Shown: in pieces, positions 1 through 64,000 of the stretch
Layout: each line of letters starts with the position of its first letter
Position numbering within the stretch: position 1 is the first letter of the stretch
Notes under the pieces: model-generated
The model's database searches: none
What the model saw: only the letters and a program-made list of their open reading frames with translations
Told to the model about the DNA's origin: nothing
Program-made: the position numbers and the translations under genes
Origin: Massilia sp. Root418
Lineage (GTDB): Bacteria > Pseudomonadota > Gammaproteobacteria > Burkholderiales > Burkholderiaceae_D
NCBI RefSeq assembly: GCF_001425265.1
Contig: NZ_LMEC01000025.1
Coordinates: 124,305-188,304 of the forward strand
Length of the DNA stretch: 64,000 nt
Direction of reading: 5' to 3'

Positions 1-342
1 TCCCTCCTCGTCCACCCTGCGGTACTCCACGTTCCACACCGCGATGCCGTGCTTCACCAGGTCCCCCGCCATGTTGTGCATCTGCGCGATGCCGCCGAAA
101 TGCACGGTCCAGCAGCCGCCGTGGATCAGGATCACCACCGGGAACGGTCCCGGCCCGGCCGGCTTGAACAGCTCCACGAACTGCGACGGCGCGCCGCCGT
201 AGGCCAGGTGGCGGTCCGGCTTGGGGCCGGACAGCGCCAGGTAGTCCTGCAGCGTCATGGGCGCGGCCGTGGCTGCGGCGTGGCCGCCGGCTGCGCCGGC
301 AATGGCTGCGGCACACAGGGTCTTGCGGAAGGTGGTCAGCAT
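1..342 (-). CDS. Exported alpha/beta hydrolase, arylformamidase/BD-FAE-like (partial, N-terminal 114 residues)
   Basis: Only the first 114 codons lie in the window; the rest is beyond position 1. The N-terminus (MLTTFRKTLCAAAIAGAAGG) is a Sec-type signal peptide rich in Ala/Gly, so the product should be periplasmic or secreted. At about residues 72-76 the motif HGGCW matches the oxyanion-hole HGG-x-W motif of the carboxylesterase/arylformamidase branch of alpha/beta hydrolases, followed by WNVEYRR, typical of the strand and turn after it. The catalytic Ser, Asp and His are not visible. It lies 65 bp downstream of the TonB-dependent receptor on the same strand and is probably the last known member of that operon, where it could hydrolyse an ester or amide of the imported or oxidised compound. 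Family assignment is fairly sure; substrate is unknown. Confidence 0.75.
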   Translation of the reverse strand, partial: MLTTFRKTLCAAAIAGAAGGHAAATAAPMTLQDYLALSGPKPDRHLAYGGAPSQFVELFKPAGPGPFPVVILIHGGCWTVHFGGIAQMHNMAGDLVKHGIAVWNVEYRRVDEEG

Positions 343-407
343 GGGCTATCCATAAAAAACGGGACAAGGCGCAGCATACCGCGCCTTGCCCCGGCTGTCA
401 TGCCGCC

Positions 408-2870
408 TTAGAACTTGTAGCTGGCGCGCGCGTAGTAGTAGCCGCCATTGATACCGAACGGCGAGAACGAGGGATAGACCGTCACCGCCGAGTTGTCCAG
501 GTTGGCGCGGTACACGGCCAGCAGCTGGGCGTTCACCTGGTCCGGATACTTGTTGAACAGGTTGTTGCCGCCTGCCGACAGGGTCCAGCCGTTGCTCATG
601 CGGTAGCTCACTTCCAGGTCGGTGACCGCCGTCACGCCGATCTCGGTCTTGTAGTAATCCGCGCCGTCCGGCGTGCCCCATTCGGACGACTTGCCATAGA
701 TCGCCTCGCGCAGGTTCACGGTCCACGCGCCCTTCTTCCACAAGGCGCCCAGGTTCAGGCGCATTTTAGGCGACGCGGTCTCGATGTCCGAGATGGCGGT
801 CTTGTCGAGCAGGGTTTGCGGCCGCAGCTGCACCGGCGCCTGGTTCACCTTGATGACGGTGACCTTGTTGTAGTTGGCGGCCGCCGACCAGTCCACCCTG
901 CCATAGTCGCCGTAGTTGCTGTTCAAGGTGGCCACGAACTCCAGGCCGCGCGAGCGGGTGTTGACGGCGTTGGAGAAGATGTTGATACCGGTCTGCACCA
1001 CCGTCGGATCGAGCACGTTGCCGTTGGCGAGGATGGCCGCCGTGACCGCCGGCGAGTTGTCCGCGCCGCCGGAGCCGTACAGCGAACCGCTGCCGACGAT
1101 GCGGTCGCGGATGGTGATCTGGTAGGCGTCCAGCGTGAGCGCGACATTGCTCGACGGGTTGAGCACCAGGCCGGCGCTGAAGTTGGTGGACTTCTCCGGC
1201 TTCAGGCCATTCACGCCCACCAGCGCGGCGCCCGGCGAATTGGGCGCCAGCTGCACGAAGGCGCTGCGCGGCGACACATTGGTGGCCGAATAGTACTGCT
1301 CGGCCAGCGTGGGCGCGCGGAAGCCGTTGCTGACCGTGCCGCGCAGCGCGAAGGCGGGCGAGAAGTCGTAGCGGCTGGTGATCTTGCCCACCTTGGCGTT
1401 GCCGAAGTCGCTGAAGTGCTCGTAGCGCGCGGCCAGGTCCACCGTCAGCGCGTCCACCGGGAATACGATCAGGTTGGCGTACACCGCCTTGTTGTTGCGG
1501 TCATGCTTGCCGGCGTCGGTCAGCGAGAAGCCGGGATAGGACTGCGAGCCCTCCTTGTAGCGCGAGAACTCGTCGCCGGCCTGGATCTGGTACTTGTCCA
1601 CCCGGTACTCCAGGCCGAGCGCGAAGGTGGCCGGCCTGGTCCCCACCAGGTTCAGTTCACGGCTGAAGTCCAGGTTGTTGGTCCACTGGGTGGCGATGAA
1701 GGCGCCGGCGGCAAACACGGTGGGCGTGAATCCCTTGTCCTGGTACAGCGACACGTTGGCCGAATCCTCGACCCCGATTTCCGCCTTGTCGCGGCCATAG
1801 GTGGTGCTCAGCTCCCAGTTCCAGGCGCCCGCGAGCTTGCCCTTCATGCCGGCGGTGAACGCATAGTCCTGGTCCTTGATGGTTTCCTTGGGGCTGAAAC
1901 CGAGCGGATAAACCTGCGGCAGCCGGTTGGGCATGCGGTAGTTCTCGTAGGCGCGCGCCTCCTTGCGGCCCACGGTGCCGAAGGCGTAGAGGGAAGTATC
2001 GTCGTCGATGTCGTAGCCGGCGTTCACGCCGAAGACGGTGAGGTGGTACTGCGCGTCGCCGCTGATCTTGTTCAGGTTGGGGTAGCCCGGCGCCTGCAGC
2101 AAGGGCATGTTCTTGATGTTGGCCGCGTCCACCACGCGCGGATCGAGGCCGCCGCGGTTGGAAAAGTCGTGGTATTTCGATTCCGCGCTCAGGCTCACGA
2201 AGGCCCGGTCGAACGGCGTGAAGCCGGCGTTGCCCATGCCGTCGGCGGTCCTGCCGCCGCCGTCGGAGTAGCCGCCGCCGTTCACGTTGAAGGTGCCGCC
2301 CTTGTTGTTGGACTTGAGGATGATGTTGATCACGCCGGCGATGGCGTCGGTGCCGTACTGGGCCGCCGCGCCGTCCTGCAGCACCTCGATGTGGTCGATC
2401 ATGGCCACCGGGATGTAGCTCAGGTCGGCCGCCGCCCCGCCCTGGAACGGCCCGCCCAGCACCGCCAGGTTGGAGGTGCCGTGGCGGCGCTTGCCGTTCA
2501 CCAGCACCAGGGTGTTGTTGGGGCTCAGGCCGCGCAGGCGGGCCGACAGGGTCAGGTTGGCGGTGTCGCCGCCGAAGGCCTGGGCCGTGAAAGACGGCAG
2601 GTTCTGCGCCAGCGCCTGCATCAGGTCGGGCTGGCCGGTGCGCGCCAGCGAGGCGTTGTCCAGCACCTGGATGGGCGAGGCGCTGTTCTCCACCTTCAGG
2701 CCGCTGGCGCGGGTGCCGGTGACGATCACCGCGCCCGCCGACGAGGGCGTGACGGCGGCGCCGGCCACCGCGTCGGCCTGCGCGCCGCTGGCTTCTTCCG
2801 CCGCATACGAGAGTCCCGAGTACAGCACCATGATGGCTGCTGCGCATGCTTTCAGTCTGGCCTTCTGCAT
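408..2870 (-). CDS. TonB-dependent outer-membrane receptor
   Basis: An 820-residue outer-membrane active transporter. A signal peptide (about residues 1-23, ending SYA) is followed by a TonB-box-like AVIVTGTR near residue 47, then a plug domain with the usual landmarks (LSARLRGLSPNNTLVLVNGK, VLQDGAAAQYGTDAIAGVIN). The remainder is a Tyr/Asn/Gly-rich 22-strand barrel ending in the aromatic C-terminus YYYARASYKF expected for BAM-dependent insertion. GAAGGGG lies just upstream of the ATG at 2870. The gene starts 35 bp after the RidA-like gene and is co-oriented with it, so the ligand is probably an amine-containing compound or its precursor processed by the neighbours. No FecA-type N-terminal signalling domain and no adjacent sigma/anti-sigma pair are present. 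The ligand cannot be read from the sequence; siderophore uptake is possible but not favoured by context. Confidence 0.93.
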   Translation of the reverse strand: MQKARLKACAAAIMVLYSGLSYAAEEASGAQADAVAGAAVTPSSAGAVIVTGTRASGLKVENSASPIQVLDNASLARTGQPDLMQALAQNLPSFTAQAFGGDTANLTLSARLRGLSPNNTLVLVNGKRRHGTSNLAVLGGPFQGGAAADLSYIPVAMIDHIEVLQDGAAAQYGTDAIAGVINIILKSNNKGGTFNVNGGGYSDGGGRTADGMGNAGFTPFDRAFVSLSAESKYHDFSNRGGLDPRVVDAANIKNMPLLQAPGYPNLNKISGDAQYHLTVFGVNAGYDIDDDTSLYAFGTVGRKEARAYENYRMPNRLPQVYPLGFSPKETIKDQDYAFTAGMKGKLAGAWNWELSTTYGRDKAEIGVEDSANVSLYQDKGFTPTVFAAGAFIATQWTNNLDFSRELNLVGTRPATFALGLEYRVDKYQIQAGDEFSRYKEGSQSYPGFSLTDAGKHDRNNKAVYANLIVFPVDALTVDLAARYEHFSDFGNAKVGKITSRYDFSPAFALRGTVSNGFRAPTLAEQYYSATNVSPRSAFVQLAPNSPGAALVGVNGLKPEKSTNFSAGLVLNPSSNVALTLDAYQITIRDRIVGSGSLYGSGGADNSPAVTAAILANGNVLDPTVVQTGINIFSNAVNTRSRGLEFVATLNSNYGDYGRVDWSAAANYNKVTVIKVNQAPVQLRPQTLLDKTAISDIETASPKMRLNLGALWKKGAWTVNLREAIYGKSSEWGTPDGADYYKTEIGVTAVTDLEVSYRMSNGWTLSAGGNNLFNKYPDQVNAQLLAVYRANLDNSAVTVYPSFSPFGINGGYYYARASYKF

Positions 2871-2905
2871 AACGATACCCCTTCAATGTTGATATGGTTT
2901 GGTGC

Positions 2906-3430
2906 TTATTTTTTTGCGGCGACCACTTCGATTTCCACCAGCCAGCCCGGCACGTTCAGCGCGGCCACCTGCATCACGGCGCGCGCGGGCAGGTTGGGCT
3001 GGCTGCCGCCGAAGTACTGCGTGTAGGCTTCCATGAAGCCCTTCACGTCGGCGCGGCCGCCCTTGGCCGGGTCGCCCACCAGGAACACCTGCATCTTCAC
3101 CACGTCGCCCATGGCCAGGTTCATGCTCTTAAGGATCTCGTCGATCTTTTTCAGCACGCCCATGGTCTGGGTCTTGGTGTCGCCATAGGCCGCCAGCGAG
3201 TCCGGCGCGGCGGCCTTGTCGATCACCGGCGGCACCTGCCCGCTGATGAAGTGGATGGTGGCGTTGGGCGGCAGCGTCACCGCCTGGGCGATGGGAAAAT
3301 CCGAGCCGGGGATCTTGTGGCGGACAATCTCTTGCGCCTGCGGCTGGACCTGGGACTGGGCCTGGGCCAGGCCGGCCGAGGACAGCAGCGCCAGCATGGC
3401 GAAGGCGTTCGATACGGTAGTTTTGTTCAT
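2906..3430 (-). CDS. Exported RidA (YjgF/YER057c/UK114) family protein, probable imine/enamine deaminase
   Basis: A 174-residue protein whose C-terminal about 135 residues are a RidA fold, preceded by a clear signal peptide (MNKTTVSNAFAMLALLSSAG, then LAQAQ). Classic RidA is cytoplasmic and hydrolyses reactive enamines/imines from PLP enzymes and amino-acid oxidases. The substrate-carboxylate Arg context (LPARAV) and the late Glu (EIEVV) of active RidA are both present. The reading frame extends upstream of 3430, but that part overlaps the cytochrome gene; the ATG at 3430 gives the signal peptide and an 8-bp gap to the cytochrome stop. Position between a flavin amine oxidase/cytochrome pair and a TonB receptor suggests it hydrolyses, in the periplasm, the imine made by the oxidase. 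That role is inferred. Many RidA paralogs lack deaminase activity. Confidence 0.88.
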   Translation of the reverse strand: MNKTTVSNAFAMLALLSSAGLAQAQSQVQPQAQEIVRHKIPGSDFPIAQAVTLPPNATIHFISGQVPPVIDKAAAPDSLAAYGDTKTQTMGVLKKIDEILKSMNLAMGDVVKMQVFLVGDPAKGGRADVKGFMEAYTQYFGGSQPNLPARAVMQVAALNVPGWLVEIEVVAAKK

Positions 3431-3438
3431 GGCTGCTT

Positions 3439-3843
3439 TCAGTGTTTGTTGGACATCTGGCCGTTCGCGTATTGCGGCACGCCGAGCTGGCTGCGCAGCG
3501 CGCCCACTTCTTCTGCCTTCAACGGCGGCGCCTTGTTGCCCCAGGCCGCGCGCGCGAAACTGAGCACGGCGGCGATGTCGTCGTCGCTCAGGCTGGCGCT
3601 GAAGTCGGGCATGCCGCCGCGCCCCTGCAGCAGCACCATGGCCACCTCCGGCGCGGGCCCCTGCACCAGCGGATTGCCCGCCAGCGCGGGGAAGGCACCC
3701 GGTATGCCCTTGCCGCTGGCCTGGTGGCACGCGGCGCAGTTCTTCTGGAACAGCGCCTTGCCGTCGGCGCGCGCGTGCGGCGCCGCTGCCAGGGCGGCGA
3801 CGGCCGACGCGGCCGCCATCAACGTTGCGGTGGAACGCCTCAT
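3439..3843 (-). CDS. Periplasmic mono-haem class I c-type cytochrome
   Basis: A 134-residue protein with a signal peptide (residues 1 to about 26, ending ARA) and one haem attachment motif, CAACH, about ten residues into the mature chain. A downstream GGMPDF supplies the likely axial Met, as in small class I cytochromes. It overlaps the amine oxidase stop by 4 nt (ATGA, 3840-3843), so the two are translationally coupled. The natural reading is that it takes electrons from the reduced FAD of the neighbouring oxidase and passes them to the respiratory chain, making that enzyme a dehydrogenase in practice rather than an H2O2-forming oxidase. Haem binding is certain from the motif; the partner is inferred from gene order. 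Confidence 0.92.
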   Translation of the reverse strand: MRRSTATLMAAASAVAALAAAPHARADGKALFQKNCAACHQASGKGIPGAFPALAGNPLVQGPAPEVAMVLLQGRGGMPDFSASLSDDDIAAVLSFARAAWGNKAPPLKAEEVGALRSQLGVPQYANGQMSNKH

Positions 3844-5408
3844 GCGCTGGCCCTTTCATGGATCTTGGCCAGCTGCTGCCAGGCCGACTCGATGGCGCCG
3901 GCCTGCCAGCCGGTCAGATAGCTCAGGTGTTCGCCGGCCAGCAGCACGCGGCCCTCGCCCTCCAGCAGCACCGGGTAGGCCTGCTTGCGGCTCTCGTCGT
4001 TCCAGTCGGCCCAGCCGCCCAGGTTGTACTGCACCCGGTGCCAGGCCACCGAAAAGGCGCTCTCGAACGATTCGCGGTAGGCGGGGAAGATCTTTTCGCC
4101 CGCCGCCACGGCGAATTCGGCGCGCTCGGCCGGCGTCATGGCGCTTACCTCGATGGCCGCCGTCTGGTAGTTGTAGTAGCCCAGCAGCACGCCCTTCTGC
4201 TTTTGCCAGCTGGACGAGGGCAGCGAAATGGTGTTGATGCCCTTGATGTCGGTGAGCACGTGGCCGCCGTAGATCTGGTCGTCCTCTTCCCAGAAGCGGC
4301 GCTTCATCTGCAGGCCGATTTTGCCGACCGGCGCATAGGCCACCTGCTTGATGGCGGCCTTGAACTTGGGAGAGAAGTCGGTGTCGATCATGCGCAGCAC
4401 GGACAGCGGGATGGTGCACAGGCAGTAGTCGGCCTGCACGGTGGCGACCTTGCCGCTGGCGGTGTCCTTGTAGGTCACCGCCACATGGTTTTCGCCGTGG
4501 CGTATGGTCTGCACCTCGGCGCGGAAACGGATGTTTTTTCCGACGCGTTTTTCAAACGCCTTCGCAATCTGGTCCATGCCGCCCACCGGCTGGAACATGG
4601 TGTTCTGCATGGGGAAGTCCTGCACGGCGCTGTACACATTGCCGACCTTCGATTCCAGCAGCTCCCTGAAGCCCAGCGGGTCGGACTCCTTGCCCGCGCC
4701 GGGCATCATGCCGGCGCCGGGATTGACCGCGTAGCCGCGCCCGCTGCGCCCCTTGTAGCGCAGGTCGCCCGCGTCCAGCTGGCCTTCGTGCGCCAGGTAG
4801 TCCAGCAGCAGTCGCTGGTCCTGCTCGGTGAGCGCCTGGTCGATCTGCTTGGATTTGACCGACTTGGCCAGCAGCTCGGCCACGTGGCCGCGCATGTCGG
4901 CCTTGATCTGCGCGGGCCGCAGGCGCTGCCGCGACAGCGGACCGCCGTTTTCCAGGTAGACGATGGAATGGTCGTTATCGTTCACCATCACTTCCAGCGG
5001 CACCTCGAACAAGCGCGTGTAGTGCAGCGTGGACTGGTGGTGCAACGGGATGCGCCACGGACCGTGGTTGATGTACTGGCCCTGGTCGAACTGGCAGCGC
5101 TGCTCTTCGCCGCCCAGCTCCGTGAGCGCGAAGCCCTTGCGCGCGGTCTGGCAGCGCCCGCCGGCAAAGGCTCGCGCTTCCAGCACCTGGCACTGGTAGC
5201 CCAGCTTGGCCAGCTCGAACGCCGCCGTCATGCCGGCCAGGCCGGCGCCCAGGATCACCACCTTCTTGCCCTTGCCGCTGCCGCTCAGGGCGGGCGGCGC
5301 GGACATCGTCGACTCGATGCCCATGCCCCAGGCACTCATCGTGTTCAGCATCAGGCCCGTGCCGCCGACTGCTGCGGCCCGGTACAAGAAATCTCTCCTG
5401 CTTATCAT
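3840..5408 (-). CDS. Tat-exported flavin monoamine oxidase / L-amino-acid oxidase family protein
   Basis: A 522-residue FAD amine oxidase (MAO/LAAO superfamily). It begins MISRRDFLYRAAAVGGTG, a twin-arginine signal, so it is folded with FAD and exported. The Rossmann FAD motif VVILGAGLAGMTAAFELAK is at about residues 50-68, and the second FAD-contact region is near the C-terminus (LLAGEHLSYLTGWQAGAIES). The ATG at 5408 is preferred over an upstream in-frame TTG at 5414 because GGAGG (5415-5419 on the complement) is six bases ahead. It heads an operon with cytochrome c, RidA-like protein, TonB receptor and hydrolase. Such enzymes oxidise a primary or secondary amine or amino acid to the imine. 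Substrate is unknown: tryptophan-, tyramine- or polyamine-type compounds are possible. Confidence 0.9.
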   Translation of the reverse strand: MISRRDFLYRAAAVGGTGLMLNTMSAWGMGIESTMSAPPALSGSGKGKKVVILGAGLAGMTAAFELAKLGYQCQVLEARAFAGGRCQTARKGFALTELGGEEQRCQFDQGQYINHGPWRIPLHHQSTLHYTRLFEVPLEVMVNDNDHSIVYLENGGPLSRQRLRPAQIKADMRGHVAELLAKSVKSKQIDQALTEQDQRLLLDYLAHEGQLDAGDLRYKGRSGRGYAVNPGAGMMPGAGKESDPLGFRELLESKVGNVYSAVQDFPMQNTMFQPVGGMDQIAKAFEKRVGKNIRFRAEVQTIRHGENHVAVTYKDTASGKVATVQADYCLCTIPLSVLRMIDTDFSPKFKAAIKQVAYAPVGKIGLQMKRRFWEEDDQIYGGHVLTDIKGINTISLPSSSWQKQKGVLLGYYNYQTAAIEVSAMTPAERAEFAVAAGEKIFPAYRESFESAFSVAWHRVQYNLGGWADWNDESRKQAYPVLLEGEGRVLLAGEHLSYLTGWQAGAIESAWQQLAKIHERASA

Positions 5409-5420
5409 CGGCAACCTCCA

Positions 5421-5436
5421 GGTAGTTGAAACTACC
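5421..5436 (-). promoter_or_regulatory. Perfect inverted repeat next to the amine-oxidase ribosome binding site
   Basis: GGTAGTT-GA-AACTACC, 7-bp perfect arms and a 2-bp centre. It lies immediately before the GGAGG ribosome binding site of the amine oxidase, so it could be a repressor operator or, in RNA, a small hairpin beside the translation start. No adjacent regulator gene is seen. Confidence 0.4.
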
Positions 5437-5438
5437 CT

Positions 5439-5453
5439 GATTGCTTAGCAATC
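5439..5453 (-). promoter_or_regulatory. Second inverted repeat in the amine-oxidase leader
   Basis: GATTGCT-T-AGCAATC, perfect 7-bp arms, two bases from the repeat at 5421-5436. Upstream of it (5454-5525) is an AT-rich stretch, unusual for this genome, that probably carries the promoter; no hexamer pair there is convincing enough to mark. The two palindromes side by side look like a composite operator. Confidence 0.4.
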
Positions 5454-5651
5454 GCCGTGCCAATAAATCATAAATGTAATATACATATGCGAAATAAAAC
5501 AAAGATCGGCAAAGCGTAAAAACAATGTGGCTGCGTGGCGGCGCCGCCCCAGAGCGGCAGCCGGCGGTCCGGCGCGGCGGCGGCGAACGGACTCTTTTCC
5601 CGCGCGCGCAACTCTATTTTGCAGTGCAGCATACTGCCGTCCACGACAATG

Positions 5652-5682
5652 AAAAAGGCCGTGGCGGGTAAGCGCCACGGCC
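5652..5682 (-). terminator. Rho-independent terminator of the transposase-like gene
   Basis: Read on the minus strand, a 10-bp stem (GGCCGTGGCG with CGCCACGGCC, 6-base loop) is followed by five T (complement of 5652-5656). It starts 62 bp after the stop at 5745. The rest of 5454-5744 holds no gene that I can support. Confidence 0.75.
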
Positions 5683-5744
5683 TGTCACTTTCAATGTGCT
5701 ATTTTGATGCAGCGCACCATCGCGATGCCCCGCCAAGGGGAATG

Positions 5745-7742
5745 CTAGCCTGCCAGCGCGGCCACGATGCGTTCGAAACTGGCGTACTGGCCCGGCGGCG
5801 CAATGTGCTGGCGGGCCAGGAAGTCGCTGGCGCGCAGGCGCGCCACCTCGGCCGACGACAGGCGCCGGTGCGCCACGCTGCGCTCGGCGATATGGCAGGC
5901 GTGGAAATGCATCGGCGCCTGCGGGTCGAGCAGGTAGATGGTGTCCAGGCTGGAGGTGTCGCACGCGACCTTCACGTGCCACTGGCCGCGCTGTGCGGCG
6001 CGCTCGAACCAGCGCCCTTCCACCGCCCGCCCGCAGCTGTAGTAGGTGCCGTGCAGGCAGATCCCTTCGGCGGTGACAACCGCGTCGTGCACCGGCAGCA
6101 GGCTGCAATGGACCAGCTCCTCGGCGTACTGCCGCAAGGCCGTGCCGCGCTGTGCCACGCCCCAGTCCCACAGCTGCTGCGGCGTGGTGCCGTCCGGCTG
6201 GCGCGCGTGGTTGTAGGCCAGCACGCCGTTGATGACGATGCGGGTGAACTGCTCCAGGTCGAGCACGGCGTCCAGCCGTCCGCACGGCAGCGGCGCGGCC
6301 ACGCCAGCCTCGCCCGCGGCCGCTACCGCTTCAGACGCAGCTGCCGCTGCGGCGGTGTCGCTGGCTGTGGCCGTGGCCGTGGCTGTGGCTGTGGCTGTGG
6401 CTGTGGCTGCGGCTGTGGCTGTGGCTGTGGCTGTGGCCGTGGCTGTGGCGGTGGCTGTGGCGGTGGCGTTGGCTGCGCCCTGGCCAGCGGCAGCGGCATC
6501 GAGCGGGCGCAGCGTGAAGCGCTTGCCCAGCTCCGCGCTCCACGCCGACGGTGCCTGACCCGGTGCGACCAGGCAGCGCACGTTGAAGTTGTTCAGCAGC
6601 GTGCTGTCGGCGCCGTCGTCGGCATTGCCCAGCAGCGCCGCGTCGGCGAACAACAGTTCCGGCAGGTGGCGCGAGGGCCACGCGCCGGACGGGATATCGA
6701 GGCCGTGGCGCAGGCAGTAGCGGCGCTTGTCGGCCGCGCTGTTGGCCAGCGCCATCAGCGCGTGCGGCCAGCTGGGTTGCTCCATGCTGACGTAGACGCC
6801 CGCCACCACGCCGCTGAAAATGTCCGTTACCACGTACAGCCAGGGCTTGCCGGTCGCCTGGTTGCGGTCCGCGCGCGACACCAGCTGCACCTCCGCCCGC
6901 ACCGCTTCCACGCGGAAGGCCGCGCCGGGACGGCCAGGGCGCGCGATGTCGCTATCGGCCGCCAGCGGCGGCGCCATGCGCTGCGGCTCCATCATGTGGT
7001 CCTGCTCCAGCCAATAGCTGAACTGGCCGAAAGTGGGCAGCTCCTGCACCGCATCGTGGCGCTGCACGCGCAAGGTGCCGGGGGCGATGCTGCGCCGGCA
7101 GAAGAAGTCGCGCAGCATCTGGTCGAAGATGGCGCGGCGCGACAGGCCCGGATGGGTGGCCGGATGGCGCGCCACGGCAACGCGGAACACCGCCCGCATC
7201 TGCGCGTCCACGTTCACGCCAGGCGCCGCGCCTTCCTTGCGCGGGCGCCCGCGCTTGACGCCTTCGGAGGCCGCGCGCGTCTTGCCGCGCCCGCCGGATT
7301 TGGCGTAGTCGGGCAGCAGCGCGTTCGGCGTCTGGCCGCGCTGCCAGTAACGGCGCAGGTAGCGGTAGATGGTGGGGTGCGACACGCCGTGGCGCTGGGT
7401 GTACTCCGACACCAGCTGGCCGCGCCGGCGCGGCTCATAGATGGCCGGCTCCATGGCGGTCAGCTCGCGCACGATCTCCCAGGCGCGGGCGCGCAGCTTC
7501 AGGTGCTTCTCCGGCAGCATGTCCTGGTTCACCACCACCATATAGGGATCGTCGGGCAGCAGCCGCGCGCGCCCCGAAGCCAGGTCGGCCTGCAGCACGG
7601 CCATGCGCGCCAGCTCCGCCTCGGCGCTGAGCGCCTGCACGTCGTACACATAAGCGGCGGTTTGCGCCGCATCTATCCACAGCACGCGGATCGTTTTGCG
7701 ATCCGGCCCCGCGTATTCAAGAAGGTCATTTCGGGATATCAC
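5745..7742 (-). CDS. Solitary TnsB/Mu-type DDE transposase-like protein with altered catalytic motifs
   Basis: A 665-residue protein resembling TnsB/MuA-class transposases. An N-terminal DNA-binding region with an HTH (about residues 108-133, VSEYTQRHGVSHPTIYRYLR) precedes an RNase H-like core (about 275-415) and a C-terminal beta domain (about 480-600, with LYNHARQ-like AYNHARQPDGTTPQQLWDWG). The core retains family wording (KPWLYVVTDIFSGVVAG, AWPSRHLPELLFAD). Where I recall IDAT in relatives, this protein has VEAV (Glu279), and the KG-x-VE motif is absent (WSAELGKRF). Asp367 is kept; Glu279 and Asp367 are 88 residues apart, the TnsB spacing. A Thr-Ala repeat fills residues 427-457. No TnsA, TnsC or TniQ gene and no flanking ends are visible. 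It may be a domesticated or decaying transposase. Translation starts at the ATG at 7742. Confidence 0.75.
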   Translation of the reverse strand: MISRNDLLEYAGPDRKTIRVLWIDAAQTAAYVYDVQALSAEAELARMAVLQADLASGRARLLPDDPYMVVVNQDMLPEKHLKLRARAWEIVRELTAMEPAIYEPRRRGQLVSEYTQRHGVSHPTIYRYLRRYWQRGQTPNALLPDYAKSGGRGKTRAASEGVKRGRPRKEGAAPGVNVDAQMRAVFRVAVARHPATHPGLSRRAIFDQMLRDFFCRRSIAPGTLRVQRHDAVQELPTFGQFSYWLEQDHMMEPQRMAPPLAADSDIARPGRPGAAFRVEAVRAEVQLVSRADRNQATGKPWLYVVTDIFSGVVAGVYVSMEQPSWPHALMALANSAADKRRYCLRHGLDIPSGAWPSRHLPELLFADAALLGNADDGADSTLLNNFNVRCLVAPGQAPSAWSAELGKRFTLRPLDAAAAGQGAANATATATATATATATATATAAATATATATATATATASDTAAAAAASEAVAAAGEAGVAAPLPCGRLDAVLDLEQFTRIVINGVLAYNHARQPDGTTPQQLWDWGVAQRGTALRQYAEELVHCSLLPVHDAVVTAEGICLHGTYYSCGRAVEGRWFERAAQRGQWHVKVACDTSSLDTIYLLDPQAPMHFHACHIAERSVAHRRLSSAEVARLRASDFLARQHIAPPGQYASFERIVAALAG
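6363..6476. repeat. Hexanucleotide tandem repeat (GGCTGT and variants), about 18 units
   Basis: On the plus strand, consecutive units GGCTGT, GGCCGT, GGCGGT and GGCTGC run without interruption. On the coding (minus) strand they encode an alternating Thr-Ala linker in the transposase-like protein. Because the unit is 6 bp, gain or loss of units keeps the frame. Variant third positions suggest an old tract rather than a fresh expansion. Confidence 0.9.
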
Positions 7743-7913
7743 GTCACCCTCGCTGGACAGGAAAATAATGCTGTAGAAGCAAATTCCAGGCCAGATGGCA
7801 AAAAACAGTGCTTGCGGGGCGTGGCGGGGATAGCGCTAGCAAACCGCGCCCTGTTCCCGGGATGTTTTGGTGCGCCGCAGCAGCGGGCTGCACCGCCAGC
7901 GTGCGCGCGGACG

Positions 7914-7934
7914 AAAAAAAGGGCCTTGCGGCCC
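7914..7934 (-). terminator. Rho-independent terminator of the DEAD-box helicase
   Basis: On the minus strand GGGCC-GCAA-GGCCC is followed by seven T (complement of 7914-7920), 27 bp past the helicase stop. The rest of 7743-7960 shows no gene; it also carries the promoter region of the transposase-like gene. Confidence 0.8.
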
Positions 7935-7960
7935 TTTGGGTTTACTGCATTCCTCGCGGA

Positions 7961-10300
7961 TTACTTGAACTTGTTGAACTTGCCCGGCTTGCGCAGCGGC
8001 TTGTCCGTGCCCGGCACTTTTTTAGCCGCCACCTTGCCCGGCGCCGCTTTCGGCGGCGTGTGCTTGGCCGATTCCGGCGGCATGGCGTCGGCGTGGCTGA
8101 TGCGCAGCTGCTGGCCGCCCACCCACACCTTGCCCAGGTGCTGGAACACGTCGTCCGGCATGCCGTCCGGCAGTTCGAGCACGCTGTGGTCGTCGAAGAT
8201 CTCGATGCGGCCGATGTACTTGGCTTCGATGCCCGCCTCGTTGGCGATGGCGCCGACGATGTTGGACGGCGTGGCCGCGTGCTTGCTGCCCACCTCGATG
8301 CGGAAGGCGCTCATCGGCAGGCTGACCTTGTTCTTGTCCTTCTTTTTCTTCTTCGGTGCGTCATCGTCGAAGGCCGGCTCGCTGTCGTCGGCTTTCGGGG
8401 CCAGTTCCGGCTCCGCCTTGGCGGCCTTCTTCGGCGCCGGAGCGCGTTCGGCCGGGGCTGCGCGTTCTGCCGGAGCCGCACGCGGCGCGGCCGGAGCACG
8501 GGCCGGGGCCGGTGCCGACGCAGCTGCCGCAGGGGCCTGCTCGCCGTCGCGGCTCAGGCGGATCACCTGGCCGGCGATCTTCACGCCTTGCAGGTGGCTG
8601 ATGGTGTCCTGCGCCAGGTCGCTCGGCATGTCGAGCACACTATAATCGTCGTAGATCTCGATGCGGCCGATGAACTTGGAGTCGATCCCCCCTTCGTTGG
8701 CGATGGCGCCGACGATATTGCCCGGCTTGACGCCGTGCTGGTAGCCCACCTCGATGCGGTAGGTCTGCATGCCCGCTTCCGGTTCGCGGACCACGCGTTC
8801 CTTTTTCGGGAAGGCGCGCTCGCCGCGGTCCGGGCGCTCGGCGCGCTCGAACCTATCGCCACGGTCGCCGCGGTCGCCACGGTCAAAGCGCTCGCGCTCC
8901 GGGCGGTCGCCGCGCGCGGCCTGGGCGGCCGCTGCCGCCTGCGGCGAGTCGTGCCAGCCGGTTTCCTTCTTCTTGTCCAGCAGCAGGGACTTGCCGCCGC
9001 GCGCCATGCTGGCCAGCGCCGCCGCCACCTCGATCGCCGGCACATTGTGCTCGCGCTCGTAGTCTTCGATCAGGCCCTGGAAGTGTTCCAGGCCGCCCTT
9101 GGCCAGCACGGCGGTGATCTCGTCCTTGAACTTGGCCACGCGCACGTCGTTTACCGCCTGCAGCGACGGCAGCTCCATCACGGACACCGGCTGGCGCGTG
9201 GCGCGCTCGATGGCCTTGAGCAGCGGGCGCTCGCGCGGGGTGATGAACAGGATGGCTTCGCCGCTGCGGCCGGCGCGGCCGGTACGGCCGATGCGGTGGG
9301 TGTAGCTTTCCGGGTCGTGCGGCACGTCGTAGTTCACCACGTGGCTGATGCGCTCCACGTCCAGGCCGCGCGCGGCCACGTCGGTGGCCACCAGAATGTC
9401 GATCTTGCCATCCTTGAGCTGGGCAATGGTGCGTTCACGCGCCGCCTGCTGCATGTCGCCGTTGATGGCGGCAGCCGAGAAGCCTCTGGCGTTCAGGCGC
9501 TCGGCCAGTTCCTCGGTGCCCATCTTGGTGCGCGAGAAGATGATCATGCCGTCGAACGGCTCCGCTTCCAGGATGCGGGTCAGCGCGTCCAGCTTGTGCA
9601 TGCCGCTCACCAGCCAGTAGCGCTGGCGGATGTTCTCGGCGGTGCCGGTCTTGGCGGCCATGGTCACTTCGGCCGGGTTGTTCAGGTAGGTGGTGGCGAT
9701 GCGCTTGATCACCGACGGCATGGTGGCCGAGAATAGCGCGGTCTGGCGCGTGGCCGGGGTCTCTTTCAGGATGCGTTCGACGTCGTCGATAAAGCCCATG
9801 CGCAGCATTTCGTCCGCTTCGTCCAGCACCAGGGTCTTCAATTTGGAGATGTCCAGCGAGCCCTTGTCCAGGTGGTCGATCACGCGGCCGGGGGTGCCCA
9901 CCACCACGTGCACGCCGCGCCGCAGCGCCGACAATTGCGGGCCGTAGCTCTGGCCGCCGTAGATCGGCAGCACGTGGAAGCCGGGGATATAGGCGGCGTA
10001 GCGCTGGAAGGCCTCGGCCACCTGGATCGCCAGTTCGCGGGTCGGCGCCAGCACCAGCGCCTGCGGCGCGGTCAGCTTGGTGTCGATCTGGGACAGGATG
10101 GGCAGCGCGAAGGCGGCGGTCTTGCCGGTGCCGGTCTGGGCCTGGCCCAGCACGTCGCGGCCGTCCAGCAGGTAGGGGATGGTCGCGGCCTGGATAGGCG
10201 ACGGCGACTCGTAGCCGACCTCTTTCAGCGATTTGATCAGCGCGGGGCTGAGGTTAAGGTCGGAAAATAGCGTAATTTCGGTATTCGGTGTTCCAGACAT
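7961..10300 (-). CDS. DEAD-box RNA helicase (DeaD/CsdA-like) with two tandem DbpA-type RNA-binding domains
   Basis: A 779-residue ATP-dependent RNA helicase for ribosome assembly or mRNA remodelling, often cold-inducible in this family. All helicase motifs are intact: Q motif (FSDLNLSPALI), AQTGTGKT, PTRELA, TPGR, DEAD, SAT, IIFSRTK, TDVAARGLD, HRIGRTGRAGRSG. After the core come an RGD/ERF-rich basic linker, a DbpA-type RNA-binding domain (from YRIEVGYQHGVKPGNIVGAI), a long Ala/Pro/Lys linker with KKKKKDKNK, a second copy of the domain (FRIEVGSKHAATPSNIVGAI) and a basic tail ending KPGKFNKFK. DeaD usually carries one copy. The ATG at 10300 is chosen; an in-frame TTG at 10333 would add 11 residues without similarity. 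Confidence 0.95.
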   Translation of the reverse strand: MSGTPNTEITLFSDLNLSPALIKSLKEVGYESPSPIQAATIPYLLDGRDVLGQAQTGTGKTAAFALPILSQIDTKLTAPQALVLAPTRELAIQVAEAFQRYAAYIPGFHVLPIYGGQSYGPQLSALRRGVHVVVGTPGRVIDHLDKGSLDISKLKTLVLDEADEMLRMGFIDDVERILKETPATRQTALFSATMPSVIKRIATTYLNNPAEVTMAAKTGTAENIRQRYWLVSGMHKLDALTRILEAEPFDGMIIFSRTKMGTEELAERLNARGFSAAAINGDMQQAARERTIAQLKDGKIDILVATDVAARGLDVERISHVVNYDVPHDPESYTHRIGRTGRAGRSGEAILFITPRERPLLKAIERATRQPVSVMELPSLQAVNDVRVAKFKDEITAVLAKGGLEHFQGLIEDYEREHNVPAIEVAAALASMARGGKSLLLDKKKETGWHDSPQAAAAAQAARGDRPERERFDRGDRGDRGDRFERAERPDRGERAFPKKERVVREPEAGMQTYRIEVGYQHGVKPGNIVGAIANEGGIDSKFIGRIEIYDDYSVLDMPSDLAQDTISHLQGVKIAGQVIRLSRDGEQAPAAAASAPAPARAPAAPRAAPAERAAPAERAPAPKKAAKAEPELAPKADDSEPAFDDDAPKKKKKDKNKVSLPMSAFRIEVGSKHAATPSNIVGAIANEAGIEAKYIGRIEIFDDHSVLELPDGMPDDVFQHLGKVWVGGQQLRISHADAMPPESAKHTPPKAAPGKVAAKKVPGTDKPLRKPGKFNKFK

Positions 10301-10435
10301 GGCGTCACTCACAAGTATGTTCGAATCGCCCAATGCGAAACAAAAGCGCTAGTTTACTCTCTCCGGGCCGAATAGGGCCAATTCACGCCAATTCGGGCGA
10401 ATTACGGGCATATCGCCGGCGGCATCCGGGACCGG

Positions 10436-11251
10436 CTAACGCCCGCGCGGCAGCGCAAAACTGCTCGACATTTCGGCCGGGGTGAAGAATTTCCGGGTGC
10501 GCGCCAGCAGCTCGCCGTCCCGGCTCAGGTGCTCCAGCATGGCCGCCAGCTGCGCCGCATCGTCCGGCGCGGTCTTGCGGGAGATGTAGACGCCGCTGGT
10601 GGAAGGCGGAATGCCGGCCAGCCGCGTGTAGTGCACGCGCTGGCCCAGCGAGTCGCGCAGGCCCGCCTCCTCCAGCGCGCCGGCGAAGGTATTGGAGGGC
10701 ATGTAGGCATAGCTGGCGCGGCCGATGTCCATCTTGCGCGCGATGGTCTGCGGATCCTTCACGTATTCCAGCCTGCCCTGCTTGTCCAGCCGCGCCAGCA
10801 GCGCCAGGTAGGCCGGGCCGTAGTTATAGCTGCGCACCACGTTGAGGCGGATGCCGGGGCGCGCCAGCAGCTCCTCGGTGGAGCGCGGCGGGTCGGCGTC
10901 GGTAGACACCAGCATCCATTCCGTGCCTATCATGGGCACATAGCGGCCCCACTGGTCGCGTTCGGGCACCTGCACCGCGCCCACCATCAGGTCCGCCTCG
11001 CCCTGGCGCAGCATGGCCTCGGCGCGGGCGCGCGGCACCACGGGAAAGACGAATTCGCAGCCGGCGCGGCGGCCCCGCTCGCGCAGCAGCTCGGGGTAGA
11101 CCCCGCCCACCTCGCCGCTGGCCTCGTTCACCGTCATCATCCGGCCCAGCGAGGACGCCGGCACCACGATGGCGCGCGAACACGCGGCGCCGGCACAGGC
11201 GGGCAGCGCGGCGGCCAGGACGGCGGCGGCAAGGAAGGCAGTGCGTATCAT
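10436..11251 (-). CDS. Periplasmic solute-binding protein, family 3 (amino-acid-binding type)
   Basis: A 271-residue protein with signal peptide (residues 1 to about 22, ending AGA) and the bilobed SBP_bac_3 pattern: GGVYPELLRERGRRAGCEF near residue 50, then the lobe-crossing GEADLMVGAVQVPERDQWGRY around 85-103. No permease or ATPase gene is adjacent, so it is an orphan that may partner a distant ABC transporter or act as a ligand sensor. Stand-alone proteins of this kind are frequent in Oxalobacteraceae. Flanked by the helicase (co-oriented, about 135 bp away) and a divergent small gene. Ligand unknown. Confidence 0.8.
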   Translation of the reverse strand: MIRTAFLAAAVLAAALPACAGAACSRAIVVPASSLGRMMTVNEASGEVGGVYPELLRERGRRAGCEFVFPVVPRARAEAMLRQGEADLMVGAVQVPERDQWGRYVPMIGTEWMLVSTDADPPRSTEELLARPGIRLNVVRSYNYGPAYLALLARLDKQGRLEYVKDPQTIARKMDIGRASYAYMPSNTFAGALEEAGLRDSLGQRVHYTRLAGIPPSTSGVYISRKTAPDDAAQLAAMLEHLSRDGELLARTRKFFTPAEMSSSFALPRGR

Positions 11252-11366
11252 CGGCGCATGTTAACACGGCCGCTCCATGGCTGCAGGCGCATACCCGGTA
11301 TAGCCACAGCCTGCGGTTCGGCGCGCCGCGCGCCCGGCATGATGGGCCTCCACAAAGGAGCCTCCC

Positions 11367-11765
11367 ATGAATATGAACACCATCTTCCGTCCTCCGTTCA
11401 GCGAAGAACAAGCCGCCGTGCTGGACCCGATCAACGAATATTTTGCAGGCCACGCCAACGACGACGCGGCCCGCATGCGCGCTGCCTTCCTGCCCACTGC
11501 GCACATCGAATCGATGCGCGAAGGCGTGTTCACCTCCTGGCCGCTGGACCTGTACTGCGAACGTTTCAAGGGCGCCCCGGCCGCCGACGAGGCCGACCGC
11601 GAGCGCATCGTGGACTGGATCGACGTGCAGGGCAGCGCAGCCTGCGCCCGCATCACGCTGGTGCACGGCGCCACCACCTTCACCGATTACTTCGTACTGC
11701 TCAAGACCGAAGCGGGCTGGAAGATCGCCAACAAGGCCTTCCACGGCCAGCCCACGGCCGACTGA
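11367..11765 (+). CDS. Putative lumazine-binding / NTF2-like (SnoaL-type) protein
   Basis: A 132-residue cytoplasmic protein with no signal peptide. It has the cone-shaped NTF2-like pattern of the putative lumazine-binding family: an N-terminal helix (VLDPINEYFAGHANDDAARMRAAF), then HIESMREGVFTSWPLDLYCERF, and the closing strands FTDYFVLLKTEAGWKIANKAFHG. AAAGGAG (11354-11360) is six bases before the ATG. Relatives bind or turn over small hydrophobic ligands, but the biochemical role is not established. It stands alone between a divergent solute-binding protein and the M28 peptidase. Confidence 0.8.
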   Translation: MNMNTIFRPPFSEEQAAVLDPINEYFAGHANDDAARMRAAFLPTAHIESMREGVFTSWPLDLYCERFKGAPAADEADRERIVDWIDVQGSAACARITLVHGATTFTDYFVLLKTEAGWKIANKAFHGQPTAD

Positions 11766-11891
11766 CCCTCGGCGCAGCTATCCCACGCAGCTACGCCAGG
11801 CCGCAACGCCATGTTATAAGATAGCCAGCCGGCGCCGCCCGCCACACGCGGCGGTGCCGCCCTGACCGATCAATCCGAACATGGAGCAGCA

Positions 11892-13532
11892 ATGCGTCTG
11901 ACCTCGCGCCTTACCCCCTTCGCCATCGCCGCCGGCCTCACCCTGGCGGCCCACTCCGTCCATGCCCAGCAAGCCATCGTGCGCGAAGCGCCGCTGCGCG
12001 CCCACCTGTCCTTCCTGGCCGACGACCTGCTGGAAGGGCGCGGCACCGGCCAGCGCGGCGGCGACCTGGCGGTGCGCTACCTGGAGACCCAGGCTGCGCT
12101 GATGGGCCTCAAGCCGCTGGCAGACGGCACTTACCGCCAGCCGGTGCGCTTCCAGGGCACCAGGCTGCTGCCCGCCAGCTCGGTGGCCTTCTACGCCGGC
12201 AGCGGCACGCGCCTGACACCCATCCCCGGCCAGGGCATCGTGTACGGCACCGGCAGCGGCAAGGCCAGCCTGAACTTCGAAGCGCCGCTGCTGTTCGTCG
12301 GCTACGGCGTCAAGGCGGAAGAGGAAAACTGGGACGACTACAAGGGCGCCGACGTCAAGGGCAAGATCCTGGTCATGATGGTCAACGACCCGCAGCCCAC
12401 CGCAGAGGAGCCGAACCGCTTCGCCGGCAAGGCCTACACCTACTACGGCCGCTGGCTGTACAAGTTCGAGGAAGCTGTTCGGCGCGGCGCCGCCGGCGCA
12501 CTGCTGATCCACACCACGCCGTCGGCCTCCTATCCGTGGTCGGTGCCGGCCAATGGCTTCAGCCACGAACGCTTCCACCTGAACGCGGGCGGCAACAACA
12601 TCGAGGGCTGGCTGCACGAGGACACGGCGCGCGAGCTGGTGGGCGCCTCCGGCTTCGACCTGGACGAGCTGCGCCGCCGCGCAGAGCGGCGCGACTTCCA
12701 GCCGGTGGACCTGAAGGCCACCGCGCGCGTGGAGCTGCGCAGCGTGGTGCGCCAGGTGGAGCAGTTCAACGTGGCCGGCATCGTGCCGGGCACCGATCCC
12801 AAGCTCAAGGAACAGGCCGTGGTGTACTCGGCGCACTGGGACCACCTGGGCGTCGACGAGGGCGTCAAGCGCGACGACAAGACCGACCATACCTACAACG
12901 GCGCCATCGACAACGCCTCCGGCACGGCCGCGCTGCTGGCCATGGCGGCGGAGGCGGTGAAGCACCCGGCCAAACGCACCCAGGTCTTCCTGTGGCCGGC
13001 GGCTGAGGAGCAGGGCTTGCTGGGCAGCGCTGCCTACGTGGCCAACCCGGCCTGGCCGCTGGACAAGACCAGCGCGGACCTGAACCTGGACAGCATGAAT
13101 TTCGCCGGCCGCACCCGGGACATCGGCGTGGCGGGCGCGGAACGCAGCAGCCTGTACGAGACGGCCGGCCAGGTGGCCAAGAAAATGGGGCTGAAACTGG
13201 CGCCCCTGATTCCGGACCTGTCGGGCGCTTACTTCCGCGCCGACCATTTCAATTTCGCCAAGGCGGGCATCCCGGCGTTTAACGTCGGCTCGGCCGTGTT
13301 CTCCGGCGACGGCCATTTCGAGTTCGAGAAGGACCAGCAGGCCTCCAGCGACAGGCTGGTGTCGTTCAAGAAGGATTACCACCAGGTGACGGACGAGTAC
13401 CGCCCGGAATGGGACTTGTCCGGCATGGTGCAGCAGGCGCAGTTCACGCTGAACCTCGGCTATGCGGTGGCCAACGCGCCCACCATGGCCAGCTTCAAGA
13501 AGGGCGATGCGTTCGCAAAGGTGAAGCGTTAG
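11892..13532 (+). CDS. Exported M28-family zinc aminopeptidase with PA domain
   Basis: A 546-residue protein with Sec signal (residues 1 to about 25, ending VHA-QQ). A protease-associated insert occupies about residues 130-250 (LFVGYGVKAEEENWDDYKGADVKGK). The di-zinc M28 catalytic core is complete: AHWDH, then AIDNASGTA, the general-base pair in PAAEEQGLLGS, LNLDSMN, and the final ligand in FRADHFNF. It should remove N-terminal residues from peptides in the periplasm or outside the cell. Monocistronic; followed by a REP-like repeat and a convergent methyltransferase. Confidence 0.93.
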   Translation: MRLTSRLTPFAIAAGLTLAAHSVHAQQAIVREAPLRAHLSFLADDLLEGRGTGQRGGDLAVRYLETQAALMGLKPLADGTYRQPVRFQGTRLLPASSVAFYAGSGTRLTPIPGQGIVYGTGSGKASLNFEAPLLFVGYGVKAEEENWDDYKGADVKGKILVMMVNDPQPTAEEPNRFAGKAYTYYGRWLYKFEEAVRRGAAGALLIHTTPSASYPWSVPANGFSHERFHLNAGGNNIEGWLHEDTARELVGASGFDLDELRRRAERRDFQPVDLKATARVELRSVVRQVEQFNVAGIVPGTDPKLKEQAVVYSAHWDHLGVDEGVKRDDKTDHTYNGAIDNASGTAALLAMAAEAVKHPAKRTQVFLWPAAEEQGLLGSAAYVANPAWPLDKTSADLNLDSMNFAGRTRDIGVAGAERSSLYETAGQVAKKMGLKLAPLIPDLSGAYFRADHFNFAKAGIPAFNVGSAVFSGDGHFEFEKDQQASSDRLVSFKKDYHQVTDEYRPEWDLSGMVQQAQFTLNLGYAVANAPTMASFKKGDAFAKVKR

Positions 13533-13542
13533 GCGGCGCTGC

Positions 13543-13642
13543 GGCGGGTTACGCGAGTGCCTCGCTAACCCGCCCTACGGGACCACGGGCGGGCGTGGCG
13601 ACCGGGGGACGTAGGGCGGGTTAGGCCGCAGGCCAAGACCCG
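13543..13642. repeat. REP-like palindromic doublet
   Basis: Two inverted copies of the core GTAGGGCGGGTTA. The first copy (13543-13578) is an imperfect palindrome, GGCGGGTTACGCG facing CGCTAACCCGCCCTAC. The second (13611-13642) begins GTAGGGCGGGTTA but its distal arm has decayed. The same doublet arrangement occurs at 39141-39248. It fills the space between two convergent genes. Confidence 0.8.
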
Positions 13643-13657
13643 TACGCCGCCACAGCG

Positions 13658-14761
13658 TCACGCAGGCGCCGCATCCTGCCTTTCCCATTCGGCGCGCACG
13701 CCGGCTTCCCATTCGTCCGGGTCGGGCGCGTACAGGTGGACCGGCTGCGGCGCCGGCCCGTCCGCCGGGCCCATGCGCTGGTACACGAACACGCTGGTCC
13801 AGGCCACGCTGTTGGACGGGAAGTGGTGCAGCAGGCGGAAGGCCGGATGCGCCAGCGGGAAGGTGGTGCAGCTCACCAGGCAGCCCTGCGGCAGCTCGCG
13901 CGCCAGCTTGGCCGCCAGCGCGTCCATCAGCGGCGCGAAGCAGGTGCTATAGATGAACACCAGGCTGGCGCGGCTGACGTCCGCTTCGAACATATTTTGC
14001 TCGCGCAGCACGATGCGCGCGTCCAGCGCCAGCAGGTGCCGCAGCGTGGCGGCGTGGCCGAAAGGCAGCGCCAGCGGCGCATCCGCGTCCACTCCTTGCG
14101 GCGACAGCGCGGCCAGCAACCCTTGGGCGCGGTCCAGCAGGCGCGCGCGGCGCTCCACCGCCATGCCGTGGCGGTAGCCCATCAGCTCCACACCGGTGCA
14201 GCGCGCGAACGGCAGGGCCAGCGCGGCCGACATCACCACCTTGCCCAGGCCGCTGCCCAGGTCCATCATCTCCCCGCCCGGCGCCACGTAGCGGCGGATG
14301 GCGTCAAAGTAATTCTCCAGCTCGTAGCGCTGGAACTCCCCGTAGATCAAACTGCCGTCGTCGACCAGCCATTGGCGCAATTCGGCGTCGCTCACCTGCT
14401 CCAGTTCCAGCGTGCCCGGGGCCGGCGGCGCCGGTTCCGGCGGCAGCATGCCATGGCGCTGGATGCTGGCCGGCAGCAGGCCGATCACGTAGCGCAGGTG
14501 GGGCTTCATGCGGGCGATGAAATAACCGCGCCGGGACGGATCGCGGAAGGCGCGCCGCAGCGCCAGGCCGATCTCGGTGAAGCGCGCGAAACGGCCGCTG
14601 TCGAGCAGCGCGCGCAGCGGCCGCACGTGCAGCTCGCCGCCCTCCACGCTGTCCAGCAAGGCTGCCAGCACATCCTCCGCCGTGGCGCAGGCGGACGGCA
14701 CGGCGGCGGGCCGGTCGGCGCGGCGCCAGGCCGGAGTGTTCGGGTTGGCCGGCTCGCTCAT
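13658..14761 (-). CDS. DOT1-like class I SAM-dependent methyltransferase
   Basis: A 367-residue protein. The first about 130 residues are poorly conserved and helical. The catalytic half has GEFQRYELENYFDAIRRY followed by MMDLGSGLGKVVMSAALA and CTGVELMGYRHGMA, the motif order of the DOT1 methyltransferase fold (SAM motif D-x-G-S-G-x-G-x-V, then G-V-E). VFIYSTCFAPLMDALAAKL matches the later catalytic strand. Start ATG at 14761 is 8 bp from the end of the GGDEF-EAL gene, so they are probably co-transcribed. The frame runs open far upstream, but that portion is antisense-like noise inside the neighbour. Bacterial DOT1-like proteins have no settled substrate, which could be protein lysine or a small molecule. 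Confidence 0.78.
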   Translation of the reverse strand: MSEPANPNTPAWRRADRPAAVPSACATAEDVLAALLDSVEGGELHVRPLRALLDSGRFARFTEIGLALRRAFRDPSRRGYFIARMKPHLRYVIGLLPASIQRHGMLPPEPAPPAPGTLELEQVSDAELRQWLVDDGSLIYGEFQRYELENYFDAIRRYVAPGGEMMDLGSGLGKVVMSAALALPFARCTGVELMGYRHGMAVERRARLLDRAQGLLAALSPQGVDADAPLALPFGHAATLRHLLALDARIVLREQNMFEADVSRASLVFIYSTCFAPLMDALAAKLARELPQGCLVSCTTFPLAHPAFRLLHHFPSNSVAWTSVFVYQRMGPADGPAPQPVHLYAPDPDEWEAGVRAEWERQDAAPA

Positions 14762-14769
14762 CGCTTTCC

Positions 14770-17652
14770 TCAGCAGGGCTGGCCGGCCAGGCGGGCCTCG
14801 TTCTCGACCAGCACCGCCTCGAACGCGGCGGCCGGCACCGGGCGGCTGAAGTAGTAGCCCTGCATCTGGCGGCAGCCGTGCTGGCGCAGGAAGGCCATCT
14901 GCTCCAGCGTTTCCACGCCCTCGGAAATCACGTCCAGCTTCAGGTTGGCCGCCAGCGCAATGATGGTGGTGACGATGGCCGCGTCGTCCGGGTCCACGGT
15001 CAGGTCGCGCACGAAGGTCTGGTCGATTTTCAGGACATCGATCTCGAAGCGCTTCAGGTGCGCCAGGCTGGAATAGCCGGTGCCGAAATCGTCGATGGCC
15101 AGCAGCACGCCCAGCTTCTTCACCTCGTGCATCACGGCGATGGCGTGCTCCACGTCGTTCATCACCTGGCTCTCGGTCAGCTCCAGCTCCAGGCAGGCCG
15201 GCGGCAGGCCGGTTTCGGCCAGCACCGCGGCCACCGACTGCACGAAGTCCGGCTCGGCCATCTGGCGCGCCGACACGTTGACGGCCATGCGCAGGCCGTC
15301 GCGCTGGCCGGCGGCGCGCCAGGCCATCAGCTGTTCGCACGCGGTGCGCAGCACCCAGGCGCCCACCGGCAGGATCAAGCCGGTTTCCTCGGCCAGCGGG
15401 ATGAAGCGGTTCGGCGCCACCATGCCCAGCTCCGGATGCTGCCAGCGGACCAGCGCTTCCATACCGACGATGCGGCCGCTGGCCGTGTCCACCTGCGGCT
15501 GGTAGTGCAGTACCAGCTCGCGCCGCTCCAGCGCGGTGCGCAGCGCGCCTTCGATCAGCATGCGCTCGCCCAGCTGCTCGTTCATGGCCGGCGTGTAGAA
15601 CTGGTAGTTGTTGCCGCCCATTTCCTTGGCGCGGTACATGGCGATGTCGGACCGCTCCATCAGCGCGCCGGGGTCCACGCTGTCGTCCGGATAGACCGCG
15701 ATGCCGGCGCTGCAGGTGAAGAACAGTTCCTGGCCGTCGATCAGCAGCGGCGCGGCCAGGCAGTCCAGCACGCGCTGCACCTGGTCGGCGCGCGGCGAGA
15801 GCGCGCCCTGCTCGGGCAGCAGCATCAGCGCGAACTCGTCGCCGCCGATGCGCGCCACCGTGTCCACCGGGCGCAGGGCCAGCTGCAGCCGCTCCGCCAC
15901 CGCCTGCAGCAGGCGGTCGCCGCCCTTGTGCCCGAGGCGGCTGTTGGTGAACTTGAAGCGGTCCAGGTCGATCGACACCACCCACAGCGCATGCCCCTTG
16001 CGCTCCGAGTGCGTGATGGTCTGGCGCAGCCGGTCCAGCAGCAGCACCCGGTTCGGCAGGCCGGTCAGCGCGTCGTGCGTGGACTGGTGGTGCAGCTCGG
16101 TCTCGTAAGCCTTGATGGCGGTGATGTCGTGCATGAAGGAGACGAAATGGGTCACTTCGCCGTGCTCGTCGCGCACCGGCGACACGTAGACGTCATTCCA
16201 GAACATGGCGCCATCCTTGCGGTAGTGGCGCAGCACGGCGTGGCCTTCGCGCTGTTCGCGCACCGCCGCCGTCAGCTCCTTGACGCCCGGCTGGTCCGTG
16301 TCGTCGCCGTGCAGCATGCGCGTGCTGCGGCCGATCAGCTCCGCGCTGGGGTAGCCGGTCAGGCGCTCGAACGCGGGATTGACGTAGACGATGCCATAGC
16401 GCGGCGCGCCGTCCGTGATCATGATGGCGTTGACGTTCGATTCGATGGCCCGGTCGCGCAGCCGCATGGCGCGGTTGACGTCCTTCAGCTCGGCGGTGCG
16501 CTGGTCCACGCGGTGCTGCACGTCGCGGTTGCGGCTGGCCAGCGAGTGCACATAGGCTGCTCCCAGCACGCTCACGATGGCGCCCAGCGCCAGCGTGAAG
16601 ATGGAGGCCAGGTGGTCGCTCACCGGCACGCCGCCGGGCTGGCTGGCCACCATCAGCCAGGTCTTGCCGGCCACGTCGAAGGGCTGCACCAGGCGCGCCG
16701 GCTGGGCCGGATACATCCACGACGGCAGGGTGGCCTGCGCGGGTGGCGGCGGCAGCGCCTCGAACACCAGCGCCTCGGGCTCCTGGCCGTCGCTGGCGTA
16801 GACCTTCAGGTTTAACCCCAGGTTGCCGCGCAGGCCGGCGGCGGCGTAGATCTTTTCTATCATGTCGGCCGGGCGCATCACCATGGCCGTCTCGCCCACC
16901 AGGGCGGCGCGGCGCGCAGCCGGGTCGGCCGGCGCGGCGCCGAACCGGAACACCGGCATCGACACGATCACGCCCAGGCGCGGTTCCGGTCCCTGGGCCA
17001 GGCGCACCAGCTTGCTGGCGGCGGGCTGGCCGCTGTCGTAAGCCTGCTGGCGCGAGCCGCCGTCCACCACCGGCCACGCCGTGTCCAGGCCCAGCGCGGC
17101 CCGGTTCTCGGCCAGCGGTTCGATGAACTCGATCACGCGGTAGCTGGCGCGCTCCCCGGCCGGCACCGGCCTGCCGTCGCGCATTTCGGTCAGCGTGAGC
17201 CCCGGCACCACGGCGCCCAGTTCGGCCTCCAGCGCGGGGCGCTCGGCGTGGCTGATGAAGCGCAGGTGGCTGATGCCCTGCACGTAGGGCGCGCGCTCCA
17301 GGATGGGGCGGGTGAACAGATGGAATTCGTCGCGGCTCACCTGCGCCCGGCTGGCAAACAGCTGGTTCACCGAACTGAGGCCGGCGATGGCGTTGCCGAC
17401 GCCCTGCTGCAGGGCGAACAGCCGCGCGTGCGCGCGCTGCATGAAAGCGAGCGACACCTTGTCCTGCTCCAGCCGGCTCACGCCGCCGAACAGCAGCGCC
17501 GTACACCCCAGGCCGCACAGCAGGGCCAGCGCCATGGGGCGGTACTTCGCCCACCTGCCGGGCAGCGGCTGGGCGGTGGCGGCATGGAAAATGGGAGAAG
17601 CGCTAATCGGGTTCACCCGTCGTGGATGCTGGTAAAGCCACAAGATTAGCAT
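14770..17652 (-). CDS. Membrane CHASE-PAS-GGDEF-EAL cyclic-di-GMP enzyme
   Basis: A 960-residue bifunctional c-di-GMP protein. TM1 (ALALLCGLGCTALLFGG, near residue 45) is followed by a periplasmic CHASE ligand-sensing domain (from SLAFMQRAHARLFALQQGVG) and TM2 (SIFTLALGAIVSVLGAAYV). Then come a PAS domain (ITDGAPRYGIVYVNPAFERL), GGDEF (RIGGDEFAL intact; no clear RxxD inhibitory site upstream) and EAL (EALVRWQHPELGMV, DDFGTGYSSL, KIDQTFV intact). Both catalytic motifs look competent, so it may switch between synthesis and breakdown on a periplasmic signal. The ATG at 17652 is chosen because the upstream extension would fill the divergent promoter. Co-oriented with the DOT1-like gene. Confidence 0.92.
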   Translation of the reverse strand: MLILWLYQHPRRVNPISASPIFHAATAQPLPGRWAKYRPMALALLCGLGCTALLFGGVSRLEQDKVSLAFMQRAHARLFALQQGVGNAIAGLSSVNQLFASRAQVSRDEFHLFTRPILERAPYVQGISHLRFISHAERPALEAELGAVVPGLTLTEMRDGRPVPAGERASYRVIEFIEPLAENRAALGLDTAWPVVDGGSRQQAYDSGQPAASKLVRLAQGPEPRLGVIVSMPVFRFGAAPADPAARRAALVGETAMVMRPADMIEKIYAAAGLRGNLGLNLKVYASDGQEPEALVFEALPPPPAQATLPSWMYPAQPARLVQPFDVAGKTWLMVASQPGGVPVSDHLASIFTLALGAIVSVLGAAYVHSLASRNRDVQHRVDQRTAELKDVNRAMRLRDRAIESNVNAIMITDGAPRYGIVYVNPAFERLTGYPSAELIGRSTRMLHGDDTDQPGVKELTAAVREQREGHAVLRHYRKDGAMFWNDVYVSPVRDEHGEVTHFVSFMHDITAIKAYETELHHQSTHDALTGLPNRVLLLDRLRQTITHSERKGHALWVVSIDLDRFKFTNSRLGHKGGDRLLQAVAERLQLALRPVDTVARIGGDEFALMLLPEQGALSPRADQVQRVLDCLAAPLLIDGQELFFTCSAGIAVYPDDSVDPGALMERSDIAMYRAKEMGGNNYQFYTPAMNEQLGERMLIEGALRTALERRELVLHYQPQVDTASGRIVGMEALVRWQHPELGMVAPNRFIPLAEETGLILPVGAWVLRTACEQLMAWRAAGQRDGLRMAVNVSARQMAEPDFVQSVAAVLAETGLPPACLELELTESQVMNDVEHAIAVMHEVKKLGVLLAIDDFGTGYSSLAHLKRFEIDVLKIDQTFVRDLTVDPDDAAIVTTIIALAANLKLDVISEGVETLEQMAFLRQHGCRQMQGYYFSRPVPAAAFEAVLVENEARLAGQPC

Positions 17653-17738
17653 GGATGGCGCTGGCGCGGCGGCATCAGAAGGTGCCGCTGAGCATATAAT
17701 GGGCTCATCGTGTACATTCGTGGCAACTCGTGGCAACT

Positions 17739-20700
17739 ATGGCTTCCTCCTTCGCACGCGGCATGGCCTGGCTGGGCACAGCACCGGCGTTACTGCTGGC
17801 GCTGGCCCTGGCGCTGCTGCCGGCAGGTCCCGCCCGCGCCAACACCGCCGTGCTGTACGGCGGCGGCGTGGTGGCCGGCTGCAGCTACGCCGCCGCCAGC
17901 AGCACCTACACCTGCGCGCCCTTCCCGTCCACCCAGGACGTCACCATCGCCAGCGGCTACACGGTGGTGCTGACGGGCCCCATCGATTTCGACTACAACC
18001 AGCAGCTCAACATGAGCGGCACGGCCCAGCTGCGGGTGGCGGGCAACCTGGATATCGCCGGGATCAAGGCTTCCAACCTGAACATCACCGGCGGCTCGCT
18101 GATCAGCAGCGGCCAGTTCAGCATGGGCGCCCAGCCGCAGACCATCGTGGCCGACGTCAGCGCCGCCAGCATGAAGATCGGCACCGGTTCGACCACCAAG
18201 GTGACCGGCAACCTGACCGCCACCGGCCAGATCGACATCGCCTCGCACGCCACCATCATCGGCGACATCAGCGGCGGCAAGGTCACCACCGGCTCGCCGG
18301 TGTCGCTGACGGGCGACGTGACGGCCAGCGTATCGTTCAACCTGTCCTCGGGCAGCACGCTGGACGGCAACCTGGTGTCGCCCGTCGTGTCGCTCGACCC
18401 GTCGCCGTCGCGCGTAAACGGCAACGTCACTGCCAGCACCTCGCTCACCATCGGCTCGTCCAGCAGCATCAACGGCAACGTGGTGGCCGGCGCGGTGGTG
18501 CTGCAGTCGTCGGAAGCCTACATCACCGGCACGGCCCTGGTCGACACGCTCAAGCTGAACTGGCACGGCCGGGTGTACCAGGCCGTCACCTGCCGCAACT
18601 ACACCAGCGGCAATCCCTGCACCTGCGTGGATGACGACAGCGGCTACAGCAACACCAGCTATGCGACCGTGTGCACCGCGCCGGCCACCAACAACGCGGT
18701 CCACCACTACCAGATCACACACGACGGCGCCGGATTGACCTGCCAGCCGGAAGCGGTCACCGTCAAGGCGTGCGCGAATGCCGACTGCAGCGCGCTGTAC
18801 AACGGCACCGCGCAGCTGAAGCTGGCGCCCAATTCGGTGGACTCGCCGGCACCGACCGTCTCGGTCGCCGGCGCCGGCGGCACCGGCTACGTGCGCCAGA
18901 CCACGGCAGGCAACGCCACACTTGCCGTCGTCGCCAACAGCGCCAGCCCGGCGCCGACGGCGGGCGCCAACAGCACGGTGTGCATCGGCGGCGGGACTGG
19001 CACGCCCTGCGTCATGAAATTCAGCGAAGCGGGCTTCGATGTTTCCGCCGTTGACCACAAGGCCGGCGAGAGCGCGCAGTTCACTGTCAAGGCCATGATG
19101 GCGGACCAGGCCAATCCGTCCAGCTGCATACCGCTGATTGCCAACAGCAGCAAGACCATCGTCATGCGCTGCGGTTACGTGGACCCGTCAAGCAATACCA
19201 ACCCCAACATCGCCGGCCGCAACGTCAGCCTTGCCGGGGAGTCGCCCTCCACCGCCGCGCTGGCGTGCGGCAGCGGCAGCCCATCCGGCGGCGCCGCTGG
19301 CAATCTGTCGCTGCGGTTCGACCAGAACGGCGTGGCCAGGGGCACCATGGTCTATAACGACGTGGGCAAGGTGGCGCTGTCGGCCGAATACACTGCCGGC
19401 AACGCCAACTTCGTCACCGGCAGAAGCACCGACATCCTGGTCGCGCCCTACAAATACAGCATCGTCCAGGCCAGCAAGGCCAATCACACGCCCGCCTCCA
19501 ACGCGGCCGGCGAGGTCTTTGCCAAGGCCGGCGAGGTGTTCGCCGTGCGGGTAACCGCACTCAGCATGAACGACGTGGCAACCTCCAACTTCGGCCGCGA
19601 AAGCAAGCCAGGCCAGTTCGAACTGACGCACGCGCTGGTCGATCCGGCCCCGGCCGCCGGCAATGCCGGCACGCTCACCGCGCCCGACCAGAGGGCGATG
19701 GGCATCGCCATCAACGCCGGCGCTGCCGGCGCCACGCCGGGCAGCTTCCTGATCAACAACCTGAGCTGGAACGAAGTCGGCATCATCCAGATCACTGCCA
19801 CCACCCTGACCGGCGGCGACTACGCCGGCATCTACAAGGGCATGGCTGCCGCGCTGGCCGGCAAGGGCAGCAGCGGCAACGTCGGCCGCTTCATTCCGGA
19901 CCATTTCGACGTCACCCTCGCCGGGGCCGGCGCGCCGCCCTTCATGGCCTGCCCGGCAGCCGGGATTTTCCCGATCTCCTGCAGCGGCGGCTGGTTCGTT
20001 TACGCGGGCCAGCCTTTCGGGCTGAACCTCGCTGCCATGAGCGGCGGCAGCGCGCCCGCCCTGACCAGGAACTACGCGGGCAGCTACGCCCGCGCGATTG
20101 GCATCACCGCCTGGAACGCGGCAGGCGCCACCGGCAACGCCAACGACAATCCCGAATATCGCCCGCTGGACAATGCGGCCACCAGCATGCCAGCCCGCCC
20201 GGAGGACGTGGGCGGCCCGGGCGGCCCCACCGTCACGACGGACTTCACCTTCACCGCCGGCACGGGCCAGGGCGGGGTCAAGTACGCCTTCACCAAGGAT
20301 TTGCGCACCGCCGACCAGTTGACCAAGATCTCGCGGCCGGTCAATGTGTTCTTCCGCGCCACCGACAGCGACGCCGTGACCTCGCTGCGCGCGGGTGCCG
20401 TGGAAGCCGGCCTCGCGGTGGCGGCCGGGCGCCTGCAGGTGGCGCACAGCTATGGATCGCCGCTGCTCAAGCGGCGCGTGGAGGTGGAATCCCAGTACTG
20501 GACCGGCACCCAGTTCCTGCATAACAGGGCGGATTTCACGCAGAGCACCGGCGCGCTGGCCGGCAGCGGCATGCTGACCTACGAAGCCTGCACCAGGAGC
20601 TTGAACCCGGGCGGCGCCTGCTACGCCATCGGCGCGGACAGCACTCCGCCCACGCTGCTGTTCGACACCGGCCGCTCCTTCCTGCGCCTGAATGCCCCCG

Positions 20701-20825
20701 GCCTGGGCCGCGACGGCAGCGTGAACCTGCGCGTGAACGCCATTCCCTGGCTCCCCAGCACGGCCGGCCGCCTCACCTACGGCGTGTACCGTTCGCCAGT
20801 GATCTACCTGCGCGAACTGCACTGA
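17739..20825 (+). CDS. MshQ-like large exported surface protein (DUF6701 C-terminus) with bactofilin-like repeat region
   Basis: A 1028-residue exported protein. The signal peptide ends near residue 35 (GPARA). Residues about 70-290 are a run of short Gly/Ser/Thr strands with a repeated pattern (GNLDIAGIKASNLNITGG, GNLTATGQIDIASHATIIGD, GNVTASTSLTIGSSSSINGN), the signature of a right-handed polymer-forming beta solenoid. A Cys-rich segment (TCRNYTSGNPCTCVDD) follows. The C-terminal half matches MshQ/DUF6701 (RVEVESQYWTGTQFLHNRAD, LRLNAPGLGRDGSVNLRVNA). In other bacteria MshQ belongs to the MSHA pilus operon, but no pilus gene is nearby. The ATG at 17739 follows two direct copies of CGTGGCAACT (17719-17738) and has no clear Shine-Dalgarno. 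Confidence 0.8.
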   Translation: MASSFARGMAWLGTAPALLLALALALLPAGPARANTAVLYGGGVVAGCSYAAASSTYTCAPFPSTQDVTIASGYTVVLTGPIDFDYNQQLNMSGTAQLRVAGNLDIAGIKASNLNITGGSLISSGQFSMGAQPQTIVADVSAASMKIGTGSTTKVTGNLTATGQIDIASHATIIGDISGGKVTTGSPVSLTGDVTASVSFNLSSGSTLDGNLVSPVVSLDPSPSRVNGNVTASTSLTIGSSSSINGNVVAGAVVLQSSEAYITGTALVDTLKLNWHGRVYQAVTCRNYTSGNPCTCVDDDSGYSNTSYATVCTAPATNNAVHHYQITHDGAGLTCQPEAVTVKACANADCSALYNGTAQLKLAPNSVDSPAPTVSVAGAGGTGYVRQTTAGNATLAVVANSASPAPTAGANSTVCIGGGTGTPCVMKFSEAGFDVSAVDHKAGESAQFTVKAMMADQANPSSCIPLIANSSKTIVMRCGYVDPSSNTNPNIAGRNVSLAGESPSTAALACGSGSPSGGAAGNLSLRFDQNGVARGTMVYNDVGKVALSAEYTAGNANFVTGRSTDILVAPYKYSIVQASKANHTPASNAAGEVFAKAGEVFAVRVTALSMNDVATSNFGRESKPGQFELTHALVDPAPAAGNAGTLTAPDQRAMGIAINAGAAGATPGSFLINNLSWNEVGIIQITATTLTGGDYAGIYKGMAAALAGKGSSGNVGRFIPDHFDVTLAGAGAPPFMACPAAGIFPISCSGGWFVYAGQPFGLNLAAMSGGSAPALTRNYAGSYARAIGITAWNAAGATGNANDNPEYRPLDNAATSMPARPEDVGGPGGPTVTTDFTFTAGTGQGGVKYAFTKDLRTADQLTKISRPVNVFFRATDSDAVTSLRAGAVEAGLAVAAGRLQVAHSYGSPLLKRRVEVESQYWTGTQFLHNRADFTQSTGALAGSGMLTYEACTRSLNPGGACYAIGADSTPPTLLFDTGRSFLRLNAPGLGRDGSVNLRVNAIPWLPSTAGRLTYGVYRSPVIYLRELH

Positions 20826-20892
20826 GCGGCGCAGCGGCCGCCCGAACTGCGGTAGCATGGCCGTTTTCCCCACCAACGGCAAAGGAACGGGC

Positions 20893-21600
20893 ATGGACGG
20901 CACTTCCAAGTGGATCGAGATACAGGGCGGCGACGGCGCCTTCGGGGCCTACCTGGCGCTGCCGCGCGCCAGCAGCGCCGGCGGCGCGCCCGGCATCGTG
21001 CTGCTGCAGGAGATTTTCGGCGTCAATGAACACATCCGCAGCGTGGCCGAACAGTACGCGGCGGACGGCTACGTGGTGCTGGCGCCGGACCTGTTCTGGC
21101 GCCAGGGCCAGCGCATTGAACTGGGCTACGGCGAGGCCGACTGGCAGCGCGCCGTGCAGCTCAAGAAGGCCAGCGACATCAAGCAGGCCCAGGCCGACAT
21201 CCGCGCCGCCGCGCAAGCCCTGCGCGCGCTGCCCGGCGTGGGCGCCAGGATCGCTTCGCTGGGCTTTTGCTACGGCGGCCTGCTGTCCGACCACGCGGCC
21301 GCCAACGGCGACGTGGACGCGGCCGTGGCCTATTACGGCGGCGGCATCCAGGACGCGCTGGCACGGGCCGACGAGATCCACGTGCCGCTGATGATGCACT
21401 TCGGTGCCCGCGACAGCCACATTCCGCTCGACGCGGTCAAGCACATCGCCGAGCGCTTCGACGAGCGCGACAACGTGGAAGTGCACGTCTACACCGAGGC
21501 CGAACACGGTTTCAACTGCAGCCACCGCGCCAGCTACCGCCAGCAGCCTGCCGCGCTGGCGCACGGCCACACGCTCGTGTTCCTGAGCGAAACCATCTAG
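20893..21600 (+). CDS. Dienelactone hydrolase family protein
   Basis: A 235-residue cytoplasmic alpha/beta hydrolase. The nucleophile elbow GFCYGG carries the Cys typical of dienelactone hydrolase, with QEIFGVNEHI providing the Glu that primes the Cys. The acid (GARDSHIP) and His (EAEHGFNCS) complete the triad. The family hydrolyses dienelactone to maleylacetate in the (chloro)catechol/hydroxyquinol pathways, but most chromosomal copies act on other lactones or esters. AAAGGA (about 20881-20886) supports the ATG at 20893 over the in-frame ATG at 20857. It is not linked to the ring-cleavage operon at 36539-43133, 15 kb away, though it could feed the same intermediate. Confidence 0.88.
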   Translation: MDGTSKWIEIQGGDGAFGAYLALPRASSAGGAPGIVLLQEIFGVNEHIRSVAEQYAADGYVVLAPDLFWRQGQRIELGYGEADWQRAVQLKKASDIKQAQADIRAAAQALRALPGVGARIASLGFCYGGLLSDHAAANGDVDAAVAYYGGGIQDALARADEIHVPLMMHFGARDSHIPLDAVKHIAERFDERDNVEVHVYTEAEHGFNCSHRASYRQQPAALAHGHTLVFLSETI

Positions 21601-21685
21601 CGCCGTCTCTCCCCAATGGCGCATAGTATGCCGCCACGCGCGGCGGCATACTGCAGGCTACCGCTAAAGTCCGCAGGAGAACCGC

Positions 21686-23590
21686 ATGAGCAGCAACGCC
21701 AGCAATGCCAGCAACGCACACAACGGCAGTCCCGACCCCGTCCTGATCCTCATCAACGGCTGTTTCCACACGGTCGACAAATCCAAGCCGCAGGCCAGCG
21801 CGGTCGCCATCCAGGGCGGACGCTTCCTGGCCGTGGGCGACGCCGACGAGGTAATGCGCCACCGCACGCCCACCAGCCAGGTGATCGACCTGAACGGGCG
21901 CACCGTGGTGCCCGGCCTGAACGACTCGCACCTGCACCTGATCCGGGGCGGCCTGAATTACAACCTGGAGCTGCGCTGGGAGGGCGTGCCCTCGCTGGCC
22001 GACGCGCTGCGCATGCTCAAGGAACAGGCGCTGCGCACGCCCAGCCCGCAGTGGGTGCGCGTGGTGGGCGGCTGGAACGAATTCCAGTTCGCCGAGAAGC
22101 GCATGCCCACCCTGGACGAGATCAACGCCGCCGCGCCGGACACGCCGGTATTCGTGCTGCACCTGTACGACCGCGCCCTGCTGAACCGCGCCGCGCTGCG
22201 CGTGGTGGGCTATGACAAGGACACGCCCAACCCGCCCGGCGGCGAAATCCAGCGCGACGCCTCCGGCAACCCGACCGGCATGCTGATCGCCCGCCCCAAC
22301 GCCATGATCCTGTACGCCACCCTGGCCAAGGGCCCCAAGCTGCCGCTGGACCTGCAAGTCAATTCCACGCGCCAGTTCATGCGCGAGCTGAACCGCCTGG
22401 GCGTGACCTCCGCCATCGACGCCGGCGGCGGCTTCCAGAACTACCCGGACGACTATTCCGTGGTAGAGCAGCTGGCGCGCGACGAGCAGCTCACCATCCG
22501 CATCGCCTACAACCTGTTCACGCAGAACAAGGGCAAGGAACTGGAAGACTTCGAGAAGTGGACCGGCATGGTGACCCCGGGCCAGGGCACGGACTTCTAC
22601 CGCCACAACGGCGCCGGTGAAATGCTGGTGTTCTCGGCGGCCGACTTCGAGGACTTCCTGGAACCGCGCCCGGACCTGAACCCGGACATGGAAGCGGAAC
22701 TGGAAAAGGTGGTGCGCCACCTGGTGAGCAAGCGCTGGCCGTTCCGCCTGCACGCCACCTACGACGAATCGATCTCGCGCATGCTGGACGTGTTCGAGAA
22801 GGTGAACCGCGACATCCCCTTCGGCGACCTGCACTGGATGTTCGACCACGCCGAGACCATCAGCCCGCGCAATATCGAGCGCGTGAAGGCGCTCAACGGC
22901 GGCATCGCCATCCAGCACCGCATGGCCTTCCAGGGCGAGTACTTCGTGGAGCGCTACGGCACGGAGGCGGCCAAGGCCACGCCGCCCATCAAGCGCATGC
23001 TGGAAAACGGCGTGCCGGTGGGCGCCGGCACCGACGCCACCCGGGTGGCCAGCTACAACCCGTGGACCGCGCTGTACTGGCTGGTGTCCGGCCGCACCGT
23101 GGGCGGCATGCGCCTGTACGACGCGGGCGCCAAGCTCTCGCGCGACACGGCCATCGAGCTGTGGACGGCAGGCAGCGCCTGGTTCTCCAGCGAGCAGGGC
23201 AAGAAGGGCCGCATCCAGGAAGGCATGCTGGCCGACCTGGCGGTGCTGTCGGCGGACTTCTTCACCGTGGACGAGGATGCCATCAAGGGCATCGAATCCG
23301 TGCTGACCGTGGTCGGCGGCAAGGTGGTCTACGGCCAGGCCGAGTTCACGCCGCTGGCCCCGCCGCCGATTCCGGTGCTGCCGGACTGGTCGCCGGTGGC
23401 CAGCACGCCCGGGCACTGGCGCACGGCCGCTCCCGCGCCTGCCGCCAAGGCCGCCGCCCTGCCGCACCAGTGCCAGGGCCCGTGCGGGGTGCACGCGCAC
23501 GCACACGACCGCGCGCGCCGGTCCAAGGTGCCGGTGTCGGACTTCAGCGGCTTCTGGGGCGCGCTGGGCTGCAGCTGTTTCGCATTCTGA
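21686..23590 (+). CDS. YtcJ-like amidohydrolase with Cys/His-rich C-terminal tail
   Basis: A 634-residue member of the amidohydrolase-3 family (metal-dependent hydrolase, YtcJ/formamidase-like). VVPGLNDSHLHLIRGG near residue 75 holds the HxH metal ligands; HWMFDHAETISPRNIERVKA and PVGAGTDATRVASYNPW carry the later His and Asp. There is no signal peptide. The last about 43 residues are unusual for the family: they contain HQCQGPCGVHAHAH and end GCSCFAF, a possible metal-binding tail. The gene is followed after 11 bp by two small XapX proteins in a tight operon. Substrate is unknown. Confidence 0.85.
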   Translation: MSSNASNASNAHNGSPDPVLILINGCFHTVDKSKPQASAVAIQGGRFLAVGDADEVMRHRTPTSQVIDLNGRTVVPGLNDSHLHLIRGGLNYNLELRWEGVPSLADALRMLKEQALRTPSPQWVRVVGGWNEFQFAEKRMPTLDEINAAAPDTPVFVLHLYDRALLNRAALRVVGYDKDTPNPPGGEIQRDASGNPTGMLIARPNAMILYATLAKGPKLPLDLQVNSTRQFMRELNRLGVTSAIDAGGGFQNYPDDYSVVEQLARDEQLTIRIAYNLFTQNKGKELEDFEKWTGMVTPGQGTDFYRHNGAGEMLVFSAADFEDFLEPRPDLNPDMEAELEKVVRHLVSKRWPFRLHATYDESISRMLDVFEKVNRDIPFGDLHWMFDHAETISPRNIERVKALNGGIAIQHRMAFQGEYFVERYGTEAAKATPPIKRMLENGVPVGAGTDATRVASYNPWTALYWLVSGRTVGGMRLYDAGAKLSRDTAIELWTAGSAWFSSEQGKKGRIQEGMLADLAVLSADFFTVDEDAIKGIESVLTVVGGKVVYGQAEFTPLAPPPIPVLPDWSPVASTPGHWRTAAPAPAAKAAALPHQCQGPCGVHAHAHDRARRSKVPVSDFSGFWGALGCSCFAF

Positions 23591-23601
23591 CGGAGGCGCG
23601 C

Positions 23602-23862
23602 ATGAACTATACGAAAATCGCGCTGGGGCTGGTGCTGTCCTTCGTGGTGGGCGCCGGCTGCAAGCTGTTCGGCATCCCGGCCGCCTCGCCGCCGGTACTC
23701 AGCGGCGCGCTGCTGGTGTTCGCGATGAGCAGCGGCTACTGGCTGGTGGACCGCTACCTGGCACGCAGCCAGGCCCGCGGCCAGTCCCGTCCCGCTGCGC
23801 AGAACAAGCAGCACTGCGGCGGCCACGCGCTGGAAGGCGCCGCCAAGGAGGCGTCCAAATGA
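23602..23862 (+). CDS. XapX domain (DUF1427) membrane protein, first of a pair
   Basis: An 86-residue protein with two hydrophobic segments. The XapX pattern is clear: GAGCKLFGIPAASPPVLSGALLVFAMSSGYW, with the Cys, the IP-x-x-S/A-PP turn and the second helix. A hydrophilic tail of about 30 residues contains KQHCGGH. Start is the ATG at 23602, behind GGAGG (23591-23596 region), 11 bp after the amidohydrolase stop; the longer open frame upstream is noise. Function of the family is unknown. Confidence 0.8.
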   Translation: MNYTKIALGLVLSFVVGAGCKLFGIPAASPPVLSGALLVFAMSSGYWLVDRYLARSQARGQSRPAAQNKQHCGGHALEGAAKEASK

Positions 23863-24011
23863 GCGCGCTCTTCATCGGCGCCCTGCTGGGGCTGGCCGTG
23901 GGCGGCGTGTGCCGCTGGTTCGACATCCCCTCCCCTTCGCCGCCGACGCCGGTGGGCGCGCTGCTGGTGGTGGCCATGACGGCGGGCTACGTGGCCGCCG
24001 GCATGCTGTAG
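23859..24011 (+). CDS. XapX domain (DUF1427) small membrane protein, second of a pair
   Basis: A 50-residue protein, below the usual length cut-off for gene calling. It starts at ATG 23859 with a 4-nt ATGA overlap with the preceding XapX gene, so it is translationally coupled. It has the same core (GGVCRWFDIPSPSPPTP, then GALLVVAMTAGYVAAG) without the hydrophilic tail. The two paralogs probably form a membrane hetero-oligomer associated with the amidohydrolase or its substrate; this is inference from context. Confidence 0.8.
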   Translation: MSALFIGALLGLAVGGVCRWFDIPSPSPPTPVGALLVVAMTAGYVAAGML

Positions 24012-24030
24012 CGCAGCGCCGCCGAGCGGC

Positions 24031-24507
24031 TCATTTGCGCAGCGGCCGCACTTGCAGCGTGGCGCCGATGAGAAAGACCAGGAACAGGATGCCGGCCGCC
24101 ATCTTGAGCCACTCGGCCTCGGGGCTGGCGGCCAGCGGACTGCCCACCGGCAGGCGCACGGCGGTTTCCGTCATGGCAGGGATCATGTGGAAGAAAAAGG
24201 TCAGCGAATAGCTCACCGTCATGACGGCGGCGGCCCTGGCGCCGAACAGGCTGCCGCGCGCGGCCAGCCAGGCCAGCCCCAGCACCAGCAGGGTCATCAG
24301 GCCCAGTGCGTGCGGCTTGCCGAAGCCGCCGCGCTCGAAGATCCCGAAGCCGGTCAAGCAGGTCAGCACCGTGGCCCAGATGTAGACCTGGCCCAGGGTG
24401 TTGGCGGGGTTGATGCCCTTGTCGCGGAAAAAGGCGGCCAGGCCGGCGATGAGCGCGACCAGGCTGATGGCGGTATGGATGGTGCCGAGCGGAGTAAGTC
24501 CTAGCAT
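24031..24507 (-). CDS. Small integral membrane protein, four to five helices (DUF2306-like)
   Basis: A 158-residue polytopic membrane protein. Helices are visible at TIHTAISLVALIAGLAAF, GQVYIWATVLTCLTGFGIF, ALGLMTLLVLGLAWLAA, a segment with FFFHMIPAM, and a C-terminal LKMAAGILFLVFLIGATL. The His residues in the first, third and fourth segments, with the conserved KPHALG, resemble DUF2306-type proteins, but I hold that assignment loosely. Start ATG at 24507 is chosen over an in-frame start at 24588 because the upstream extension is not hydrophobic. Convergent with the XapX pair; divergent from the solute-binding gene. Role unknown. Confidence 0.65.
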   Translation of the reverse strand: MLGLTPLGTIHTAISLVALIAGLAAFFRDKGINPANTLGQVYIWATVLTCLTGFGIFERGGFGKPHALGLMTLLVLGLAWLAARGSLFGARAAAVMTVSYSLTFFFHMIPAMTETAVRLPVGSPLAASPEAEWLKMAAGILFLVFLIGATLQVRPLRK

Positions 24508-24613
24508 GGTGTCTGTCCTCGGGTGATGTTGGCCAGTCCATGCTAATACTGTTGAGCCTTGCCGTCTTATGGCAAAAGGCAGGGACAAGGGAACGCTGCG
24601 CTAGAATGTCGAT

Positions 24614-25366
24614 ATGTCTTTTAAGAAACTTCTGCCCCAGGCAACCCTGCTGCTGTCGCTGATGCCGCTCACTGCGGCGGCGGCCGGCGCGCTGCGCGTG
24701 GGCGGTTTCGTGGTGGCGCCCATCGTGCTGGGCAACGCCGGGGCCCCGCTGCACGGGGCGCTGCGCGACTACTTGGAACAGGAGGTGGTGGCGCGCGGCG
24801 TGGCGCTGGAATGGACGCCAGCCACCTCGCTGCCGCGCGCCATCGAAAACCTGAAAAGCGGCGCCATCGACATCCTGCTGGTGACCAGCGAACGCTACGA
24901 CCACCTGCCGGAGGTGGCCATGTTCAACTGGTCCTACCTGCGTACCCAGCCGCACCTGGCCGCGCGCAGCGACGCGCCGCTGCAGGCGGTGCAGTCGCTG
25001 CAGCAGCTGGCCGGCATGGAAATCGGCTGGGTCGGCGGCACCACGGTGCCGGCGCCGCTGCAGAGCGTACCCATCCAGTGGAAATTCCTGTCGGTGCCGG
25101 ACTGGCAGAGCATGAATATGCGCAAGCTCAAGGCCGGCCGCATCCAGGCGGTGTTTTTCGAGAACAGCTATTCGCCGCGCTATTTTGCCGCCAGTGAACA
25201 CGTCGACATCAAGCTGCTCAAGCTGCCCATGGCCGAACGCCACTTCACCATGGCCTACTCGGCCAAGGCCGACGCCGCCGCGATCGCGCGCTTCAACAAG
25301 GTGGCCGGCAGCGCCTTTGCCAACGAACAGTTCAAGGCCTATCTGGACCAGTACATGAGGAAATGA
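24614..25366 (+). CDS. Periplasmic solute-binding-like protein (SBP family 3 fold)
   Basis: A 250-residue protein with signal peptide (residues 1 to about 24, ending AAAAG). It has a typical two-lobe arrangement: LPRAIENLKSGAIDILLVTSERYDHLP about residues 75-100 and the hinge stretch LQQLAGMEIGWVGGTTVPAP around 130. The segment MRKLKAGRIQAVFFENSYS matches the ligand-dependent closing of family 3 proteins. There is no linked permease or ATPase. It may be a stand-alone binding protein or sensor. Ligand unknown. Confidence 0.75.
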   Translation: MSFKKLLPQATLLLSLMPLTAAAAGALRVGGFVVAPIVLGNAGAPLHGALRDYLEQEVVARGVALEWTPATSLPRAIENLKSGAIDILLVTSERYDHLPEVAMFNWSYLRTQPHLAARSDAPLQAVQSLQQLAGMEIGWVGGTTVPAPLQSVPIQWKFLSVPDWQSMNMRKLKAGRIQAVFFENSYSPRYFAASEHVDIKLLKLPMAERHFTMAYSAKADAAAIARFNKVAGSAFANEQFKAYLDQYMRK

Positions 25367-25490
25367 CGCGGGCTTGCGGCAGCGCAAACCGGGCGCCAGT
25401 TTCCACTGTATCGTCGGCCGTATCGTCCGCTGCGGCGCGCCGCCGGCCGCCCGGGGCCGCTACAATGGCGGGACGGATATGGAGGCTGCC

Positions 25491-26714
25491 ATGCGATCGA
25501 ATGCGCTGAGAATGCTGGTTCTGTCCTTTGCCCTCGCGGGCGTGGCTGGCTGCGGCGGCGGTGGCGGCAGCGCCCCCGTGGTCACGCCGCCTGTCACGCC
25601 ACCGCCCCCTCCGCCGGTCACCCCGCCCGCCACGCTGCAGCTGGCATTGCAGAGCGTGGCCAGCGGGCTGGCGCAGCCGCTATACCTGACCGCGCCGGCC
25701 GGCGACAGCCGCCTGTTCATCGTCGAGCGCCCGGGCCGCATCCGCATCGTCGCCAACGGCGCCCTGCTGCCCACGCCCTTCCTCGACATCAGCAGCAAGA
25801 CCTCCACCACCGGCGAGCGCGGCCTGCTGTCGGTGGCCTTCCACCCGCAGTACGCCCAGAACGGCAGCTTCTTCATCTACTACACCGACCTCAACGGCGA
25901 CATTGCCGTGGACCGCATGAAGGTTTCCACCATCAACGCCAACCTGGCCGATCCCGCCACCGCCGGCCGCGTGATCACCATCCCGCACCGCGAGTTCAGC
26001 AACCACAACGGCGGCCAGCTGGCCTTCGGCCCGGACGGCTACCTGTACATGGCCACCGGCGACGGCGGCGGCGCGGGCGACCCGGCGCGCAACGCCCAGA
26101 ACCTCAACTCGCTGCTGGGCAAGATCCTGCGGCTGGACGTGGGCATCATCGTGCCCGGCCAGACCTACGGCATCCCTTCCGGCAACCCGTACGCGGGCCA
26201 GGCGGGCCGGCGCGGCGAGATCTGGGCCTACGGCCTGCGCAACCCCTGGCGCTTCGCCTTCGACCGCACCGACGGGCTGCTGTACATCGCCGACGTGGGC
26301 CAGGACCAGCGCGAGGAGGTGGACGTGGCGCCCGCCGCGCAGGGTGGGCAGAACTACGGCTGGAACATCATGGAAGGCACGGCCTGCTACAACGCCGCCA
26401 GTTGCGACCAGACGGGGCTGACCCTGCCGGTGTTCGAATACCTGCACGGCGCCAACGACGCCAACGGCTGCTCCATCACCGGCGGCTATGTCTACCGGGG
26501 CACGGCCATTCCCGAGCTGGCGGGCACGTATTTCTACTCGGACTTCTGCAAGGGCTACCTGAAGAGCTTCGCCTACCGCAACGGCACAGTCAGCGCGGCG
26601 CAAGAATGGACGGTGGACAACCCGGGCAATGTCCTGTCCTTCGGACAGGACGCGCAAGGCGAGCTGTATGTGCTGGCCGGCAGCGGCCAGGTGTACCGCA
26701 TCATCCGGCGCTAG
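25491..26714 (+). CDS. PQQ-dependent sugar dehydrogenase-like lipoprotein (soluble GDH fold)
   Basis: A 407-residue lipoprotein. The N-terminus has the lipobox VAGC around residue 20, then a Gly run and a Pro/Thr linker (VTPPVTPPPPPPVTPP). The catalytic part is a six-bladed soluble glucose dehydrogenase propeller: LYLTAPAGDSRLFIVERPGRI, GERGLLSVAFHPQY, the conserved H-N-GGQLAFGPDGYLYMATGD, WAYGLRNPWRFAFDR, and the late ITGGYVYRG and TYFYSDFCKGYL. The family oxidises sugars with PQQ or, in Hip-like relatives, has no known reaction. GGAGG at 25481-25485 selects the ATG at 25491. No PQQ synthesis genes are in view. Confidence 0.88.
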   Translation: MRSNALRMLVLSFALAGVAGCGGGGGSAPVVTPPVTPPPPPPVTPPATLQLALQSVASGLAQPLYLTAPAGDSRLFIVERPGRIRIVANGALLPTPFLDISSKTSTTGERGLLSVAFHPQYAQNGSFFIYYTDLNGDIAVDRMKVSTINANLADPATAGRVITIPHREFSNHNGGQLAFGPDGYLYMATGDGGGAGDPARNAQNLNSLLGKILRLDVGIIVPGQTYGIPSGNPYAGQAGRRGEIWAYGLRNPWRFAFDRTDGLLYIADVGQDQREEVDVAPAAQGGQNYGWNIMEGTACYNAASCDQTGLTLPVFEYLHGANDANGCSITGGYVYRGTAIPELAGTYFYSDFCKGYLKSFAYRNGTVSAAQEWTVDNPGNVLSFGQDAQGELYVLAGSGQVYRIIRR

Positions 26715-26719
26715 GGGCC

Positions 26720-26754
26720 GGGCGGGTTAAAATGACGGGTATCGCAACCCGCCC
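26720..26754. repeat. Palindrome related to the REP-like core
   Basis: GGGCGGGTT and AACCCGCCC, perfect 9-bp arms separated by 17 bases, just after the sugar dehydrogenase stop. The arms share GGCGGGTT with the REP doublets. It lacks a T run, so a factor-independent terminator is unlikely; it may still be a transcript end or an old REP half. Confidence 0.45.
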
Positions 26755-26777
26755 TTCGCTTGATCGCTAATTTCGCC

Positions 26778-27221
26778 ATGGCACGCCTGAAACTTGAATT
26801 CCCGGAAGACCAGTTTTACTTTTCCACCCAGCTGACCGTGCGCGTCACCGACATCAACGGCGCCAACCACCTGGGCAACGATTCGATGATCTCCATGATC
26901 TCGGAGGCGCGCGCACGCTTCCTGTACGACTTCGGCGTGCGCGAGACGGAAGGCGACGGCAACGGCATCATCGTCACCGACCTGGCCACCACCTACAAGG
27001 CCGAGGCCCACGCGCGCGACCATTTGCTGTTCGAGGTGGGCGTGATGGACTTCAACAAATACGGCGGCGACATCACCTTCCGCATCACGCGCCCGCAAGA
27101 CCAGGCGCTGGTGGCCATGGCCAAGTCGGGCTTCGTGTTTTTCAACTACAAGAGCAGCCAGGTGGTGCCGATGCCCGAGGACTTCCTGGCGAAGTTCCCC
27201 CGGGTTAACTGGCTGGACTAG
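26778..27221 (+). CDS. Acyl-CoA thioesterase, hot-dog fold (4HBT family)
   Basis: A 147-residue cytoplasmic protein with the 4HBT pattern: VRVTDINGANHLGNDSM (catalytic Asp/Asn region), the long helix MISEARARFLYDFGV, GIIVTDLATTYKAEAHARD, and the closing strands LVAMAKSGFVFFNYKS. The fold hydrolyses acyl-CoA or acyl-ACP thioesters as a homotetramer. ATG at 26778 is preferred; an in-frame TTG at 26760 would add six residues. Substrate chain is unknown. Confidence 0.83.
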   Translation: MARLKLEFPEDQFYFSTQLTVRVTDINGANHLGNDSMISMISEARARFLYDFGVRETEGDGNGIIVTDLATTYKAEAHARDHLLFEVGVMDFNKYGGDITFRITRPQDQALVAMAKSGFVFFNYKSSQVVPMPEDFLAKFPRVNWLD

Positions 27222-27242
27222 ACCGCAAGGCCAGGCAGCGCC

Positions 27243-27752
27243 TTAGCCCCGCGCCCCGCGCACCTTCACGCCGAAGGTCTTGCTGAACCAGTCGTCCACC
27301 ATCTGCTTCTCGAAGCGCAGCGACTCGTTGGACGTGGCCAGGCGCGCGCGGTCCATATAGTTCATGTCGGACAGCTTGGCTTCGCCGCTGTTGAGCACCT
27401 TGCCGCCCTCTTCCAGGCGGTAGCGCAGTTCCATGCGCGGCCAGTCGGCCATGCCGCGCATGACGCGGATTTCGTTGGCGCCGCGGCGGGCAAAGTCGAT
27501 GCGCCCGGCCAGATCCAGGTCGGTTATTTCCACTTTCAGTTCCTGCCCGGCGGGCAGCAGCTTGCCCAGCTCGGCGAAGTGCGAGCTCAGGTCTTCCAGC
27601 ACGCGCTCGCGGTCTACCGGCGAGAACGGCATGTCGACGAATTTATCGGCTTCGATATAGGTGACGGTGGCGCCGGCCAGGGCGCCGCCGCTGGCCAGCG
27701 CGGCCAGGCTCGCCAGCACGGCGGCGGCGGCGGTATGACGTAGTGCACGCAT
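27243..27752 (-). CDS. DUF3016 exported protein
   Basis: A 169-residue periplasmic protein with signal peptide (residues 1 to about 27, ending ALAG). It carries the DUF3016 pattern: VTYIEADKFVDMPFSPVDRE near the N-terminus and LSSHFAELGKLLPAGQELKVEITDLDLAG following, then MRYR-type strands and a C-terminal amphipathic helix (FEKQMVDDWFSKTFG). Function of the family is unknown. Convergent with the thioesterase gene, 21 bp apart. Confidence 0.85.
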   Translation of the reverse strand: MRALRHTAAAAVLASLAALASGGALAGATVTYIEADKFVDMPFSPVDRERVLEDLSSHFAELGKLLPAGQELKVEITDLDLAGRIDFARRGANEIRVMRGMADWPRMELRYRLEEGGKVLNSGEAKLSDMNYMDRARLATSNESLRFEKQMVDDWFSKTFGVKVRGARG

Positions 27753-27845
27753 GATGATCCTTTCAAATAGAGCATAGCGGATCGTGTCAATATACTCCGT
27801 TTGCCAGCCCTTGCCCCGCCTTGAAATGATTTCTTACGAATAATA

Positions 27846-27875
27846 CAAAAGGGCGGCGCCATCGCTGGCGCCGCC
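27846..27875 (-). terminator. Rho-independent terminator of the PhoX-type gene
   Basis: On the minus strand, an 11-bp stem (GGGCGGCGCCA with TGGCGCCGCCC, 4-base loop) followed by TTTTG. It begins 34 bp past the stop at 27909. Confidence 0.8.
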
Positions 27876-27908
27876 CTTGCCGCAGCAGTATTCCCGCCCT
27901 GTTAAACC

Positions 27909-30161
27909 TTAGCTGCCGATGCGGCCGCCGTCATTCTTGGTGATGACGATGGTGGCCGAACGCGGACGCTTGCCGGCGCCGTAGCCGACGCTGGCAGGCC
28001 ACTGGCTGGTGTACTTGCTCGGGTCGGCCAGGTTGGCCTGGGCCGTGCCTTCGCCCGGGTGCTGGATGTTGACGAACAGCGCCTTGCCGTCCGGCGTTTC
28101 GCAGATGCCGGTCAGTTCGCAGTCCACCGGGCCCACCAGGAAACGCTTCAGCGTGTCGGCGGTCGGGGTCTTGCCGACGTAGGTGTCCACGGCCAGGGTG
28201 GCGCCGGCCGTGGTCGGGTAGCTCAGGGTAACTTTCTTGCCGTCGCCCACCTGGCCCGGCAGGCCGGCCAGCATCATGCAGTTGGTCACGTCGGTGTAGG
28301 CGCCGTCGTCGGTCTGGATCCAGCAGATGCCGGTGGATGGGCTGAAGGCCAGGCCGTCCGGGCTGGAGAAGTCCTGGTCCGAGGTCAGGTTCGACAGGTT
28401 GACCTTGCCTGCATCCGCGCCGCTTTCGGCGCCGAACAGGTAGACGTCCCAGCTGAAGCTCAGCGCGGTGGAGCCGGCCAGCGCTTCCTTCAGGCGCAGG
28501 ATGTGGCCGTTCGGGTTGCCGTTCTGGGCGCTGGTGCCCTTCATGTCGGTGTAGGCGCGCGGGTTGGCGCTGTCCGGCGCCAGGGCCGACGAGCCGCTCG
28601 GCGTGGCGCTACGGTTGCTGTTGTTGGTCAGCGAGAAGTACACCTCGCCGTTGGCCGGGTTCACCGAGCACCATTCCGGACGGTCCATCTTGGTGGCGCC
28701 CACCGCGTCGCCAGCCAGGCGGGCGTTGACCAGCACGTCGGCCTGGTCGGCGAATTTGTAGCCGGCGTAGGCGGCGATCAGCGGGTTGCTGATGGACAGC
28801 TCGATCCAGCTGCCGGAACCGTCGGCGGCGAACTTGGCCACGTACAGCTTGCCCGAGTCCAGGTATTTGTCGCCGGTGGCCAGCAGGTCGGCCGGGGTGG
28901 CGTCGGCCGCGTTCCACACGGCGGTGGAAACGAATTTGTAGATGTACTCGTTGCGCGAATCGTCGCCCATGTAGACTGCCAGCGCCTGGCCGGCCACCAC
29001 TTTGCCGAAGGCTGCGCTCTCGTGCGCGTAACGGCCCAGCGCGGTGCGCTTCTTGACCGCCTTGGTCTTGTTGTACGGATCGGCTTCCACGATGTAGCCC
29101 ATGCCGTTCATTTCGTTGCGGTAGTCGTCGCTGCCGTCCACGGACGCGCCCAGCTTGCTGATGTTCCAGCGGCCGTACTTGTCGTCGGCGCCGCCGCTTT
29201 CCCAGCCGTGGCGCGACGCGGCACCCTGGCTGCGGCCGTAGCGGTTCAGCGAGGCCACGCTCTTGTCATTGCCGCGCGCGGCATTGTCGGCCGCGCCGCG
29301 CACGAAGTAGCCGGACCAGTTCTCTTCACCGGACACGAAGCTGCCCCACGGGGTCTTGCCGGTGCCGCAGTTGTTCAGGGTGCCGCGGGTCTTGGTGGCG
29401 TCCTTGGAGTACTTGGTCACCAGCAGGGCGTTGCCGCGCGCCGGGCCGGAAATCTCGCACTCGGTCAGGCAGGTGACGCGGCGGTTGAAGGCCGAGTCCT
29501 TGACGTATTCCCACTTGCCGCCGGCCTTGCGCACTTCGACCATGGACAGGCCGTGCAGCGCGGTTTCGCGGTCGATTTCAGCGGCCGGGCGCGGCAGCGT
29601 GTTGGTGCCGCCGTTGGCGTGGATGAAGAAGGACGACAGCTGCTGGTTGGTGGTGGCTTCATGGTTGACTGCCAGGATGCCGCGGTCCACCGCGCTGGCG
29701 GACGCCTTGCCGTCGGCGCCCAGGCCGAAGAATTCCATGCCGTCGTGGTGGTCGCCGGCGCGGTTTTCAAAGTCGGCGTCGGTGCCGTCGTTCTTGAAGG
29801 CGGTGGCGGTGGCGGTCAGCGGATCGCCCAGCGCGTACAGCACGCTGGCGGTGTAGCCGGCCGGCACGGTGACCACGTCTGCCAGGCTCTTGGCCACGGC
29901 GGTGAAGCTGAGCAGCTTTTCAGCGGGCGGCGGCGGGATCACCGGGTCCGGCACGGTGGGCGAGACGATGTTGTCGCCGCCGCAGGCGCTCAGGCCCATC
30001 GAACCGAGCACCACGGTTGCGGCGCTGGCGGCGCCGCCGCGCAGCAGGTTGCGGCGGCTGATGCGCTGCTCCAGCACGGTGCTGAAATGCTCGTTCGGGG
30101 TGTCGTTATAGCCGATGTCGTCTGGATCGATGGAAGCTGGCACGCGGTCTTTGCTGTTCAT
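27909..30161 (-). CDS. phoX: PhoX-type alkaline phosphatase (DUF839), Tat-exported
   Basis: A 750-residue exported protein. ISRRNLLRGGAASAATVVLG at about residues 34-53 is a twin-arginine signal, followed by LSACGG, a possible lipid attachment site. PhoX enzymes are monomeric Ca/Fe phosphomonoesterases that release phosphate from organic esters outside the cytoplasmic membrane. Landmarks include NHEATTNQQLSSFF, LTECEISGPARGNALL, TPWGSFVSGEENWSGYF and SPDGLAFSPSTGICWIQTDDG near the C-terminus. The ATG at 30161 is taken because it gives the compact N-terminus before the Tat motif. A Pho box with matching -10 lies 57 bp upstream, consistent with PhoB-controlled phosphate-starvation expression. 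Confidence 0.9.
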   Translation of the reverse strand: MNSKDRVPASIDPDDIGYNDTPNEHFSTVLEQRISRRNLLRGGAASAATVVLGSMGLSACGGDNIVSPTVPDPVIPPPPAEKLLSFTAVAKSLADVVTVPAGYTASVLYALGDPLTATATAFKNDGTDADFENRAGDHHDGMEFFGLGADGKASASAVDRGILAVNHEATTNQQLSSFFIHANGGTNTLPRPAAEIDRETALHGLSMVEVRKAGGKWEYVKDSAFNRRVTCLTECEISGPARGNALLVTKYSKDATKTRGTLNNCGTGKTPWGSFVSGEENWSGYFVRGAADNAARGNDKSVASLNRYGRSQGAASRHGWESGGADDKYGRWNISKLGASVDGSDDYRNEMNGMGYIVEADPYNKTKAVKKRTALGRYAHESAAFGKVVAGQALAVYMGDDSRNEYIYKFVSTAVWNAADATPADLLATGDKYLDSGKLYVAKFAADGSGSWIELSISNPLIAAYAGYKFADQADVLVNARLAGDAVGATKMDRPEWCSVNPANGEVYFSLTNNSNRSATPSGSSALAPDSANPRAYTDMKGTSAQNGNPNGHILRLKEALAGSTALSFSWDVYLFGAESGADAGKVNLSNLTSDQDFSSPDGLAFSPSTGICWIQTDDGAYTDVTNCMMLAGLPGQVGDGKKVTLSYPTTAGATLAVDTYVGKTPTADTLKRFLVGPVDCELTGICETPDGKALFVNIQHPGEGTAQANLADPSKYTSQWPASVGYGAGKRPRSATIVITKNDGGRIGS

Positions 30162-30201
30162 GGTTCTTGTCTTGTAAGAGTGGAGGGGCTGAGACGCCGC
30201 C

Positions 30202-30235
30202 ATTCTATGCAAGGAAAATGACAACATTGTGACGT
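30202..30235 (-). promoter_or_regulatory. Pho box and -10 element of the PhoX-type gene
   Basis: On the minus strand, ACGTCAC-AATG-TTGTCAT (30218-30235) matches the two 7-bp half-sites with 4-bp spacer of a PhoB box (consensus CTGTCAT twice; 4 of 7 and 6 of 7 matches). Ten bases on is TAGAAT (30202-30207), a good -10. The arrangement is that of a class II PhoB promoter, where the box replaces the -35. Confidence 0.65.
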
Positions 30236-30308
30236 CGTATTGTGCGTTCGCGCACGGCGCGCGCGGCAGCCCCGGGCGCACACTGCGCTATCGCACTGCG
30301 GAGGCCCC

Positions 30309-31082
30309 ATGCCGGAAGGTCCATCCATTGTCATCCTCAAGCAAGAAGCGGCCGCATTCACCGGCCGCACCATCGCCGCCGCCGGCGGCAACAGCAAGGC
30401 GGTGGACTACGCCCGCCTGGTGGGCCAGCCCGTGGTGGCGCTGCGCAGCTGGGGCAAGCACTTCCTGATCGAACTGCCCGAGCTGGTGCTGAAGATCCAT
30501 TTCCTGTTGTTCGGCAGCTACCGCATCAATGCGCGCAAGGACGCGCCCCCGCGCCTGAGCCTGCAGTTCCAGGGCGGCGGCGAGTTCAATTTCTACGCCT
30601 GCTCGGTCAAGCAGCTGGACGGCGGCCCGGGCCGGCTCGACGCGCTGTACGACTGGCGCGCCGACGTGATGGCGGACCAGTGGCGGCCGGCCCTGGCGCT
30701 GAAGAAGCTGCGCGCCGCGCCCGCCATGCTGGCGTGCGACGCCTTGCTGGACCAGGATATTTTTTCGGGCGTGGGCAACATCATCAAAAACGAAGTGCTG
30801 TTCCGCTTGCGCATCCATCCGCTGTCCGAAGTGGGCGCGCTACCGGTCGCCAAGCTGCGGGCGCTTGTCAAACAGGCGCGCGAATACAGTTTCGAATTCC
30901 TGGCCTGGAAGCAGGCCTACGTGCTCAAGCAGCATTGGCTGGTGCACACGAAGAAAATGTGTCCACGTTGCAAAATCCCTTTAAGCAAAGGCTATCTGGG
31001 GCAAAGCAGGCGCCGCAGCTTTCATTGTGAAAGCTGCCAAAAACTGTACAAAAATACACCACGCGCGCCGGATTGTTGTTAA
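30309..31082 (+). CDS. Fpg/Nei family DNA glycosylase (endonuclease VIII-like)
   Basis: A 257-residue base-excision enzyme. It starts MPEGPSIVILKQEAAAF: after Met removal Pro is the Schiff-base nucleophile and Glu the proton donor, fixing the ATG at 30309. The helix-two-turn-helix is LDQDIFSGVGNIIKNEVLFR, and the C-terminal zinc finger has CPRC then CESC, with an Arg-rich QSRRRSF in between for DNA contact. It removes oxidised bases (likely pyrimidines, Nei-type) and nicks the abasic site. Divergent from the PhoX-type gene with 147 bp between starts. Specificity between Fpg and Nei substrates cannot be fixed by eye. Confidence 0.92.
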   Translation: MPEGPSIVILKQEAAAFTGRTIAAAGGNSKAVDYARLVGQPVVALRSWGKHFLIELPELVLKIHFLLFGSYRINARKDAPPRLSLQFQGGGEFNFYACSVKQLDGGPGRLDALYDWRADVMADQWRPALALKKLRAAPAMLACDALLDQDIFSGVGNIIKNEVLFRLRIHPLSEVGALPVAKLRALVKQAREYSFEFLAWKQAYVLKQHWLVHTKKMCPRCKIPLSKGYLGQSRRRSFHCESCQKLYKNTPRAPDCC

Positions 31083-31107
31083 GCTTGCGTGTAATGTTTA
31101 TTGCCAG

Positions 31108-31137
31108 TTGTTAATCTGCTGGCGGTGGGACTACAAT
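31108..31137 (+). promoter_or_regulatory. Sigma-70-type promoter of the HD-GYP regulator gene
   Basis: TTGTTA (31108-31113), 18-bp spacer, TACAAT (31132-31137), 57 bp ahead of the ATG. The leader contains a small inverted repeat TGCGC...GCGCA (31146-31164). Confidence 0.55.
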
Positions 31138-31194
31138 CAAAAGAGTGCGCCTAAAAATTGCGCATACAAGTGTCTATTTGCGGAAATACGCCTT

Positions 31195-32697
31195 ATGTCT
31201 TTTCTGTCCACATCCGCGCCCAAACTGGCGCCCTGGAAAGTCCTGCTGGTTGATGATGAACCTGATATCCACGACGTCACCAAGCTGACGCTGAGCCGCT
31301 TCCGCCTGGACGGCCGCGCCCTGAGCTTCGTGCACGCCTACAGCGGCGCCGAAGCGAAGGAAGTGCTGGCGCGCGAGCAGGACATCGCGCTGGTCTTCCT
31401 GGACGTGGTGATGGAGCAGGAAGACAGCGGCCTGGAAGTGGCGCGCTGGATGCGCCAGGAGCTGGACAACCAGTTCACCCGCATCGTGCTGCGCACCGGC
31501 CAGCCGGGCCAGGCGCCGGAAGAGCGCGTGATCGTCAATTACGACATCAACGACTACAAGGAAAAGACCGAGCTCGACCGCACCAAGCTGTTCACCACCA
31601 CCTTTGCCGCGCTGCGCGCCTACCGCGACATCATGAAGGTGGAGGAAGCGCGCATTGCGCAGCTGAACTACCGCGAGGGCCTGGAGCGCGTGATAGCTGC
31701 CTCGGCCCACATCTTCCAGCAGCGCAACCTGAAAGACTTCGCCAACGGCCTGCTGCAGCAGGTGGTGGCGCTGCTGCGCCTGGAAAACAGCATGCTGCTG
31801 CGCCTGCGCGCGGCCACCGCCATCAGCGGCGAGAACCAATACGAAATCCTGGCCAAGATCGGCGACGAGGAAAACATCCTCACGCCCGAGCTGCTGGCCC
31901 AGCTGGACGACGCCAAGAGCAACCGCATCTCCAAGGTGCAGGGCGACACCTATGTCGGCTACTTCCCCAACAGCAGCGGCAAGGCGTCGCTGCTGGTGCT
32001 CAAGGGCGTGGAGGAAATCTCCGACATCGACACCAAGCTGCTGGAAGTGTTCTGCTCGGGCGTGGCGATCGCCTTCGACAACATCCTGCTGACGCAGGAA
32101 ATCACCGACACCCAGGCCGAGCTGATCCTGCGCCTGGGCGACGTGGTGGAATCGCGCTCGAACGAAGCGGGCAACCACGTGCGGCGCATGTCCGAGGTGT
32201 GCCACCTGCTGGCGGTGGCGGCCGGCCTGCCGGACGAGGAAGTGGCCGTGCTGCGCCACGCCGCGCCGATGCACGACATCGGCAAGATCGCCACGCCGGA
32301 CGCGGTGCTGCTCAAGCCGGGCAAACTCGACGCGGCCGAGTGGGAAATCATGAAGCAGCACCCGGCGGTGGGCCTGTCCATCCTGGACGGCTCGCAGCGG
32401 CCGATCCTGAAGGCGGCCGCCGTGATCGCGCACCAGCACCACGAGAAATTCGACGGCAGCGGCTACCCGCAGGGCCTGCGCGGCGACAACATCCACCTGT
32501 ACGCGCGCATCGTGGCCGTGGCCGACGTGTTCGACGCGCTGATGCACAAGCGCTGCTACAAGGACGCCTGGCCGGTGGACCAGGTCGTGGCCCACCTGCG
32601 CGAAGTGGCCGGCCACCACCTGGACCCGGTCTACGTCGAGCACCTGATCAACAACATCGACAAGGCGCTGGCCATCAACGAACGCTTCCCCGACTGA
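31195..32697 (+). CDS. Response regulator with DUF3369 and HD-GYP domains (cyclic-di-GMP phosphodiesterase)
   Basis: A 500-residue cytoplasmic regulator. A receiver domain (VLLVDDEPDIHDVTKLTLSR, phospho-acceptor Asp in LVFLDVVMEQED, Lys in YKEKTEL) is followed by the DUF3369 linker (about residues 165-320), GAF-like. HD-GYP (about 330-495) has MHDIGKIATPD and HHEKFDGSGYPQGLRG, with the metal His/Asp residues in place and the final motif reading GSGYP. It should hydrolyse c-di-GMP under control of phosphorylation. The ATG at 31195 begins the compact receiver domain; the frame upstream is open but unconserved. Convergent with a hybrid-less histidine kinase at 32751, a plausible cognate. Confidence 0.93.
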   Translation: MSFLSTSAPKLAPWKVLLVDDEPDIHDVTKLTLSRFRLDGRALSFVHAYSGAEAKEVLAREQDIALVFLDVVMEQEDSGLEVARWMRQELDNQFTRIVLRTGQPGQAPEERVIVNYDINDYKEKTELDRTKLFTTTFAALRAYRDIMKVEEARIAQLNYREGLERVIAASAHIFQQRNLKDFANGLLQQVVALLRLENSMLLRLRAATAISGENQYEILAKIGDEENILTPELLAQLDDAKSNRISKVQGDTYVGYFPNSSGKASLLVLKGVEEISDIDTKLLEVFCSGVAIAFDNILLTQEITDTQAELILRLGDVVESRSNEAGNHVRRMSEVCHLLAVAAGLPDEEVAVLRHAAPMHDIGKIATPDAVLLKPGKLDAAEWEIMKQHPAVGLSILDGSQRPILKAAAVIAHQHHEKFDGSGYPQGLRGDNIHLYARIVAVADVFDALMHKRCYKDAWPVDQVVAHLREVAGHHLDPVYVEHLINNIDKALAINERFPD

Positions 32698-32706
32698 ACC
32701 GGGGGC

Positions 32707-32737
32707 AAAAAAAAACCGGCGGACGCCGGTTTTTTTT
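32707..32737. terminator. Bidirectional Rho-independent terminator between convergent regulator genes
   Basis: Nine A, the stem CCGGC-GGAC-GCCGG (extended by A-T pairs), then eight T. It serves the HD-GYP regulator on the plus strand and the histidine kinase on the minus strand. Confidence 0.9.
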
Positions 32738-32750
32738 CGCCGGCCCGGAC

Positions 32751-34706
32751 TCAGGCTTGCTGCTTGCCGTGCTGCACGCGCGGGAAGCGCAGGTTGTAGT
32801 GCAGGCCCATGTTGGGGGCGCTCACCACCTTCACCGTACCGCCCAGCGGCCCGGTCACCAGGTTGTACAGGATGTGCGCGCCCAGGCCGCTGCCGCCGGA
32901 GCCGCGCTTGGTGGTGAAGAAGGGGTCGAACAGCTGGCTCAGGGTGCCCTGGTCCATGCCGATGCCGTCGTCGCTGTAGTCGAACTGCACGTGCTCGCCC
33001 TCCACCCGGCCACGGATCTTGATCGAGCCGGACTGCCCCTCGCCGAAGCCGTGCACCAGCGAATTGACCACCATGTTGGTGACGATCTGCGACACGGCGC
33101 CCGGGAAGCTTTCCATCTGGATGTCCGGCGGGCAGTCCACCTCCACCGCGATCGGCTTGCCCTTGAGCTTGGGCTGCAGCGACAGCAGCACTTCGTCCAG
33201 GTATTTGCGCAGGTTGAAGCTGCGCACATTGTCGGAGGACTGGTCCACCGCCACCTGCTTGAAGCTGCGCACCAGCGCGGCCGCGCGCTGGGTGTTGGTG
33301 GTCATGATGCGCAGCGACTGGTCGACAATGTCGAAGAACTGGTTCAGCCCCTCCTCGTCCAGCGCCCCGCTGGCCAGGTCTTCCTTGGTCAGCTTCAGTT
33401 CCTGCACCAGGTGGCTGGTGGCGGTCACGCAGATGCCCAGCGGGGTGTTGATTTCGTGCGCCACGCCGGCCACCAGGCGGCCCAGCGAGGCCAGCTTCTC
33501 CTGCCTTACCAGCTCGCCCTGCGCCGCCTGCAGCTGCGTCAGCGCCGTGTTCAGCGCCGCGTTCTGCTCTTCCAGCGCACTCTTGGCGCGCCGGATGGCG
33601 CGGTCGGCCTGCAGGCGCGAGATCACCACCGCCACGTGGCTGGCCATGAAGGCCAGCACGTCCAGGTCGGACTGCGAATAAATCATGTCCTCGTCGTAGC
33701 TTTGCACCACCAGCACGCCGTAGGCATAGTCGTTCAGCAGGATGGGCGCCCCCATCCAGCTGGTGATCTCTTCATTGCCCAGCGGCCGCTCCACTTCGCC
33801 GGACGCCATCAGCGCCAGGTAGCCCTCGCGGTCCAGCAGTACCGGCTGGCGCTGCTTGAGGATGTAGGAGGTCATGCCCACGCCGTAGGAGAAGCTGGTG
33901 CATGGCGCCGCCGGATCCTTCTCGTCGACGAAGTACGGCACCGTGATCTCGTTGTTGCTGGGGTGGTAGAGCGCGATCAGGAAATTGCGCACCGTCAGCA
34001 CCTCGCTGATGGCCTGGTGCAGGCGCTGGTACATGGTGGTGCGGTCCCATGCGCCGCCCGACAGGCTGGCGATCTCGTACAGTGCGCGCTGCAGGTTTTC
34101 CGCGCGGCGGCGCTCGGCCACCTCGTATTCCAGCGCGGCGGTGCGTTCGTGCACGGCGCGCTCCAGGCGGTCCATGCTCTGCAGGCCTTGCAGGGCGCTG
34201 GAGACGTGGCTGGCGATCAGCTGGAACAGCGCCTGGTCTTCCTCGTTGAAGGTGTGCTGCTTGTCGTAGCTCTGGATCACCATGGCGCCCAGCACCTGCT
34301 GGTTGTGGTCCACCAGCGGGCAGCCCATCCAGTGCTCGGCGGTGGTGCCCAGCCCCCAGCTGCTGCCGTCCACGCCGCGCGAATTGTGCTCCTCGGCCGT
34401 CATGATCAGGCGCTGCCGGTTCAGGATCACCCAGGCGGTCGGCGACTGCTCCGGCGAGGCCAGCTCCACCACTTCACTGCTGTCCGGTGCCTCATCCACC
34501 TCGTCCACGAAATAGACGAAGCGCACCGAGTTGGGACGGCCCTCGTCGCTCAGCGCGACATAGAAGTTGGCCGCATACATGATGCGGCCCAGCGCCTCGT
34601 GCACCGCCTGCACGAACTCGGCAATGTCGGTGCAAGTGCTCGATTTCTGCCCGATTTCGAGCAGGATGCTTTGTACGGCTTCCAGGCGGCTGAGACGGCT
34701 TTCCAT
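32751..34706 (-). CDS. Soluble sensor histidine kinase with two GAF domains
   Basis: A 651-residue kinase without membrane segments. Two GAF domains lie in tandem (about residues 15-175 and 215-370; the repeated cores are GCPLVDHNQQVLGAMVIQSY and GAPILLNDYAYGVLVVQSYD). A coiled coil links to the dimerisation helix with the phospho-His in GRLVAGVAHEINTPLG. The ATPase has the N box (IVTNMVVNSLVHGF), G1 (DDGIGMDQG), F box (LFDPFFTTKRG) and G2 (GSGLGAHI). It should sense a cytoplasmic small molecule or redox state. The gene faces the DUF3369/HD-GYP regulator across one shared terminator, so they may form a pair. Confidence 0.93.
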   Translation of the reverse strand: MESRLSRLEAVQSILLEIGQKSSTCTDIAEFVQAVHEALGRIMYAANFYVALSDEGRPNSVRFVYFVDEVDEAPDSSEVVELASPEQSPTAWVILNRQRLIMTAEEHNSRGVDGSSWGLGTTAEHWMGCPLVDHNQQVLGAMVIQSYDKQHTFNEEDQALFQLIASHVSSALQGLQSMDRLERAVHERTAALEYEVAERRRAENLQRALYEIASLSGGAWDRTTMYQRLHQAISEVLTVRNFLIALYHPSNNEITVPYFVDEKDPAAPCTSFSYGVGMTSYILKQRQPVLLDREGYLALMASGEVERPLGNEEITSWMGAPILLNDYAYGVLVVQSYDEDMIYSQSDLDVLAFMASHVAVVISRLQADRAIRRAKSALEEQNAALNTALTQLQAAQGELVRQEKLASLGRLVAGVAHEINTPLGICVTATSHLVQELKLTKEDLASGALDEEGLNQFFDIVDQSLRIMTTNTQRAAALVRSFKQVAVDQSSDNVRSFNLRKYLDEVLLSLQPKLKGKPIAVEVDCPPDIQMESFPGAVSQIVTNMVVNSLVHGFGEGQSGSIKIRGRVEGEHVQFDYSDDGIGMDQGTLSQLFDPFFTTKRGSGGSGLGAHILYNLVTGPLGGTVKVVSAPNMGLHYNLRFPRVQHGKQQA

Positions 34707-34748
34707 CGATTTTTCCTATGTGCAAGTCAGCACAGGAATGGTAACAGT

Positions 34749-35249
34749 TCAGGCTGGCCGGCGGTAGCCGCTTTCTATCCACGCTGTGGCGCTTGCCACA
34801 CTGAGTTTGAAGGTCGGCAGCGCGCGCACCTGGGCCAGCTCGTCGCCATAGGGGTCGAAGGCGGTCAGGGTGGCGTAGGGCTCGTCCTCGTCCGGCGTGA
34901 TGTCGAAGTTGACGGTGATGTAGGCCGCGCCCTCGGTGTTCACGCGCACGCTCTTGTGCAGCTGCGCGTGCAGCTGCTGCTCGTGGCGGCGCAGCACCTC
35001 GTTGGCGGTCTTGACCAGGGTGTTGAAGGCGTTGACGTCGAGTGGCTTGGGATTTTTCTTGTCGCGGCCCATGGTCCAGGGGCCCACCAGCGCCGGCTCC
35101 GGCTCGCCGTCCTTGATCATGGCCACGGCCCAGCCTTCGTCTTCGTCATTCTTGATCACGCGCGCGGTCCAGCCATTGGCTTGCCACAGGCGGTCTTCCT
35201 GCACCAGGGTGTCCTGCTCGTCGTCGGAAAGGAGAATATCGTCAGTCAT
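34749..35249 (-). CDS. Conserved hypothetical acidic protein
   Basis: A 166-residue protein without signal peptide or membrane segment. It begins MTDDILLSDDEQDTLVQEDR and is markedly acidic in its first 40 residues. Recognisable segments are WTARVIKNDEDEGWAVAMIKDG, VGPWTMGRDKKNPKPLDVNA and the C-terminal SATAWIESGYRR. It is read convergent to nothing and lies 42 bp before the histidine kinase start, co-oriented, so it might be cotranscribed with it. I do not recognise a family; no function can be given. Confidence 0.7.
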   Translation of the reverse strand: MTDDILLSDDEQDTLVQEDRLWQANGWTARVIKNDEDEGWAVAMIKDGEPEPALVGPWTMGRDKKNPKPLDVNAFNTLVKTANEVLRRHEQQLHAQLHKSVRVNTEGAAYITVNFDITPDEDEPYATLTAFDPYGDELAQVRALPTFKLSVASATAWIESGYRRPA

Positions 35250-35303
35250 GGGCGCTCGCTTTACTGGATATATATACAGTTAAAAACCGTATCATATCGC
35301 AAT

Positions 35304-36350
35304 TTACGTCTTGCGCGGAACTGTTGTCGAATTGCGCACCATCAGTTCCGGCTTCAGGCGGATTTCCATCTGCCCGTCCCCGGCCCCGCCTTCCGCCCCT
35401 TCCGCCCGCAAGCGGCGCAGCACCAGCTGGGCCGCCTGCACGCCCATGGCGTGGTGGCCGATGCGGATGGTCGTCAGCGGCGGATTCACCATGTCCACGA
35501 AGGGCATGTCGTTGTGGCCCACCACCGACACGTCCTCCGGGCAGCGCAGGCCGCGCTCGCGCAGCGCGTCGTAGCAGCCCAGCGCCAGCAGGTCGTTGCC
35601 GGCCAGGATGGCGGTGGCCTGCGGATAGCGCGCCAGCGCGCCCAGGCAGCCGGCGCGGCCTGCCTCGCGGGTGTAGGCGCTGCAGTCGAACAGCCACATG
35701 TCCTCGCGCGCCACGCCGTGCGCGGCCAGCGCCAGTTCGTAGCCCTCGCGCCGCAGGTGGCCGGTGGACAGCGTCTGCGGCCCCACCAGGTGCACGATGT
35801 GGCGGTGGCCCAGCGCCAGCAGGTGCTCCACCGCCAGCCGCATGCCCGCGTACTCGTCGTTCACCACGCTGGACACGCGGCCCCGGTCCTCGCTGCGGTT
35901 CACCGTCACCAGCGCCACGCCGGCTTCCAGGCAGTGCGTGACAATCGGATCGTCGCGCGTGGCGGTGGCCAGGATCAGGGCGTCCACCTGGCGCGCCAGC
36001 AGCTGGTCCACCACGAAGCGCTGCTGTTCCGGGTCTTCGCCGGCATTGGTCACCAGGGCCACGTAGCCGTGCTTGCGCAGCTCGTCCTCGATGCCCAGCA
36101 CGATGGGCGGAAACACCGGGTTGGTGATATCGGGCAGTATCACGCCGACGATGTTGGAGCGCCGCGTGCGCAGCGCCGCCGCCATCTTGTTGGGCCGGTA
36201 GCCGTGCCTGGCTGCCTCCTTCAGCACGCGCTGGGCCACCTCCTCGCCCACCATGTGCCGGGTTTCCGGGTCCATCACGCGGCCCACCGTGGAGGTGTGC
36301 ACGCCCAGGATTGCCGCCAGGCCCTTGAGCGTCATCTTTTTCTGCTGCAT
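35304..36350 (-). CDS. LacI-family transcriptional repressor
   Basis: A 348-residue regulator. The N-terminal HTH is MTLKGLAAILGVHTSTVGRV, followed by the hinge (RPNKMAAALRTRRSNIVGVI) and a periplasmic-binding-protein-like effector domain (PDITNPVFPPIVLGIEDEL, ILAGNDLLALGCYDALRERG, SVVGHNDMPFVDMVNPPLTT, IRIGHHAMGVQAAQLVL). It is divergent from the ring-cleavage operon; two identical palindromes of LacI type lie between them. The repressor should release DNA on binding the pathway substrate or an intermediate and probably regulates itself. A stop-side run to 35304 abuts the upstream unknown gene with 54 bp between. Confidence 0.95.
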   Translation of the reverse strand: MQQKKMTLKGLAAILGVHTSTVGRVMDPETRHMVGEEVAQRVLKEAARHGYRPNKMAAALRTRRSNIVGVILPDITNPVFPPIVLGIEDELRKHGYVALVTNAGEDPEQQRFVVDQLLARQVDALILATATRDDPIVTHCLEAGVALVTVNRSEDRGRVSSVVNDEYAGMRLAVEHLLALGHRHIVHLVGPQTLSTGHLRREGYELALAAHGVAREDMWLFDCSAYTREAGRAGCLGALARYPQATAILAGNDLLALGCYDALRERGLRCPEDVSVVGHNDMPFVDMVNPPLTTIRIGHHAMGVQAAQLVLRRLRAEGAEGGAGDGQMEIRLKPELMVRNSTTVPRKT

Positions 36351-36427
36351 AGGCTGTTCCGCACCTTCCGCTAATCGATGTCGTATTTTCGCACGCCGGG
36401 GCTGCCCAGCGTAAACGGCGCAATTAA

Positions 36428-36441
36428 TGCGAACGTTCGCA
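36428..36441. promoter_or_regulatory. LacI-type operator O1
   Basis: TGCGAACGTTCGCA, a perfect 14-bp palindrome with the central CG of LacI/GalR operators. It is 19 bp upstream of the -35 of the catabolic promoter and 78 bp upstream of the repressor start, so it could serve both directions. Confidence 0.85.
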
Positions 36442-36459
36442 AATATTTTTCAGATGTTC

Positions 36460-36487
36460 TTGATTTGGCCGCTTGTTCTGCTAACAT
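36460..36487 (+). promoter_or_regulatory. Promoter of the ring-cleavage operon
   Basis: TTGATT (36460-36465), 16-bp spacer, TAACAT (36482-36487). Placed between the two operators, so the repressor would block it or loop around it. Confidence 0.6.
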
Positions 36488-36495
36488 CAAGCCAA

Positions 36496-36509
36496 TGCGA
36501 ACGTTCGCA
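36496..36509. promoter_or_regulatory. LacI-type operator O2
   Basis: An identical second copy of TGCGAACGTTCGCA, 68 bp after O1, starting eight bases past the -10 and so covering the transcription start region. Both copies have an extra A before them (AATGCG...). Confidence 0.85.
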
Positions 36510-36538
36510 TAACTATTCCAGCATGGAGGAGACAGCCA

Positions 36539-37438
36539 GTGGACATGAATACCGCCAACATCATCGACGGCGAGGCATCCGTCACCGCCGTGGCGCACGC
36601 CGCCATGGCCCGCACGCCCGATCCCCGGCTGCGCCAGCTGGTGGCCGCCTTTGTCGACCACATGCACGCGCTGATACGGGAAGTGGACCTGACCGAAGCA
36701 GAATTCGACACGGTGCTCAAGTTCGTCACCGACATCGGCCAGCAGACCAACGACGTGCACAACGAGGTGGTGCTGGCGGCCGACGTGCTGGGCATCTCGA
36801 CCCTGGTCGCGCTGCGCAACAATCCGCAAAACCAGGGCCAGAGCGCGGCCGCCCTGCTCGGCCCCTTCTGGCGCGCGGCCGCGCCGCTGTGCGCCAACGG
36901 CGACTCGATTGCGCGCGGCGACACGCCCGGCACGCCCATGCACGTGTACGGCCAGGTGCGCGGCGTGGACGGCCAGCCCATCTGCGGCGCCAAGGTCGAC
37001 GTGTGGCAGGCCTCGCCGGCCGGCCTGTACGAAAACCAGGACGCGCAGCAGCCCGAGATGAACCTGCGCGGCTATTTCATGACCGGCGAGGATGGCCGCT
37101 ACAGCTTCCGCACCGTGCGGCCGGCCGGCTATCCGGTCCCCACCCATGGCGCGGTGGGCGTGCTGCTGCGGCTGCAGGAGCGGCACTGCATGCGGCCCGC
37201 GCACGTGCACTTCATGGTCTCCCACCCGCGCTGCAAGACGCTGATCACCCAGGTCTTCGCCGACGACTGCGACCACCTCGGCAGCGACGTCTCCTTCGGC
37301 GTGACCAAGCCGCTGGTGGGGCAGTTCGTGCGCCACGCGGCCGATCCGGCGGCCGGGGCCGGCGAGTACTACACCCTCAATTACGACTTCGTGCTGGAGC
37401 CGGGCGAGAGCTGCTTCCCCGAAGCGCCCATCAAATAA
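36539..37438 (+). CDS. Intradiol ring-cleavage dioxygenase (hydroxyquinol/catechol 1,2-dioxygenase family)
   Basis: A 299-residue non-haem Fe(III) dioxygenase. The N-terminal dimerisation domain (residues about 20-110, LRQLVAAFVDHMHALIREVD, EVVLAADVLGISTLV) is typical of catechol/hydroxyquinol enzymes. The catalytic domain has Tyr ligands in GLYENQ and in AGYPVP, and His ligands in the RPAHVHFMV region. It opens a catechol or hydroxyquinol ring between the hydroxyls; hydroxyquinol would give maleylacetate. Start is GTG 36539: GGAGGA at 36525-36530 is eight bases before it, against 14 for the ATG at 36545. First gene of an operon of seven. Which diol is used cannot be decided by eye. Confidence 0.88.
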   Translation: MDMNTANIIDGEASVTAVAHAAMARTPDPRLRQLVAAFVDHMHALIREVDLTEAEFDTVLKFVTDIGQQTNDVHNEVVLAADVLGISTLVALRNNPQNQGQSAAALLGPFWRAAAPLCANGDSIARGDTPGTPMHVYGQVRGVDGQPICGAKVDVWQASPAGLYENQDAQQPEMNLRGYFMTGEDGRYSFRTVRPAGYPVPTHGAVGVLLRLQERHCMRPAHVHFMVSHPRCKTLITQVFADDCDHLGSDVSFGVTKPLVGQFVRHAADPAAGAGEYYTLNYDFVLEPGESCFPEAPIK

Positions 37439-37448
37439 AGGACTACGC

Positions 37449-38261
37449 ATGCCCACATCATCCCTTCCACTCGCCGGCCAGGTGGCTGTCATCGCCGGCG
37501 GCGCGGGCGCCATCGGCTACGCCAGCGCGCAGCGCCTGGCCGCCCGGGGCGCGCGCGTCGTGCTGCTCGGCCGCGCCGGCGGCGACGCGCACGCCAAGGC
37601 CGCCTCGCTGCCCGCCGTGCCGCGCGCCGGCGGCGCAGGCTCGCCCACCAGTGCGCACGCCGCCGATGGCGCGCACTGCGCCATCGACGCCGACCTGGCC
37701 GACAGCGCCGCGCTGGCCCGCGCCGCCGCCGAGGTGCGCGAGCGCTACGGCCGCGCCGACATCCTGGTCAACTCGGCCGGCTTCACCCAGCCGGTGCCGC
37801 ACGCCGACCTGGACGCGCTGACCGACGACCTGATCGACGCCATCTTCACCGCCAACTGGCGCGCGCCGTTCGCCGCGATCCGTGCCTTCGCGCCGCTGCT
37901 GCGCGCTTCCGGCCACGGGCTGGTGGTGAACATCTCCTCCATCGCTGCCAGCACCGGCATCGGCAGCAATGTGGCCTACTGCGCCGCCAAGGCCGGCCTG
38001 GATACCATGGCCAATTCCCTGGGCCGCGCGCTGGCGCCGCAGATCCGCGTCATCAACGTCTCGCCCGGCGTGGTGGACAGCCACTTCGTGCCCGGCCGCG
38101 ACGCCGCCTTCAACGACAAGCAAGCGGCCACCACCCCGCTCAAGCGCATCGGCCAGCCGGACGACATCGCCGCCGCCGTCGAAGCCTGCGCCACCACGCT
38201 GTTGTTCGCCACCGGCAGCGTGATCCGCATCGACGGCGGCCGCCATCTCGGCGCGGCCTGA
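37449..38261 (+). CDS. SDR-family oxidoreductase
   Basis: A 270-residue short-chain dehydrogenase/reductase. The cofactor motif reads GGAGAIG at residues 17-23, in place of TG-x-x-x-G-x-G. Other landmarks are VNSAG, the catalytic Ser in NISSIAAS, Tyr and Lys in YCAAK, and VSPGVVDS. After the second strand there is an Ala/Gly/Pro-rich insert of about 30 residues (residues 40-70). C-terminal IDGGRHL is classical. It is 10 bp downstream of the dioxygenase gene and probably oxidises or reduces a hydroxyl/keto intermediate of the pathway. NAD versus NADP preference is not clear. Confidence 0.88.
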   Translation: MPTSSLPLAGQVAVIAGGAGAIGYASAQRLAARGARVVLLGRAGGDAHAKAASLPAVPRAGGAGSPTSAHAADGAHCAIDADLADSAALARAAAEVRERYGRADILVNSAGFTQPVPHADLDALTDDLIDAIFTANWRAPFAAIRAFAPLLRASGHGLVVNISSIAASTGIGSNVAYCAAKAGLDTMANSLGRALAPQIRVINVSPGVVDSHFVPGRDAAFNDKQAATTPLKRIGQPDDIAAAVEACATTLLFATGSVIRIDGGRHLGAA

Positions 38262-38270
38262 GGAGCGCAG

Positions 38271-39209
38271 ATGAACAAGACCATCATCACCTGCGCCGTC
38301 ACCGGCAACATCGTCAAGCCGGAGCAGCATCCGGACCTGCCGGTCACGCCGCGCCAGATCGCGCAAGCCTGCCTGGACGCGGCCGACGCCGGCGCCGCCG
38401 TGGTCCACATCCACGTGCGCGACCCGCGCAGCGGCCTGCCGTCCATGGAGCTGGACCACTACGCCGAAGTAATGCAGCGCATCCGCGAGCAGAACCGCGA
38501 CCTGGTGATCAACCTCACCACCGGTCCCGGCGGCCGCTTCATCCCCAGTGCGGACGACCCGCAGGTGGCCGCCCCCGGCAGCACCCTGATGCAGCCGGAA
38601 AAGCGCGTGGCCCACATCGCAGCGCTGCGCCCGGACATCGCCACGCTGGACCTCAACACCATGAATTCCGGCGCGGACGTGGTCATCAACACGCCCGCCA
38701 ACGTGCGCCGCATGGCCAGGGTGATACGCGAGGCGGGCGTGCTGCCGGAGATCGAGATCTTCGATTCGGGCGACCTGCACCTGGCGCGCGACCTGATCGC
38801 CGACGGGACCCTGGCCGGGCCGGGCCTGTTCAGCTTTGTGCTGGGCGTGCACTACGGCTTCAACGCCAGCCCGGAAACCATGGCCTATGCGCGCGGCCTG
38901 CTGCCGCCCGGCGCAATGTGGACCGGCTTCGGCATCGGCCGCCACGAATTCCCCATGGTGGCGCAAGCCTGGCTGCTGGGCGGGCATGTGCGGGTCGGCT
39001 TCGAGGACAACCTCTACATCGCCAAGGGCAAGCTGGCCAGGGACAACGCGGAACTGGTGGCGCGTGCGCGGCTGATCGTCGAATCGCTGGGCGGCGCCGT
39101 GGCCAGCGCGGCCGAAGCCCGGACCATGCTGAACCTGCACGGCGGGTTACGCGGCTGCGCCGCTAACCCGCCCTACGCAAACCAGGCAACCCAGGCAAAC
39201 GGAACTTAG
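38271..39209 (+). CDS. BKACE family beta-keto acid cleavage enzyme (DUF849)
   Basis: A 312-residue TIM-barrel enzyme of the 3-keto-5-aminohexanoate cleavage family. The Zn ligands are in VVHIHVRD and near the C-terminal side of the barrel; GPGGRFIPS, EIEIFDSGDLH, WTGFGIGRHEFPM and VRVGFEDNLY are family hallmarks. The reaction transfers the acyl part of a beta-keto acid to CoA from acetyl-CoA, giving acetoacetate and a new acyl-CoA. The natural end should be near TMLNL (39140); instead translation continues 23 residues through a REP-like palindrome to a stop at 39209. In this operon the substrate may be a ring-cleavage product such as 3-oxoadipate or maleylacetate; that is inference. Confidence 0.9.
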   Translation: MNKTIITCAVTGNIVKPEQHPDLPVTPRQIAQACLDAADAGAAVVHIHVRDPRSGLPSMELDHYAEVMQRIREQNRDLVINLTTGPGGRFIPSADDPQVAAPGSTLMQPEKRVAHIAALRPDIATLDLNTMNSGADVVINTPANVRRMARVIREAGVLPEIEIFDSGDLHLARDLIADGTLAGPGLFSFVLGVHYGFNASPETMAYARGLLPPGAMWTGFGIGRHEFPMVAQAWLLGGHVRVGFEDNLYIAKGKLARDNAELVARARLIVESLGGAVASAAEARTMLNLHGGLRGCAANPPYANQATQANGT

Positions 39210-39248
39210 ACCTGTAGGGCGGGTTAGCGGCATGCCGCGTAACCCGCC
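39141..39248. repeat. REP-like palindromic doublet overlapping the end of the BKACE gene
   Basis: Two inverted copies of the core. 39141-39176 reads GGCGGGTTACGCGG facing CCGCTAACCCGCCCTAC; 39214-39248 reads GTAGGGCGGGTTAGCGG facing CCGCGTAACCCGCC. Together they form a large imperfect palindrome. The first copy and spacer encode the last residues of the upstream gene. The same family is at 13543-13642. Confidence 0.85.
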
Positions 39249-39297
39249 AAGCGCCGCCGCAAAGCCATCAGCACCACCAACACAAAAGGAGAACCAC

Positions 39298-40293
39298 ATG
39301 AACACCGTACGCGTTACCGAAAAAGCCGCCAGCATCGACCTGCTGGCCCCCACCCTCTCCACCACCGAGCGCCCGCGTGCGCAGCCCGGCCAGTGCGTGA
39401 TCGAAGTCCACAGCGCCGGCGTGAACCCCAGCGACGTGAAGGCCGCGCTGGGCGCCATGCCGCACGCCATCTGGCCGCGCACGCCGGGCCGCGACTACGC
39501 CGGCGTGGTGATCGACGGTCCCGCCGAATGGATCGGCAAGGAAGTGTGGGGCAGCGGCGGTGAACTGGGCATCCGCCGCGACGGCACCCACGCGCGCTAC
39601 CTGGTGCTGGACACCGCCGCCGTGCGCGCCAAGCCGGCCAGCGTGCCGATGCTGGAGGCAGGCGCGGTGGGCGTGCCCTTCATCACCGCCTACGAAGGCC
39701 TGCGCCGCGCCGGCCTGCCGCAGGCGGGCGAAGTGGTGCTGGTCATGGGCGGCAACGGCAAGGTGGGCCAGGCCACCATACAGCTGGCCACCCGCGCCAG
39801 CGCCCGCGTGTTCGCGGTGGAACGCAGCAAGGAAGCGTACATCGGCCATGCCAGCGGCGCGGTTGACATGATCGCCGCAGATACCCAGGACATCGCCGCC
39901 TACGTGCGCGACAAGACCGGCGGCCACGGCGCGGACATCGTCTACAACACCGTCGGCAGCCCCTACTTCGAACAGGCCAACGCGGCGCTGGCCACCGGCG
40001 GGCGGCAGATCTTCATCTCCACCATCGAGCGCGCGGTGCCCTTCGATATCTTCGCCTTCTACCGCGGCCAGCACACCTACGTCGGCATCGATACCCTGGC
40101 GCTGGACTCGCTGGCCTGCGCCCGCATCCTCGACGCGCTGGCGCCCGGCTTCGCCGACGGCACGCTGAAGCCTTTCCCGGTACTGGCCGACACCATCTAC
40201 GCGCTCAAGGACGCCCTGCAAGGCTATCGCGCAGTGCTGGGCGGCGCGCGCGAGCGTGTGGTCTTGCAGCCGGCCCTGCAGCCCGCCCTGTAG
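39298..40293 (+). CDS. MDR-superfamily (zinc-binding alcohol dehydrogenase/quinone oxidoreductase) protein
   Basis: A 331-residue medium-chain dehydrogenase/reductase. The N-terminal GroES-like part has IEVHSAGVNPSDVKAALG and the GRDYAGVV turn. The catalytic Cys/His Zn cluster of classical alcohol dehydrogenase is not evident, so it is nearer the Zn-free quinone oxidoreductase/enoyl reductase branch. The cofactor motif is VLVMGGNGKVGQATIQLA. AAAGGAG (39287-39293) fixes the ATG at 39298. The C-terminus repeats LQPALQPAL. In this operon it could reduce a double bond or ketone of the ring-cleavage product; maleylacetate reduction is one candidate, although the usual reductase is an iron-type enzyme. 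Confidence 0.85.
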   Translation: MNTVRVTEKAASIDLLAPTLSTTERPRAQPGQCVIEVHSAGVNPSDVKAALGAMPHAIWPRTPGRDYAGVVIDGPAEWIGKEVWGSGGELGIRRDGTHARYLVLDTAAVRAKPASVPMLEAGAVGVPFITAYEGLRRAGLPQAGEVVLVMGGNGKVGQATIQLATRASARVFAVERSKEAYIGHASGAVDMIAADTQDIAAYVRDKTGGHGADIVYNTVGSPYFEQANAALATGGRQIFISTIERAVPFDIFAFYRGQHTYVGIDTLALDSLACARILDALAPGFADGTLKPFPVLADTIYALKDALQGYRAVLGGARERVVLQPALQPAL

Positions 40294-40295
40294 CC

Positions 40296-40655
40296 ATGAA
40301 CCTGACGCGCTACCACGCCGCCCCCGCCTACTATCCGCCCAACCACGAAGGCATGCACTGCCTGCGGTTGCAGGGGCACGAGGCGGGACCATCCGACACC
40401 CTGTGGCTCGGCCTGTCGCACCTGCTGCCCGGCGGCGGCACCACGCTCGACGCATCCGGCGTGGAGAAGCTGTACGTGGTGCTGGAAGGCGAAGTCACCA
40501 TCGTCACCGAAGACGGCGGACAGGTGCGCGAGCACGTGCTGCGCCAATACGATTCCGCGCGCCTGGCGCCCGGAGAAAAGAGGGCCTTGAAGAACAACAC
40601 CAATCACCCGGCCAGCATCCTGCTCGCCATGCCATACCAGTCAAACAAGTTGTAA
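40296..40655 (+). CDS. Small cupin-domain protein with non-canonical metal site
   Basis: A 119-residue single-domain cupin. The fold is visible: GLSHLLPGGGTTLDASGVEKLYVVLEGEVTIV corresponds to motif 1 and LAPGEKRALKNNTNHPAS to motif 2. The two His of motif 1 and the His of motif 2 are replaced (by Asp/Ser and Leu respectively); only the Glu before the Tyr of motif 1 stays. It is therefore probably not a metal-dependent oxygenase; a binding or isomerase role is possible. It starts 3 bp after the MDR stop and precedes the symporter by 52 bp. Confidence 0.82.
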   Translation: MNLTRYHAAPAYYPPNHEGMHCLRLQGHEAGPSDTLWLGLSHLLPGGGTTLDASGVEKLYVVLEGEVTIVTEDGGQVREHVLRQYDSARLAPGEKRALKNNTNHPASILLAMPYQSNKL

Positions 40656-40707
40656 ACAATACGCTAGACCTTGATCGAAGCACACGACGAAGTATTGGAG
40701 GAGACAC

Positions 40708-42003
40708 ATGATTACCACCAGCCCCACCGGCGCGGGCGCGCTGCCGCCTGCGGTCCGCACCCGCAAGCCCTTCTACGCCATCCTGTACGTGCAGGTGCTG
40801 TTCGCCATTGCGCTCGGCATCCTGCTCGGCCACCTGGATGCCAAGCTGGCCGTCGACATGAAGCCCCTGGGCGACGGCTTCATCAAACTGATCAAGATGC
40901 TGATCGGCCCCATCGTGTTCTGCACCGTGGTGAGCGGCATCGCCGGCATGCAGGACATCAAGAAGGTCGGCCGCATCGGTTGCAAGGCCCTGCTCTACTT
41001 CGAGCTGGTGTCCACTTTCGCGCTGTTCATCGGCATGGCGGTCGGGAACTGGGTGCGCCCCGGCGACGGCTTCAACGTCAACCCCGCCACGCTGGACGCC
41101 AAGGCTGTTACCGACTACGTGGGCAAAGCCAAAAACATGACGCCCACCGACTTCTTCCTCAACATCATCCCCAACACGGTGGCGGACGCCTTCGGCAAGG
41201 GCGACGTGCTGCAGGTGCTGCTGATTTCCCTGCTGTTCGGCTTCGCGCTGTCGGCCATGGGCAGCCGCGCCAAGCCTGTCACGGAGCTGATCGACATGGC
41301 CTCACAGGCGGTGTTCGGGGTGATCAACTTCATCATGCGCTTCGCCCCCATCGGCGCATTCGGCGCCATGGCCTTCACGGTCGGCAAATACGGCGTGGTC
41401 TCGCTCGGCCCGCTGCTCAAGCTGATCGGCACTTTTTACCTGACCTCGGCGCTGTTCGTGCTGATCGTGCTGGGACTGGTGGCGCGCGTGGCCGGCTTCA
41501 GCATCATCAAGTTCCTGGTCTACATCAAGGAAGAGATTTTCCTGGTGCTCGGCACCAGCTCGTCGGACACGGCGCTGCCCACCCTGATGGCCAAAATGGA
41601 GAGGCTGGGCTGCTCCAAACCGCTGGTAGGCCTGATCGTCCCCACCGGATACACTTTCAACACCGACGGCACCAGCATCTACATGACCATGGCGGCGCTG
41701 TTCGTGGCCCAGGCCACCAACACGGACCTGAGCCTGCTGCAGCAGCTGGCCATCTTCGGCGTGGCCATGCTGACCTCGAAAGGGGCCAGCGGCGTGCAGG
41801 GCGCCTCCTTCATCGCGCTGGTCGGCACGCTGGCCGTGGTGCCCACCATTCCGGTGGCCGGCATGGCGCTCATCCTCGGCATCGACCGCTTCATGAGCGA
41901 GGCGCGCGCACTGGTCAACATGATAGGCAACGGCGTCGCCACGGTGGTCATGGCGCGCTGGGAAGGTGAACTGGACCGCGACAAACTTGCCGCCATCCGC
42001 TAA
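40708..42003 (+). CDS. dctA: DctA-type dicarboxylate:cation symporter (DAACS family)
   Basis: A 431-residue secondary transporter with eight membrane helices and two re-entrant loops. It has the family motifs [18 protein letters not shown] (hairpin 1), [19 protein letters not shown] (helix 7) and the hairpin 2 stretch [20 protein letters not shown]. It imports C4-dicarboxylates with H+ or Na+; some DctA proteins also carry orotate or aromatic acids. GGAGGA at about 40697-40702 precedes the ATG. As part of the LacI-controlled operon it probably imports the growth substrate or a dicarboxylic breakdown product. Confidence 0.93.
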
Positions 42004-42014
42004 AGGACAATACC

Positions 42015-43133
42015 ATGAACAACACCGCACTCTCCCTCAGCCTGAGCGCCGTGGCGCTGGCCCTGGCCCCCGGCTACGCCGCCGCGCAAAGCAACGTCAC
42101 CGTCTACGGCCGCCTGAACGTGGCCATGGAACACATGGAAACCTCGGCCGCCGGCGCCGCAGCCAATGGCAGGCCCCTCAGCGTCACGCGCCTGGTCAAC
42201 AACCGCTCCGTGTTCGGCTTCAAAGGCGTGGAAGACCTGGGCGGCGGCACCAAGGCCATCTTCCAGATCGAAGGCACGCTCTCGCCCGACACCGGCGAAG
42301 GCAGCCCGGCCCAGCGCGACACGCGCGTGGGCCTGGAAGGCGCCTACGGCCAGCTGTTCCTTGGCCACTGGACCACGCCCTACAACAACAGCACCTCCGG
42401 CCTGGACCCGTTCTACCCCACCACGGCCGGCTACATGAGCATCCTGGGCAACGGCGCCGGTTCCACGGTGGACAACGTGGGCAACGTTTCGTCCTTCGAC
42501 CGCCGCCAGCAGAACAGCATCAGCTGGTATTCGCCGGCCTGGAACGGCCTCACGCTGCGCACCGCGCACGGCATCAGCGAGGAGCGCCCGGCTGGCGGCG
42601 CCAAACCCTCGCTGACCTCGCTGGCCGCCGTCTACGAGCAGGGGCCGTGGTACGCCGCGCTGGCGCTCGAGCGCCACCACGACTACCAGGGCAAGGGCCG
42701 CGACGACGACGGCAGCAAGCTGGCGGCAGCCTACCGCTTCGCCAACCGGCTGGGCGAAACCCGCCTGGCCGTCATTGCCGAGAAGCTGAAGTACGAAACC
42801 GCCACCGGCAAGCTGGAACAGACGTCTTATTATGTCTCGGCCACGCATCAGGCCGGGCCGCACGGCCTGCGCCTGGGCCTGGCCCACGCCGGCGACGGCA
42901 AGGGCGCGTCCACCCAGAAGATCGGCTACATCAAGCGCGGAGCGGACAGCGGCGCCACCCACGTCACCTTGGGCTACGACTACACGCTGTCCAGGCGCAG
43001 CAGCCTGTACGCCTACTACACCCGGCTGGACAACCAGGCCAACGCGCTGCACGACTTCGCCATCAACGCGCTGACCGTGAGCGCCGGTGCCACGCTCAAG
43101 GGCGCCGCCTTCGGCATGCGGCACGCGTTCTGA
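42015..43133 (+). CDS. Gram-negative trimeric porin
   Basis: A 372-residue outer-membrane porin of the beta-proteobacterial OmpC-like type. The signal peptide ends near residue 24 (GYAAAQ), followed by SNVTVYGRLNVAMEHM, the first strand, then SVFGFKGVEDLGGGTKAIFQ and the L3 region. It ends in GMRHAF with the terminal Phe needed for barrel assembly. It follows the symporter by 11 bp and is the last gene of the operon, giving outer-membrane entry for the substrate. Specificity unknown. Confidence 0.93.
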   Translation: MNNTALSLSLSAVALALAPGYAAAQSNVTVYGRLNVAMEHMETSAAGAAANGRPLSVTRLVNNRSVFGFKGVEDLGGGTKAIFQIEGTLSPDTGEGSPAQRDTRVGLEGAYGQLFLGHWTTPYNNSTSGLDPFYPTTAGYMSILGNGAGSTVDNVGNVSSFDRRQQNSISWYSPAWNGLTLRTAHGISEERPAGGAKPSLTSLAAVYEQGPWYAALALERHHDYQGKGRDDDGSKLAAAYRFANRLGETRLAVIAEKLKYETATGKLEQTSYYVSATHQAGPHGLRLGLAHAGDGKGASTQKIGYIKRGADSGATHVTLGYDYTLSRRSSLYAYYTRLDNQANALHDFAINALTVSAGATLKGAAFGMRHAF

Positions 43134-43154
43134 ACCCGCCTTTGTAAACGGCGA

Positions 43155-43177
43155 AGCCCGCATGATGCGGGCTTTTT
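43155..43177 (+). terminator. Rho-independent terminator of the ring-cleavage operon
   Basis: AGCCCGC-ATGAT-GCGGGCT followed by five T, 21 bp past the porin stop. Confidence 0.9.
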
Positions 43178-43207
43178 ATTTGGTGGGTTTATTCCCGTGG
43201 GTCTGCG

Positions 43208-43459
43208 CTAGGCAGCCAATAGCGACATAGCAGGCCGGGGCGGCGGCGCGATCGGCGGCCCCAGCGGGGTGCGGCGCGGATCAATCGCCGGCTCCGGCAT
43301 ATGGTAGGTGTAGGGATTGATGATGATCGGCGGAATGGTAGGCGGCGCCGACGGCGGCCCCTTGGGTCCGCCCGAACACTCAGTCGCGCTACGCTGGCGC
43401 ATTGCACTGCCGAATCCCGAGGATATCGATTGACCCTCGCTCAGTTCTAGCCAAGCCAT
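43208..43459 (-). CDS. Small Pro-rich hypothetical protein
   Basis: An 83-residue protein. Start ATG 43459 has GGAGGG just upstream on the minus strand; an in-frame ATG at 43477 is possible but would sit ahead of that site. The N-terminus (MAWLELSEGQSISSGFGSAM) is mildly amphipathic and the remainder is Pro-rich (PPSAPPTIPPIIINPYTY, PIAPPPRPAM). No known domain. Similar in style to the small Pro-rich gene at 55288-55434. The stretch 43460-43692 between it and the next gene shows no other convincing gene. Confidence 0.45.
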   Translation of the reverse strand: MAWLELSEGQSISSGFGSAMRQRSATECSGGPKGPPSAPPTIPPIIINPYTYHMPEPAIDPRRTPLGPPIAPPPRPAMSLLAA

Positions 43460-43692
43460 ATTGCCCTCCATGTGCAAGATAGGTATTCAGTATAGGCAAA
43501 CATATCTTTAATTCAAGGTCGGATCTGCCGGTTTCTTTGGCAGCCGGGGCAAAATCACCGCTTGTCGCCGCCGTCCGCCATTGATCCCGCGAATTCTGCG
43601 CTCCATCGCAATCCGGTGGCCCGGCGCCCATCCGGGCCGTAAAGTTACACCATGCCAAGTACGAACCACCATGACTTTACGGGGAACCTGAA

Positions 43693-44094
43693 ATGAAAAA
43701 ACTGCTCGCCATCACCCTCATCGCCCTGCTCTTTATTGCTGCCTGGAATACGCTCGATACAGGCGACATGGTGCTGCACCTGGGTGACGAAGAATTCGAC
43801 GGTCCGCTGGGCGTGTTGCTGGGAATCACTTTCGGCGGCCTGGGCTTGCTGATTGGCGCCGTGGTCATGGTCTGCGTGGCGGTCTTCCTCGGCTTCCTGT
43901 TCGCCGGCCTGGGCGTGCTGATGGTAGCCGGCCTGCTGATGCTGGCGGTGGTGCTGCTGGCCGTGATGTCGCCGCTGATGCTGCCGCTGCTCATTCCAGC
44001 CGCCATCATCTGGTTCATCGTGTCGCGCAACCGCAAGCAGCGCGCCCGCCAGCACATTCCCGCCAAGGACATGGATCCGCAAGCGGCGATCTGA
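43693..44094 (+). CDS. Small membrane protein of unknown function
   Basis: A 133-residue protein with an N-terminal hydrophobic segment (MKKLLAITLIALLFIAAW) that may be a signal anchor, a short acidic stretch (LHLGDEEFDGP) and two or three long hydrophobic helices rich in Gly, Leu and Val (LLIGAVVMVCVAVFLGFLFA, VLLAVMSPLMLPLLIPAA). The C-terminus is basic (SRNRKQRARQ), suggesting it faces the cytoplasm. GGGGAAC before the ATG is a weak ribosome site. Convergent with the diguanylate cyclase, 15 bp apart. Family unknown to me. Confidence 0.7.
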   Translation: MKKLLAITLIALLFIAAWNTLDTGDMVLHLGDEEFDGPLGVLLGITFGGLGLLIGAVVMVCVAVFLGFLFAGLGVLMVAGLLMLAVVLLAVMSPLMLPLLIPAAIIWFIVSRNRKQRARQHIPAKDMDPQAAI

Positions 44095-44109
44095 CCACGC
44101 GCACTGCAC

Positions 44110-47100
44110 TCAGGCGGCCGGGGGAGCATCCTCCGGCCGTTTCGCTTCCTCCCCCGGCATTTCTGCGGGCCCGCGCTGGGCCACCTGCTCCACTCTGTTG
44201 CGCCCGCCGCGCTTGGCGCAGTACAAGGCCTTGTCGGCCCGCACCAGGACCGCGTCGCCGCTGGTGTCGGCCGGGTCCAGCGCGGCGATGCCGATGCTCA
44301 CCGTGACCGACAGCGAGCGCCCTTCCACCTCCACCGGCGTGCCGGCGATGCGCTGGCGCAGGCGCTCGGCAAAGGCGCTGGCGGCCGCCAGGTCGGCGCC
44401 CGGCAGCAGCACCGCGAACTCCTCCCCGCCCACCCGGCCCAGGGTGTCGATCTTGCGCTGGCTGTCGCGCATCAGCGCGGCCAGGTGGCGCAGCACGGCG
44501 TCGCCGGTGGCGTGGCCGTATTCGTCGTTGACGCGCTTGAAATGGTCCAGGTCCAGCATCAGCACCGCGCCCTGCTCGCCGACGTCGCGCTGCAGGCGCG
44601 CCTGCTCGTCGTCCAGGCGCGCCATGAACTCGCGCCGGTTCGGCAGGCCGGTCAGGAAATCGGTGGTGGCCAGCACCAGCAGCTCGTCGTTCATGCGCTT
44701 GCGCTCGGTGATATCCACGGTGGACACGATCACGAAGTCCAGGCTCTGCGTGTGCCCCGGCATGACCAGCAGCGTCAGCTCGTTCTGGCGCTGCACGCCG
44801 TCCAGCCGCTCGAAGCTGCTTTCGCAGGCGAACAGGTGGGCGCCCTGGGCCAGCGCCACCAGCGCCTGCGCGAAGGCCGGCATGGCGCCGGCATCGAAGT
44901 TCTGCGCCAGCGTCAGCGCCGTGGCGTCCTTGCTGCCGGGCGGGGCGCCCACCTGGGCCAGCGCGGCCGCGTTGACGTCCGTGATGCGCACCAGGCCGGC
45001 CAGCCGCGCCACCTGGCTGGGGTTGGCGCGCAGCCAGGCCGGCACATCGTCCACGCCGGAGCGCTCCAGCTCGGCCAGCGCGGCGCGCACCGCCGACCAG
45101 TCCTGCTCCCACAGCGCCACGGGCGCGTGGTCGTACAGGCTGCGGAAGCGCGCCTCGCCGGCACGCAGGGCCACCGCCGCCTGGGCCTGCTCGATGGCGA
45201 TGCCGGCCAGGCGCGACGCCTGCTCCATCAGCGCCAGCTGGGCCACGCCGGGTGCCTGGGCGGCGCGGTGGAAGATGGCGAACGTGCCCAGCACCGCGCC
45301 GTTGGCGGCGCGGATCGGCTCGGACCAGCAAGCCTGCACGCCGGCCTGGCGCGCCAGGTCGCGGTACTGCGACCACAACCCATCCTGCGCGATGTCGGGC
45401 ACGATCACGCGCCGGCCCAGCTGCACCGCCTGGCCGCAATAGCCCGCCGGCGGCTCCACCGGCTGGCCGTCGATGGCCACGCACAGGAAAGGCGGCAGGC
45501 TGGGCGCGGAGCGCACGTGCAGGTGGCGGCCGTCCTCGTCCAGCAGCAGGACGGCGCAGCGCAGTCCGGGATGGCCGTCCTCCACGCCCCGCACCACGCT
45601 GTCGAGGATGGTCTGCAGCGGCGCGCCGGTGGCCAGCAGCTCCAGCACCTGGCGCCGGGTCTGCTCGCGCCGCTCGCTCTGGGTGCGCTCGGTGATATCG
45701 CGGAACGACCACAGCCGCGCCGGCGCGCTGCCCAGCTTGAGCCCGCGCGTAAACAGTTCGATCACCCGGCCGTCGCGCAGGTGCAGCAGCTCGTGCTGCA
45801 CCTCGTTCTCGCCCTGGCGCCGCGCCACCGCCGCCAGGAACACGGACGGCTGCGCCAGCTGTTCGGCCACCTGCTGCAGCAGGATGGCGCCGTCCTGCTG
45901 CCAGTCCAGGTGCTCGGGCACATTCCACAGTTCGCGGAAGCGGCGGTTGGAGTTGAGCACGCCGCCTTCGAAATTGTCGACCAGGATGCCGTCCACGGTG
46001 GAGTCGAGGATGCTGCGCAGCACGGCCTGGCTGCGCTGCGCGCTGTCGGCCATGTCCAGCAAGCGGTCCTGGCCCTCTTTCAGCTCGGCGGTGAGCTGGC
46101 GCGCCCGGCTCAGCGCGCGGCGCGCCTTCAGGCTGCTACGGGCCAGCAGCCATGCCAGCGCCGCCAGCACCCCGCTGAGCACCACGCCGGCACCGCCGAT
46201 CAGCTGCACCTTGCCGTCGCGCTCGGCGCCCACGCCGCTGCCGGGCACGCCGCTGATGCGCACCGTCCAGCGGTGGCCGGCCAGGCTGATCTTCTGCATG
46301 GTGTGGCGCATGCCGGGCTGCGGCGGGCCGGGCCGGCTGTCGTACATGCGGCTGGCCACGTTCAGCTCCTCGCCGTCGTAGATCTCCACGTCCAGCTTGG
46401 CGGCCCGCTCACCGCCCAGCCCGGCCATCACGTCGCCCAGCCGGAACGGCGCGTACACCCAGCCGGTCAGCGCCGCGCGGCGCTGCTCGATGGTGTGCTG
46501 CGGCTGCGCATTGTGGTACACCGGCAGCACCAGCAGGAAGCCGGCCTGCTCCGGCTCGCCTTCGCGTTCATCCTCCTGCACCAGGCGCAGCTTGCCGCTC
46601 ATGGCCGGCAGGCCGGAATCGCGCGCGCGCTCCAGTGCGGCGCGCCGCACCGGCTCGGACAGCGGATCGTAGCCGAAGGCCTTCAGGTTGCTGCCGCTGA
46701 AGGGCTCGATATAGACGATGGGAGCGTACTGCGGCCTGTCGCCGGGCGGACGCACGGTGTAGTCGGGGAAGCCGTCGCGCCGCACCGCCAGCGTGTGCAC
46801 CTCGCGCTGGCCGCCGCCCACCAGGCGCATATAGCCCACGCCCTGGATGCCGGGAAAGTGCTGGTTCAGGTGCTGGCCGTCCAGGTAGCGGTGGAATTCT
46901 TCGCGGTCGACGAAATCGGAGCTGATGTACAGGCCCTGCACGCCGTACAGCACCTGCTCGTAGGTTTGCATGCGCTGCGCGATGCTGTTGACCAGTTCAC
47001 GCACGCGGAAGTCGAAATCGGCCTGCAGGTCCTGGGCCGCGTCGGCGCTGGCGTTGCGCCACAGCCACCAGGTCGAGCCCAGGCACACGCCCAGCACCAC

Positions 47101-47175
47101 GCCGGCCACAATGGCCGGGCTCAGCAAGTCCTGCAGCATCCGGCGGGGATGGGGCCGGGAGTCGGTCAGGTCCAT
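44110..47175 (-). CDS. Membrane CHASE-PAS-GAF-GGDEF diguanylate cyclase
   Basis: A 1021-residue c-di-GMP synthase. TM1 ([19 protein letters not shown]) is followed by a periplasmic CHASE domain (from [20 protein letters not shown]) and TM2 ([20 protein letters not shown]). Then come a PAS domain ([20 protein letters not shown]), GAF ([20 protein letters not shown]), a second PAS-like region and GGDEF. The active motif is RVGGEEFAV, and the inhibitory site RKID sits the usual five residues before it, so product feedback is expected. Starts at the ATG at 47175. Second CHASE c-di-GMP sensor of the window. No partner gene is adjacent. Confidence 0.93.
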
Positions 47176-47372
47176 GGTTTTCCGGGGAAAACAGCGGTGG
47201 GACGGGAATGGCTATGCTCAGATAGTACGTTACCGGCACCGGCCCGCGCAACGGCATGTGGTGGATTTGAGGCAACAGACCTGTCGAAATTCTTTACACT
47301 TGCTGCGGGGCGCCGGGTGCTCGTGTCGCTAAGTCATTGATAGTCATCACTATTTCCCAACAGGCACGAAGA

Positions 47373-47403
47373 TTGCTTATAAATAATTATAGTTTCTTAT
47401 AAT
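47373..47403 (+). promoter_or_regulatory. Promoter of the PEP-CTERM gene
   Basis: TTGCTT (47373-47378), 19-bp spacer, perfect TATAAT (47398-47403), 20 bp before the ATG, inside an AT-rich island (47340-47410) that contrasts with the surroundings. The spacer is longer than optimal, so another -35 may be used. Confidence 0.45.
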
Positions 47404-47422
47404 CACTTACTAGGTCGCCCAC

Positions 47423-48031
47423 ATGTCCCTGCTCAAATCCGCTGTTGCCGCCGCCGTCCTGGCCATTTCCGCCCAGGCCGGCGCCACCGTCATCGATTTC
47501 AACGGCCAGGCCCAGGGCTACTACACGGGCGCCTACGGCGCCGTGCTGGCCAATACCCTGACGCTCAGCACCGATGGCGGCGCACTCTTCATGGGACCCG
47601 GCTACGGCGGCGGCGATTCCAGTTCCTATGCCTACAACGGTACCGACTTTTTGATGGGATACAGCAACCTGACGTTCACGCGCGTCGGCAGCGCCACGTT
47701 TTCCCTGCAAAGCCTGGACCTGAAGGACTGGGGCGGCGGCATTACCTCGACCACCGTGACGGGCTATTTCGCCAACGGCGGCAGCATCGTGCGCCAGATC
47801 AGCCTGGACAGCACCGCCAACTACAGCAAACAAGTCGGCAACGACTTCACCAAGTATGCGCTGAGCGGCTTCACCGGCCTGAGTTCCTTCAGCATCCTCA
47901 GCAACGGCTACTGGCTGGCGGTGGACAACATCACCATCAACGCCGCCGCCGTGCCGGAACCGGGCACGCTGGCCGTGTTCGGCCTGGGCCTGGCCGGCCT
48001 GGCGGCCATGCGCCGCCGCAAGCAGAAGTAA
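47423..48031 (+). CDS. PEP-CTERM sorting-domain exported protein
   Basis: A 202-residue secreted protein. The signal peptide ends near residue 21 (AQAGA). The middle part is Gly/Tyr/Ser/Asn-rich beta structure (YYTGAYGAVLANTLTLSTDG) without a recognised catalytic motif. The C-terminus is a textbook PEP-CTERM tail: VPEPGTLAVFGLGLAGLAAM then RRRKQK, that is the PEP motif, a transmembrane helix and a basic end, processed by an exosortase and linked to exopolysaccharide. The exosortase gene is not in the window. The exact role is unknown; most are matrix or floc proteins. Confidence 0.9.
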   Translation: MSLLKSAVAAAVLAISAQAGATVIDFNGQAQGYYTGAYGAVLANTLTLSTDGGALFMGPGYGGGDSSSYAYNGTDFLMGYSNLTFTRVGSATFSLQSLDLKDWGGGITSTTVTGYFANGGSIVRQISLDSTANYSKQVGNDFTKYALSGFTGLSSFSILSNGYWLAVDNITINAAAVPEPGTLAVFGLGLAGLAAMRRRKQK

Positions 48032-48062
48032 TGCGTGCCCGCGCTGCTGCCGCGCCGCAGCG

Positions 48063-48791
48063 CTACGCCACGGCGCCGCCGCTGCCGCCGGCGCCCTCTG
48101 CATACTGCCGGTAGCCGCGCGCGCGCAGCGCGCAGGCCGGGCAGGTGCCGCAGCCGTAGCCCCAGTCGTGCAGCGCGCCGCGCTCGCCCAGGTAGCAGGT
48201 GTGCGTGGCCGAGCGGATCAGGTCCACCAGCGCCGCGCCGCCCAGCTGCTCGGCCAGGGTCCAGGTCTGCGCCTTGTCCAGCCACATGAGCGGCGTTTCC
48301 AGCTTGACGCGGGTATCCATGCCCAGGTTCAGCGCAACTTGCAGCGCCTTCATGGTGTCGTCGCGGCAGTCCGGGTAGCCCGAGAAATCCGTCTCGCACA
48401 TGCCGCCCACCAGCACGTTCAGGCCGCGCCGGTATGCCAGCGTGGCGGCCACCGTCATGAACATCAGGTTGCGGCCCGGCACAAAGGTGTTGGGCAAGCC
48501 GTTCTCCTGCATCACAATCTCGATATCCTCCGTCATGGCCGTCTGCGACAGCGCCGAGATCAGCGACAGGTCGACCATGTGGTCCTCGCCCAGGCGCTGC
48601 GCCCACTCCGGCTTGTGCGCGCGCAGCGCCGCCAGCACCTGCGGACGCACCGTCAGCTCGATGGCGTGGCGCTGGCCGTAGTCAAAGCCGATGGTTTCCA
48701 CCCTGCCGTAGCGTTCCAGCGCCCAGGCCAGGCACGTGGTGGAATCCTGGCCGCCGCTGAACAGCACCAGCGCCGCATCTGTCTTGATCAT
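48063..48791 (-). CDS. queC: 7-cyano-7-deazaguanine synthase
   Basis: A 242-residue ATP-dependent enzyme that converts 7-carboxy-7-deazaguanine and ammonia into preQ0, on the route to queuosine in tRNA. The PP-loop is [14 protein letters not shown] at the N-terminus, and [12 protein letters not shown] is the next conserved block. [19 protein letters not shown] and [16 protein letters not shown] follow. The Zn-binding Cys set is CYLGERG with CGTCPAC. No queD, queE or queF is adjacent. Convergent with the PEP-CTERM gene, 31 bp apart. No preQ1 riboswitch could be found upstream. Confidence 0.96.
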
Positions 48792-48917
48792 TTTGTTGCC
48801 TTCAATAAATCTTAGTAGTACGCCATCTTTCGGGACTATCCGGTAACATGCGGGGTAGCTTCCCTATTAAAAAAACCGGCGGGACCTCGAATTTTGGCAC
48901 AACTCATCACAAAAGCA

Positions 48918-50705
48918 ATGGGCAAGCGTGCCTGGGCCGCCTTGTTATTGGCTTGCGCCCTGCCTTGCGCGGCACTGGCGCAAGGCCTGCAGTACAACGT
49001 CCGGGTAAATGCGCCGGACCAGCTGGAGGACCTGCTGACCGACAACCTGGACCTGCTGCGCTTTCGCGGCAATCCGCGCATCGACCGCGAACAGCTGCAG
49101 CGCATGGCGCGCAGCGCGCCCGAACAGGCAAAAACCCTGCTGGCCACGGCCGGCTACTACTCGCCGCTGGTGAGCACCCGCATCGAGGGCCTGCGCGACG
49201 GCGAAGGCGGCACGCCCACCGTGGTGGTGGACGTGCAGCCCGGCGAGCCGGTGCGCGTGGGCAGCGTGGAGATCGTGCTGCAGGGCTTTGCCGGCAGCGG
49301 CGAGACGCCGTTCGACAAGGCCGCGCTGCAGGCGGCCTGGCCGCTGTCCGAGGGCGAGATCTTCCGCCAGGATGCCTGGGAACAGGCCAAGCGCGCCCTG
49401 CTGCGCCAGGTGGTGCAGACCCGCTACCCGCGCGCCCAGCTGGCCGACAGCCTGGCCACCGTCGATCCGGACCAGCATACCGCCGCGCTGCGCGTGGTGC
49501 TCGACAGCGGTCCCGAACTGCGTTTCGGCGCGCTGCGCGTCGAAGGCTTGCGGCGCTACCCGGCCTCCATCGTGGCCAACCTGAACCAGATAAAGCCGGG
49601 CGACTACTACAGCGAGGCGGCGCTGCAGGCCTACCAGTCGCGCCTGCAGGACACCGGCTACTTCGCCAGCGTGGAAGTGACCGCCGACCTGAGCGCCGTC
49701 CTTGACGAGCAGCTCGACGCGGCGGCCGGCAAGCGCGCCGACGCCATGGCGCCGCTGCCGCTGCTGGTGCGCGTGGTGGAGAACAAGCGCCGCAACGTCA
49801 GCGCCGGCCTGGGTTATAGCACCAACACCGGCAACCGGGCCCAGCTCAACTACGACGACCTGGCCATCTTCGGCCTGAAGATGAAGAGCGCGCTGACCCT
49901 GGAAACCAAGAAGCAGACCGCACGCGGCGACTTCTACTTCCCGGTGACGCCGGACGGCTACAGCGACAGCTTCGGCGGCGCCTACGAGCGCAGCGACATC
50001 GAAGGCGAGGAAACCACAGTGTTCACGGTATCGGCCAAGCGTGCCTGGGGCACGCCGCTGCTGGAGCGCAGCCTGGGCGTGGAACTGCTGACCGAACAGA
50101 AAACCGTGGCCGGCCAACCCAATGTGCGCAGCACCAGCCTGCCACTGACCTATTCCGTCACGCGCAGGAAGCTGGACAACCTGCTGTTCCCCACCAAGGG
50201 CCATGTGCTGAACTGGCAGATCGGCGGCGCGCTGCTGCCGCTGCTCACCGACGAACCCTTCATCCGCGCCAGCACCAAGGCCATGTGGTACATCCCCTTC
50301 GGGGCCAAGAGCACGGTGATACTGCGCGGCGAACTGGGCGCGCTGGCGTCCAAGCAGAAGGACGGCGTGCCGGCCATCTACCAGTTCCGCGCCGGCGGCG
50401 ACCAGTCCGTGCGCGGCTACGCCTACCAGGAGCTGGGCGTGCGCAAGGGCGATGCCACCGTGGGCGGACGCTACCTCGCCACCGGCAGCGCCGAGTACCA
50501 GTACTGGTTCAAGCCATCCTGGGGCGCCGCCGTGTTCTACGACGCGGGCAACGCCTCCGACTCCTTCTCAGGGCTGCATCCGAAGTCCGGCTACGGCGTG
50601 GGCGCACGCTGGAAAAGCCCGGTCGGCCCGATCAACGTCGATGTCGCCTACGGCCACGCCGTGAAAAAGGCGCGTCTGCACTTCTCACTGGGGTTCACGT
50701 TCTGA
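48918..50705 (+). CDS. tamA: Outer-membrane translocation and assembly protein TamA (Omp85 family)
   Basis: A 595-residue Omp85 protein. The signal peptide (residues 1 to about 21, ending ALA-QG) is followed by three POTRA domains (about residues 25-260) and a 16-strand barrel. The barrel signature GGDQSVRGYAYQELG (the VRGF-type L6 element) is near residue 495. It ends LHFSLGFTF. Together with TamB it helps insert beta-barrel proteins and moves lipids between the membranes. The ATG at 48918 is used; an in-frame TTG at 48894 would give a longer N-terminus. Its stop overlaps the tamB start by 1 nt. Confidence 0.93.
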   Translation: MGKRAWAALLLACALPCAALAQGLQYNVRVNAPDQLEDLLTDNLDLLRFRGNPRIDREQLQRMARSAPEQAKTLLATAGYYSPLVSTRIEGLRDGEGGTPTVVVDVQPGEPVRVGSVEIVLQGFAGSGETPFDKAALQAAWPLSEGEIFRQDAWEQAKRALLRQVVQTRYPRAQLADSLATVDPDQHTAALRVVLDSGPELRFGALRVEGLRRYPASIVANLNQIKPGDYYSEAALQAYQSRLQDTGYFASVEVTADLSAVLDEQLDAAAGKRADAMAPLPLLVRVVENKRRNVSAGLGYSTNTGNRAQLNYDDLAIFGLKMKSALTLETKKQTARGDFYFPVTPDGYSDSFGGAYERSDIEGEETTVFTVSAKRAWGTPLLERSLGVELLTEQKTVAGQPNVRSTSLPLTYSVTRRKLDNLLFPTKGHVLNWQIGGALLPLLTDEPFIRASTKAMWYIPFGAKSTVILRGELGALASKQKDGVPAIYQFRAGGDQSVRGYAYQELGVRKGDATVGGRYLATGSAEYQYWFKPSWGAAVFYDAGNASDSFSGLHPKSGYGVGARWKSPVGPINVDVAYGHAVKKARLHFSLGFTF

Positions 50706-53700
50706 TGGCTGAAATAACTGCTCCCGATTCCGGTCCCGGCGGCGCTGACGGTGCGGGCACCCCGCCCGGGGGCGCCAGGCCGCCGCGCCGCTGGCTGCGC
50801 CGCACGCTGATCGGCCTGGGCGCGCTGTTCGTGCTGCTGGCCGGCCTGGTCTGGCTGCTGGGCCGCGAGTCCACCCTGCAGCAGATCGTGCAGCGGGTGG
50901 CCAGCGCCAGCGGCGGGCAGATCACCGCAACCGGCGTCACCGGTTCGCTGTATGGCCGCATGCATATCGACCGCATCGTGCACCGCACGCCGGAAAGCGT
51001 GCTGACGGCGGACGACATCACCATCGACTGGTCGCCGCTGCAGTACTTCAGCGAAGGCATCGCCATCAGCGAGCTGCACGTCGCCAGCGCCGTGTCGCAA
51101 ACGCTGAAACAGGGCGAGCCGGCCAAGCTGCCCGAAACGCTGGCGCCGCCCTTCCGCCTCAGCGTGGCCGACGCCCGGCTCGACAAACTCACGCTGCTGG
51201 GCGCCGCCGGCACCGGGGCCGGCACCGTCATCAGCGCCATCCGCCTCAAGCTGGAAGGCGACAGCAAGGCCTGGCGCGTGCGCGGCGCCAGCGCCATGAC
51301 GCCCATCGGCCGCGCGGCGCTGGACGGCAGCATCGGCGCGCAGCGCCCCTTCGCGCTGGACGCCAAGGCCAGCCTGACCCAGACCACCGGCATCCCGGCC
51401 GGCGCCAAACCGGCCCAGCTTGCACTGGCGGCCGGCGGCAGCCTGGCGCTGGTGGAACTGGCCGCGCAAGGCACGTCGAGCAACGCCAATGGCGACGCGA
51501 AATTAACCCTGGCCCCATTTGATCCCATCATCCTGCGCACGGCCGACATCAACGGGCGCGGCATCAATCCGGCGCTGTTCAATCCGGCCTGGCCGCAGGC
51601 CGACCTGAGCATGCAGGTGCAGGCCAGGATCGCGCCCAACCAGGCGGTGAGCGGCAAGCTGTCGGTGCTGAACCAGGGCGCATCCGGGCCGCTCGACCAG
51701 CACCGCATTCCGCTGCATGCCGTCAGCGGCCTGCTGGGCGGCACGCTCACCGCCACCACCATCGACCAGGTGCTGGTGGACCTCGGCGCGGCCGGCAAGT
51801 TCACCGGCGGCGGCCGCGTGCAGCGGCTGGACATCGATGGCGGCGTGGATGCCGCCACCTTCCAGCTGCATACCGACCGCCTGGACCTGCGCGCCATCCA
51901 CGGCGCCATCAACAGTACAAAAATCGCCGGCGACATCGCCCTGGGCAGCACCGGCAAAACGCAAACGCTGACCGTCAGCCTGGCGCAAGCCGGCCTGCAC
52001 CTGGAAGCACAGGCCACGCTGGCCGACGCCCTGCTGCGCCTCAAGCAGGCCCGCCTCAGCGTGGGTAAGGGCAGCATCAACGTCAACGGTGAAGCCAGCC
52101 TGAAAGACCAGCAAGCGTTCAAGGCCGGCGCCACCCTGGCGCGCTTCGATCCGTCCGCGCTGGGCGCGCTGCCGGCGGCGGACCTGAACGGCGAGATCAA
52201 CGCGGCCGGCAAGCTGGCGCCGGCATGGCAGGTGGCGGCGGACTTCAAGCTGGCCGGCAGCCGTTTGCTGGGCCAGCCGCTGTCCGGCGCCGGCAAGCTG
52301 CAGGCGGATGCGGCGCGCCTGAGCGGCGTGGACGCCAGGCTGGCGCTGGGCCAGAACACGCTGGACGTCAAGGGCGGCTTCGGCGCGCCGGGCGAGCGCC
52401 TGGCGTGGCGCGTGGATGCGCGCCAGCTGTCCGCGGTGGACAGCAGCCTGCTGGGCGCCCTGGCCGCCAGCGGCGTGGCCACCGGTACCTATGCCGCGCC
52501 GCGCAGCAGCTTCGACGCGGACGCCAAAGGCCTCGGCCTGGTGCAGGGCCAGGGCCAGGGCGGCGCCAGGCGCCCCGCGCCGGACAGCGCGCTGCACGCG
52601 GCCGGCGAAGTCTGGCTGGCCGGGAAGAACGCCGAGCTGAAAGTGTCGGGCAGCGCGCAGCGCTTCAACCCGGCCGCGTTCGGCCCCTACACGGCCGGCA
52701 GCATCAATGCGGATTTCAGCGGCAGCGGCAGGCTGGCCGCCGACTGGCGCGCCGCGCTGGACCTGAAGCTGCAGCCGTCCACGCTGTCCGGCGCGGCGCT
52801 GTCGGGCTACGCCAGATTGGCGGCCGACCGCAGCCGCATCGACAATGCCGACATCGATTTGCACCTCGGCGCCAACAGCCTGCAAGCGAAGGGCGGCTTC
52901 GGCAACGCGCGCGACCGGCTGGACTGGAAGCTGGACGCGCCGCAGCTCAACACCCTGGGCGCGGGCTTCGGTGGCGTGCTGCGCGGCAGCGGCACGCTGA
53001 CCGGCACCATGGCGCAGCCCGCGCTGAGCTTCAGCATGGATGGCGCCAGCCTGCGCCTGTTCACGGCGCACCAGATCAAGAGCATCAAGGCCAGCGCCAG
53101 CATCGGCACCGGCGCGGGCGGCGCCGATCCACTCACCAGCGAGGTGGAACTGGCGGGCTATGTGTCGCCCGGCCTCACCATCGACAAGGCGCGCTTCCAG
53201 TCCAGCGGCACCCGCGCCGCGCACACCCTGCAGCTCAGCGCCAGCAATCCGCAATTCGACGCGCTGGTCAAGGTCCACGGCGGCAGCAGCGGCGCCGGCT
53301 CCGGCGGCAGCATTGCCGACGACAGCGTCTGGACCGGCACCATCGACACGCTGCAGAACAAGGGCCGCTACGCCCTCGCCCTGCAGGCGCCAGCAACGCT
53401 ACGCATCGCCGGCGCGGCGGGCGGCGGCGCGGCCAGCCTGGCCAGGCCCGAGCAGCTGTCGCTGTCGAGCGCCGTGATCAAGCTCCCGGACGGCAGCATC
53501 CGCATCGACTCGCTGGAGAAGAACGGGCCGCGCTGGCGCAGCAAGGGATCCGCTGCCGGCGTGCCGGCCAGCTACCTGGCGCAGCTGTCGGAGCTGTGGC
53601 GAGACAACGTGGTGAGCGATCTCACGCTGGGCGCCGCGTGGGCGCTGGACCTGCAAGCGGCACCCGCAGCGGCGCTGCCCGCTGCCGCAGCGAGCAGGCC

Positions 53701-55270
53701 CGCCCCGGCCGCCGGCACGGCTCCAGCGCCGGCCGCGGCGCCGGGCATCGCCAGCATTGAAGGCATGCTGCGCGTCTACCGCGAAGCCGGCGACATCACC
53801 GTCACCAGCGGCGACAAGCCCATCGCCCTCGGCCTGCGCCAGTTCGAATTGCGCGCCGACGTGGCCGGCGGCGCCCTGCGCACCCAGCTCAATCTGGACG
53901 GCACGCGCGCCGGCCAGGCCCGCATCGACGCCACCGCCCAGCTGCAGAACGGCCACGTCGCCAACAGCAGCCCGCTGGCCATGACCGGCAGCGTCAACAT
54001 GCCCTCCATCGCCTGGCTGGCGCCGCTGTCCGGCGTGTTCGGGCTGGAGCTGGACGGCGCCCTGAAAGTGTCCGCCACCGGCAGCGGCACCATTGCCGAC
54101 CCCGTGCTGAACGGCGACATCAACGGCGACAAGCTGGTGGTCAACTGGGCCGAGCAGGGCATCAAGCTGCGCAACGGCCAGCTGCAAGCACGGCTGGCGG
54201 GCGACCAGCTCAACCTGCAGAAGCTATCCTTCGACGGCGAACAAGGCCGCGCCCAGGCCGACGGCTGGGTCAAGCTGGCCAACGCGGAGGCCACCATGCA
54301 GCTCAAGCTGGTGGCCGACAAGCTGCTGGTGCTGGCCCGCCCCGACCGCACCCTGGCCGTGACCGGCCAGGCCACGCTGGTGCGCGACCAGAAGCACTTC
54401 CAGCTGGACGGCAAAGTGCAAGCCGACCGCGCCCGCATCGAGCTCGGTTCGGAAAACAGCCCCACCATCAGCGACGACGTGGTGGTGCTGGGACGCGGCA
54501 AGCCGCCCGGCAAGGTGGCGGCGGTGCAGTCCATGCCGCTCAACGTGGACCTGGAAGCGGACCTCGGCAAGGACTTCCACCTGAAAGGCAAGGGCCTGGA
54601 CGCCGACCTGGCCGGCACCGTCCGCCTGCGCATTGCAGACCGCCGCCCACCGCGCGTGACCGGCAGCATCCGCGTGGACAACGGCACCTACCGCGCCTAC
54701 GGCCAGAATCTCAGCATTGAACGCGGCGTGCTCAATTTCACCGGCGCCTACGACAACCCCGGCCTCAACATCCTGGCAGTACGCAAGCGTCCCGAAGGCG
54801 AGCAGCTGAGCGAGACCAACGTGGAAGCCGGCGTGGAAGTGCGCGGCACCGCGCTGGCGCCGCAGGCCAAACTGGTGTCCACGCCCTCGGTGCCGGACAG
54901 CGACAAGCTGTCCTGGCTGGTGCTCGGCCACGGCATCGCGGACGCCGGCGGCAATGAAATGGCGCTGCTGGGCACCGCGGCCGGGGCGCTCTTCGGCGGC
55001 AGCGGCGGCGGCATCGCCAGCAAGCTGGGACTGGACGAACTGGGCGTGGGCCAGGCGGCCGGCAGCTCGCAGGCCAAGGGGCTGGAGAATACGGTGGTCA
55101 CGGTCGGCAAGCGGCTGTCGTCGCGCGCCTACCTCAGCTTCGAGCAGGGCGCGGGCACGGCCACCAGCCTGGTCAAGCTGCGCTACAAGCTCAATCCGCG
55201 CATCACGCTGCAGTTCCAGACCGGCACCAACAACGCGCTCGACGTGCTGTACACCTGGGCCTTCGACTAG
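50705..55270 (+). CDS. tamB: Translocation and assembly module protein TamB (AsmA/bridge-like lipid-transfer family)
   Basis: A 1521-residue inner-membrane anchored protein spanning the periplasm. One N-terminal membrane helix (LIGLGALFVLLAGLVWLLG, about residues 34-52) is followed by a very long beta-taco region of repeating strands and the conserved C-terminal TamB/DUF490 domain (from about residue 1150: VTGSIRVDNGTYRAYGQNL, FTGAYDNPGLNILAVRKRP, SVPDSDKLSWLVLGHG, TWAFD end). It starts at ATG 50705, overlapping the tamA stop (TGATG), so the two are translationally coupled. Function as in tamA. Confidence 0.94.
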   Translation: MAEITAPDSGPGGADGAGTPPGGARPPRRWLRRTLIGLGALFVLLAGLVWLLGRESTLQQIVQRVASASGGQITATGVTGSLYGRMHIDRIVHRTPESVLTADDITIDWSPLQYFSEGIAISELHVASAVSQTLKQGEPAKLPETLAPPFRLSVADARLDKLTLLGAAGTGAGTVISAIRLKLEGDSKAWRVRGASAMTPIGRAALDGSIGAQRPFALDAKASLTQTTGIPAGAKPAQLALAAGGSLALVELAAQGTSSNANGDAKLTLAPFDPIILRTADINGRGINPALFNPAWPQADLSMQVQARIAPNQAVSGKLSVLNQGASGPLDQHRIPLHAVSGLLGGTLTATTIDQVLVDLGAAGKFTGGGRVQRLDIDGGVDAATFQLHTDRLDLRAIHGAINSTKIAGDIALGSTGKTQTLTVSLAQAGLHLEAQATLADALLRLKQARLSVGKGSINVNGEASLKDQQAFKAGATLARFDPSALGALPAADLNGEINAAGKLAPAWQVAADFKLAGSRLLGQPLSGAGKLQADAARLSGVDARLALGQNTLDVKGGFGAPGERLAWRVDARQLSAVDSSLLGALAASGVATGTYAAPRSSFDADAKGLGLVQGQGQGGARRPAPDSALHAAGEVWLAGKNAELKVSGSAQRFNPAAFGPYTAGSINADFSGSGRLAADWRAALDLKLQPSTLSGAALSGYARLAADRSRIDNADIDLHLGANSLQAKGGFGNARDRLDWKLDAPQLNTLGAGFGGVLRGSGTLTGTMAQPALSFSMDGASLRLFTAHQIKSIKASASIGTGAGGADPLTSEVELAGYVSPGLTIDKARFQSSGTRAAHTLQLSASNPQFDALVKVHGGSSGAGSGGSIADDSVWTGTIDTLQNKGRYALALQAPATLRIAGAAGGGAASLARPEQLSLSSAVIKLPDGSIRIDSLEKNGPRWRSKGSAAGVPASYLAQLSELWRDNVVSDLTLGAAWALDLQAAPAAALPAAAASRPAPAAGTAPAPAAAPGIASIEGMLRVYREAGDITVTSGDKPIALGLRQFELRADVAGGALRTQLNLDGTRAGQARIDATAQLQNGHVANSSPLAMTGSVNMPSIAWLAPLSGVFGLELDGALKVSATGSGTIADPVLNGDINGDKLVVNWAEQGIKLRNGQLQARLAGDQLNLQKLSFDGEQGRAQADGWVKLANAEATMQLKLVADKLLVLARPDRTLAVTGQATLVRDQKHFQLDGKVQADRARIELGSENSPTISDDVVVLGRGKPPGKVAAVQSMPLNVDLEADLGKDFHLKGKGLDADLAGTVRLRIADRRPPRVTGSIRVDNGTYRAYGQNLSIERGVLNFTGAYDNPGLNILAVRKRPEGEQLSETNVEAGVEVRGTALAPQAKLVSTPSVPDSDKLSWLVLGHGIADAGGNEMALLGTAAGALFGGSGGGIASKLGLDELGVGQAAGSSQAKGLENTVVTVGKRLSSRAYLSFEQGAGTATSLVKLRYKLNPRITLQFQTGTNNALDVLYTWAFD

Positions 55271-55287
55271 CGGCTCAGGGCTGAGGA

Positions 55288-55434
55288 TTAGCTGGGATTG
55301 TGGTCCGGCACCGGATCGTCCTGCGGCACGGGCGGATTCGGGTGGTGGGGATGGAACGGCACGGGTTCCGGCATCGGGTCATCCACCGGAGCCGGGTCGG
55401 GTGCGCGGTGGGCTTGGATGAAATCTGGGGCCAT
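55288..55434 (-). CDS. Very small Pro/Asp/His-rich hypothetical protein
   Basis: A 48-residue frame beginning MAPDFIQAHRAPDPAPVDDP and made largely of Pro, Asp and His with two similar DDP segments (VDDPMPEPVP and QDDPVPDHNP). GGAG (on the minus strand, about 55441-55444) stands six to seven bases before the ATG. The Pro-rich style recalls the gene at 43208-43459. There is no known domain. The frame and ribosome site support it, but coding status needs transcript or proteomic evidence. Confidence 0.45.
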   Translation of the reverse strand: MAPDFIQAHRAPDPAPVDDPMPEPVPFHPHHPNPPVPQDDPVPDHNPS

Positions 55435-55495
55435 GGTTCACTCCGAGGTAAACAATGGCCCCATTCTACGCCCCCTCGCGGGGGCGCTCCGTTCC

Positions 55496-57979
55496 TTACG
55501 GCTTGGCTGACTTCACATATTTGTCCAGCCAGCTGTTGGTTTCATACAGCATGTGCATGATGGACTCGCGCGCGCGGTAGGCGTGCGATTCGTTCGGCAG
55601 CATCACCAGGCGCGCCGTACCGCCCAGGCCCTTCACCGCCTGGAACATGCGCTCGCTCTGGATCGGGAAAGTGCCGGGATTGTTGTCGTCGGCGCCGTGT
55701 ATCATCAGCAGCGCGTCCTTGATCTTGTCCGCGTTGTTAAACGGCGACATGGCCTGGTACACATCCTGCGCCTTCCAGAACGGCCGGTCTTCGGACTGGA
55801 AGCCGAACGGCGTGAGCGTGCGGTTGTAGGCACCGCTGCGCGCGATGCCGGCCTTGAACAGGCGCGTGTGCGCCAGCAGGTTGCCGGTCATGAAGGCGCC
55901 GTAGGAATGGCCGCCGATGGCGATGCGGTGGCGCTCGGCCACGCCGCGCCGCACCACCTCGTCCACCGCCGCTTCCGCGTCCGCCACCAGCTGCGGCAGA
56001 TAGGTGTCGTTCGGTTCCTGCTCGCCCTGGCCCACGATGGGGAAGGAAGGATTGTCCAGCACCGCGTAGCCCATGGCCAGGAAGGCCGCCGGGCCCCAGT
56101 AGCTCACGGCGTTGAACTTGTACGGCGAACCGGTGGTCTGGCTGGCCGCTTCGGCCGACTTGAACTCCTGCGGGTAGGCCCACATCAGCATCGGCAGCGG
56201 GCCGTCGCGCTTGGCGTCGTACTTGGGCGGCAGCAGCAGCGTCGCGGTCAGGTCCACGCCATCCTTGCGCTTGTAGCGGATCTGCTCTTTCTGCACGTCC
56301 TTCAACTGCGGCAGCGGATGCGGGAAATGCGTCAGCGCGGTCAGCTGGGCGTCGCCCTGCTGCGCCAGGTTGCGCACGTAGTAGTTCGGGCGCTCGGTCG
56401 GCGATTCGCGCGTGGACAGCAGCTTGCTGCCGTCTTCGTCCAGCACCGCCACCACGTTCTCGTAGTATGGCGCGGCGCTCTGGAACAGGCGCTCCTTCTT
56501 CTTGGTCGACAGGTTCAGGCGGTCGATGAAGGGGCGGTCGCCTTCCGGCGAGGCGCCCGGGCCGTCCAGCAGGATGGCGTTGTCGGCGCTGATCAGCAGG
56601 CGCGGCAAGCCGGCCGCGTCGGCGCGCATCACCGGCGAGCCGGGCGCGTTGTAGCGGTCCTCTGCGGAGCCGGCGTAGATCAGCTCAGGCGCGGCGTCCG
56701 GCTGGTCCGGCGCGATCTTCCACTGCTTCACGGCGCGCGTCTTGTACCAGCGCTCGTTGAGCAGGGCCACGTCGCCGCGGCCCCAGGCGATGCCCGCGTA
56801 GCGCGAACCCAGCTTGGCCAGCACAGTGGGCTGGGCCGTGAACGGCGCCGCTTGCGTGTAGACGATGTCGCGGACCTCGGCCGCCCTGGCCGGGTCGCCG
56901 CCGTCCTGGGCTTCGGCCCACACCAGCGTGGCCGGTGCATCGACGCGCCAGTTGATGTTGCGCTGGCCCGGCGGCACGGCGTCGTTCCCCGGCGGCAGGC
57001 CTTCGCGCAGCGGCAGCGTGGCCACGGTGTGCAGCAGCTTGCCGTCCAGCTCACGCACTTCCACGTGCTCGCCGAAACTCGACACCGGCACGATGTAGGA
57101 GTACGGGCGGGCGATGCTGGACGTGAGCAGGTATTTGCCGCCCGGCGCCAGCGCGGCGCGCGAATACTGGCCCGGCTTGCCGATCAGGCGCGTCTTGCCC
57201 GACAGGTCCACCAGCGCCAGCTGGGAGGTGATGTAGTGTTCGAAAAGCTTGGCGTCATCCTCGTTCTTCAGCAGGTCCGGGTAGGTGCGGATCAGGCGCG
57301 TGCCGGCGCCGGGCTGGCTGTCCTGGGTGGCGGGGCCGGCGGGAATGCCGGCGGCCTGCGGCGCCGGGCCCTGGCCGGCGGGGCGCAGCTGCACCAGCAG
57401 GCCCTTGCCGTCCGGCTGCCACTGGAAGCCGCGGCTGAACACCACCGACAGCGGCTGCGACGCCAGCTTCTTCGCGCTGCGGGCGGCCACGTCCACCAGC
57501 CACAGCTCCACGCCGGCGCCCTTGCCGGCGTTTTTGCCCGCGCCGTTGCCCGCCTCGTCGCCGTAGGCAGTATGCGTGAAGGCCAGGTAGCGCTGGTCCG
57601 GCGACCACGCCAGGTCGGTCACGCGCAGGTTCTTCGGCAGGCCGGCGATGCTGCTTTCCTTCTGGGTGCCGATGTCGAGCAGGGTCAGGCCGGTGCCGAA
57701 GGAGAAGCGGCTGGCGGCATAGGTGCGCGGATTGACGCGCAGGCCGGCCAGCTTCAGTTCCGGCTGCGCCACTTCGGCGATGCCGGGCAGCGCGGGCTGG
57801 GCCACCAGCACGGCCAGGTTGCGTTTCGGGCTGAGGTTCAGTACCGGCGCGCGCGGTGCGTCGACAATGGCTTGCAGCGGCGCGGGAGGCAGCGCGTAGC
57901 CGCCGGTTTGGGCGCCGGCCAGCGGCGAGGCAGCCATCAGGCCGAGGGCCAGCGGCAGCAGGGAATTACGTACGGTCAT
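55496..57979 (-). CDS. Exported S9-family prolyl-oligopeptidase-like serine peptidase
   Basis: An 827-residue secreted peptidase. The signal peptide ends near residue 24 (LAGAQ). A beta-propeller (about residues 30-570; LAWSPDQRYLAFTHTAYGD, GFQWQPDGKGLLVQLRP) gates an alpha/beta hydrolase domain (from about 590). The triad is Ser in GGHSYGAFMTGNLLAH, Asp in IHGADDNNPGTFP and His in NESHAYRARESI. The glutamyl-endopeptidase/acylaminoacyl-peptidase branch is the nearest fit. It should degrade peptides in the periplasm. Monocistronic; the GC-rich hairpin after it (55470-55485) lacks a T tract. Confidence 0.92.
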   Translation of the reverse strand: MTVRNSLLPLALGLMAASPLAGAQTGGYALPPAPLQAIVDAPRAPVLNLSPKRNLAVLVAQPALPGIAEVAQPELKLAGLRVNPRTYAASRFSFGTGLTLLDIGTQKESSIAGLPKNLRVTDLAWSPDQRYLAFTHTAYGDEAGNGAGKNAGKGAGVELWLVDVAARSAKKLASQPLSVVFSRGFQWQPDGKGLLVQLRPAGQGPAPQAAGIPAGPATQDSQPGAGTRLIRTYPDLLKNEDDAKLFEHYITSQLALVDLSGKTRLIGKPGQYSRAALAPGGKYLLTSSIARPYSYIVPVSSFGEHVEVRELDGKLLHTVATLPLREGLPPGNDAVPPGQRNINWRVDAPATLVWAEAQDGGDPARAAEVRDIVYTQAAPFTAQPTVLAKLGSRYAGIAWGRGDVALLNERWYKTRAVKQWKIAPDQPDAAPELIYAGSAEDRYNAPGSPVMRADAAGLPRLLISADNAILLDGPGASPEGDRPFIDRLNLSTKKKERLFQSAAPYYENVVAVLDEDGSKLLSTRESPTERPNYYVRNLAQQGDAQLTALTHFPHPLPQLKDVQKEQIRYKRKDGVDLTATLLLPPKYDAKRDGPLPMLMWAYPQEFKSAEAASQTTGSPYKFNAVSYWGPAAFLAMGYAVLDNPSFPIVGQGEQEPNDTYLPQLVADAEAAVDEVVRRGVAERHRIAIGGHSYGAFMTGNLLAHTRLFKAGIARSGAYNRTLTPFGFQSEDRPFWKAQDVYQAMSPFNNADKIKDALLMIHGADDNNPGTFPIQSERMFQAVKGLGGTARLVMLPNESHAYRARESIMHMLYETNSWLDKYVKSAKP

Positions 57980-58128
57980 TGTTATCTCGTGGATAAGTCA
58001 GAGGACCAAACATATTGCTTACTGAAAACTTGAAAGTCAATCAGCGGCATGTATCGATTTGTCGCACAGGTGGGTGGCGCGCGGCCCTTGCTTTACAATC
58101 GAGCTTTTGCGCGCCGAGAAGAACCGAT

Positions 58129-58662
58129 ATGGAAATGACCACGATAGCCCTGCTTGTCCTGATCCCGCTGCTGGTATGGCGCATCTATTCGCGCATCAAA
58201 AGCATGCTGAAACGGCAGGAATCGCTGGTCTGGCGGCACTGGCTGTCCGCCGTGGCCTTCCCGGTGCTGCTGGCGTGGCTGGCGCTGTCCATGCTGGACA
58301 ACGTGCTGGGCCTGTCCTGCCTGGCGGCGGGCGCCCTGGGCGGCGCCTGGCTGGGCGTGTTCGGCCTGAAGGGCACGCGCTTCGAAAGCATCGGCAAGCG
58401 CTATTTCTTCACCCCGAACCTGCGCATCGGCATCACCGTGTTCATGCTGTTCGCCGCGCGCATGCTGTACCGCGGCCTGGAGCTGTACATGATCAGCCGG
58501 GTCGAGACGCCCAACCTGATGTCGCAGACCGAATTCGTGCAAAGCCCGGCCACCACGGTGGTACTGGGCCTGGTGGCGGGCTACTGCGCCGCCTTCTCGA
58601 TCGGCATGATACGCTGGCGCCGCACGCAGCAGCCGCTGCCCGGGCCGGAAGAGCTGAACTGA
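58129..58662 (+). CDS. Membrane protein, CcdC/DUF1453-like
   Basis: A 177-residue polytopic membrane protein. Helices lie at TIALLVLIPLLVWRIYSRI, WLSAVAFPVLLAWLALS, LSCLAAGALGGAWLGVFGL, NLRIGITVFMLFAARMLYRG and VVLGLVAGYCAAFSIGM. The Y-x-R/K-I-x-S-x-L first helix end and GTRFES motif resemble DUF1453/CcdC-type proteins, but this is tentative. ATG at 58129 (GATATGGAA) follows GAGAAGAA; the longer open frame from 58015 is not hydrophobic. Convergent with the epimerase gene, 1 bp apart. Function unknown. Confidence 0.72.
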   Translation: MEMTTIALLVLIPLLVWRIYSRIKSMLKRQESLVWRHWLSAVAFPVLLAWLALSMLDNVLGLSCLAAGALGGAWLGVFGLKGTRFESIGKRYFFTPNLRIGITVFMLFAARMLYRGLELYMISRVETPNLMSQTEFVQSPATTVVLGLVAGYCAAFSIGMIRWRRTQQPLPGPEELN

Positions 58663-58663
58663 T

Positions 58664-60148
58664 CTACTTTGCCAGCAGCGCGGCCAGCGCGCCGCGCAGC
58701 GCCGGATAGCGGAACTGGAAGCCTTCCTCCAGCAGCCGCACCGGCGCCACCGTTTGCCCCTCCAGCAGCAAATCCGCCTGTTCCCCCAGCAGCAGCCGCA
58801 CCGGCCAGCCCGGTGCCGGCACGAAGCACGGCCTGCCCAGCAGCGACGCTGCGGTGCGGCTGAATGCGGCCTGCGACACCTGCTCCGGCGCCGTGAAGTT
58901 GTAGGCTTCCCGCAGCGCGCCGCCTTCCGCATTGGTGCGCCACAGATGCGCCAGCGCGCGCAGCAGATCGTCCACGTGTATCCACGACATGCGCTGCCTG
59001 CCGCCGCCCATCGGCCCGCCCACGCCCAGCTTGATCGGCAACAGCATCGGCGCAAGCGCGCCCTGCTCCCCCAGCACCATGCCGAAGCGCATGCACGCCA
59101 CCTGCACGCCGTGCGCCTGCGCCGCCTGGGCGGCCGCCTCCCACTCCTGGCACAGCTGCGACATGAACACCGGCTGCGGCGGCGCGTGCTCCGCCAGCGG
59201 CGTGGTATCGCCCATGGCCTGCACGCCGTAGTAGCCGATGGCCGACGCCGACAGCATCAGGCGCGGCTTGTGCTCCGCCTTCCCGATCCACGCCACCACG
59301 CGCCCGGTCAGCGCCACCCGGCTGCGCCGCAGCGCCGCCTTGCGCGCCGCCGTCCAGCGCCAGCCCAGGATGCGCGCCCCCGCCAGGTTGATCACCACGT
59401 CGATGCGTTCCGACGGCGCCAGCGCGTCCATGCTGTCCACGCAGCGCACGGCGCCGTTGAACAGCCAGGCCGCCTGCTTCGGCGAGCGCGTGAGCACCGT
59501 GACCCGCTGCCCGTCCCTGAGCAGCGCGGCCACCAGGCGCTGGCCGATAAAGCCGGTGGCGCCGGTCACCAGCACGCTTTCCTTGCGCGCCCCGAAGACA
59601 AGCGCGCCGGCGCCATCGCCATCGGCGCGCGCGGCCGCGCGTTCCGCCCTGCCCAGCGCGGCGGCGGCCAGCGCATCGCGCACGCCGGACAGGCCCACGC
59701 CCACGCCGCACGCGGCCAGGAACACGCTCAGCCAGCCGTGCGTTTGCCACACCAGCGCGGTGGGCTGCGCCAGCCATGCCGGCGTATTGAGCGCCAGCAG
59801 CGCGATGAAGGCGCCGCCGTTCATCGCCAGCACGGTGTGCGTGACGCGCTCGGTGGCCGGCAGCAGGCGCGTCCTGTCCTCCACCACGAAGTCCCACAGC
59901 GTGAGCACGATCTCCACGCCGAACACCGCCAGCAGCGCCAGCGCCCACATGCCGTGCCACGCCCAGGCCGACAGGCCAAGAAACAGCACGCTGTAGATCA
60001 GCGCCCGCACGGCGTGGATACCCAGCTCCCGGCGCGCGGACGCGCGCTGCGGCAGCGCTTCGGTCAGCTCGTGGTGGTACAGCGTATCGAACGCGCCCAG
60101 CGCGCCCTGCGCGGCCATCAATTGCAGCGCCAGTTTGTGCGTGCTCAT
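58664..60148 (-). CDS. TIGR01777-type epimerase/SDR fused to an N-terminal membrane domain
   Basis: A 494-residue protein. Residues 1 to about 170 hold four hydrophobic helices (ALIYSVLFLGLSAWAWH, ALALLAVFGVEIVLTLW, AMNGGAFIALLALNT, GWLSVFLAACGVGVGLS), and the rest is an extended-SDR epimerase of the TIGR01777 family: VLVTGATGFIGQRLVAALLR, VINLAGARILGWRW, MLSASAIGYYG and the MSWIHVDDL loop. Reaction unknown; TIGR01777 proteins are linked to division inhibition (SulA-like) only by old naming. It overlaps the DUF4166 gene by 4 nt (60145-60148). Confidence 0.88.
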   Translation of the reverse strand: MSTHKLALQLMAAQGALGAFDTLYHHELTEALPQRASARRELGIHAVRALIYSVLFLGLSAWAWHGMWALALLAVFGVEIVLTLWDFVVEDRTRLLPATERVTHTVLAMNGGAFIALLALNTPAWLAQPTALVWQTHGWLSVFLAACGVGVGLSGVRDALAAAALGRAERAAARADGDGAGALVFGARKESVLVTGATGFIGQRLVAALLRDGQRVTVLTRSPKQAAWLFNGAVRCVDSMDALAPSERIDVVINLAGARILGWRWTAARKAALRRSRVALTGRVVAWIGKAEHKPRLMLSASAIGYYGVQAMGDTTPLAEHAPPQPVFMSQLCQEWEAAAQAAQAHGVQVACMRFGMVLGEQGALAPMLLPIKLGVGGPMGGGRQRMSWIHVDDLLRALAHLWRTNAEGGALREAYNFTAPEQVSQAAFSRTAASLLGRPCFVPAPGWPVRLLLGEQADLLLEGQTVAPVRLLEEGFQFRYPALRGALAALLAK

Positions 60149-60783
60149 GCCGCCTCCCTTGTTGGTTCACGTTCCTGGAATACGCCAGCCTGCACAAAGG
60201 CGGTGCCGAACAGCGCATGGCGGATCTCGATGCGGATATCGAACTGGTTGGGCGCGTTGTTGCGGTGGCAGAGGAAAGTCTTGCCGGGCGTGAGCAGGGC
60301 GGGCAGCGGCATGCGCCAGCCCAGCACGTCCCAGAAATAGCCGTCGCTGGTGAAGTGCAGGTTGCCGTCCTCCACCCGCAGCAGCAGCTTCATGCCCAGC
60401 CCCATGCCGACGTACTCCAGCACCTCGCCCTGCTCGCTCTCGGCCATGTAGGAAGTGAACTGGATCGGCTTGCGCCCGCGCAGGCTGTAGATGCGCTGCT
60501 TGTAGATGTTGCGGCTGCCGTGCTTCGAATAGACCTGGATATCGACCGGCACGTCGGTGTCGCTGAACGGGATCAGTGCGCCCTGGATCAGCGGCCGCGT
60601 GAGATGGCCCAGCAGCTTGCCGAAGCGCGAAGCGCGCAGCTCACCCAGGCGGCCGTGGTACAGCAAAGGCTTGCCCGGTTCGGGATTCTTGTCAAAGCGG
60701 CGCTGGATATCGGGGTGCAGCTTGCTCCACTCGGCGCCCAGGACGCGCTTGAATAACTCGCCTTCGGATGGATGGGCCGCCAT
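60145..60783 (-). CDS. DUF4166 domain protein
   Basis: A 212-residue soluble protein covering the DUF4166 domain: FKRVLGAEWSKLHPDIQRRF at the N-terminus, YHGRLGELRASRFGKLLGHL, then the long middle RKPIQFTSYMAESEQGEVLE and the C-terminal FDIRIEIRHALFGTAFVQAG. The domain occurs mainly beside or fused to TIGR01777 epimerases; function unknown. It starts 2 bp after the GbsR stop and overlaps the next gene by 4 nt, so the three genes are one operon. Confidence 0.88.
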   Translation of the reverse strand: MAAHPSEGELFKRVLGAEWSKLHPDIQRRFDKNPEPGKPLLYHGRLGELRASRFGKLLGHLTRPLIQGALIPFSDTDVPVDIQVYSKHGSRNIYKQRIYSLRGRKPIQFTSYMAESEQGEVLEYVGMGLGMKLLLRVEDGNLHFTSDGYFWDVLGWRMPLPALLTPGKTFLCHRNNAPNQFDIRIEIRHALFGTAFVQAGVFQEREPTREAA

Positions 60784-60785
60784 GG

Positions 60786-61325
60786 CTACTTGTCCTTCCC
60801 GTCCGGGCCGAGGAAGCGCGCCACGGTGCCGCCCATCTTCAGGAAACGCAGCATGGTGGCGGGCGGCAGGTTCTTGTAGTCGTTATAGGTCGTGCCCAGC
60901 ATCTCCATGAACTCCAGCACGCTGTTCATGCGCTCCCTGGTGGCATCCTCCAGCGCCGCGTCCTGCTCGGCCTCGATGGCGCACTCGCGCAGCACGGACA
61001 GCGTGGGATCGATCTCGCGCCGCTTGCGCTCCTCGATGATGACGCGGAAGATCTCCCACACGTCCTGCAGCGCCAGGAAATGGTCGCGCCGGTCGCCCAT
61101 CACATGGCTCACGCGGATCAGGCCCCAGCTCTGCAGCTCCTTCAGGCTGTTGCTCACGTTCGAGCGCGCCACGTTCAGGGTTTCCGCGATGTCCTCGGCG
61201 GTCTGCGGCGTGTTCGCCAGGAACAGCAGCGCATGGATCTGCGCCACCGTCCTGTTCACACCCCAGCGCGTGCCCATCTCGCCCCAGTGGAGGATGTATT
61301 TCTGCATGGTCGGCGTCAGCTGCAT
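60786..61325 (-). CDS. GbsR/MarR-family winged-helix repressor
   Basis: A 179-residue DNA-binding regulator. The winged helix is visible in VAQIHALLFLANTPQTAEDI, LNVARSNVSNSLKELQSWGL and IRVSHVMGDRRDHF. The C-terminal helices (about 120-175) should dimerise. It is the first gene of an operon with DUF4166 and the TIGR01777-type protein, and a palindrome of matching size lies just upstream of its start. Autoregulation in the manner of GbsR is likely. Effector unknown (choline-type for GbsR itself, not shown here). Confidence 0.92.
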   Translation of the reverse strand: MQLTPTMQKYILHWGEMGTRWGVNRTVAQIHALLFLANTPQTAEDIAETLNVARSNVSNSLKELQSWGLIRVSHVMGDRRDHFLALQDVWEIFRVIIEERKRREIDPTLSVLRECAIEAEQDAALEDATRERMNSVLEFMEMLGTTYNDYKNLPPATMLRFLKMGGTVARFLGPDGKDK

Positions 61326-61337
61326 GGCGATTCCTTT

Positions 61338-61357
61338 ATTTCTGTTGTTACAGAAAT
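61338..61357. promoter_or_regulatory. Candidate operator of the GbsR-type regulator
   Basis: ATTTCTG-TTGTTA-CAGAAAT: perfect 7-bp arms with a 6-bp spacer, 13 bp upstream of the regulator start. Outside the arms the A/T pairs continue (TTTA and TTAA). It lies in the only AT-rich spot of the region and sits where it could block the promoter of the three-gene operon. Confidence 0.6.
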
Positions 61358-61425
61358 TAAAGACGATCCAGCCACGAAAGTCAACTCAATTCCACAGAAC
61401 GCTGCACTCCCAGCTTCGGGCGGGC

Positions 61426-61453
61426 AAAAAAAAAGCGGACCAGGAAGGTCCGC
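61426..61453 (-). terminator. Rho-independent terminator of the SMC-like ATPase gene
   Basis: On the minus strand GCGGACC-TTCCT-GGTCCGC is followed by nine T (complement of 61426-61434), 9 bp past the stop at 61462. Confidence 0.9.
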
Positions 61454-61461
61454 CGGGAGGG

Positions 61462-64000
61462 TCACGCTGCGGCCTTGTCGGGCGTGCGGCGCTGCAGCAC
61501 GAAGATGGGCTGGGCCCATTGCGTATCCTTTTTCTTTTTGCTGGTGATCAGCGTCAGCTCGGATGGATCATAGACGTCGGTGTTGTGGGTCAGCGGCGTC
61601 GTCATCAGGTACTGGGCTTCGGTATTCTTCAGGAATTCGCCGACCAGCTGGATATTGCGGATGTCCAGGTGGGCGAACGGTTCGTCGATGAACACGAAGC
61701 CGCCCGAGCCGTCTTCGGACTTGAGCAGGCCTATCAGCAGCACCAGCGATTTCATCACCTGCTGGCCGCCGGACGCTTCGCCGTCGTTCATGCCGATCGG
61801 CCCTTTGCCGTCGAACTTGAAGCGCACGTGCAGGCCGGCTTGCGACAGCGCCAGGTCGTCGTTCTCCAGCTTGACCGGGTCGGTGTGCACCTCGATGTTG
61901 GCCAGCTCGCCCAGCTCCTTGATGTTCTTGCTGTACGTCTTGATCGTGTAGCGCAGCCGCTCCATGTAGGCGCCGCGCGCATTGGTGGTTGCCTCGATGG
62001 CGCGGTTGTTCTGGTAGCGCCGCTCTTCCGTCTCGCTCGCGCGGTTCTTCAGTTGCTCGCTCAGGCGCGCATACTGGTCGATCACGGTCGCGTCCAGCTC
62101 CCAGTCGCCGCGCGACAGGCTCGCTTCCAGGCTGTGGATGCGCAGGATGGTCTGGTGCGCGTTGACGTACTCGGCCACCAGGCGCTGGCGGCGCGCGGGA
62201 CGGCGCCAGTTGTACGGCATGTGGCGCCACTGGCGGCGCAGCGCCAGCAGGTTCTTGGCATGCTCGGCGCGCTGCTCGATCACGCGCTTGTGGTTCAGGC
62301 GCAGGCCGGCTTCGGATTCCGACAAATTGAAGCGCGCGTTCTGCCACGTGGTGTCGGCGCGGGTACGCGCGATGGTCGCGTTCTTGATCAGGCCTTGCAG
62401 CTCGCCCAGGCGCGAACCGACCTCGGTGCGCTCGGCTTTCAGCGGCACGGCGGCGCGCGCCGCTTCGTCGAACTCTTCCTGGCGCGCGCTCAGCTCCTTG
62501 GCCGCGTCCACGCCGGCCAGGCGGGCTTTCAGTGCGCTCACTTCGGAGGCCAGCTTGCTGATGGCGAGCGTGAAGGTATCTTCCTGCGCTTCCAGCGCCG
62601 GCAGGTTCTTCAGGATCGCTTCCATGCGCTGCGACTTGCCGGCCGCGCCGAAGCGGTAGCGCGAGGCTTCCACGAACAGCGAACGGCCGCCGCGGCGCTC
62701 TTTATGGTACGCCTCGGGCGTGATCCATTCCTCGATATGGCTCTGGCGCGCGCCCTCCTCCACCGAGTCCACGCGGGTGATGCGCATCAGCTGTTCGATC
62801 AGCCAGCCCGGCGCCTTGTCGGAGAACTTCACCACCGACATCAGGCTGTCGCCCTTGGTGCTTGGCGCGGTGATCAGGTCCGGCACGATGAAGTGGCGGT
62901 AGCGTTCCTTCTCGGCCAGGCGGTAGGCGGCTGCGGCGTCGCTGGCCTTATCCAGCAGCACCACGGAGGCGTAGCCGCCCAGCACACCCTCCACCGCGCC
63001 CTGCCATTTCGGATCCGTCACTTCGACGATGTCCGACAGCATGGCGTGGCCGATCTTGGCGTCGTTCAGCGCGCGGCGCATGGCGCGCACGTTGTCCGGC
63101 TCCGGCATGGCGGTCTTGCCCTGCAGCGCGGAGATGGTCGCCTTGTCCTGCGCGATGCGCGACATGATCGCGTCGCGGCCCTGCTTCTGGCGCGCCAGCT
63201 CGGCTTCCTTCTGCTCCAGCTGCTCGCTCACGGCGGCGATGTCCGCGCCCGAGTCGGCGGCCAGCTTCTGCAGGCGGGCCTTCTGTTCCAGCAGGCTGTC
63301 CAGCGGTTTGAGCTTGGCGTTGATGGAATTGAGGCGGCTTTGCAGCGCGGTCGATTCCTGTTCCAGCACGGTCTCGTGCTGCTGCGCTTCGGTAAACGCC
63401 TGCGCCTGCGCGGCCACGTGGGCGCGCTTGTCGGACAGCTGCTGGTCGGCCAGCATCAGCGGCTTGCGCGCTTCGCGCAGCTGGCGCGTGATATTGGACT
63501 GCTTCTCGCGCGCTTCGTGGTACTCCAGCGTCGGCAGCACTTCCTCCTGCAGCTCGCGGCGTTCCTTGGTCAGCCCTTCCCACTGGTGGTAATTGGCCAC
63601 GCGCAGGCGCAGGCCTTCCAGGTTGGTCTTGGAGCCTTCCAGTTCGGCCTCGAATCGTTTCAGCTCGATTTCCGTGTCGCGCTGGTGGCGCTTGGCTTCG
63701 TCGTAGGCGTCCAGCACTTCCTTGTCGCCGAACACCTGGAACACCAGGTCCAGCAACTGGCGCGGCGCGTATTCGCACAGCTTGTCGGTTTCGCCCTGCT
63801 CCAGCGCCAGCACTTTCGCCATGGCCGGCGACAGGCCGGCGTTGGCCAGGCGCTTGCGGTAGTTTTCCACGCCGAGGAAGTCGTTGGCCTCGGTCACTTC
63901 CTCGATCTGCACATTGCCCGGACGCATCAGGTACTGGCGCTTCCAGTCGCCGCCGTTCTTCTGGATCTGGCAGAACAGCGTCACCTCATCTTCCGAGAAG
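61462..64000 (-). CDS. SMC/Rad50-like coiled-coil ATPase (partial, C-terminal about 845 residues)
   Basis: The frame is open to the window end, so the N-terminus with Walker A is missing. Visible from the N side: a post-Walker-A region (FLGVENYRKRLANAGLSPAM, VLALEQGETDKLCEYAPRQL), a long coiled coil (about residues 100-300), a hinge-like globular part (EVTDPKWQGAVEGVLGGYAS, YRHFIVPDLI), a second coiled coil, the ABC signature (DGEASGGQQVMKSLVLLIGL) and Walker B with D-loop (GGFVFIDEPFAHLD). There is no CxxC zinc hook at the hinge, arguing against Rad50/SbcC proper. Candidates are a MukB/MksB/JetC-type protein or an uncharacterised SMC family; neighbours upstream are outside the window. Confidence 0.82.
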   Translation of the reverse strand, partial: FSEDEVTLFCQIQKNGGDWKRQYLMRPGNVQIEEVTEANDFLGVENYRKRLANAGLSPAMAKVLALEQGETDKLCEYAPRQLLDLVFQVFGDKEVLDAYDEAKRHQRDTEIELKRFEAELEGSKTNLEGLRLRVANYHQWEGLTKERRELQEEVLPTLEYHEAREKQSNITRQLREARKPLMLADQQLSDKRAHVAAQAQAFTEAQQHETVLEQESTALQSRLNSINAKLKPLDSLLEQKARLQKLAADSGADIAAVSEQLEQKEAELARQKQGRDAIMSRIAQDKATISALQGKTAMPEPDNVRAMRRALNDAKIGHAMLSDIVEVTDPKWQGAVEGVLGGYASVVLLDKASDAAAAYRLAEKERYRHFIVPDLITAPSTKGDSLMSVVKFSDKAPGWLIEQLMRITRVDSVEEGARQSHIEEWITPEAYHKERRGGRSLFVEASRYRFGAAGKSQRMEAILKNLPALEAQEDTFTLAISKLASEVSALKARLAGVDAAKELSARQEEFDEAARAAVPLKAERTEVGSRLGELQGLIKNATIARTRADTTWQNARFNLSESEAGLRLNHKRVIEQRAEHAKNLLALRRQWRHMPYNWRRPARRQRLVAEYVNAHQTILRIHSLEASLSRGDWELDATVIDQYARLSEQLKNRASETEERRYQNNRAIEATTNARGAYMERLRYTIKTYSKNIKELGELANIEVHTDPVKLENDDLALSQAGLHVRFKFDGKGPIGMNDGEASGGQQVMKSLVLLIGLLKSEDGSGGFVFIDEPFAHLDIRNIQLVGEFLKNTEAQYLMTTPLTHNTDVYDPSELTLITSKKKKDTQWAQPIFVLQRRTPDKAAA

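Follow-up and report, generated by a model that had tools for sequence, protein, structure and literature searches.

Closest Described Systems

Ring-cleavage genes accompanied by a BKACE gene have precedents. In the available parts of PMC6449761, PMC8963497, and PMC12379598, a Methylobacterium pca cluster carries kce without pcaIJ or pcaF, Ralstonia eutropha H16 carries catBCD plus a COG3246 gene, and BKACE is already proposed or used as the terminal 3-oxoadipate step yielding succinyl-CoA and acetoacetate; the same activity has its own NCBIfam model, NF053568. The claim of an earlier note on this DNA that such a step would make a new lower route for aromatic diols was thus anticipated. Substrate groups of BKACEs (Bastard et al. 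2014) are those quoted in the accessible portion of PMC4922564. As far as the accessible text of PMC12871164 goes, His, His, and Glu are the zinc ligands of BKACEs, and characterised members have a catalytic Tyr (Tyr145 of CcaKce); BsfD, in which Arg91 contacts the phosphonate of the ligand, C-acetylates a phosphonate keto acid in flavophos biosynthesis with no cleavage, and a Tyr-to-Phe change is proposed as the cause of this divergent chemistry.

In the open-access literature, no paper was found (i) joining BKACE with hydroxyquinol, (ii) linking 3-keto-5-aminohexanoate cleavage with intradiol enzymes, (iii) under DUF849 with 3-oxoadipate, or (iv) joining maleylacetate, acetoacetate, succinyl-CoA, and intradiol dioxygenase. 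The final BKACE step is known from related pathways; the gene set described below and its substrate appear to be undescribed, and the novelties are the module itself and an MDR reductase that may stand in for the iron-type maleylacetate reductase.

Organization of the Operon

The window (the whole 64,000-nucleotide stretch of contig NZ_LMEC01000025.1 from Massilia sp. Root418 that was analysed) harbored a single plus-strand run, intradiol dioxygenase (IDO)–SDR–BKACE–MDR–cupin–DctA–porin, with a divergent LacI gene:

35304..36350, minus strand: LacI-family regulator (PF00532 and PF13377)
36428..36441, unstranded: operator-like perfect palindrome TGCGAACGTTCGCA, copy 1
36496..36509, unstranded: second copy of the operator-like perfect palindrome TGCGAACGTTCGCA, spaced 68 bp from the first
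36539..37438, plus strand: IDO, hydroxyquinol-1,2-dioxygenase-like (PF00775, PF04444)
37449..38261, plus strand: SDR oxidoreductase (PF13561)
38271..39209, plus strand: BKACE family enzyme (PF05853, 335 bits versus cut-off 24.8)
about 39298..40293, plus strand: MDR reductase, quinone-oxidoreductase/PIG3-like (PF08240, PF00107)
40296..40655, plus strand: small cupin (Cupin_2, 26.5 bits, just under cut-off)
40708..42003, plus strand: DctA-type dicarboxylate:cation symporter (PF00375; PRK01663, 639.6 bits, cut-off 513)
42015..43133, plus strand: Gram-negative porin (PF13609)
43153..43175, plus strand: terminator-like hairpin 3' of the porin gene (10 pairs, T-rich tail)

All seven genes listed in the earlier note (IDO, SDR, BKACE, MDR, cupin, symporter, and porin) were present in one run; the divergent LacI gene, the two palindromes, and the terminator-like hairpin had been missed. 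The MDR ORF as listed (start 39232) is probably too long. The LacI protein scored 20.8 bits against the LacI HTH model PF00356, under that model's own cut-off of 27, and six terminator-like hairpins were found in the region versus 4.6 expected by chance, which by itself lends the hairpin little weight. By domain annotation, none of the seven operon genes encoded an iron-type maleylacetate reductase, a CoA-transferase, or a thiolase, as had been claimed, and none encoded a hydroxylase able to make the diol. All seven belonged to families other than cycloisomerase and enol-lactonase, and a catechol/protocatechuate beta-ketoadipate operon was rejected on this ground.

The operon can be read, with slightly less than an even chance of being right, as an accessory, locally regulated catabolic module in which hydroxyquinol-type ring cleavage is followed by BKACE splitting of the resulting beta-keto acid. 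An anionic substrate would enter via the porin and the carboxylate transporter and lift LacI repression; IDO would open a 1,2,4-trihydroxylated (hydroxyquinol-type) ring to a beta-keto dicarboxylic acid, e.g., maleylacetate, and since this product would directly be a beta-keto acid, cycloisomerase and lactonase would be unnecessary. MDR would reduce the enone double bond to give 3-oxoadipate, or would later reduce an unsaturated CoA ester, while BKACE, with zinc and with Arg89 on the distal carboxylate, would by the chemistry of its family use acetyl-CoA to yield acetoacetate and succinyl-CoA or an unsaturated analogue. If so, BKACE would be the exit for the ring carbon of a hydroxyquinol-type acid, and MDR would replace the iron-type maleylacetate reductase. 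SDR probably supplies the ring substrate, or it makes a beta-keto acid out of a hydroxylated precursor. The scheme itself has no need of SDR or cupin, which the earlier scheme had placed by guess alone.

Distribution and Regulation of the Module

The sequence comparison was applied to 88 loci with close IDO relatives: eight on plasmids, together with the 80 best of at least 559 confirmed candidates. They were chosen by IDO similarity and are no census. The Agrobacterium plasmid locus L036 was excluded; its dioxygenase, an IDO of 39% identity, adjoins an annotated maleylacetate reductase, and an SDR–BKACE pair lies about 4 kb away, an arrangement that speaks for the scheme. BKACE was present in 86 of the 88 loci, the two misses (L068 and L104) being contig ends just past IDO, so the grouping of IDO and BKACE is not due to chance; SDR (counting homologues with 40% identity or more), MDR, and cupin were found in 84, 84, and 81 loci, respectively. 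The gene set is self-contained and occurs in many soil and plant-associated bacteria, among alpha- and betaproteobacteria; it probably serves to open an aromatic-type ring and to split the product with BKACE. Transport genes varied: DctA in the Massilia operon and TctC, TRAP, or ABC systems at other loci.

No BKACE match was found in nine stretches around other IDO relatives (L022 to L030), some of which were short contigs; the IDOs of L022 to L025 fell inside the operon IDO clade, the stretch covered being just 3.8 kb for L024. An iron-type maleylacetate reductase-like gene lay in the flank of 5/88 loci (flanks up to 10 kb, some shorter), and in all five the nearby operon had MDR too. Five loci had a GST weakly resembling MaiA (79.6 bits, cut-off 171), and 16 had a hexapeptide protein related to gamma carbonic anhydrase, CaiE, and PaaY (under all three cut-offs), its gene lying directly 3' of BKACE in several; the former would agree with a maleyl-type acid and the latter with a CoA ester.

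A LacI homologue adjoined IDO divergently in 59/88 loci, and similar palindromes were found in 57 of these 59 intergenic regions versus two in the remaining 1.14 Mb of locus sequence, a count that is partly fitted, the pattern having been derived from the same loci. The 7.27-Mb host genome contained, with up to one mismatch allowed, just two copies of TGCGAACGTTCGCA, both at the operon; because of this, the whole-genome operator search revealed no upstream hydroxylase under the same LacI in the host. A looser operator pattern gave a few extra sites in the genomes of nine relatives, and a reversed control matched too in five of them, so no wider LacI regulon was read; the genome of L045 had two more sites about 2 kb from its operon.

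Dioxygenase Type

The iron ligands of the window IDO, assigned by alignment and a family motif as Y164, Y198, H222, and H224, were invariant as Tyr, Tyr, His, and His in 88/88 loci. Its best PDB matches were 3n9t (PnpC, with hydroxyquinol dioxygenase activity), 8r2x, 1tmx, and 8r2w, all ranking before any catechol dioxygenase, and it harbored the GPF and FGV segments of hydroxyquinol dioxygenases, unlike the host CatA-like protein. IDO is therefore closest to hydroxyquinol dioxygenases, and hydroxyquinol activity is predicted from these likenesses. The rejection of a catechol or protocatechuate beta-ketoadipate operon rested also on NCBIfam models for catechol 1,2-dioxygenase (two) and chlorocatechol 1,2-dioxygenase (one), which all scored far under cut-off. 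The operon IDOs formed a separate side of the dioxygenase tree (97/92). The Asp of LVDAINH, assumed here to be a pocket residue of hydroxyquinol dioxygenases, was replaced by Ala in the window IDO and mostly by Ala, Thr, or Cys across the clade (Asp in 4/88); it was also absent from two of five dioxygenases adjacent to maleylacetate reductase genes.

SDR, MDR, and Cupin

SDR displayed S-Y-K residues and Arg at the NADP-type position 42; of the homologues whose alignment covered this position (at least 74), 63 had Arg, which suggests NADPH and hence reduction. MDR scored 111 bits against TIGR02824 (cut-off 296.8) and, by eye, apparently lacked the usual zinc-ligand pattern. The cupin scored 102 bits against NF050094 (cut-off 175) and, as we read the alignment, lacked the usual HxH metal motif; its predicted model (pLDDT 94.3) had TM1459 as the nearest fold, followed by other cupins, among the best 50 of 1931 matches. 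A role like that of Dke1, a diketone dioxygenase, found no support, given the missing motif and these nearest folds.

A single chain employing all three proteins can be drawn: IDO would give a muconate-type acid, MDR and cupin would saturate or hydrate it, SDR would oxidise the beta-hydroxy acid, and BKACE would cleave the beta-keto acid. This chain is unlikely, as the SDR points to reduction, the cupin is without the usual metal ligands, and IDO is more like the hydroxyquinol than the catechol dioxygenases. In its favor, the SDR-then-BKACE logic is that of deoxyribonate and carnitine catabolism (for deoxyribonate, the available part of PMC6365646), and SDR and BKACE were adjacent, on opposite strands, without IDO at L033 and L037 as well as in L132, a GntR–SDR–BKACE–lactonase cluster resembling the deoxyribonate cluster.

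Conventional-Route Genes

The rest of the host genome was searched for pcaIJ/pcaF and maleylacetate reductase, as the earlier note had proposed; the former had likely counterparts, and the latter had no convincing one. At C26:337228-339730, a CoA-transferase pair adjoined a thiolase above the pcaF cut-off, and a conventional pcaIJF-type branch seems, from these matches, to be present in the host. The BKACE route is therefore not forced, and the suggestion that it could be an alternative to the CoA-transferase/thiolase branch lost ground, the need for BKACE being only putative. A pcaJ/scoB-family transferase, of a family that includes acetoacetate transferases, was found in 28/28 operon genomes, and an iron-type reductase-like gene in 22/28, with none at E 1e-30 in the other six. 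The pcaIJF-like host genes, the transferase in all 28 genomes, the 22 genomes with a reductase-like gene, the five loci with such a gene near an MDR-bearing operon, and the lack of a diol-forming hydroxylase in the operon count against the hydroxyquinol-to-BKACE scheme; the scarcity of reductase-like genes in the flanks (5/88), the six genomes without one, and the lack of a convincing one in the host count for it. The host cat and pca loci (L019 and L020) were named by dioxygenase matches plus N-termini read by eye.

Three host iron ADHs shared 30–35% identity with the reductase-like protein of L047; they were not convincing as maleylacetate reductases, their best NCBIfam matches being sulfoacetaldehyde reductase, ErcA, and PRK15138 alcohol dehydrogenase, all below cut-off. 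With no convincing iron-type maleylacetate reductase predicted in the host, reduction of maleylacetate by MDR or SDR, as suggested earlier, is plausible.

The host pcaIJF-like genes would also allow BKACE to handle another keto acid, one from a side chain or alicyclic part of the growth substrate, with ring carbon exiting through pcaIJF elsewhere. Shikimate-dehydrogenase-like genes beside the BKACE-less clade IDOs L022 and L024 agree with this, since they hint at an alicyclic acid as the possible substrate, as do amidohydrolase or alpha/beta hydrolase genes in some clusters; however, BKACE is as constant as IDO across the loci, and the host operator is confined to the IDO–BKACE operon, so pcaIJF would not be co-regulated by the operon LacI. 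Such a division of labor is rather improbable.

BKACE Residues and Chemistry

BKACE displayed the TIM-barrel fold of solved DUF849 members and the zinc ligands H46, H48, and E245 (invariant in 86/86). Its closest solved relative by sequence was BsfD (PDB 9zsc, 386 bits), which sat within the branch of operon BKACEs (97/94), nearest to L041 (83/97). Arg89, equivalent to BsfD Arg91, was invariant in 86/86 BKACEs, and the position of Phe164, equivalent to BsfD Phe166, was Phe in 86/86. The BKACEs of L127 to L129, adjacent to carnitine 3-dehydrogenase, had Asp at the Arg89 site, matching a cationic substrate, and likewise had Phe at the position of Tyr145 (CcaKce); since Phe is found also in these homologues, the residue at this position may not be a defining trait of the family.

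Arg89 and the full zinc site would fit a beta-keto acid that carries an anionic group at its far end, e.g., maleylacetate or 3-oxoadipate, and to this extent favor the action on these two acids that had been claimed; against it, BKACE scored 180.4 bits with the 3-oxoadipate:acetyl-CoA acetyltransferase equivalog NF053568, far under the cut-off of 350, and had Phe for the catalytic Tyr. Phe164, the mostly missing IDO pocket Asp, and the BKACE-less clade IDOs L022 to L025 are points against the hydroxyquinol-to-BKACE scheme.

The operon BKACEs share the Phe and the branch of BsfD, and therefore either cleavage or acetyl transfer can be envisaged. In the latter case, the beta-keto acid would be C-acetylated and decarboxylate to a beta-diketone, to be split by another enzyme. 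The equivalents of both Phe166 and Arg91 throughout the 86 BKACEs, and the nearness of BsfD, speak for such transfer; it would, however, be wasteful in catabolism, the carnitine-linked enzymes (activity predicted) have Phe too, so that Phe need not abolish cleavage, and the hexapeptide gene after BKACE may indicate a CoA-ester product. Acetyl transfer is accordingly held to be improbable. About as improbable is its full catabolic version, with BsfD-type C-acetylation, CO2 loss, and splitting of the beta-diketone by an operon or host enzyme without CoA-transferase, thiolase, or maleylacetate reductase; were it true, ring carbon would pass via a diketone and flavophos synthesis would have been recruited from a pre-existing catabolic reaction. 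The operon BKACEs are natural comparators for BsfD, having the same Phe and Arg in a catabolic setting, and the Tyr-to-Phe explanation is therefore directly testable.

Comparison with Known Systems

The operon and the BKACE-terminated beta-ketoadipate pathway both combined ring-cleavage genes with one for a DUF849 enzyme, but that pathway reaches 3-oxoadipate via cycloisomerase and lactonase steps whose genes are missing from the operon, while the operon has another IDO clade plus SDR, MDR, cupin, and LacI. With the hydroxyquinol 1,2-dioxygenase/maleylacetate reductase pathway, the operon shared the nearest dioxygenases and an expected beta-keto product, but it lacked the iron-type reductase, its IDO clade stood apart, and the pocket Asp was mostly missing. 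The operon BKACE and BsfD shared the same inserted loop with the Arg91 and Phe166 equivalents, whereas the setting of BsfD is biosynthetic (a phosphonate keto acid, in the text available of PMC12871164) and that of the operon BKACE catabolic. The deoxyribonate and carnitine clusters, like the operon, place a dehydrogenase beside BKACE, yet without a ring-cleaving enzyme; moreover, their BKACEs differed from that of the operon: (i) Asp at the Arg89 site in the carnitine-linked enzymes and (ii) Tyr and no inserted loop in the deoxyribonate-like L132.

Conservation and distribution of the module

The earlier note's ring-cleavage operon was confirmed, on stronger grounds than the note had offered. 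It was transcribed divergently from a regulator gene:

36539–43133, + strand: operon for intradiol dioxygenase (IDO), SDR, BKACE (DUF849), MDR, cupin, DctA-type symporter, and porin
35304–36350, divergent from the + strand operon: LacI regulator

Operon-linked IDOs were aligned and used to scan the genomes of 84,980 species, which gave at least 559 confirmed candidates, and the best 80 of them plus 8 of 12 plasmid loci made up a set of 88 IDO loci. BKACE was present in 86 of the 88, the two exceptions (L068 and L104) both stopping at a contig edge. The BKACE genes of L053 and L075 lay on the opposite strand, some kilobases off. Homologues of at least 40% identity were found among the 88 loci for SDR (84; a tally of 86 takes in L033 and L037, both devoid of IDO), MDR (84), and cupin (81). 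The module hosts included Oxalobacteraceae, Comamonadaceae, Burkholderiaceae, Rhizobiaceae, Nitrobacteraceae, and Caulobacteraceae.

BKACE was found at E 1e-80 in 4 of 74 genomes of the host's genus (host counted), and thus it is accessory. One congener's BKACE match (L155; G343:C34:161413–162321) displayed one in-frame TGA, so this gene may terminate prematurely or be in decay. In an order-level sample of 300 genomes, IDO matches at E 1e-60 came from 11 genomes (host included), with 11 matches outside the host; no BKACE was found in the stretches around nine of these order-level matches, some of which were short contigs.

Operon structure and regulation

The intergenic gaps measured 2 to 88 bases (given an MDR start at 39298), and a terminator-like hairpin, weak evidence by itself, was located 3′ of the porin gene. 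The regulator–operon gap contained two perfect palindromes TGCGAACGTTCGCA at a spacing of 68 bp, and just these two copies were found in the 7.27-Mb host genome by a whole-genome search allowing one mismatch. LacI and IDO genes were divergent and adjacent in 59 of the 88 relatives: one or two operator-like sites were presented in 57 of these 59 gaps versus two sites in the 1.14-Mb remainder of those loci, the counts being partly fitted because the site pattern was derived from the same loci. On this evidence, the regulator looks local and the module self-contained.

Two further window genes apparently had no relation to the operon: (i) a GAF-domain histidine kinase gene upstream (32751–34706) and (ii) a long downstream ORF (44110–47175), sensor-like by eye only.

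Dioxygenase

All four iron ligands were kept in 88/88 IDOs. The best solved relatives of the window IDO were hydroxyquinol dioxygenases, with which its GPF and FGV segments agreed, rather than with the host's CatA-like protein. Direct formation of a beta-keto acid by intradiol cleavage requires a further hydroxyl placed as in a 1,2,4-triol. In a 31-row tree (including the window and 20 operon IDOs picked from the 88), a branch (97/92) separated the operon IDOs from five IDOs adjoining an iron-type maleylacetate reductase-like gene. The IDOs of L022 to L025, with no BKACE on the stretch examined, grouped within the operon side; two of these four adjoined shikimate-dehydrogenase-like genes (L022, 1535–2365, with three such stretches in that locus; L024, 190–1146), at most a hint that the ring may derive from an alicyclic acid by dehydrogenation.

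Two other arrangements were observed: (i) in Agrobacterium plasmid locus L036 (2187–8867), with an IDO that was 39% identical and adjoined an annotated maleylacetate reductase (a locus excluded from the 88), an SDR–BKACE pair lay about 4 kb from the dioxygenase and this reductase, and thus BKACE may serve a classical hydroxyquinol cluster there too; and (ii) in Noviherbaspirillum locus L047 (7476–9794), the genes upstream of IDO included one for an iron ADH resembling maleylacetate reductase and one for a PLP enzyme from the cystathionine gamma-synthase family.

BKACE

The window BKACE was the sole DUF849 match in the host genome, and its AlphaFold model (mean pLDDT 86.3) was consistent with solved members. 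Its nearest solved sequence was the flavophos biosynthesis enzyme BsfD (PDB 9zsc), equated by eye comparison to the printed sequence with the L039 gene of a Burkholderia stagnalis plasmid (7989–8888), which adjoined PEP mutase and lumazine synthase genes. BsfD and the L036 protein fell inside the operon-BKACE branch (97/94) of a 29-sequence tree with 8 of 26 inner branches open; the pairing of BsfD with L041 was weaker (83/97).

According to PMC12871164, the catalytic Tyr occurs in all BKACE sequences, BsfD has Phe166 at that site, and an inserted loop of BsfD bears a unique Arg91. Both the Phe and the Arg were present in 86/86 operon BKACEs. Three BKACEs adjoining carnitine 3-dehydrogenase (L127, L128, and L129) had Phe at the catalytic Tyr site, in conflict with that paper's statement on the Tyr, and Asp at the Arg site. 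The Phe is therefore not BsfD-specific, and in this handful of cases the Arg/Asp position seems to follow the charge expected of the substrate.

Other module enzymes

MDR was of the quinone-oxidoreductase type, a group with reducers of carbonyl-adjacent double bonds among its members, which would suit maleylacetate. Of at least 74 SDR homologues aligned at NADP-type position 42, 63 carried Arg. The cupin lacked the usual metal motif. Family scans, each on one member, were applied to two additional proteins: a weakly MaiA-like GST, encoded in five clusters, and a hexapeptide protein from the group of gamma carbonic anhydrase, CaiE, and PaaY, which scored under all three cut-offs and was encoded in 16 clusters.

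The 3-oxoadipate branch in operon genomes

The host genome harbored (i) a CoA-transferase pair adjoining a thiolase above the pcaF cut-off (C26:337228–339730), (ii) another transferase pair, on C1, and (iii) another thiolase, on C23, that also exceeded this cut-off; the host thus probably has the usual 3-oxoadipate branch. Dioxygenase loci resembling cat and pca clusters were also found, and the host genome contained no convincing iron-type maleylacetate reductase. Among 28 of 29 operon genomes chosen from the 80 scan loci (all but that of L116), an iron-type reductase-like match at E 1e-30 occurred somewhere in 22 and in none of the remaining six; a pcaJ/scoB-family transferase, a family that also takes in acetoacetate transferases, was above cut-off in 28/28. 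The BKACE ending had been interpreted as a possible alternative to the CoA-transferase/thiolase branch, and this interpretation was partly supported: such a route was not forced by missing genes, but the best reading is that opening of a putative ring substrate would give an anionic beta-keto acid, which the Phe-type BKACE would handle, possibly by cleavage.

Comparison with known pathways

No account of an IDO–SDR–BKACE–MDR–cupin module was found in the open-access literature searched. BKACE in place of pcaIJF was proposed for Ralstonia (PMC6449761) and Methylobacterium (PMC8963497), a BKACE route was drawn in PMC12379598, and an earlier division of BKACE into seven groups assigned beta-ketoadipate to G3 and substrates of negative charge to G4 (PMC4922564). 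What is new is the module itself, together with the opportunity that it gives to find out what decides between cleavage and acetyl transfer.
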